IMG/VR virus record: IMGVR_UViG_3300034107_000924
Span: 1 to 25,498 of that record
Length of the DNA: 25,498 nucleotides
Origin: a virus
Reading direction: 5' to 3' (one strand)
The notes beneath the pieces are model-generated. The model did no database searches and was not told the DNA's origin. It saw only the letters and a list, made by a program, of their open reading frames with translations. This document shows positions 1 to 25,498 of the stretch, in pieces (the stretch's first letter is position 1; each line of letters opens with the position of its first letter). The position numbers and the translations under genes were made by a program.

Positions 1-59
1 TACTGCATTTTCCGCTAACTCTCCCAAACCAAACCGAACCAAACCAAACCAAGTAACGA
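1..59 (+). promoter_or_regulatory. A/C-rich repeat leader of first gene
   Basis: The bases directly before the first start codon are built from a 5-base AAACC unit repeated about five times (roughly positions 27-51, one copy altered). There is no purine-rich Shine-Dalgarno sequence before the ATG at 60. The same style, a G-poor unstructured leader ending in a bare ATG, recurs before the genes at 1171, 1939, 2561, 3194 and 4280. I infer a 5' untranslated leader; no clear promoter boxes are visible and the region may start inside a longer leader. Confidence 0.4.
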
Positions 60-812
60 ATGAAACTGTCAGAAAAAAAAGGCGGGGACTTTACCCCGCA
101 CCCGGAAACCGAAGGCACCTGCAAGGGGGTGATCGTGGATGTGACACCGACCAAGAAGGTGCAGAGCGAATACGGCGAGCGCGAGGTGTTCCGCCTGGTC
201 TACGAGACCGAAATCGAGGACGACGAGGGCAAGCGCTTCTGCATCTGGAGCCGTCCCTACACGCCGTCGCTCAATGAGAAGGCGAACTTCCGCAAGGACG
301 TGAAGAAGATCATGGGCCGCGATCTGACGGCGGCGGAGTTGAATGAATTCGACTGCGAAGGGCTGATGGGGATGGGCGTGAAGCTCATCGTGCAGCATGA
401 GGAGGGCAAGGACGGCAAGACCTACGCGGTGATCAGCTTCATCGGTCCGGACAAGGACAAGACGACGCTGAAGCCGTCCGGGAAATATACCCGGGTGAAG
501 GACAGGCCGGAGAAGGACGGCGCGGCCGGTGGTGACCAGGCGGGCTACCGCAAAGCTCCGGCGGCGACCGAGGACGAAGGCCGAGCCGATTGGCAAAAGT
601 GCAAAGTCCACATTGGCAAGCATGCCGGCGTCGACCTGGGCGACCTCGATGAGGAGGCGGTCGGTGCGCTGATCGAGAAGTGGCTGCCGGTGCACCAGGC
701 GAACGCGAAACCGAAGGCCGACGACAAGCGGCTGGCTGCCGCGCTGAAAGAGGTGGGCGAGCTGCTGGGCCTGATTAAAGAGCCGGAAGCGGCGGCGGCT
801 GCCGACTACTGA
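60..812 (+). CDS. Putative phage ssDNA-binding protein with ExoX-like C-terminal motif
   Basis: A 250-residue protein. Residues about 8-130 form a beta-rich domain (GDFTPHPETEGTCKGVIVDV near the start, later a VKLIVQH and YAVISFI strand pair) whose layout resembles OB-fold single-strand DNA-binding proteins of phage recombination modules. Residues about 178-212 carry a separate motif, DWQKCKVHIGKHAG followed by DLGDLDEE and a WLP end, which matches the small domain found at the C-terminus of exonuclease-X-like proteins (pattern: W, then FGKHKG, then L..L). A charged linker, about 140-177, joins the two. It opens the early region, ahead of a RAMP-like gene and of the resolvase and helicase, which fits a DNA-recombination role. 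Seen: the two-part architecture. Inferred: DNA binding. The exact family is uncertain. Confidence 0.55.
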   Translation: MKLSEKKGGDFTPHPETEGTCKGVIVDVTPTKKVQSEYGEREVFRLVYETEIEDDEGKRFCIWSRPYTPSLNEKANFRKDVKKIMGRDLTAAELNEFDCEGLMGMGVKLIVQHEEGKDGKTYAVISFIGPDKDKTTLKPSGKYTRVKDRPEKDGAAGGDQAGYRKAPAATEDEGRADWQKCKVHIGKHAGVDLGDLDEEAVGALIEKWLPVHQANAKPKADDKRLAAALKEVGELLGLIKEPEAAAAADY

Positions 813-1170
813 TTTCAATGGCCGACCTGCTGGGAGATCCCGGCGGGAGTCGACCCGGCCACCCTTCTGAATCGCCTCCCACTGCCACGCGGTGGGGGGC
901 TTTCTGGGCGAGGGGCGGCGCCTGCAACGGCTCGCTCATGATAAAGCGCACTACGGCCGCCCCTCACAACACCCCACGACACATCACACCACGACACAGC
1001 ACCACACGCCACTTCACATCACAACACTTCACAACACAACACGACACGACACGCCATTCCTTTTCCGTCACACCACTTCACGCCACGACACATCACGACA
1101 CGACACGCCACGTTACGCCACAACTCAACACAACATCCCATTTCCCAATCTCCAACACGCAACCAACAAT
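813..1170 (+). promoter_or_regulatory. Long G-poor repeat leader of the RAMP-like gene
   Basis: This 358-base stretch holds no convincing gene. The first part (813-955) is ordinary GC-rich sequence with a terminator-like hairpin at 874-900. From about 960 to 1170 the + strand is almost free of G outside short CACGACAC and CACGCCAC units, so it is an A/C/T simple-repeat tract. It contains the 19-base block at 1049-1067 and the 19-base block at 1127-1145, both repeated exactly in the next leader (1838-1856 and 1911-1929). It ends in CAACCAACAAT directly before the ATG at 1171, without a ribosome-binding site. Open frames through it give His/Thr-rich peptides and are artefacts of the scarcity of stop codons. 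Function unknown. Confidence 0.5.
874..900 (+). terminator. Possible hairpin terminator after first gene
   Basis: A 9-base left arm (874-882, GCCTCCCAC) pairs with the right arm (892-900, GTGGGGGGC) with one T-G wobble across a 9-base loop, and only three T residues follow. The stem is strong and GC-rich but the T tract is short, so termination would be partial. It sits 60 bases after the stop codon of the first gene and before the G-poor leader, a sensible place to end one transcript before the next. Confidence 0.35.
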
Positions 1171-1746
1171 ATGAAAAAAGCAACCGTAACCCTATCCTCC
1201 GCCAGCCCTTACTCACAGTCGCGCCTCTACAGCGCGGAGGTGCCGAAGCTGGAGAAGGAATCCTCCGGCGACTATGACGCCCGCAACTGGCGCGAGCACC
1301 AGCACTACAACAAGAAGACCGGCGAGGTGTATATTCCGCCGATGGCGCTCAAGAATGCGCTGATGGAATGCGCCCAATACCTCGGTGAGAAAATCCCCGG
1401 CAAGGGCAACGCCACCTGGACCAAGCATTTCACCGCCGGGCTGCTGGTCACCGACCCGATCATGCTGGGCGTGACCAAGGACGAAACCGAGGGCGAGACC
1501 TTCATGTGCCATGCGGACGGCAAGCGCAGCAGTGGCACCCGGGTGCCGCGCAAGTTCCCGGTGATCCACGAATGGGAAGCGACGGCGGTATTCTATATCC
1601 TGGACGAGTCGATCACCAAGGACGTGTTCACCCGCTACTTGGAAGAGGCTGGCAAGTTCATCGGCGTCGGCCGCTTCCGGCCACGCAACGGCGGTTTCTA
1701 TGGCCGCTTCCACGTCGGTGATGATCTGACCTGGGAGGACGCATGA
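1171..1746 (+). CDS. RAMP-like conserved phage protein
   Basis: A 191-residue protein. I chose the ATG at 1171, at the end of the repeat leader, because homology-like sequence begins there (MKKATVTLSSASPYSQSR) while upstream translation is repetitive His/Thr junk. Visible landmarks: an N-terminal beta strand ending in SPYSQSR; VYIPPMALKNAL at residues 53-64, then a helix; KIPGKGNATWTKHF at about 74-87; and a C-terminal glycine-rich element, GKFIGVGRFRPRNGGFYGRF, at about 161-180. The spacing of an N-terminal strand, an 'IPxxxLKxAL' helix and a C-terminal Gly-rich basic loop recalls RAMP-fold proteins (Cas7, Cmr4, Csm3 types), but there is no CRISPR array or cas gene here. Proteins like this occur in phage early regions, function unknown. 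RNA or ssDNA binding is inference only. Confidence 0.6.
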   Translation: MKKATVTLSSASPYSQSRLYSAEVPKLEKESSGDYDARNWREHQHYNKKTGEVYIPPMALKNALMECAQYLGEKIPGKGNATWTKHFTAGLLVTDPIMLGVTKDETEGETFMCHADGKRSSGTRVPRKFPVIHEWEATAVFYILDESITKDVFTRYLEEAGKFIGVGRFRPRNGGFYGRFHVGDDLTWEDA

Positions 1747-1938
1747 TTGCACGGGGGCCGCGCATCCGACACGCGGAAGATTTCACGACACGGCACAACA
1801 CGCCACTGCACATCACCGCACTTCACGACACCACACAACACGCCATTCCTTTTCCGACACGACACCCCACCTCACCGCACCGCACGCCACTCCACGCCAC
1901 AGCACAACACAACACAACATCCCATTTCCAACAACAAT
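1747..1938 (+). promoter_or_regulatory. Second copy of the G-poor repeat leader
   Basis: This 192-base intergenic stretch repeats the design of the preceding leader: A/C-rich units such as CACGACAC, CACAACAC and ACGCCAC, the exact 19-base blocks at 1838-1856 and 1911-1929, and an ending ACAACAAT just before the ATG at 1939. G is rare from about 1785 on. No Shine-Dalgarno sequence precedes the start. The two leaders are clearly related to each other, so the segment looks duplicated. Confidence 0.5.
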
Positions 1939-2466
1939 ATGACCGACACCATGCAATCCAACCTCGCCATCAATCCCACCTCCTTCATCGGCCGCACGCT
2001 GGCCGAAACCGAACTGCTGATCAAGCACCTGCAAGCCGCTGAAATCGGCCAGGTGATCACCTATGGCGAAATGAAAAACGTCTGCAAGGAAGACGTGCAA
2101 GTTCGCAACACGATCCTGGCCACTGCCCGCAAGGCGCTGCTCAAGCCGCCGTTCCGGATGGTGTTCGGGACCATCGTCGGGGTGGGGATCCGGCGGCTGT
2201 CCGATGAGGAGATTCCGGACGTGGGGGTCGCTGCGGTGAAGCGCTCACGCAACATCGCCCGCAAGGGCCACCACTCGTTGCAGTGCGCAGACCTGGCGAA
2301 GATGACCCCGGAAACCAAGATCCGCCACGTCACCACCGCCACCATCCTCGGGCTGTTCCAAGGTGCGGGCTCGCGCAAGGTGCGGGCCTTGGCCGAACAG
2401 AGCGCGAGGGTTGAGAACGGCACACTCAAGATCGGGGACATGGCCAGCCTGTTCTCCGGCAAATAA
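1939..2466 (+). CDS. Conserved phage protein with winged-helix-like N-terminus
   Basis: A 175-residue protein, start placed at the ATG directly after the repeat leader; a second ATG four codons later is possible. Residues about 25-80 (LLIKHLQAAEIGQVITYGEM, then DVQVRNTILATARKAL, then FRMVFGTIVGVGIRRLSD) have the helix-helix-helix-hairpin order expected for a winged-helix DNA-binding fold. The C-terminal half (about 85-165) is helical and basic (KRSRNIARKGHHSL, SRKVRALAEQSAR). It has no catalytic motif that I can recognise. Its position between two unknown early genes and shared leader type suggest co-regulation with its neighbours. A DNA-binding or regulatory role is inferred from the fold pattern only. 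Confidence 0.55.
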   Translation: MTDTMQSNLAINPTSFIGRTLAETELLIKHLQAAEIGQVITYGEMKNVCKEDVQVRNTILATARKALLKPPFRMVFGTIVGVGIRRLSDEEIPDVGVAAVKRSRNIARKGHHSLQCADLAKMTPETKIRHVTTATILGLFQGAGSRKVRALAEQSARVENGTLKIGDMASLFSGK

Positions 2467-2560
2467 TTTTCCAGCGCATCACAACACCCCACGACACAAC
2501 ACGACACAACACGCCACGACACATCACGCCACCACTCAACACAACATTCCTTCCCACCCC
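2467..2560 (+). promoter_or_regulatory. Third G-poor repeat leader
   Basis: A 94-base stretch between two genes. After about 12 ordinary bases it consists of CACAACAC, CACGACAC and CACGCCAC units and ends CTCAACACAACATTCCTTCCCA then CCCC before the ATG at 2561. It is a shorter relative of the leaders at 960-1170 and 1785-1938, sharing the ACTCAACACAACAT block with the first. No ribosome-binding site is visible. Confidence 0.45.
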
Positions 2561-2998
2561 ATGCCGACCATTGCTGAAATCATCGCCGCGCGCCAAGCGG
2601 CTGCCGCGTCACCTGCCCCGGCCGGTGCGACATGTCGCACCCCGAAGGAATCCATCGCGCAGCGGCTCGAGGCCAGCGAGGCCATCGACCGGATCGACCC
2701 GCCGGGAAAGTTTGCGGCCCGGAAATCCGCCGGGCTGATTCTGAGCCAGGAGATGCCGCTCTCGGCCGCCGAGGTGGCGCAGAAGGCGCACTACGCCAAC
2801 CAGCGGATGGAGGTGCCCAGCGGGGTGACACAACCGTCGAACGACCAGCCGATGTGCGTGGTGCTCGAGGGGCAGACGGTGTGGCTGTGCATGCCCTGCG
2901 AGGATCCCACCACTCCGCCGATCAAAGTGCTGCGGCTGCCGCTGACGGTGTGGCCGCATCCGGCCGCCCAACCCCTGCCGGAGGGCGAGCCGTTTTAA
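2561..2998 (+). CDS. Hypothetical phage protein
   Basis: A 145-residue protein starting MPTIAEIIAARQAAAAS at the first ATG after the third repeat leader. Residues about 1-60 are Ala-rich and helical (IAQRLEASEAIDRIDPPGKF). The C-terminal part (about 95-140) contains short beta-type segments, CVVLEGQTVWLCMPCEDP and IKVLRLPLTVWP, and ends in a Pro-rich tail. There is a CMPC pair but not a full zinc site. I do not recognise a family. The stop codon lies two bases before the GTG of the next small gene, so the two are translationally linked. Confidence 0.6.
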   Translation: MPTIAEIIAARQAAAASPAPAGATCRTPKESIAQRLEASEAIDRIDPPGKFAARKSAGLILSQEMPLSAAEVAQKAHYANQRMEVPSGVTQPSNDQPMCVVLEGQTVWLCMPCEDPTTPPIKVLRLPLTVWPHPAAQPLPEGEPF

Positions 2999-3000
2999 GC

Positions 3001-3168
3001 GTGCGCCAGGTGCTCATCGAGCGTGCCCGCAAGCTGCGCGAGGAACCGGTGCCGGCGGGATGCTGCGCCCGGTGCTTCGCCCGCCACTGCCGAGGCCTCT
3101 ACACCGACCACTGCGTCTGCACCGGCGACATCGACTTGGCCCGCAAAGACTTTTTTTTGAGATACTGA
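3001..3168 (+). CDS. Small Cys-rich, probably zinc-binding protein
   Basis: A 55-residue protein with a GTG start two bases after the previous stop codon, a typical coupled arrangement. The N-terminal 18 residues are basic and helical (RQVLIERARKLREEP); then come five cysteines in CCARC, HC and CVC groups plus a histidine pair region (residues about 21-40), enough to bind one zinc ion. The sequence ends DIDLARKDFFLRY. No known family is recognised. The choice of start rests on the tight spacing, because the same frame is open much further upstream. Small Cys-rich proteins of this kind in phage early regions often bind host proteins or nucleic acids, which is inference here. Confidence 0.55.
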   Translation: MRQVLIERARKLREEPVPAGCCARCFARHCRGLYTDHCVCTGDIDLARKDFFLRY

Positions 3169-3193
3169 ACCAACCCACAAAACCACAATTAGC

Positions 3194-3958
3194 ATGAGCA
3201 ACATCACTAGCATTGACGAAACCACCGCCCTGATCCTCGCCGGTGAGGGCTATCAACTGACCATCGCCCCGGAAGCGGAGCAGAGAAAGGCGGTGCTGCT
3301 CGAGCAGGCCACCAACGTGCTCTTGGTCACCAGCAACGACGAGAGCGCCGACGCGCAAGTCGTCTCCCGCCGCCTGGCGCAAATGCGCATCGAGGTCGAG
3401 AAGAGCCGCAAGCTGGTCAAGGAGCCGGTGAACCGGATCGGCAAGCTGATCGACCAGGCAGCGAAGGACTTCCTGCTGGAGATCGAGGGGGAGGAAAAGC
3501 GGATCACCAGGCTGGTGGGCGCGCATGCCACCGAGGTGGCGCGGATCCAACAGGAAAAGCTGCGCGAGGAACACCGGGCGTTTGAGGAGGCGCGGCTGGC
3601 GCGTGAGGCGGCTGCGGTGGCGGCTCTTGAATCTGACAGAACCGGCAAGGTTTCCGACATCGTCGCCGCCAAGCAGGCGGAGAAGGAGCGGCAGGAGGCG
3701 CTGGCAGCCCGGATGGAGGCCAGCGCCGAGGTGGCGGAAACCAAGGTGGCGGAGGGGGTGCGCTTCGCCTGGGACTTCGAGGTGGTGGACATCGGCCAGG
3801 TGTATCGCGCGGCCCCGGATTTCATCGCGATGGAGATCAAGCGCGCGGCGGTGCTGGCGTGGTTCCGGACGATGGAGGCGGAGGGCATGGACGTGGCCGC
3901 CAATGCCGCGGTGCTCGGGATCCAGGCGAGCAAGAAGGCCGTCGTTTCGAGCCGCTGA
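3194..3958 (+). CDS. Coiled-coil phage early protein
   Basis: A 254-residue protein with its ATG after a short A/C-rich leader (3169-3193). Residues about 25-110 contain VEKSRKLVKEPVNRIGKLID, the pattern of phage proteins in which a helix pair of K/E-rich heptads is followed by a long coiled coil. Residues about 95-190 are almost entirely charged helix (EEKRITRLVGAHATEVARIQ, then QQEKLREEHRAFEEARLARE). The last 60 residues form a compact domain (VRFAWDFEVVDIGQVYRAAP, then a helix, AVLAWFRTMEAEG). The arrangement resembles DUF1351-like early phage proteins that are found with recombination genes. The actual function is unknown; scaffolding of a recombination complex is a guess. Confidence 0.6.
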   Translation: MSNITSIDETTALILAGEGYQLTIAPEAEQRKAVLLEQATNVLLVTSNDESADAQVVSRRLAQMRIEVEKSRKLVKEPVNRIGKLIDQAAKDFLLEIEGEEKRITRLVGAHATEVARIQQEKLREEHRAFEEARLAREAAAVAALESDRTGKVSDIVAAKQAEKERQEALAARMEASAEVAETKVAEGVRFAWDFEVVDIGQVYRAAPDFIAMEIKRAAVLAWFRTMEAEGMDVAANAAVLGIQASKKAVVSSR

Positions 3959-4059
3959 AACAACTCTTCCTGCCGGGGGTGGAACGGATGCGCGAGCCGG
4001 AACGTAGCGCGCCCTCTGCCCCCGGTGGGGAACTCACCAACAACTGTGACCCACTCAAC

Positions 4060-4242
4060 ATGATTGCCGACCCAGAACGCTTGATGATCGAATCCCAAAT
4101 CGACCTGTTTACCATTTTAGAAAAGCAACTCGATTCCAAGCAACGCATCGCCGCCGTGCGCACGATCATTGCCAATATTGATGAAGAAGGCGTGATCGTC
4201 GAAATCCGGCAACTTGTCGGTAGCAGTCGATATGACGACTGA
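4060..4242 (+). CDS. Small hypothetical protein
   Basis: A 60-residue protein, MIADPERLMIESQIDLFTIL and onward, mostly alpha-helical and acidic with no Cys. I chose the ATG at 4060 because it follows an A/C-rich stretch (ACTCACCAACAACTG...) like other starts here; an in-frame ATG at 3988 would add 24 residues of low-complexity sequence. Base composition is more AT-rich than the neighbouring genes. No family recognised. Confidence 0.5.
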   Translation: MIADPERLMIESQIDLFTILEKQLDSKQRIAAVRTIIANIDEEGVIVEIRQLVGSSRYDD

Positions 4243-4279
4243 CCCCTTTTGCTATTAACTAACTGAACGAACTGAACCA

Positions 4280-4921
4280 ATGAGTAAAACCACTATCAAC
4301 CACAGCCGACTCAAGGAGTTCTGTGATACCATCGTCATGCAAGCCCGCGAGGTGCTTTACGAACGCGAGGAGGACATCCTCAAGGCGTGGCACGAGAACA
4401 TCGAGGAGGCCCAACAGAGCGAGAAGAAATTCCCGCCGTTGAAGCTGGCCCTGGGCGCAACCGTGAATCTGGAGGAGGGCACCATCGAGACCACCCTGCG
4501 CTTCACCGCCGTCTATCAATCGAGCATCTCGGCGGAACTGCCGGATCCGAATCAACCGGAACTGCCAGGGGTGGAAAAGGCCGTGAAGAAGTTCCACGAG
4601 GAGATGAAGAAGAGCGGGGCCAGCGTTTCCATCGAGGTGGTGGGCGAAACCGTTTATGACTCCAGCGAGGACGACGCAGAAGCTCTGGAATCGGCGATGG
4701 ACTTCGAGACCAACTCGGTGCTCGACCGGCTGCCTGCGCTGAAACATCCGCTCAAGAAGTCGGCGCAGTTGGCACATATCTCGGCACGCTACGGCCTGGC
4801 AGGATTGAACCGCATGCACGAACTCGCTTTCGAGCGCGAGGGCTATTGCCAGAAGTCAATCGCCCGCATCGAGCAGGCCATCGACGAACTCGCCCAACCG
4901 GAGGAATCGGCAGATTACTAA
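4280..4921 (+). CDS. Hypothetical phage protein
   Basis: A 213-residue protein. It begins after a leader (4243-4279) that contains the direct repeat AACTAACTGAACGAACTGAACC, an A/C-rich tract without a ribosome-binding site. Residues about 1-60 are helical (LKEFCDTIVMQAREVLYERE), 60-100 form strands (LKLALGATVNLEEGTIETTL), 110-135 are charged, and the C-terminal 80 residues are helical (LDRLPALKHPLKKSAQLAHI). No catalytic motif is visible and I do not recognise the family. It is separated from the next gene by three bases. Confidence 0.6.
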   Translation: MSKTTINHSRLKEFCDTIVMQAREVLYEREEDILKAWHENIEEAQQSEKKFPPLKLALGATVNLEEGTIETTLRFTAVYQSSISAELPDPNQPELPGVEKAVKKFHEEMKKSGASVSIEVVGETVYDSSEDDAEALESAMDFETNSVLDRLPALKHPLKKSAQLAHISARYGLAGLNRMHELAFEREGYCQKSIARIEQAIDELAQPEESADY

Positions 4922-4924
4922 ATC

Positions 4925-5191
4925 ATGTTCATATTCACAGACACGGCGGATGACATCCGCATGCCAACACCCGAAGAGGATGCAGCCTATGCCGCCGAGG
5001 GTGCGGAAATCAAAGCCGACGCCGAGGCGTTGCTGGCGACGGTGCGCCACCTGCTGACCGGCCCGGAGATCGACATGCTCGAGGACGCGGTCGGCGAGGA
5101 TGCTTCCATCGACCTGGGGCTGCTGGACTCGCTGCGGATCCAGTTCTACGCCCAGATCTGCAACTTCAAAGACGGGAGGACCCACCCATGA
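4925..5191 (+). CDS. Small acidic hypothetical protein
   Basis: An 88-residue acidic protein (MFIFTDTADDIRMPTPEEDA, then helices AEGAEIKADAEALLATVRHL and EIDMLEDAVGED). It starts three bases after the preceding stop and overlaps the next gene by four bases (ATGA at 5188-5191). Function unknown; the coupling makes it the first gene of the compact run that leads to the resolvase and helicase. Confidence 0.55.
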   Translation: MFIFTDTADDIRMPTPEEDAAYAAEGAEIKADAEALLATVRHLLTGPEIDMLEDAVGEDASIDLGLLDSLRIQFYAQICNFKDGRTHP

Positions 5192-5412
5192 GCGCTTACC
5201 AAGTCTTGGAACGCTACCGGGTGATCAAGGGCGGATCCAGCCATCGCTGGCGCGCGGGCGACATCTGGGAGGTGATTCAATACCCCGCCGATGTGGAACG
5301 CGGGGACACCGAACTTTGCCGCAACCGGACCAGCATCCTCAACGGCCGGAGCCTTGCCCGCCAAATGGTCAGGCACGGGCATTTCCAGAAAATCGAGGAG
5401 GTGGCACCATGA
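5188..5412 (+). CDS. Small hypothetical protein, coupled to resolvase
   Basis: A 74-residue basic protein (MSAYQVLERYRVIKGGSSHR, then WRAGDIWEVIQYPADVERGD). It starts in an ATGA overlap and has a good ribosome-binding site (GGGAGG at 5174-5179). A second ATGA overlap at 5409-5412 links it to the RusA gene. The short beta-rich N-terminus with a WRAGDIWEV strand is reminiscent of small SH3-like domains, but I cannot assign a family. Confidence 0.6.
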   Translation: MSAYQVLERYRVIKGGSSHRWRAGDIWEVIQYPADVERGDTELCRNRTSILNGRSLARQMVRHGHFQKIEEVAP

Positions 5413-5888
5413 AGCCGGGCTGGGAGGTGGTCTTGCAACGGGTCCACCTGCACACGCTCCGCGCCAATGGCATGCCGAAAGGCCAGCCACGGCCGCGGGC
5501 ATTTTCCCGCGGTGGCAAGGCGGCGGTCTATGACCCGGGCACGGCGGAGGGCTGGAAATCGTGCGTGGCGGTGGCGGCGGCGGCGTTGGAGGGAGCGTGC
5601 ATTCATGCGCCGCTCTCGGTGACGCTGACGTTCTACCTGCCACGGCCGAAGAACCACTACCGCACCAACGGCATGCTCAAGCCGACGTCGCCGGTCTACA
5701 TGCACGACAGCAAACCGGACGCCGACAACCTGGCAAAAGCGGTGCTGGATGCGCTGACCAACATCCGCGCCTGGCTTGATGACGACCAGGTGTGCGAGCT
5801 GGTCATAAGGAAATACTGGGAGCAACCGCGCACCCACGCGCCAGGATGCGTGATCCGGATCGACGAGCTGCAGGAGGTGGAGCTGTGA
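5409..5888 (+). CDS. RusA-family Holliday junction resolvase
   Basis: A 159-residue protein; typical RusA proteins are about 120-140 residues. It resolves Holliday junctions formed by replication or recombination of the phage genome by cutting symmetrically near the crossover. The catalytic signature is at residues 100-137: DSKPDADNLAKAVLDAL followed by AWLDDDQVCELVIRKYW. This gives the metal-binding acidic residues D104, D106 and the DDD at 124-126, and the basic K135. A short N-terminal extension precedes a strand VTLTFYLPRPKNH. Start at the ATG in the ATGA overlap with the preceding gene. Its stop overlaps the helicase GTG start by 4 bases, and the helicase and resolvase are likely made from one transcript. 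Confidence 0.9.
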   Translation: MKPGWEVVLQRVHLHTLRANGMPKGQPRPRAFSRGGKAAVYDPGTAEGWKSCVAVAAAALEGACIHAPLSVTLTFYLPRPKNHYRTNGMLKPTSPVYMHDSKPDADNLAKAVLDALTNIRAWLDDDQVCELVIRKYWEQPRTHAPGCVIRIDELQEVEL

Positions 5889-7243
5889 TCTTCGACCCTG
5901 ACCAGAAGGCGGCACTCGCCCGCATCAACGAGGGCCGGAACGTGTTCGTGACCGGCCCGGCCGGCACCGGGAAATCCTCGGTGACGGTGGAGGCGATCCG
6001 CCGGCGGCTGGGTGACCGGTCGTTGAAAGTCTGCGCGACCACCGGGGTGGCAGCGCTGAACTTGCGCGACAAGCTGCAAGCGATGTTCGGCCAGCACGTC
6101 GACACCTCCACGCTCTACCGCTGGAGCGGGATCGGGCTCGGACCGAAGCCGGGGCAGTCGTTCGACCATTACTTGGACTACATGCGCAGCAAGGGTTACG
6201 CGTTCAAAGGTGCCTGCGCCCGGATCCGCGGGACGAAGACGCTGATCATCGATGAGGTGAGCATGATGCCCGGGCGGATTGTGGAGTTCATCGACTACGT
6301 CTGCCGCGAGGTGCGGGGGGATGCGCGGCCGTTTGGTGGGATCCAACTGATCGCGGTGGGGGATTTCCTGCAACTGCCGCCGGTGAGCAAGACCGGTCAC
6401 TATGACTGGGCGTTTGCCTCGCCGGTGTGGGAAGCGCTGGATTTTTCCAACGTGACGCTGCGCCAGGTGCACCGGCAGGACGATCCGGAGTTTATTAGCA
6501 TCCTGAACCAGTTCCGCGAGGGCACGGTGACCAAGGAGGGCGCAGCGATCCTGAAGAAGCGGGTGGCGGTTTTCCCGAAGGCCAGCATCCTGCGGTTGTT
6601 CACTCACAACACCCAGGTGGACAAATGGAATGCCTACCAACTCGGGACCATCGACAGTCCGGAGCAGGTGTTCCACGCCCACGGCACCGGGCCGGCGTCG
6701 GAAGTGGAGTGGCTGCAGAAGAACCTGGTGACGCCGACCGAGCTGCGGCTCAAAGCAGGCGCGCGGGTGATGGTCACCGCGAACCTGCCCAGCGGCGAGG
6801 GCGACACGCTGGCCGCCGCCAACGGCGACATGGGCGAGGTGATCGGCTGGGACGCGGAGACGATCCGGGTGCAGCTCGATAGCGGCGAGCTGCTCAAGAT
6901 CGAGCCGCATGTGTGGGACTTCGACCCAACGACGGAAAACGAAACCGGGTGTTTTTCACAATTCCCGCTGCGGCTGGCGTGGGCGTGCACGATCCACAAG
7001 AGCCAAGGCCTGACGCTCGACCGCGCGCTGATCGATATCCGCGCGGCCCGCGAGCCGGGGCAGGCCTACGTCGCTGTGTCGCGGGTGAAATCGCTCGGCG
7101 GGTTACATCTCAAGGATTGGTTCCAGGGGATGTTCATCAGTCCGCAGGCGAAGGAGTTCCACCGGAAGATCGCGGCGGGCTATGACCCGGCGGCGACCCC
7201 TGCGTCACCGTACTTTTTACGGAGCAAGGAGGAGCTACCATGA
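5885..7243 (+). CDS. Pif1/RecD2-like superfamily 1B DNA helicase
   Basis: A 452-residue ATP-dependent helicase. GTG start overlapping the resolvase stop (GTGA, 5885-5888). Motifs in order: Walker A GPAGTGKS at residues 24-31; CATTGVAALNL (motif Ia) at about 50-60; Walker B TLIIDEVSM at 119-127; GDFLQLPPV at 159-167, the motif III of Pif1/RecD helicases; and near the C-terminus TIHKSQGLTLDRA at about 369-381 and YVAVSRVKSLGGLHL at about 395-409, the motif V/VI pair. All expected residues are present, so it should be active. Its likely role is unwinding recombination or replication intermediates together with the neighbouring resolvase. Next gene starts in an ATGA overlap. The family call is secure; the choice between Pif1, RecD2 and Dda types is less so. 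Confidence 0.92.
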   Translation: MIFDPDQKAALARINEGRNVFVTGPAGTGKSSVTVEAIRRRLGDRSLKVCATTGVAALNLRDKLQAMFGQHVDTSTLYRWSGIGLGPKPGQSFDHYLDYMRSKGYAFKGACARIRGTKTLIIDEVSMMPGRIVEFIDYVCREVRGDARPFGGIQLIAVGDFLQLPPVSKTGHYDWAFASPVWEALDFSNVTLRQVHRQDDPEFISILNQFREGTVTKEGAAILKKRVAVFPKASILRLFTHNTQVDKWNAYQLGTIDSPEQVFHAHGTGPASEVEWLQKNLVTPTELRLKAGARVMVTANLPSGEGDTLAAANGDMGEVIGWDAETIRVQLDSGELLKIEPHVWDFDPTTENETGCFSQFPLRLAWACTIHKSQGLTLDRALIDIRAAREPGQAYVAVSRVKSLGGLHLKDWFQGMFISPQAKEFHRKIAAGYDPAATPASPYFLRSKEELP

Positions 7244-7428
7244 CTCGCGGGATGACTGCCCGGCAGCTGCGCGATGCATTGGCCCGTCTGCGGGATCACC
7301 GGGAAACCCTGAAGCGGATGGAGCGGGAGATTCAAGTCCTGCTCACCCTCCACATCCGCCCCGCTGACAACACCCCCGCCGTGATCCAGCAAGTAAAGAA
7401 AATCGCCGCGAGGCACCTCCAACCATGA
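7240..7428 (+). CDS. Small helical protein, coupled to helicase
   Basis: A 62-residue, entirely helical basic protein (MTRGMTARQLRDALARLRDH, then a long helix). It has an ATGA overlap with the helicase, a strong GGAGG ribosome-binding site at about 7227-7232, and a second ATGA overlap with the next gene. No family recognised; a small DNA-binding or helicase accessory protein is possible but unsupported by any motif. Confidence 0.55.
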   Translation: MTRGMTARQLRDALARLRDHRETLKRMEREIQVLLTLHIRPADNTPAVIQQVKKIAARHLQP

Positions 7429-7709
7429 AACAAGAAACGACAAACGACACGCCGGAGACGAACAAATTCCGGGCTAGTCTCGACGGCATGAGGGAAATCA
7501 ACCAGCGGGACCGATTGCTTTCGCACGCCCGCAAACTTGAGCGCGAGCGGGATGATGCGCGGGCAATGGCGCGTGACATGCGGAACCAGCTCGAAAATGG
7601 ATCACCCGCCCGACTGCTCTTTCCTTGGGAGAACGCCAATGTGGACCTGCCGGATACAGCCGCGCAGGACTCCGCCTCAAAACCAAACAATCCGGCTGTA
7701 TCCGGTTAG
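7425..7709 (+). CDS. Small coiled-coil hypothetical protein
   Basis: A 94-residue protein (ATGA overlap at 7425-7428). Residues about 15-60 form a charged helix (RDRLLSHARKLERERDDARA, MARDMRNQLE), likely a coiled coil; the rest (FPWENANVDLPDTAAQDSAS) looks disordered. Its last 20 codons contain a large inverted repeat (7644-7712), so the C-terminus may have been created or altered by that element. Many phages encode short coiled-coil proteins of this type; function unknown. Confidence 0.5.
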   Translation: MKQETTNDTPETNKFRASLDGMREINQRDRLLSHARKLERERDDARAMARDMRNQLENGSPARLLFPWENANVDLPDTAAQDSASKPNNPAVSG

Positions 7710-7712
7710 GTC
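7644..7712. repeat. Long hairpin-forming inverted repeat, attC-like end
   Basis: A perfect 13-base inverted repeat has arms at 7650-7662 and 7693-7705 with a 30-base loop. Beyond it, GACCT at 7644-7648 pairs with AGGTC at 7708-7712 after a small bulge. The whole 69-base structure lies over the end of the small coiled-coil gene and its stop codon. The right side reads GTTAGGT, which fits the GTTRRRY core of integron attC sites, but the matching left core is imperfect, so I treat the resemblance as weak. It marks the border to a lower-GC run of accessory genes. Confidence 0.55.
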
Positions 7713-7739
7713 TCACGCCTTGTTCGGAATCTTTGAATT

Positions 7740-8048
7740 ATGAAACGCTACGAAACAACCAAAAAATGGAGACACGACTGGGCTGGAGACTCGCAATATG
7801 CCGACCCGATTGTTGATTCCGCTGTGGAAACTATGAAGAAGCTGGAGCGTCAGATTGAGCGACTTCAGCGGGACAACGCCGCGATGATCTCGGCCATGGT
7901 GAAAATCCATGAGCGGATGCAAGGACCAGCGAGCAATCGCACCTTTATGCAGATCGCTGGACCTGCCCGCGAGTGCCTGAATCTGGCGAAGCCTTTTCTG
8001 CCGAACGCAAAATGTGCTGGCACCGATGCCAGCGAGAAAACGCTATGA
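7740..8048 (+). CDS. Small coiled-coil hypothetical protein
   Basis: A 102-residue protein starting MKRYETTKKWRHDWAGDSQY. Residues about 25-62 form a coiled coil (AVETMKKLERQIERLQRDNA, AMISAMVKIHERM). It ends with AKPFLPNAKCAGTDASEKTL and overlaps the next gene by four bases. The gene is noticeably lower in GC than the helicase operon, in common with the next two, which suggests a separate acquisition. No family recognised. Confidence 0.5.
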   Translation: MKRYETTKKWRHDWAGDSQYADPIVDSAVETMKKLERQIERLQRDNAAMISAMVKIHERMQGPASNRTFMQIAGPARECLNLAKPFLPNAKCAGTDASEKTL

Positions 8049-8335
8049 ATACAGAACCAACTCCAACGCTGGCAACGGTTGACCAGCCACGACTTGTTCG
8101 TCGTGGGTGGCGCTCATTCCTGTGCGACGAGTGCGGTCATAAATTCGAGTGGCCGACACGCGACCACCGAAGCCCTAGCGGCGAGAACTGCCCTGAATGC
8201 GGGGAGTGGTTATTCCCTCACGACTCACGGCAGGATGAAACGCTGAAGGTGGACGACATGGGGAACCTTACCTACGACCTCGATGTTTTTCCTCCGACGA
8301 ACGTCGAGTCCATCCACCCCGAATCGAAGCCCTAA
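8045..8335 (+). CDS. Zinc-ribbon accessory protein
   Basis: A 96-residue protein in an ATGA overlap with the previous gene. Two cysteine pairs, FLCDECGHKF (about residues 25-34) and ENCPECGEWL (about 47-56), make a classic CxxC-CxxC zinc ribbon. The C-terminal 40 residues are acidic and without motif (DSRQDETLKVDDMGNLTYDL). Zinc ribbons of this kind bind nucleic acid or protein; here nothing points to a specific partner. Lower GC than neighbours. Confidence 0.6.
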   Translation: MNTEPTPTLATVDQPRLVRRGWRSFLCDECGHKFEWPTRDHRSPSGENCPECGEWLFPHDSRQDETLKVDDMGNLTYDLDVFPPTNVESIHPESKP

Positions 8336-8338
8336 ATC

Positions 8339-8683
8339 ATGCACCAAAATCAAACGCCATCGAAGCAAGCCGACACCGAACAAGGGAGCTGGAAGGGGTT
8401 GGATGAGACGCCTTGTTGTGCGTCTTTTTATCGCGGACAGCCCGTGCGGATTCTCTCCAACGGCACCTATCACGCCGCGATGTTTGTGGAAACGGATTAT
8501 TACGGAGTCTCATCGGTGCGCACCGAAGATGGCAGGCTTGATCAGGTCTGGGACTGCAATATCTATGACGCTCCTGCCCCACTCAAAGAGTGCGTCAAAT
8601 GCGGCGTGTCTGCGAAATGGTCCAGCTCCGATTGCCCGATCTGTTTTGGGGATCTTATTCTGCACAACAGCATTTGTTCGTAG
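8339..8683 (+). CDS. Second zinc-ribbon accessory protein
   Basis: A 114-residue protein starting three bases after the previous stop. Residues 30-70 form a small beta domain (CCASFYRGQPVRILSNGTYH, AAMFVETDYYGVSSVRTE). Near the C-terminus, KECVKCGVSAKW and SDCPICFGDL give two CxxC pairs, a zinc ribbon. It resembles the preceding gene only in having this element. Low GC and strong codon differences from the replication operon suggest recent transfer. Function unknown. Confidence 0.55.
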   Translation: MHQNQTPSKQADTEQGSWKGLDETPCCASFYRGQPVRILSNGTYHAAMFVETDYYGVSSVRTEDGRLDQVWDCNIYDAPAPLKECVKCGVSAKWSSSDCPICFGDLILHNSICS

Positions 8684-8819
8684 TGCCCGACCGCGCAATA
8701 TCGCACGCCTGCCAACCCGCGCAACTCGCTACATCGAAAGCATTTCAAGCAAATATCACCCCGCAAAAACCAGCCAATGCCGAACACGCTCCCAGCGCCT
8801 GATATGACCCCTCCTAACT

Positions 8820-9101
8820 ATGCAACTTGAGCTCTTCCCCGCCACCTTTCATGAACGTCTCAGGCTCATCGCCGGGTGGCGCAGTGAGCTGGCACGCTGG
8901 CCGCGCGATGTTTTCGCGTATCGGCATTTCCGCTCGGCGACCGGTTGGTCAATGGCCACCGGCCGTTTCTTTTTTGCGCGGCTGTTGTTCCGCGAAGGCG
9001 AGCGCGCCGAATACAAACGCTTCCGGCGATTTCACCGCCGCGTCTCCCGCTGGGACCGCAACCCCGCCAACGATATCTTCCGAACCAATCCACCCACCTA
9101 A
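8820..9101 (+). CDS. Small basic hypothetical protein
   Basis: A 93-residue, Arg- and aromatic-rich protein (MQLELFPATFHERLRLIAGW, then FAYRHFRSATGWSMATGRFF, then RFRRFHRRVSRWDRN). It ends in a TAATG overlap with the primase-helicase start (9099-9103), so it is translated immediately before it. The strongly basic C-terminal third could bind nucleic acid; this is inference. The 136 bases before it (8684-8819) show no gene I can support. Confidence 0.55.
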   Translation: MQLELFPATFHERLRLIAGWRSELARWPRDVFAYRHFRSATGWSMATGRFFFARLLFREGERAEYKRFRRFHRRVSRWDRNPANDIFRTNPPT

Positions 9102-11773
9102 TGCAACCCCTCAAAGAGCGCTTCGCTCACGTCCCACGCAAACCGGCCGACCATGGCCCGACCCTCGATTACTATACCAACGCGGAAGCGTGGAAGCCGA
9201 GCAACGAAACCACCCTCGGCGATCTGATCGACGCGATCCGCAACGCCACCTTCGCCGAGAAGGTGGAACAGGTGCGCGAGTTGCTCGCCGCCGGCATGAA
9301 AGCGGAGGCCGACACGCTCAAGAAGACGCTGCCGGCGGTGTCGCTATCCGGCTGTATCAGCGGCCGGCGCAAGGCAGCGGTGGCCGAAGGGCGCTTCCAA
9401 CATTCGGGGCTGCTCCAGATCGACCTGGACGCCAAGGACAACATCGGCTGGTCGCTCGAGGAGATGCGGGAAATCCTCCAGGCGGATGCGCGGATGGTGG
9501 CGGTGTTCGTGACTCCATCGGGGCAGGGGATCAAGGGGGTAGCGCGGATCCCGGCGGACCCCGCCACTCACAAGGCGGCATTCCTCGCCGCCGAGGCGCA
9601 TTTCAAGACGCTTAAACTCACGATCGATCCATCCTGCAAGGATCCGGTGCGGCTGTGCTTTGTGTCGCACGATCCGGAAGCCTGGCTACGGATGGATACC
9701 AGCGCGATGTTCGAGCCGGTGGCGCTCGAGGTGGTGGAGGAGTTCGAGGATGAGGAGGAAGATGACCGTGAGAAATCGATTCCTCACGGAATTCCCACGA
9801 AATGCCACTACCTTTCACCCACCGGCGGGATCGTGATCCGGGGGAATGCCCAGCGCGACCTGGACGCGGCGACGGTGGCGGAGATGCTGCGGGTGATCCC
9901 GCCCCGGCCGGCGTATGCGGAGTGGTTGAAAATCGCCAGCGCGGTGTGGGATGCCCTCGGCGAGGTCGAGGGCACCGCCGCACTCTGCGGGTGGAGCCCG
10001 GAAGAGGTGGAGGGCGAGTATGCGGCGAAGTTTCAGAAGCGGCTCACCGACGTGCATGCGGCGACGTTGGTGATGCGGGCGAAAGAACACGGGTGGGCGC
10101 CGACGGTGGTTTCCTCGGTGGCACCGCGGGCGCCGAAAACGGCGGAGGTTCCAGGCAACAAGCCGACCAAGGAAGGGGATAAGGCGGACAGTATCCCGGC
10201 GCATGTGTTTCCTGTCCCTGCCGGCGACATCGGCTATGATCTGGCTGCCCGGCACATCTTTTCGGTGATCGGACCGACGAAGCGCTTGTTCATTCGCGGC
10301 ACCAGCGTGCACGAGGTGGAAACCGATGACGCGGGCAACCGGGAGCTGCGCACCGTTCAGGCGAAGCGGATGATTTCCGTGATCGAAACCTTCGGAGCAA
10401 AGGTGATGCGCCGAGAAATGCGCGAGGATGGCAATCCACGCTGGCGCTCGGCGACTTTCCCTGCCCAATCGGCCGATGCGATCATGGAATCTGACGCGGC
10501 CCGCGAGATGCTGCCGGCAATCCGGCAACTGGTTTCCGCGCCGGTGATCGCCCCGGACGGTAAGGGCGGCAGTGTGACGCTCGAACCGGGCCACCATGTG
10601 CACGCCGGCGGCACGTTCATCACCGGCGGCGCGCTGCCGCCGATCGTGCCCCTCGCCGAGGCCCGCGAGATGTTGCTGGCGGCCCTGGCGGACTTTGATT
10701 TCCCTGAAGGGGGCGACGCCTCGCGGGCGGTGGCATCTTTGATCTCGCCGGCCCTGAAAATGGGTGGCTGGATCGACGATGACTTTCCGCTGGATCTGGC
10801 GGAGGCGGATCAATCGCAATCCGGCAAGAGCTACCGCTTCCGGCTGATCCATGCGATCTACCGGGAAGCGCCCTCGGCGATTGCCCAGGCGGTGGGTGGA
10901 GTGGGTAGCCTCGATGAGCGGGTTTCCCGGGCACTCATGAAAGGCCGGCCGTTCATCACCTTCGACAACTTCCGCGGCCGGCTCGACAGCCAGATCCTTG
11001 AAACCGCCATCCGCGGGCTGGGACGGGTGGATGCGCGCTCGCTGCGTGAGGCGGCGGATATCGACTGCACCCCTTTCGTCTGGCAGCTCAGCACCAACGG
11101 CGCGGAGCTGACCCGCGACATCGCCAACCGCTCGGTGATCACCCGGATCCGCAAGCGCGCCGCCGACCATGAATGGCACCACTATCAGGAGGGCGACTTG
11201 ATCGCCCATGTAAAAAAGAACCAGGCACGCTATCTGGGCGCTGTGCACGCCGTGATCCGAGAATGGGCGGCGCAGGGGTGCCCGAGGACGCGGGAAAACC
11301 GCCACGATTTCCGGACGTGGTGCCAGGTGCTTGATTGGATCGTGCAGAACATCTTCCAATTTCCACCGCTGCTCGATGGCCATCGCGAGGAACAGATGCG
11401 CACCGCCAACCCGAAACTGCAATGGCTGCGCGACGTAATCCATGCGCTGGTGACCGATGGCCATCAAGGGCAGGCACTCACCGCCTCCGATCTGGCCGAG
11501 GCTGCTGAAGAGCACGACCTGACCATGCCCGGCCGGCGAGACTCGGTGGAAGCCGCAGAGGTGCGCGTGGGCAAGCTGCTTGGCAGGATGTTCAAGGAGG
11601 CCGGTGGGGATGAGATCACGGTGGATGGCAGGCGGTTCACGCGGCAAGTCGACGGGAAGTATGATCCAGTCCGGAAGCAGTATCGGGACCAAAAAACCTA
11701 CGTGATTGACGCGGATACTACTGTTCACCCCGAAGAAACCGCCTCGGAACTTTTCCCCGAGGGAAAACCTTGA
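9101..11773 (+). CDS. Primase-helicase replication protein
   Basis: An 890-residue protein with start at the ATG in the TAATG overlap; the long open frame above it does not carry family sequence. Domain 1 (about residues 35-230) looks like the VirE/BT4734-type primase-polymerase domain: QIDLD at 106-110 supplies the two metal-binding Asp residues, then TPSGQGIKGVARI at 138-150, and DPSCKDPVRLCFVSHDP at about 177-193. Domain 2 (about 250-340) matches the PriCT-2 primase C-terminal domain (ATVAEMLRVIPPRPAYAEWL, AAKFQKRLTDVHAATLVMRA). Domain 3 (about 520-800) is helicase-like: DQSQSGKS at 570-577 and a Walker B FITFDNF near 622. It would prime and unwind DNA at the phage origin. The Walker A has Asp where Gly or Ala is usual. 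The adjacent 11774-11933 repeat complex fits an origin. No other replicase is in the window. Confidence 0.85.
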   Translation: MQPLKERFAHVPRKPADHGPTLDYYTNAEAWKPSNETTLGDLIDAIRNATFAEKVEQVRELLAAGMKAEADTLKKTLPAVSLSGCISGRRKAAVAEGRFQHSGLLQIDLDAKDNIGWSLEEMREILQADARMVAVFVTPSGQGIKGVARIPADPATHKAAFLAAEAHFKTLKLTIDPSCKDPVRLCFVSHDPEAWLRMDTSAMFEPVALEVVEEFEDEEEDDREKSIPHGIPTKCHYLSPTGGIVIRGNAQRDLDAATVAEMLRVIPPRPAYAEWLKIASAVWDALGEVEGTAALCGWSPEEVEGEYAAKFQKRLTDVHAATLVMRAKEHGWAPTVVSSVAPRAPKTAEVPGNKPTKEGDKADSIPAHVFPVPAGDIGYDLAARHIFSVIGPTKRLFIRGTSVHEVETDDAGNRELRTVQAKRMISVIETFGAKVMRREMREDGNPRWRSATFPAQSADAIMESDAAREMLPAIRQLVSAPVIAPDGKGGSVTLEPGHHVHAGGTFITGGALPPIVPLAEAREMLLAALADFDFPEGGDASRAVASLISPALKMGGWIDDDFPLDLAEADQSQSGKSYRFRLIHAIYREAPSAIAQAVGGVGSLDERVSRALMKGRPFITFDNFRGRLDSQILETAIRGLGRVDARSLREAADIDCTPFVWQLSTNGAELTRDIANRSVITRIRKRAADHEWHHYQEGDLIAHVKKNQARYLGAVHAVIREWAAQGCPRTRENRHDFRTWCQVLDWIVQNIFQFPPLLDGHREEQMRTANPKLQWLRDVIHALVTDGHQGQALTASDLAEAAEEHDLTMPGRRDSVEAAEVRVGKLLGRMFKEAGGDEITVDGRRFTRQVDGKYDPVRKQYRDQKTYVIDADTTVHPEETASELFPEGKP

Positions 11774-11933
11774 TTCCTCATATCACACACGTAACACCCG
11801 TTACCCCTTATTTACATGAAAAGCTACCCAGTTTTCAGACAATATTGAAAGTTGGGTAGCGATTCTAGAATTTAAGGGGTAACGGGTGTGACAGGTGTGA
11901 TGGGTGTGATGGGTGTGACCGGAAAACTTAAAA
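11774..11933. other. Candidate replication origin: iterons, nested dyads and AT-rich core
   Basis: In this 160-base gap after the primase-helicase, GGTGTGA occurs four times at an exact 9-base spacing (11885-11891, 11894-11900, 11903-11909, 11912-11918). An outer imperfect inverted repeat pairs 11781-11810 with 11873-11902 at 26 of 30 positions. Between its arms is a hairpin whose RNA form has a 16-bp stem with three G-U pairs (11823-11838 with 11845-11860) and a 6-base loop, then the palindrome ATTCTAGAAT at 11862-11871. The core is AT-rich in a GC-rich genome. Left-arm repeats mirror the iterons at the same 9-base spacing. Iterons plus AT-rich DNA beside a primase-helicase make an origin most likely. 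Regulation or termination are alternatives, but no T tract follows the hairpin. Confidence 0.6.
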
Positions 11934-12353
11934 ATGAACAGCGCGCAAATGAACAACGAGCCAAATCATTCGACGATTGAATGGACTGCCAAATACCAAA
12001 AACATTTGAAGTCAGTCCAATGGAAGAACACACGGATCGCTCTGTTTCGCCTTCGAGGCCGAGCGTGCGAAGTCTGCAAGCATCCATCAGCCACGCTTGA
12101 GATCCATCATCTGAATTATGACAGGCTCGGCTGCGAGCTGCCATCAGACCTCAAGATCGTCTGCAAGGCATGCCACGCTGAGGAGGATCAGAAGCGAAAC
12201 GCTGACGTCGCTCAACGACGGGAAAGCAGACGCGAGTCGGCAGGCTTCGAGACCTGGATGCGGAAGAGCACCGGTCAAGGCTCAGAATATGCCAACGAAT
12301 GCGACTACGAGGAGTTTCAAGAATGGAAACAAAGGAAACGGGAGGAATGGTGA
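11934..12353 (+). CDS. HNH endonuclease
   Basis: A 139-residue protein. HNH core at residues about 45-82: CEVCKHPSATLEIHHLNYDR, then LKIVCKACHAEEDQ. C45, C48, C77 and C80 form the structural zinc site; H58-H59 with N61 and H81 form the catalytic centre (the pattern is H-H-x-N then H). It is a metal-dependent DNA nicking or cutting enzyme. HNH genes placed just before terminase genes are common in long-tailed phages and assist packaging or cos cleavage. Start is the ATG at 11934, after the origin-like region; the N-terminus is polar and disordered. Lower GC than its neighbours. Confidence 0.85.
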   Translation: MNSAQMNNEPNHSTIEWTAKYQKHLKSVQWKNTRIALFRLRGRACEVCKHPSATLEIHHLNYDRLGCELPSDLKIVCKACHAEEDQKRNADVAQRRESRRESAGFETWMRKSTGQGSEYANECDYEEFQEWKQRKREEW

Positions 12354-12522
12354 CCCCCGGCCCCCCGGACCCCAGGCCCGCTGCCCTGCCCCCCCCCACC
12401 ACCTGAAAACTGTTAGGGTCCTCCCGTGAGGGTCGAGCATGCGGTCGTCTGTCTCGCCGCATTTTCCTAGCGCCAGCCCATTTCGTTTTCCCCCGGAGGT
12501 CTTGACTTGGGTTGGAGCGGAT
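12354..12522 (+). other. C-rich intergenic region, cos candidate
   Basis: This 169-base gap lies between the HNH gene and the small terminase. The first 50 bases are extremely C-rich, including a run of nine C residues at 12389-12397. AGGGTC is directly repeated, in tracts beginning at 12415 and 12429. I see no gene. In lambda-type phages the cos site with small-terminase binding sites lies just upstream of the small terminase gene, so this is a plausible place, but no dyad typical of a cleavage site is evident to me. A GGAGGT ribosome-binding sequence stands at 12495-12500. Confidence 0.3.
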
Positions 12523-12930
12523 ATGGAGCAGTGGACTGTCGCGCAATGGTGCCGGGAATGCGGTGGAGACCGGAAGGAATTCGCCCGGAAAGTGGCCGCT
12601 TCGGAGGTCAAGCCGAGCGGCAAGGCGACCGGCCGGGCGACGGGGGCGGAACTTTACCGGGTGCGGGATCTGGTGAAGGTGCTGCTCGGCGGCGACCATG
12701 AAGCGGAGAAGTTTCGGAAGACGAAGGAGGAGGCCGACCGGCTGGCGCTGGCGAATGCCAGGAGCCGCGGTGAGCTGGTCGAGATCGCGAGCGTGAAGAA
12801 GCTCGGCGAGAAGGTGATGGTGGCACTGCGGAACCGGATCTTGAACATGCCGCTCACGGACGAGGAAAAAGACAAGTGCCTGACCGAGGTGATGGACCTC
12901 GGTAAACTTGACTGGAGCCGCGAAGGATGA
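12523..12930 (+). CDS. Terminase small subunit (Nu1-like)
   Basis: A 135-residue protein. I placed the start at ATG 12523, with a GGAG at 12514-12517 at good spacing; an open frame from 12439 adds an unlikely N-terminus. Residues about 1-50 (MEQWTVAQWCRECGGDRKEF, then ARKVAASEVKPSGKATG) look like the winged helix-turn-helix that binds packaging sites. A helical oligomerisation region follows (EAEKFRKTKEEADRLALANA, VEIASVKKLGEKVMVALRNR), as in lambda gpNu1 and its relatives. The stop overlaps the large terminase ATG by four bases, as expected of the packaging pair. The assignment rests on position and this domain order rather than on strong motif matches. Confidence 0.75.
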   Translation: MEQWTVAQWCRECGGDRKEFARKVAASEVKPSGKATGRATGAELYRVRDLVKVLLGGDHEAEKFRKTKEEADRLALANARSRGELVEIASVKKLGEKVMVALRNRILNMPLTDEEKDKCLTEVMDLGKLDWSREG

Positions 12931-14765
12931 ACGTGGCGCTCGCTGACATCGCCGCGCATTGGTTCGGGATCTTCACGCCGCCGCCCCGGATGACGGTGAG
13001 CGAGTGGGCGAACGAATACCGATACCTGTCGCCGGAGTCGTGTGCGAACCCGGGGAAATACTCGACCGACCTGACACCCTACGCGGCCGAGTGGATGGAC
13101 TCGGTGAATGATCCGACCGCCACCGGCACCGTGCTGATGGTCGCGAGCCAGCTTTCCAAGACCGAGGCGATCAACAACATCGTCGGCTACTTCATCCACA
13201 TCGAGCCAGCGCCCATCCTGATGGTGCAACCGACGATTGACCTGGCGGAGTCGTGGAGCAAGGAGCGGCTGGCCCCGATGATCCGCGACACGCCGGTGCT
13301 GCAAGGGTTGGTCGCCGATGTCCGGAGCCGGGACTCCGGCAACACCCTGCTGCATAAAACCTACCCCGGCGGCAATATCGCGATGGCCGGCGCGAACGCT
13401 CCGAGCGGATTGGCCGGCCGCCCGCGCCGCGTCGTCCTGCTCGATGAGGAGGACCGCTTCCCGCCATCGGCCGGCAACGAGGGCGACCCGGCATCCCTGG
13501 CAATCCGGCGGACGGAAACCTTCTGGAATCCGGTTGTCGTTGAGGCTGCCACCCCGACCGTCAAGGGAGTGTCTCGCATCGAGGCTCGCTTCGAGGAGTC
13601 CGACCAGCGGCGCTGGCACTGCCCATGTCCAGAGTGTGGCAAACTCCAAATCTTGAAATGGGCACAAGTCCGCCACGAACAAGAAGACGGTCAGGACGCA
13701 TGGTATGAATGCGAGGGTTGCAACGAGAAACTCACTGACGAACAGCGCAGGGTAATGGTCCGCAGTGGGCAGTGGATCGCTGCGTTTCCCGAGCGCACCC
13801 TCCGTGGCTATCATCTGAACGGGATCGCCAGCATGTTCCGTCACAAGCGGGGGTTTGCCTCCCGCCTCCACCAGATGGTCGCCGACCACCTATCCGCCAA
13901 GCGCAAGGGCAAGGAGGTGCTGCGGACCTGGGTGAACACCTTCCTCGCCGAGACCTGGGAAGAGGATGGCGAAAGCCTCGCCTGGGAACCACTGCTGCAA
14001 CGTCGGGAAAACTGGGGCGACTGCCCGGCCGGCGGCTTCGTCGTCACCGTGGGCGCCGACATCCAGGGCGACCGCATCGAGATGGAGTTCGTCGCCTGGG
14101 GTGCCGACGAGGAAAGCTGGTCGCTCGATTACGTCGTGATCATGGGCGACTTCAACCGGCCGGAGGTGCAAGCGGCCGTCGACGAGCAGCTCCAGCGGAA
14201 ATGGACCCACCCCTGCGGCAACGTCCTGCCGGTGATGTGCGCCTTCATGGACTCCGGCCACAAAGCCAAGGCCGTCTATCAATTCACCAAGAAGCGCGAG
14301 CGCCGGAAAATCTACGCCTGCAAAGGCCGTGGTGGTCCGGCCGTCCCGCTCATTTCCCGGCCGACCCGGCAAGGCGTGGTCCGGGCCGCGTTGTTCTCGG
14401 TGGGCACCGACACCGCGAAGGACACCATTTACTCGCGCCTGCAGACTGCCGACCTCGGTCCCGGCTACATGCATTTCCCCTCCGACCGGGACGAGACCTG
14501 GTTCCGCCAGTTGACGGCCGAGACCAAGGTGACCCGCTACAAGGACGGCGTGCCATTCTCCAAATTCGAGAACGCCAGCAAGGCCCGCAACGAAGCGCTC
14601 GACTGCCGGGTCTATGCCCTCGGCGCATTGCAACTCCTCAACATCAACTGGAAAAAACTCGCCGCCTCGTTTGTCTCCATCGATGCCGCGCCGGCCGAGG
14701 CCGCGCCGAAAGACAAAGCCAAGAAGCCCCCGCGCAAGAGCAGCGGCTGGGTGAATGCCTGGTGA
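12927..14765 (+). CDS. Terminase large subunit, GpA family
   Basis: A 612-residue packaging motor of the lambda gpA family (family range about 600-680). ATPase domain: Walker A-like ASQLSKTE at residues 73-80 (the family normally has this deviant form), Walker B VVLLDEEDRF at 169-178, coupling motif VVEAATPT at 204-211. A zinc finger follows at CPCPEC 232-237 with CEGC 262-265. The C-terminal nuclease begins at VGADIQGDRIEMEFVAWG, about residues 374-391, supplying the first catalytic Asp, and a second acidic site is MDSGHKAKAVYQF at about 435-447. The protein hydrolyses ATP to pull DNA into the prohead and cuts the concatemer. It starts in an ATGA overlap with the small subunit. Confidence 0.95.
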   Translation: MNVALADIAAHWFGIFTPPPRMTVSEWANEYRYLSPESCANPGKYSTDLTPYAAEWMDSVNDPTATGTVLMVASQLSKTEAINNIVGYFIHIEPAPILMVQPTIDLAESWSKERLAPMIRDTPVLQGLVADVRSRDSGNTLLHKTYPGGNIAMAGANAPSGLAGRPRRVVLLDEEDRFPPSAGNEGDPASLAIRRTETFWNPVVVEAATPTVKGVSRIEARFEESDQRRWHCPCPECGKLQILKWAQVRHEQEDGQDAWYECEGCNEKLTDEQRRVMVRSGQWIAAFPERTLRGYHLNGIASMFRHKRGFASRLHQMVADHLSAKRKGKEVLRTWVNTFLAETWEEDGESLAWEPLLQRRENWGDCPAGGFVVTVGADIQGDRIEMEFVAWGADEESWSLDYVVIMGDFNRPEVQAAVDEQLQRKWTHPCGNVLPVMCAFMDSGHKAKAVYQFTKKRERRKIYACKGRGGPAVPLISRPTRQGVVRAALFSVGTDTAKDTIYSRLQTADLGPGYMHFPSDRDETWFRQLTAETKVTRYKDGVPFSKFENASKARNEALDCRVYALGALQLLNINWKKLAASFVSIDAAPAEAAPKDKAKKPPRKSSGWVNAW

Positions 14766-14786
14766 GTTTGACAACGTGGCGACGGC

Positions 14787-15029
14787 GTGACCAACGAAGC
14801 CCGCCTGGTATCCGTGCAAGCCCTCATCGCCGCGCTGGATGCGTCGATCCTCAAACTGGCAGGCAAGACCAACCAGAGCGTTTCCTTCGGCGATCAGACC
14901 TACTCGCTCGCCGACATCGCGAAACTTGACGCCATGCGCGACAAATACCGCTTTGAGGAGAAAGCCCTCGAGAGCGCGATTTACGGCACCAAGCGCCGCA
15001 CCATCAAAATCAACTTCCCACAATGCTGA
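14787..15029 (+). CDS. gpW-like head-tail joining protein
   Basis: An 80-residue protein with a GTG start 21 bases after the large terminase. Sequence: two helices with a short hairpin (ARLVSVQALIAALDASILKL, then VSFGDQTYSLADIAKLDAMR). Size and helix-hairpin-helix order match lambda gpW, which sits at the head portal after packaging and lets the tail attach. The gene order terminase-W-portal is exactly that of lambda. It overlaps the portal start by seven bases (15023-15029). The family call rests on size, order and helix pattern. Confidence 0.75.
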   Translation: MTNEARLVSVQALIAALDASILKLAGKTNQSVSFGDQTYSLADIAKLDAMRDKYRFEEKALESAIYGTKRRTIKINFPQC

Positions 15030-16480
15030 CCGCCGTCCGAAACTTCTTCCGGCGTTCCGCGCCCAAAGCCGCCCGCAGTTTCTCCGCCGCGTCCAACAGC
15101 CGCCTGACGCTGGATTGGATCATGTCGCCGCTCAGTGCCGACGCTGCCCTGGACGGCAAGCTCGCGCCGCTGCGGTCCCGCTCCCGCGACCTCGAAAGGA
15201 ACAACGAGTGGACCCGCGGCTACCTGCGGACGCTTGAAAACAACGTCATCGGCGAGAACGGCATCTCCCTGCAAATGCGGGTGCGCGACCCAGGCCAGCA
15301 AAGTTTCGATGAGGTCGCCAACGACAAAATTGAAACCGCTTGGTATCAGTGGGGCCGTAAAGGCAAATGCACCGTTTGCGGCCGTCATTCCTGGCGCGAC
15401 GTCCAGCGGCTCGTGGTCCGCTCGCTCGCCCGCGATGGCGAAGTGCTGATCCGCAAGGTGCGCCGGCGCGACGGCCTGCGCCTGCAAATCATCGAGTCCG
15501 ACCTGCTCGACGAGGCTGCCAACTTCACCGCCGACAATGGCAACGAAGTGCGCTTCGGGGTCGAGTGCAATGGCGACCGCATGCCGGTGGCCTATCACCT
15601 GCTCGGCCGCCACCCCGGCGACGGAGGTTTCGGCGGCGGTCGCAAAGCCGACCGGGTCCGGATCCCGGCCGAGGACATCATCCACCTGTTTGTTTCCGAG
15701 CGCCCCGAGCAATCCCGTGGCCTGCCCTGGCTGGTCGCCTCGATGCAGGGGATGAAGATGCTCGACGGCTACGCCGAAGCCGAGCTGGTCGCTGCCCGCA
15801 CCGGTGCCGCCAAGATGGGCTTCTTCACCAAGAAGACCCCGGACGGCTGGGACGGCGAGGTCGACAACGACGGCAACCTCTCGATGGACGCCTCCCCTGG
15901 CACCATTGAAGAACTGCCCGCCGGGGTCGAGTTCAAGGAATGGTCCACCGACCACCCGAATGCTGGCTACGGCGACTTCGTCAAATCTCGCCTTCGCGGC
16001 ATCGCGACTTCCCTCGGCATTTCCTATAACTCCCTCGCCTCCGACCTCGAGGGCGTGAACTATTCCTCGATCCGCGCCGGGCTCATCGAAGAGCGCGAAG
16101 TCTGGAAAGCCATCCAGCGGTTTTTGATCGAGCACTTCGCCGAGGACCTGTTCACCGAGTGGCTGAGTCTCGAACTGCTATCCGGTCGCCTCGGGCTGCC
16201 GTGGGAGAAGATGTGGAAGTTCAACGTGCCGGAATTCCAGGGCAAACGCTGGGCATGGGTTGACCCCAAGAAGGACATGGAAGCGTCTATCCTCGGCATC
16301 CGCTCCGGCCAAACCTCGCTGCGCAAGGTGGTCTCCGAAAACGGCGGCGACATCTACGACGTGCTCCGCTCGATCAAGGCCGACAACGACCTCGCCGCCT
16401 CACTCGGTGTGACGCTGCCCGAGCTGGTCGATCCACCCAAAGCCCCCGCCCCGGTGGCGATGATTGACACCCCGGATTGA
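15023..16480 (+). CDS. Portal protein, lambda family
   Basis: A 485-residue protein of the lambda gpB portal type, the ring at the head vertex through which DNA is pumped. N-terminus: SRSRDLERNNEWTRGYLRTL with a following NNVIGENGISLQMRV (about residues 52-87), a signature of this family. Then a Cys-x-x-Cys stretch (CTVCGRHSWRDVQRL, about 115-129), VRSLARDGEVLIRKV at about 131-145, and the characteristic YNSLASDLEGVNYSSIRAGL at about 335-354. The Pro-rich C-terminus is likely disordered. Two cysteine residues in the N-terminal half are unusual for the family. It is followed by the protease-capsid gene, whose start lies four bases after the portal stop. Confidence 0.92.
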   Translation: MLTAVRNFFRRSAPKAARSFSAASNSRLTLDWIMSPLSADAALDGKLAPLRSRSRDLERNNEWTRGYLRTLENNVIGENGISLQMRVRDPGQQSFDEVANDKIETAWYQWGRKGKCTVCGRHSWRDVQRLVVRSLARDGEVLIRKVRRRDGLRLQIIESDLLDEAANFTADNGNEVRFGVECNGDRMPVAYHLLGRHPGDGGFGGGRKADRVRIPAEDIIHLFVSERPEQSRGLPWLVASMQGMKMLDGYAEAELVAARTGAAKMGFFTKKTPDGWDGEVDNDGNLSMDASPGTIEELPAGVEFKEWSTDHPNAGYGDFVKSRLRGIATSLGISYNSLASDLEGVNYSSIRAGLIEEREVWKAIQRFLIEHFAEDLFTEWLSLELLSGRLGLPWEKMWKFNVPEFQGKRWAWVDPKKDMEASILGIRSGQTSLRKVVSENGGDIYDVLRSIKADNDLAASLGVTLPELVDPPKAPAPVAMIDTPD

Positions 16481-16484
16481 AGCT

Positions 16485-18458
16485 GTGAAGCCGAAGACCA
16501 ATCCCTTTCTCAGCACCCGCAGCGCCACGCTGACGGCGGAGAACACCCGCTTCCTGAACTTCGAGCTGGACCGCGCCACCGTCGACGCCAAGGCCCGCAC
16601 CGCGGCGCTGTCGTTCTCGTCGGAGTTTCCGGTAGAGCGGTGGTTCGGACAGGAAGTGCTAGACCACTCGCCGAGTGCGGTGCGGTTAGGCCGCCTCAAC
16701 AACGGCGGCGCGCTGCTGATGGACCACGACCGCAACGACCAGATCGGCGTCGTCGAGTCCGCCACCATCGACAAGGACAAGAAGGGCCGCGCCATCGTGC
16801 GCTTCGGCAAGAGCGCCCGCGCCGAGGAAATTTTTCAAGATGTGATGGATGGGATCCGCCGATTGGTCTCGGTCGGATACCGCATCCACAAGACGGAAAC
16901 CACTCAGCAAGCCGGCGGCGTGGAAGCTGTCCGGGTGACTGACTGGGAACCGTTCGAGATCAGCATCGTCTCCATTCCAGCCGATGATTCCGTGGGAGTC
17001 GGCCGGGGTGTTAGTCCTCCCGCGCGTCCTGACATTTTAGCAGAAACCAAATCAATGACCCCAGAAACTCCCGTTATTCCGGCCGCCGCTCCTGAAGCGC
17101 CCGCCGTCGCCGCCCGCGCCCTCGAAGCTCCCGTCGCCCCGCGTCTGGAAGTCGTCCGCGAGGCCCCGCCCGCCATCACCCAGGCCGACTTGCAGCGCAG
17201 CATCACCGACGAGCGCAGCCGCGTCTCCACCATCGGTGCCATCGCCACGCAAGCCCGCAACCAAGGCGTGATGGTCGACGAAAACCGCGCCATCGCTGAC
17301 GGCCTCACCGCCGATGCGTTCCGCGCCCAGGTGTTCGACTCGCTGGTTTCCCGCCAGACCGGCTTCCAGCCAGGTGAGCCTTCCCGCCTCGAAGCCCGCG
17401 ACATCGGCCGCTTCGATCTGGGCGTTGCCTTGCGCTCCATGCTCAACGGCGGCTCCCTCACCGGCATCGAGCGTGAAATGCTCCAGGAAGGCGAGCGTGA
17501 AGCGGCCCGCGCCGGCATCGCCGACCAAGGCACGATCATGCTGCCCGCCATGCTGGTGCGCCGCCTCGGCCAGCGCGACATGACCTCCACCGCCGCCGAA
17601 GGTGGCCACACCATTGCCACCCAGACGTCTGGCCTGCTCGATGATTTCTTCAACGGTTCGGTCATGCGCCAGCTCGGTGCCACGGTCCTCACCGGATTGA
17701 ATGGCAACATCGATCTGCCGCGCCTGATCGCTGGCACTGCGCCGGCCAAAAAGACCGAAAACGCCTCGGCCGACGAAGTGAGCCCCACCACCGGCAAGCT
17801 CTCGCTCAGCCCGAAGCGCCTCCCGGCCTTCATCGATCTCTCGCAGCAACTCTTGCTGCAGTCGAGTTCGGCCATTGAAAGTATGATCCGCATGCACCTC
17901 ACCAACCAAATGTTGGCAGTGCAAGAAGCGGCCTTCTTCCATGGTGGCGGCACCTCCGAGGCCAATGGCATTGCAGGCACCGCCAGCATTGGCTCGGTCG
18001 CTGGCGGCACCAACGGCCTGGCTCCGACCTTCGCCCACCTGATCGCGCTGGAAACCGCAGTGGATACCCAGAACGCGCTTGGCGGTTCTCTCCGCTACGC
18101 CTCCAACGGCCAGATCCGCGGCAAGCTCAAGAGCACGCTCAAGAACCCATCCGGAACCGATTCGGGCTTCATCCTCAGCGACAGCAATCCCAACGTGATC
18201 AACGGTTACGGCGCGGGGTTCACCAACGCCATCAGCCGCACCCTCACCAAGGGATCCAGCAGCGTGGCTTCGGCGATCTTCTTCGGAAACTTCGCCGACT
18301 ACGTCATTGGTTACTGGGGCGGTCTCCAGCTTGAACTCATCCGCGATTCCGCGAATGCCAAGCTCGGTCTCTACACCCTGGTTGCTAACACCTACTACGA
18401 CGGCGGCGTGGTCCGGCCGAAGAGCTTCTCCGCGATGCTCGACGCGCTGGGTGCATAA
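16485..18458 (+). CDS. S78 prohead protease fused to HK97-fold major capsid protein
   Basis: A 657-residue fusion (a TTG at 16464 would give 664). Residues about 1-180 are the prohead protease: LLMDHDRNDQIGVV carries the catalytic His (H81), and RRLVSVGYRIH the catalytic Ser (S129). The middle (about 190-300, Ala/Pro-rich then helical) resembles a scaffold-like delta region. Residues about 330-657 are the HK97-fold capsid: GNIDLPRLIAGTAP, then DEVSPTTGKLSLSPKRLPAF, and YDGGVVRPKSF near the end. Separate genes are usual in HK97 phage; the fusion would make the protease cut itself from the shell. An ATG at 17055 (in-frame, after an A/C-rich tract like the leaders here) could give capsid alone. 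The choice of the first start is uncertain because no strong ribosome-binding site is visible. Confidence 0.9.
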   Translation: MKPKTNPFLSTRSATLTAENTRFLNFELDRATVDAKARTAALSFSSEFPVERWFGQEVLDHSPSAVRLGRLNNGGALLMDHDRNDQIGVVESATIDKDKKGRAIVRFGKSARAEEIFQDVMDGIRRLVSVGYRIHKTETTQQAGGVEAVRVTDWEPFEISIVSIPADDSVGVGRGVSPPARPDILAETKSMTPETPVIPAAAPEAPAVAARALEAPVAPRLEVVREAPPAITQADLQRSITDERSRVSTIGAIATQARNQGVMVDENRAIADGLTADAFRAQVFDSLVSRQTGFQPGEPSRLEARDIGRFDLGVALRSMLNGGSLTGIEREMLQEGEREAARAGIADQGTIMLPAMLVRRLGQRDMTSTAAEGGHTIATQTSGLLDDFFNGSVMRQLGATVLTGLNGNIDLPRLIAGTAPAKKTENASADEVSPTTGKLSLSPKRLPAFIDLSQQLLLQSSSAIESMIRMHLTNQMLAVQEAAFFHGGGTSEANGIAGTASIGSVAGGTNGLAPTFAHLIALETAVDTQNALGGSLRYASNGQIRGKLKSTLKNPSGTDSGFILSDSNPNVINGYGAGFTNAISRTLTKGSSSVASAIFFGNFADYVIGYWGGLQLELIRDSANAKLGLYTLVANTYYDGGVVRPKSFSAMLDALGA

Positions 18459-18482
18459 TCTCTCAGTTGGTTGCATATTGGG

Positions 18483-18520
18483 AGGGGCGGCGGTTAGTGG
18501 ATTTCCGCCGCCCCTTTTTC
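18483..18520 (+). terminator. Intrinsic terminator after the capsid gene
   Basis: A GC-rich arm at 18484-18493 (GGGGCGGCGG) pairs perfectly with 18505-18514 across an 11-base loop, and TTTTTCTTTC follows. The perfect 10-bp stem and the T tract make this a standard rho-independent terminator. It ends the head-gene transcript 25 bases after the capsid stop, so the genes downstream need read-through or their own promoter. Confidence 0.85.
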
Positions 18521-18551
18521 TTTCCCATTAAAATCCGCTCACTTTCCGCCC

Positions 18552-18731
18552 ATGAAAAATCTCCGCATCAAAGCCACCGGCGAAGTCCGGGAAAACGTCG
18601 ACAATGGCGAAGCCGCCGCGCTCGTTCATTCCGGTCTCGCCGAGGAAATCCCGGCCACCGCCCAGGTCATCGACCACCGCGACCCGTCTCCCGCCGTCAT
18701 CGTCAACCGCGACCCCAAAGCCAAGGCGTGA
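18552..18731 (+). CDS. Small hypothetical protein between capsid and connector
   Basis: A 59-residue protein, MKNLRIKATGEVRENVDNGE, then AAALVHSGLAEEIPATAQVI. It is preceded by the terminator and starts at 18552. Its stop codon overlaps the GTG start of the next gene (GTGA, 18728-18731), so the two are coupled. Small genes in this slot of lambda-like phages often encode head-decoration or DNA-packaging accessory proteins, but this sequence is too short to assign. No membrane segment or signal peptide is visible. Confidence 0.55.
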   Translation: MKNLRIKATGEVRENVDNGEAAALVHSGLAEEIPATAQVIDHRDPSPAVIVNRDPKAKA

Positions 18732-19042
18732 CCTCCGAGACCGCCACCGCCCTGGCTGAGGCCTTCCGCGAACACCGCGATGCCTTCGGCGTGCCGATCA
18801 ACATCAAGGGCACCACCATCACCGCCATCGTCGCCGAGGCCGAGTTCGGCCGCGAGCTGGCCAGCGGTGGCTATGCCGAGACCGGCGACCTCGCTTGCAA
18901 GCTGCTGCTCGCCGATCTGACCACGCCGCCCGCCATCGGCGACGCCGCCACTTTCAATGGCCGCAGCTTCCGCGTTTCCAGCCTCGCCAAACAATTCGGC
19001 AGCCTGGTGGGCGAGTATACCTTGCGCCCGGCCAAGCGTTAA
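18728..19042 (+). CDS. FII-like head-tail connector
   Basis: A 104-residue protein with GTG start in a GTGA overlap. It begins TSETATALAEAFREHRDAFG (an N-terminal helix), then strand-rich segments VPINIKGTTITAIVAEAEFG, and a C-terminal SFRVSSLAKQFGSLVGEYTL. The size (lambda FII is 117 residues) and helix-then-beta-barrel order fit the head-tail connector family. The stop codon TAA (19040-19042) overlaps the stop codon of the reverse-strand gene (19041-19039): the two stops share the palindrome TTAA. Confidence 0.65.
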   Translation: MTSETATALAEAFREHRDAFGVPINIKGTTITAIVAEAEFGRELASGGYAETGDLACKLLLADLTTPPAIGDAATFNGRSFRVSSLAKQFGSLVGEYTLRPAKR

Positions 19043-19818
19043 AGCCTTAGCAGCAAGTCGAGCAGTTGTTCGCTATCATCCCGCAGCGCCTCGCGCTGTT
19101 CCTCGGTCATCCCCGGCAGCGTCTTGCGCAGCACCGTTAGCAAGCGGGTGAGATGCGGCACATAGTTGTCATGCCCGGCCTGTTCGCCGCGTTGAGTGAT
19201 CTCCTCTTCGGTCACCACCCGCGGGGCTTCGGTGGCAATCCGCACCGAGAGTGCCAACCGCTTGACCGTCGGCACCCGCTTATTAGATTCCGAATCTAAG
19301 AGCGCCATCCATTCCAGCCGTTGCGGCGTGGGCAGCGGTGCCAGGATCCGGTGGTGGCCGAACGACAGATGCACCCGCCGCTCCGCCATCGGAATCTTGC
19401 GGCAGACACTGGCATATTGGGACAGCGTCTGGCGGTCCAGCGAAGTGGCCGCGATGGCATCGTCGAAAATCTCCGAGGGGATGCGGTTCGCCTTGGAGTC
19501 GAAGGCATCGCCCTCGAGTAACAGTTGCTTGCCCCACTTGCGTTCGCCGTATACCATCCAGTCGCCGATGCACCAGGCGGCCGTCTGCAGAGCGGTGCCG
19601 AAGCTGCTGCCAATCGCGCCCCATTCCTCGAAGGTCAGGTCTTTGGCGAGGATCAGCCCGGTCGGGGTGGCTTGGATGAAGGCGGGCAGCGGCGCGGCGG
19701 TGGTGACTTCCATATCCGCTTCGCGAGAGTCAAGAAGCCACAGCCCTTCACCAACTCCCGCAAGAGCAGCGCCATCGCCTTCATCAATGCAAAGTCCGAT
19801 CTCATCCAGGTTAATCAT
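19039..19818 (-). CDS. LmbU-like regulator on the reverse strand
   Basis: A 259-residue protein. The start is the ATG at 19818, overlapping the upstream HTH gene by four bases (ATGA, 19815-19818 on the minus strand). Residues about 58-175 carry LTFEEWGAIGSSFGTALQTA, AWCIGDWMVYGERKWGKQ, DRQTLSQYASVCRKIP, LSFGHHRILAPLPTPQRLEW. This set (W...G; W.GDW..YGE; LD.QTL..YA.V.R; RR..LSF.HH) is the signature of the LmbU family, helix-turn-helix-like transcription regulators known from antibiotic clusters and phage-like elements. The C-terminal third is an acidic-basic helix (EEQREALRDDSEQLLDLLLR). Unlike the rest of the window it runs against the late genes. A regulatory role is inferred from the family; the target is unknown. 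Confidence 0.7.
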   Translation of the reverse strand: MINLDEIGLCIDEGDGAALAGVGEGLWLLDSREADMEVTTAAPLPAFIQATPTGLILAKDLTFEEWGAIGSSFGTALQTAAWCIGDWMVYGERKWGKQLLLEGDAFDSKANRIPSEIFDDAIAATSLDRQTLSQYASVCRKIPMAERRVHLSFGHHRILAPLPTPQRLEWMALLDSESNKRVPTVKRLALSVRIATEAPRVVTEEEITQRGEQAGHDNYVPHLTRLLTVLRKTLPGMTEEQREALRDDSEQLLDLLLRL

Positions 19819-20168
19819 TGGCCCGCGAGCGATTGCAACCGTGCCTTCCGGCAATGCTCCCGATTCTTCTCCGGCCGCATCGCGCGCACCGGGTGCACCC
19901 CGAAGGCATCGCACAAATCGACGCAGCGCTTCGAGACGGCCGCCCGGGTCACCCCGTGCCGGCGGGCAATCTCCGCCATGCTCGATCCCTCGTAACCGAT
20001 GCCGGTCACCAGCGCCATGCACTCCACGCCGAGGGCCGGATCCGTATCGGCGAGCATCAAGCCCACCAGCCGCCGCACCATCACCAGCGCGCCGCGCTCC
20101 GGCCGGGGTGGCTCCGGGATTTCCCGGCGGTCGGTGACCGGCACCCGCGCGCCATTCTCCCAGCCCAT
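19815..20168 (-). CDS. HTH DNA-binding protein on the reverse strand
   Basis: A 117-residue protein. I chose the ATG at 20168; an in-frame ATG at 20186 is possible and would overlap the divergent forward gene. Residues 63-83 (SMAEIARRHGVTRAAVSKRC) form a helix-turn-helix like that of sigma-region-4 or resolvase-type domains. A helical region (DTDPALGVECMALVTGIGYE) precedes it and a basic segment follows (RAMRPEKNREHCRKARL). It overlaps the LmbU-like gene by four bases and so is co-transcribed with it. With only 16 bases between 20168 and the forward start at 20185, any promoter of this pair lies within coding sequence. Confidence 0.65.
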   Translation of the reverse strand: MGWENGARVPVTDRREIPEPPRPERGALVMVRRLVGLMLADTDPALGVECMALVTGIGYEGSSMAEIARRHGVTRAAVSKRCVDLCDAFGVHPVRAMRPEKNREHCRKARLQSLAGQ

Positions 20169-20184
20169 CGTCGCTTGACTTCGC

Positions 20185-20907
20185 ATGGCAAGGGTAATGC
20201 CAGCAATCGTCAGCGGGATCAAGACCCGAGTTATAGTTCAGTCGGAGGAAAACGGCACCATCGACCGCTTCGGCGTCGACATGCTCACCCGCGTCGAGGA
20301 GGTCCCGGCCGAGGGCTTTCCCTCTTTGTTACGCTCGAAATACTCAGTGCATCCGCGCTTCACCTCGATGGCGGTCAGTAAAGTAAACTGGACCAGCGGC
20401 AGCCATGGCAAATTCTACCGGGTCACCTATACCTACGAAGGTTTCCTCAACTCACTGCCCGAGCCGATCTACTCCCTCAGCTCCTCGCTCGCCGAGGAAC
20501 CCATCGAGCTGCACCCGGATTTCTCCACCATTGCCGGCACCCCCGCCGCGCCGCTCAATGGCGCGGTGTTCGTCGATCCCGACACCGAGAAAATCACCAC
20601 CGACAACACCCGCGGCGTGTTCCGCGAATTCCGCGCGCGTCTCGGCGAGGCGGCCAACCTCAAGGCCGGGATCGAATCGTTTCTCAGCCCCGGCGCCACC
20701 TGGTCCGAGATCTATTTTTCCAGCAGCCGCCCCACCGACCTGGGCAGCCTCGGCGAGATCGACCCGCCGAGCGGCCCGCAACCGAGCTTTGGCTCGAGGA
20801 ATTGGATTTACTCCGCCGCCGATTACACCCGCCGGGGCGGCATCTATGAGATCCGCAAAACCTGGCTGCTCTCCGGCCGCAACGGCTGGGATGCCGACAT
20901 CTACTAA
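20185..20907 (+). CDS. Putative virion protein
   Basis: A 240-residue protein; the ATG at 20185 and one at 20197 are both possible. Beta-rich throughout (MPAIVSGIKTRVIVQSEENG, RVTYTYEGFLNSLPEPIYSL, NWIYSAADYTRRGGIYEIRK). Lys- and Arg-poor in places and without a signal peptide, as is common for tail or head-associated virion proteins. Position between the connector gene and tail genes suggests a virion structural protein. No family recognised. Confidence 0.5.
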   Translation: MARVMPAIVSGIKTRVIVQSEENGTIDRFGVDMLTRVEEVPAEGFPSLLRSKYSVHPRFTSMAVSKVNWTSGSHGKFYRVTYTYEGFLNSLPEPIYSLSSSLAEEPIELHPDFSTIAGTPAAPLNGAVFVDPDTEKITTDNTRGVFREFRARLGEAANLKAGIESFLSPGATWSEIYFSSSRPTDLGSLGEIDPPSGPQPSFGSRNWIYSAADYTRRGGIYEIRKTWLLSGRNGWDADIY

Positions 20908-20909
20908 CC

Positions 20910-21539
20910 ATGGAACTGCCCGAAATTTTCACCGGCACCCCGACCCCATCCAAATGGGCCGCCCTCGGCGAGTATCTGCGCAGCGGCGGGATCCGCAGCG
21001 GCCCCGGCTTGCTGATGCGCAAAGTCGGCAACCAGGTCATTCTGAGCAACCGCCGGCGCGGTGCCGGATCCGGCGGTGGCGGCGCGCCCACCACCTGCTT
21101 CTTCGGCGAGCTCACCACCTATCCGGTCGGTGGCGTCACCAAGACCGGCATCCGTGGCGGCACCATCCAAGCGGGCATCAAAAACTTCAACGTCCCCAAC
21201 AAGGAGCTCAACCTCGCCTCCACCGGGGTCACCCTGTTCTATCTGGAAATCGCCGTCACCGCCAACAATGACGACGCGGGCGAAATCCTGCTCCCCGGCA
21301 TCGAAACCAGCACCGAAACCACCCCCTCAGGATTCTGGAAATCCGTCTCCTGGACGGCGGAACCGGTCACCCAATACCCCGCAAACACCCGCCCGATCGT
21401 GACCACCGGCGTCGGCAAGATCATCATCCCGATTGGCAAGCTCACCATCGCGGCGGGCGCGGCCACGCTTGAAGCGGTCGGCTGCGGCAATATCACGATC
21501 AACCACTGCGGCGGAACCCTAACGGCAGCGCGAGGATGA
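20910..21539 (+). CDS. Putative virion protein with Gly-rich linker
   Basis: A 209-residue protein starting two bases after the previous stop. The first 55 residues (MELPEIFTGTPTPSKWAALG, then LLMRKVGNQVILSNRRRG) lead to a Gly-rich linker (GAGSGGGGAPT) and a beta-rich C-terminal domain (FGELTTYPVGGVTKTGIRGG, FYLEIAVTANNDDAGEILLP). An N-terminal attachment segment, a linker and a beta domain recall tail fibre or virion adaptor proteins; that is inference. The end overlaps the next gene by four bases (ATGA, 21536-21539). Confidence 0.5.
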   Translation: MELPEIFTGTPTPSKWAALGEYLRSGGIRSGPGLLMRKVGNQVILSNRRRGAGSGGGGAPTTCFFGELTTYPVGGVTKTGIRGGTIQAGIKNFNVPNKELNLASTGVTLFYLEIAVTANNDDAGEILLPGIETSTETTPSGFWKSVSWTAEPVTQYPANTRPIVTTGVGKIIIPIGKLTIAAGAATLEAVGCGNITINHCGGTLTAARG

Positions 21540-22993
21540 ACGTCCTGACCTCGCAAGACGTGGCCCTGATTGGCTGTTGCCCGTGCCAGCCGGATGCCTG
21601 CGAGGCACCGAGGAAGGAATGTCAGAGCATCAGCGTTGCGGCATGCGGTTTCAGCTTACCCGCGCTCTCGACTGTTCCGGCGGAAGATCGCTGTAAGATT
21701 TTCCGCAAGCGAGAGGAGAAATTTCACCGTGCGATGACTGAAACCGGAGAGGATCCCGGTGTTTATACTTACGTTGGAAGCGAAGACACGACCATCACCG
21801 CTACACATCAAAACGACTATGTGACCGTCGGCACGGGCGATGCAGCTGTGCGAACATGCACCACCCGCCAGTTCTCTACATCGTATTCATTCACTGATAA
21901 CGAAACAATCACGCCAGACGACGAGGAAATCGACCCAACCGTGACGGTATCGGTTGTGTCATCAACCTCGGGTATTGATTCTCCATGCTCTGGAACTTTC
22001 TCGGTATCCTCCACAGGATCCCCCGGCGAAAGCGGCGAATACAATATCTGCCCCCTGCCGGGAGTTGGAGAACCGACAGTCGATTGGACCTATTCAACGC
22101 TCGGTATATTCACGAAGGTTGATTTGGACACTTTCGGAGCGCCCCCGCTTTTGGACGGTCACATCACCGACACCTTGACTGTAAAGTTTCTGGAACCCGT
22201 CACCATCGCCAGCCTGACCGCTGAGATCGAGGTAAGGAAAACCATGATTTCAGGTGAAGACTGGCCCGGCTCGGATTGTTCATCTCAGGTCGAGTTTTCC
22301 TACGGCTACGAAGACCCGCCGGAAATCCCCGACCCCGCGCCCGATCCGCCCGATCCTGTGCCTGAACTCGCAGTCGTTTGCGAGCAGGTTTCCGCCGTCA
22401 CCAAAGCCCGCTACCGCGTCGGTATTCCCGCCGGCGCACGCTGGGACGCGATCACCGCCGAATGGCTGGCCTGGGACGCGGCAGGCGAGGAGGACGAAGA
22501 GCGCGGCGAGGAACCCCCGAAAACCACGCTCGATGCCGCTCATGCCGCGTGGGAGATCGCGCATGCCGCCTGGACTGCCGCCGACCCGGACGAGCGCGGA
22601 GAGGAACCGTTGGAGCCGACGAAGCGCACCACCTACGAACTCCAGTGGGACGAGGTCTTCTTCCCGGCGGAGTGGGAAGCATGGCGAACACTCCAAGACG
22701 CCTTCGATGCCGCCACCGCCGCGCATGCAATCTGGGAGGATGCCGACCCCGACGACCGGGGCGACGAACCCGTCATCCCCGATGACCCCGGCGCGGAACC
22801 CGCGCCCGCGCCATCGTTAGTCACCTCGCGCTCGTGGGTTTACGGCGGCGCGGACGAATGGTCCGGGTGGTTCGAGATCCCGATTCCCGAAGGCCCAGGC
22901 GAGACCCGGGTCGTCAACCTGCTCGTCATCTGTTACCGCTCCGCATCCTTAGGCCAAAAGCCAACCGCACACGGGGAGGTCTATGAACTCTGA
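21536..22993 (+). CDS. Virion-associated protein with WxxADPDERGEEP repeats
   Basis: A 485-residue protein. The N-terminus is Cys-rich (IGCCPCQPDACEAPRKECQS). Residues about 80-280 are Thr/Ser-rich and beta-like and have lower GC than the neighbouring genes (about nucleotides 21640-22260). Residues 313-412 contain three copies of a Trp-initiated acidic repeat: WDAAGEEDEERGEEP at 313, WTAADPDERGEEP at 346 and WEDADPDDRGDEP at 400, separated by Ala/His-rich helices (AAHAAWEIAHAAW). The last 50 residues return to beta structure (SRSWVYGGADEWSGWFEIPI). No family recognised. The repeat and the surface-like composition suggest an exposed virion protein, which is inference. Confidence 0.5.
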   Translation: MNVLTSQDVALIGCCPCQPDACEAPRKECQSISVAACGFSLPALSTVPAEDRCKIFRKREEKFHRAMTETGEDPGVYTYVGSEDTTITATHQNDYVTVGTGDAAVRTCTTRQFSTSYSFTDNETITPDDEEIDPTVTVSVVSSTSGIDSPCSGTFSVSSTGSPGESGEYNICPLPGVGEPTVDWTYSTLGIFTKVDLDTFGAPPLLDGHITDTLTVKFLEPVTIASLTAEIEVRKTMISGEDWPGSDCSSQVEFSYGYEDPPEIPDPAPDPPDPVPELAVVCEQVSAVTKARYRVGIPAGARWDAITAEWLAWDAAGEEDEERGEEPPKTTLDAAHAAWEIAHAAWTAADPDERGEEPLEPTKRTTYELQWDEVFFPAEWEAWRTLQDAFDAATAAHAIWEDADPDDRGDEPVIPDDPGAEPAPAPSLVTSRSWVYGGADEWSGWFEIPIPEGPGETRVVNLLVICYRSASLGQKPTAHGEVYEL

Positions 22994-23165
22994 GGCCCCG
23001 TTGTGGCCGCGCCCGCGCAAGCGCTCAGGCTATGCGCTGGGCACGCCGGAGCGGCCGGTGGGCATGGTGATCGCCCCACCGCCACCCGGCGCGTCCACGG
23101 TGGCGCGCTGCAAGACCTGCGGCCCGGCCCTGCCACCCCCGGTTGACCCGCCCCGGCCGTCATGA
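22983..23165 (+). CDS. Small Pro-rich hypothetical protein
   Basis: A 60-residue Pro-rich protein (MNSEAPLWPRPRKRSGYALG). It begins inside the end of the preceding gene, with a strong GGGGAGGT ribosome-binding site at 22973-22980, and ends in an ATGA overlap with the next gene. The clear ribosome-binding site and coupling on the downstream side support real translation. A CKTC pair is the only motif. Function unknown. Confidence 0.5.
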   Translation: MNSEAPLWPRPRKRSGYALGTPERPVGMVIAPPPPGASTVARCKTCGPALPPPVDPPRPS

Positions 23166-23938
23166 TCGCCGTCCGGATCGACACCTCCAACCTCGAAGCC
23201 GCCATTGCCGAGTTTGCCACCCTCACCCGCAAGGACCTCGACCAGGTGACCCGGCAGCAAGCGGGGATCCTGGTCGGCCACGTCATCGCCGTCACCCCAC
23301 CGGGCGGCAAAGGCGGGCAGGCGATGACAGACACCGGCGGCATCGCCCTCGAAGCCAAAAAACGCGGGGAGGCCAGCATCGCCGCCGATATCGCCCGGCT
23401 GTTTCCCACCTCCACCCTCAAGCACGACACGCTCGTCGGCATGGTCAACGCCGGATTTGAATTCCAGACCGGCAAGGGCCACAAGGACATCGTGCGCGAG
23501 GTGGCGGAAAGCGCGGCGGATCTGGCCCGCGTCCACCAGTTCGCCCGTAATCCGCGCACCGGCCGCACCCGCAAGATGAAGGGCATCGGCATGGCCGTCA
23601 CCCGCAAGGCGGTCCTCAAGCAATACATCAGGCAGGAAATGGCCAAGGTCGGCAAACTCAACGCCGGGTGGATCAACGCCGCCCGCGAACTCAAGACCGC
23701 CGGCCGCGCCGTGCCCGCCTGGATCACCCGCCATGGTGCCGGGCGTGGCGGGGCCGATATCAAAACTCGCACCGGCCGCATCTCGATCACCATTTTCAAT
23801 TCAGAGATTTGGTTCCCCAACGGCATGCAGTCCCGGGTGGCGCTGGCCATCGGCCGCCGCGAGCGTGGCCTGATCAAAGCCCTGGAAGCGGTGCTCGCCC
23901 GCCGCGCCGCAGCGGCCCAGCGGCGCATGGGCCGTTGA
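23162..23938 (+). CDS. Tail completion-type protein
   Basis: A 258-residue basic protein. Its start (MIAVRIDTSNLEAAIAEFAT) with a helix-strand N-terminus and the following LVGHVIAVTPPGGKGGQAMT pattern fit the gp10/gpZ-type head-tail completion family, in which an N-terminal helix is followed by 'vtPvdTG'. The middle and C-terminus are long and basic (ARNPRTGRTRKMKGIGMAVT, GRRERGLIKALEAVLARRAA), so the protein is longer than common HK97 gp10 (about 110-150 residues) and nearer to gpZ (about 190). It is placed directly before the tail terminator and tube genes, which agrees with the order in lambda (Z-U-V). Confidence 0.6.
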   Translation: MIAVRIDTSNLEAAIAEFATLTRKDLDQVTRQQAGILVGHVIAVTPPGGKGGQAMTDTGGIALEAKKRGEASIAADIARLFPTSTLKHDTLVGMVNAGFEFQTGKGHKDIVREVAESAADLARVHQFARNPRTGRTRKMKGIGMAVTRKAVLKQYIRQEMAKVGKLNAGWINAARELKTAGRAVPAWITRHGAGRGGADIKTRTGRISITIFNSEIWFPNGMQSRVALAIGRRERGLIKALEAVLARRAAAAQRRMGR

Positions 23939-23953
23939 CTACCCGCCGCCAGC

Positions 23954-24355
23954 ATGACCCGCGCTCTCGTCATTGCCGCCATCCGCGACTTCCTGATTTC
24001 CGAATACACCGGGCCGGTCGCGATCCACCCGGAAGTGAACGACGAGGTCATGCTGCCGCCCTACGCCGTGATCCGGATCGGCTCGGCGGATCAGCTCTAC
24101 CCGGGGCAGGCGGAAATCTGGGACCTTAATATCCTCATCGGCGTCTTCCACGACGCGGACGTCACCCCCGCCGAGACGGCCGAAGCGCAGGCCGGCGCGT
24201 TGTTCGCCGTCCTCGATGATCCCGTCCCGCTGTTTACCGACTCCGCCAGCACGCTGGCCTGGTCCACCCTCGAGCGCAGTGCGGTCGAGGCCAGCATCGT
24301 CGAAAACCGCTGGCAGCACGTCGCCGGCTACCGCGGCATCGTCGCTCCGGTGTAA
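23954..24355 (+). CDS. Tail terminator protein (gpU-like)
   Basis: A 133-residue protein (lambda gpU is 131). It begins with MTRALVIAAIRDFLISEYTG and has strands LPPYAVIRIGSADQLYPGQA and IWDLNILIGVFHDADV. The helix-strand pattern, size and place between the completion protein and the tube protein agree with the U family, which forms the ring that stops tail-tube growth and joins the tail to the head. Assignment rests mainly on context and size. Confidence 0.6.
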   Translation: MTRALVIAAIRDFLISEYTGPVAIHPEVNDEVMLPPYAVIRIGSADQLYPGQAEIWDLNILIGVFHDADVTPAETAEAQAGALFAVLDDPVPLFTDSASTLAWSTLERSAVEASIVENRWQHVAGYRGIVAPV

Positions 24356-24381
24356 AATTTGACACCCCGCCAGCTGCCATC

Positions 24382-24774
24382 ATGGCAGCGTCAATCAAGG
24401 GAGTTCAGGTTATTTGGGGAGTGCCGGCAGGCGCGATCACCGGCGCGCACAGCGTCGTCACGGCCGGCATCATCGAGAGCTTCGAGATCACCAACGGCGG
24501 CGGCACCACCGTCATCACTGATGAGGATGACGATCCGGTCACCCGCATCGATCACAATGCCGAGCGCAAGGTCGCCCTTTCGGTGGTCTGCAAGGCCACC
24601 ACCATCCTCCCCGCCAAAGGCGTCGAACTCACCGGCCTCGGCACCATCGACGGCGTGAACTTCGCCACCGGCCGCGTCTTCGTTGACGATGCCAAGGCGG
24701 TCTACTCCCAGGGTGCGGTGAAGAAAATCAGCATCTCCGCCACCCACTATCCGATCATGGCCGCTGATGCCTAA
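24382..24774 (+). CDS. Major tail tube-like protein
   Basis: A 130-residue protein (MAASIKGVQVIWGVPAGAIT, VTAGIIESFEITNGGGTTVI, then KVALSVVCKATTILPAKGVE). Beta-rich with a long loop, as in short tail tube proteins; gene order (terminator, tube, chaperone) is right. Lambda gpV is longer (246 residues), so this could be a compact tube protein of the kind found in shorter tail modules. The gene is followed by a tRNA and then by the tail assembly chaperone. Moderate confidence in the exact role. Confidence 0.55.
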   Translation: MAASIKGVQVIWGVPAGAITGAHSVVTAGIIESFEITNGGGTTVITDEDDDPVTRIDHNAERKVALSVVCKATTILPAKGVELTGLGTIDGVNFATGRVFVDDAKAVYSQGAVKKISISATHYPIMAADA

Positions 24775-24785
24775 CATCCTCTGAT

Positions 24786-24857
24786 CGCGGGAAAGGCAAC
24801 CGGTCCGCCAGCGGACTCATAATCCGCCGCTTGTGGGTTCGATTCCCGCTCCCGCAA
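24786..24857 (+). tRNA. tRNA with CAU anticodon, initiator-like
   Basis: A 72-base cloverleaf (without CCA). Acceptor stem: 24786-24792 pairs with 24850-24856 at six of seven positions, the first being a C-A mismatch (C1-A72), a hallmark of bacterial initiator tRNA. D stem GGC/GCC (24795-24797, 24807-24809) with G-C at 11-24, also an initiator-type purine-pyrimidine pair. Anticodon stem GCGGA/TCCGC (24811-24815, 24823-24827) around the loop CTCATAA, so the anticodon is CAU. Variable loop five bases; T stem 24833-24837 with 24845-24849. Discriminator A73, then CTC instead of CCA. Position 8 is A (normally U) and only two G-C pairs border the loop, unlike standard initiators. It lies between tail genes, which is unusual. 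Confidence 0.75.
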
Positions 24858-24871
24858 CTCCCACCGCCGTC

Positions 24872-25396
24872 ATGTCCGCCCTCGCCACCGCCGAGCCGAC
24901 GCTCCACGACATCGCCGCCGCCATGCAGGCCAGCGATGGCAAGACCCCCACCGCGGTGCTCGATGCGTTCCTGCCCAAGCCCGCCAGCCACCTCGGCCAG
25001 GCGCTGGTGCCGCTCTCCGCCGGCCACGAATTGTTGCTCGCCCAGACCGGCCACCCACTGTCCACCGGCGAAGCCTGGCAGGACATCGATGTGCTGATGG
25101 CGCTGTTCATTTTCGCCAACCCCTCGCGCCTTCTGTTCGGCCTGGTTGCCGATGGCAGCTTCGAGGCCGAGTTCTTCGCCTTCATCGACCGCATCCCCAC
25201 CGCCGATATTCCGCGACTCGGTCAGGACATGGTCGCCCACTGGGTGCGCAACCGCGCCACCGCCCTGGCCATGGAATCCGAGCACTCCACCGCTCAAAAA
25301 AAAACGGCGGCTTCGGCTGGTGGCTCAACACTCTCAGCACGGCTTGCAAAGTCTACGGCTGGAGTCCGGACATGGCTCTCCACGACGTTCCGCTAG
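24872..25396 (+). CDS. Tail assembly chaperone (gpG-like), frame-0 product
   Basis: A 174-residue protein starting at ATG 24872, 14 bases after the tRNA. An open frame reaches back to 24833 inside the tRNA, which I reject. Helices (SALATAEPTLHDIAAAMQAS, QDIDVLMALFIFANPSRLLF, AEFFAFIDRIPTADIPRLG) have the all-helical make-up of tail chaperones. At 25296-25304 there is a run of nine A. In frame 0 the protein goes on with KKTAASAGGS and a meaningless basic tail to a stop at 25394-25396. A shift of -1 at the A run gives a well-behaved continuation. In lambda the matching proteins are gpG and gpGT, where the frameshift product recruits the tape measure. Confidence 0.75.
   Translation: MSALATAEPTLHDIAAAMQASDGKTPTAVLDAFLPKPASHLGQALVPLSAGHELLLAQTGHPLSTGEAWQDIDVLMALFIFANPSRLLFGLVADGSFEAEFFAFIDRIPTADIPRLGQDMVAHWVRNRATALAMESEHSTAQKKTAASAGGSTLSARLAKSTAGVRTWLSTTFR
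25296..25304 (+). promoter_or_regulatory. -1 frameshift slippery site
   Basis: Nine consecutive A residues (25296-25304) follow a CAA codon start; the heptamer A-AAA-AAA fits a -1 slippery sequence, with frame-0 codons AAA AAA ACG. After the slip the next codon is AAC. The sequence beyond is GC-rich, but I have not verified a stimulatory hairpin or pseudoknot. Confidence 0.7.
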
Positions 25397-25498
25397 TCCA
25401 GATCTTCGCGCTCAACGCCTGCCACGCCTGGGGCGAAGGGCTGTCGGTCGCCGGGGTCTCCTATGAGGACCAGGACATGCACGCCGCCCTCGCCCGCA
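25303..25498 (+). CDS. Frameshifted extension of the tail chaperone (gpT-like, partial)
   Basis: The -1 frame from codon AAC at 25303 reads NGGFGWWLNTLSTACKVYGW, then SPDMALHDVPLVQIFALNAC, HAWGEGLSVAGVSYEDQDMH and further, without a stop to the end of the window. Conserved-looking aromatic and small residues, in contrast to the Ser/Arg-rich frame-0 tail, show that this is the real coding frame downstream. The segment cannot be made on its own, because no start codon with a ribosome-binding site precedes it; it is expressed as the long fusion. Its C-terminus lies beyond the window. Confidence 0.7.

Follow-up and report, generated by a model that had tools for sequence, protein, structure and literature searches.

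The window analysed here is an entire IMG/VR record of 25,498 bases and is possibly an incomplete piece of a phage genome. Terminase, portal and capsid genes lie upstream of a tRNA gene with a CAU anticodon, which occupies a 97-base gap between the stop codon of one tail gene and the ATG of the next (Table 1). In the interval from capsid to tail (19196-22993), several ORFs gave no PHROG or Pfam match at all; the translation of the ORF at 19196-20137 is of low complexity, and this ORF may shadow a true gene in a different frame.

Table 1. The tRNA, its arms and the two adjoining genes, in window coordinates.
Feature	Position	Strand	Evidence or remark
tRNA(CAU), hybrid initiator/elongator type, no encoded CCA	24786..24857	+	Rfam 43.8 bits; five related copies; covariation
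5' acceptor strand CGCGGGA; C1 and A72 unpaired; pairs 2-7 closed with 24850-24855 (UCCCGC)	24786..24792	+	
D arm: G10-C25, G11-C24 and C12-G23 paired; A13·C22 unpaired; loop of 7 nt	24795..24809	+	
Anticodon arm GCGGA-CUCAUAA-UCCGC; anticodon 24818-24820; A38-U39 at 24822-24823	24811..24827	+	
T arm GUGGG-UUCGAUU-CCCGC	24833..24849	+	
Upstream gene, tail-tube-like by position	24382..24774	+	homologue in all tRNA-bearing relatives, 60-66% identity
Downstream gene, tail assembly chaperone-like	24872..25396	+	slippery A run 25296-25304, likely -1 shift

Neither of the proteins flanking the tRNA matched PHROG or Pfam, so they are called "tube" and "chaperone" from gene order and from a conserved slippery run of A. 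This run, nine A long and lying within the chaperone-like ORF (window 25295-25307), recurs in the related phage loci L041 (at 12644), L078 (7140), L082 (7164), L092 (19318) and L079 (7178). Since the -1 frame downstream of the run stays open up to the window end with a protein-like reading, the gene likely uses a G/GT-type programmed -1 frameshift; the ORF at 25146-25466 was rejected as the shifted frame, the open protein-like frame being the -1 frame. A motif resembling TTTGACACC or TTGACACC is conserved ~15-25 bases ahead of the start of the tube-like gene (window 24358-24366, where it lies outside the upstream ORF; L041 ~11711; L092 ~18480), and in both L041 and L092 the following tail gene is preceded by the similar TTGACAACC. 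It may be a promoter, a translation signal or a chance resemblance.

Covariance scoring of the window against Rfam returned a single RNA family match, to the tRNA family RF00005 on the forward strand at exactly the span previously proposed, covering the whole model at 43.8 bits (gathering score 29; E 2e-6). A full-length match above the curated score places the sequence in this family. ARAGORN did not report the tRNA at default settings; at a 95% threshold it called tRNA-Met(cat), the same molecule 1 base short at both ends. Every feature named in the preliminary description is present, namely C1·A72, G11-C24, A73, the CAU anticodon, A8 and A31-U39. The window copy does not encode its 3' CCA, and the minimum free energy fold of the unmodified sequence differs from the cloverleaf (z -2.3).

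We then searched for relatives of this phage. The capsid protein, used as a query, matched 38 viral loci and two MAG contigs of Verrucomicrobia; alignments of the portal and of a tail protein, used as further queries, retrieved L078, L082 and L079. The nearest relative, L041 (capsid 75% and portal 88% identical), carries a tRNA-Met(CAT) at 12137-12212 flanked by the same two tail genes, and L078, L082 and L079 each have a CAT tRNA at this junction, so that the tRNA lies between the same two genes and on the same strand in five phages, the window included. The preliminary description would have been refuted by relatives that hold only a degraded fragment; instead, these four have complete, better-scoring copies that encode CCA and leave 1·72 unpaired. 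In L092, the junction consists of TAA-ACCG-ATG only, with the two tail genes 4 bases apart and no tRNA between them, yet that record has one CAT tRNA at another locus, between a putative endolysin ORF (assigned by eye) and a short hypothetical ORF. The survival of the tRNA away from the tail genes argues that it acts in trans. Each of the six records (L041 being a MAG contig) thus contains exactly one tRNA, which always has a CAU anticodon, an unpaired 1·72, G2-C71 and C3-G70. In more distant relatives the same two genes abut or overlap with no tRNA between them, and no tRNA was found in those distant-relative records that were searched whole, several records being fragments.

From six concatenated proteins, FastTree groups the phages as (L092,(L082,(L078,(window,L041)))), with L079 and a chromosomal relative, G309, as the sister group; either a single gain followed by loss or relocation, or several gains, could account for the history of the tRNA. 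G309 was the one clear new case from searches of 388 and 320 genomes for chromosomal relatives, which also gave G572, whose portal gene is cut by the contig end. G309 is without the tRNA, and ARAGORN detected none within ~56 kb around it. A DNA pattern close to the window tRNA had no matches among viral contigs, a relaxed version recovered only two already-known relatives, and BLASTN of the window tRNA against known phages gave partial tRNA matches only. On the basis of G309 and of a MAG contig on which every recognised gene is a phage gene, the small phages of this clade probably infect Verrucomicrobia.

When the six phage tRNAs are aligned by standard numbering, 115/120 stem cells are paired, 13 of the 20 pairs have changed on both sides, and 1·72 is open in every copy. 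As read from these sequences, both the fold and the open end are under selection, and their maintenance through compensatory changes excludes chance and disfavours a fragment or relic. Together with five copies at one tail junction and a sixth elsewhere, this suggests that the gene is probably a working spare start-tRNA and not debris.

To compare the phage tRNAs with both methionine tRNA types, we collected host-phylum CAU tRNAs from 115, 39 and 39 genomes; a few rows misframed by ARAGORN were excluded from the model sets. Host-phylum initiators mostly have an unpaired 1·72, A11-U24, A-U, G-C and G-C at 29-31, and A38-C39, and the elongators have G1-C72, C11-G24 and either A31-U39 or A31·G39. 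The phage tRNAs mix the two: all six combine an initiator-type acceptor end with a pyrimidine at 24, and four have an elongator-type 31-39 pair. Position 11-24 is purine-pyrimidine in three, the window among them, and a Y·U mismatch in the other three (L041, L078 and L082). Relative to bacterial tRNA-fMet (host-phylum examples such as L068), the phage molecules share the CAU anticodon, the open 1·72, G2-C71 and C3-G70, as well as G4-C69 in all but L079, R11-Y24 in three of six and A73 in five of six; they differ in the anticodon stem, the 38-39 step, a shorter D loop, the T arm and a hybrid model score. Three consecutive G-C pairs at 29-31 are incomplete in 6/6 (the window has G-C, G-C, A-U), and the initiators of the host phylum likewise possess no more than two.

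Scored with a covariance model of each host type, the window tRNA reached 49.0 bits as an initiator and 50.5 bits as an elongator. The initiator-minus-elongator differences were +13.4 bits for L079, +11.5 for the L092 phage, +6.0 for L078, -1.5 for the window, -2.3 for L082 and -2.8 for L041, against references of +42.5 for a host initiator and about -42 for host elongators, host tRNAs that are themselves in the models. Scores so close on both models make "hybrid" the apt term and leave "initiator" unproven: on its sequence, the molecule joins an initiator-type acceptor end to an elongator-like anticodon stem. The earlier label "initiator-like" therefore holds for the acceptor end and the 11-24 pair and fails for the anticodon stem. 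A tRNA-Ile2 (CAU, lysidine) was rejected, since the window has C1·A72, G11-C24, G4-C69 and G5-C68 where a host copy (L046) has G1-C72, C11-G24, C4-G69 and C5-G68. The latter four pairs play a role in TilS recognition. In host-phylum genomes we also observed 3' fragments of tRNA-fMet, spanning positions 28-77, 33-77 or 48-77 (for example, G079:C1:368280, G005:C303 and G100:C1).

How might such a molecule serve the phage? From these features we infer expression, processing, charging, formylation and use in initiation, along with the selective reason for carrying the tRNA. It would be excised from the late (tail) transcript, receive its 3' CCA, be charged with methionine through the CAU anticodon and, because of the unpaired 1·72, G2-C71 and C3-G70 at its acceptor end, be formylated; it would then serve in initiation, above all in cells that run short of their own initiator tRNA. 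The signals for formylation lie in the acceptor stem (the 1·72 mismatch, G2-C71 and C3-G70), aided by A11-U24 (PMC7949028), and formylation is complete in a molecule that joins an initiator acceptor stem to the anticodon arm of an elongator (PMC4611024). At the P site, the three G-C pairs are important, and replacing all of them abolishes initiation by an E. coli initiator (PMC10486304); when the P site is less filled by the host initiator, a three-G-C mutant is admitted (PMC7949028). With its elongator-like anticodon stem, the phage tRNA would thus initiate poorly as long as host tRNA-fMet is plentiful and become more useful once the latter is depleted. These published formylation signals and P-site conditions make a methionine-charged, formylated spare initiator, working when tRNA-fMet is scarce, the most likely reading, and we consider the chances about evenly balanced that this is a functional phage tRNA acting in trans as a supplementary initiator. 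The incomplete G-C pairs at 29-31, the 11-24 mismatch in three of the six, and a window score no better as an initiator all count against it, as do A8 in place of the near-universal U8 in the window and L092 phage copies and the absence of CCA from the window copy.

The tRNA could instead be an elongator or dual-use methionine tRNA that mainly reads internal AUG, its open 1·72 being tolerated. The elongator-like 31-39 pair in 4/6 and the slightly higher elongator scores of the window, L041 and L082 fit this account, and one tRNA serves both roles in E. coli strains (PMC7949028). We nonetheless think it improbable: 1·72 is unpaired in all six although the adjacent pairs are kept by compensatory change, and none has the elongator-type Y11-R24 pair. 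Further, internal methionine usage is hardly raised (1.9% in the phage versus 1.7% in the host, in a rough ORF sample), so elongation demand offers no reason for the tRNA, and codon compensation was rejected on these values; an initiator tRNA is no response to codon usage, and a sole initiator-type tRNA therefore cannot be explained by internal-codon compensation. It is similarly doubtful that the window phage's own copy is decaying and no longer functional while those of its relatives are in use. That copy is among the weakest of the six, given its A8 and lack of CCA, and its A13·C22, its Rfam score, the lowest of the set, and its non-cloverleaf minimum free energy fold would also suit decay. 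Its acceptor, anticodon and T stems are nevertheless fully paired, it shows compensatory differences relative to L041 at 7-66, 12-23 and 51-63, and A8 occurs in the L092-phage tRNA too.

Two other accounts are less probable still. The identical site, strand and gene pair in five phages could mean that the tRNA signals cleavage of the late mRNA, separating a highly from a weakly expressed tail gene. This is very unlikely, and as the main role it was rejected on the relocated copy in the L092 phage, which retains the tRNA elsewhere with just 4 bases between the tail genes; distant relatives cope with abutting or overlapping genes, and such a signal does not need an open 1·72 end. The preliminary description had raised a relic of integration for the 3' half; on such an account the tRNA would be an att site copy or would restore a host tRNA-fMet gene disrupted by integration. 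Verrucomicrobiota genomes do contain many att-like 3' fragments of tRNA-fMet, an abundance expected if mobile elements integrate there, and a relative with this tail module sits in a 1.15 Mb chromosomal contig. But no tyrosine integrase was found in five records (the window, L078, L079, L082 and L092), the phage tRNA departs from host tRNA-fMet in its anticodon and T arms, and the ~56 kb around the chromosomal relative are free of tRNAs. We regard a role in tRNA-dependent lysogeny as highly improbable, and the relic was rejected on the missing integrase and the covariation of full tRNAs.

A special case of the supplementary initiator would be the replacement of host tRNA-fMet cut by a VapC-type toxin between A38 and C39, with the altered 38-39 step protecting the phage molecule. 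The enteric VapC cuts tRNA-fMet at this point (PMC4105405), and the site is absent from all six phage tRNAs, in which 38-39 reads A-U, U-U, U-U, U-U, C-C and A-G, compared with A-C in 23/23 host-phylum initiator sequences. The window therefore carries a change at a known cleavage site relative to the host (A38-U39 versus A38-C39), as expected of an anticodon-nuclease-resistant phage tRNA, and phage tRNAs with anticodon-loop changes predicted to confer VapC resistance have a precedent (PMC10264068). PIN-domain matches number 12 in the MAG host and 18 in the genome with the chromosomal relative. Against this stand the sampled initiator-type tRNAs of known phages, most of which retain A38-C39, the shared ancestry of four of the six anticodon arms, and the fact that the 38-39 change may merely follow from an elongator-type stem, host elongators having A38-U39 or A38-G39. 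The many PIN-domain proteins of the putative hosts are candidate nucleases, and no VapC of these hosts is known to cut tRNA-fMet. The earlier proposal that the tRNA replaces a nuclease-hit host tRNA is thus consistent with the 38-39 changes and unproven; we view it as possible, though more likely wrong than right.

Phage initiator-type tRNAs, single ones included, are already known. Caulobacter phage CcrSC (annotated tRNA-fMet) and Mycobacterium phage Myrna carry CAU tRNAs with initiator features, but the tRNAs of such multi-tRNA phages resemble host initiators more closely, A38-C39 being retained in most of them, and the phages exceed 100 kb. Sinorhizobium phiLM21-like prophages have single tRNA-Met or tRNA-fMet genes (PMC12429752) and resemble the present case in that one CAU tRNA is the only tRNA of a mid-sized tailed phage; unlike it, they are temperate with a tyrosine integrase, and the phiLM21 tRNA (21148-21224) lies outside the 22-48 kb module of PMC12429752 and keeps A38-C39. 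The annotated strand of this tRNA-Met (L305 79-155) is opposite to that given by ARAGORN and BLAST. Stenotrophomonas phage Philippe (L317) encodes a hybrid tRNA-Met with a C1·A72 acceptor end and G-C, G-C, A-U at 29-31, but it has U11-A24 as in elongators and belongs to an unrelated N4-like phage (Schitoviridae). ARAGORN also found initiator-type CAU tRNAs that are unannotated in the records of Clavibacter phage CN1A (L319 1500-1576), in which position 38 is likewise changed (U), and Xanthomonas phage DoCa5 (L318 81-156).

The novelty here lies in the clade, in the constant position of the tRNA within the tail operon and in the 38-39 step, which is consistently altered. A single VapC-resistant, formylatable initiator could amount to a dedicated counter-defence that takes over late-expression initiation where host tRNA-fMet is cut, although we consider this unlikely. 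Small and clean as a test system, the clade could show whether attacked or limiting host tRNAs are replaced by phage tRNAs at the step of initiation, and how much of the three G-C rule an initiator can lose while staying functional.
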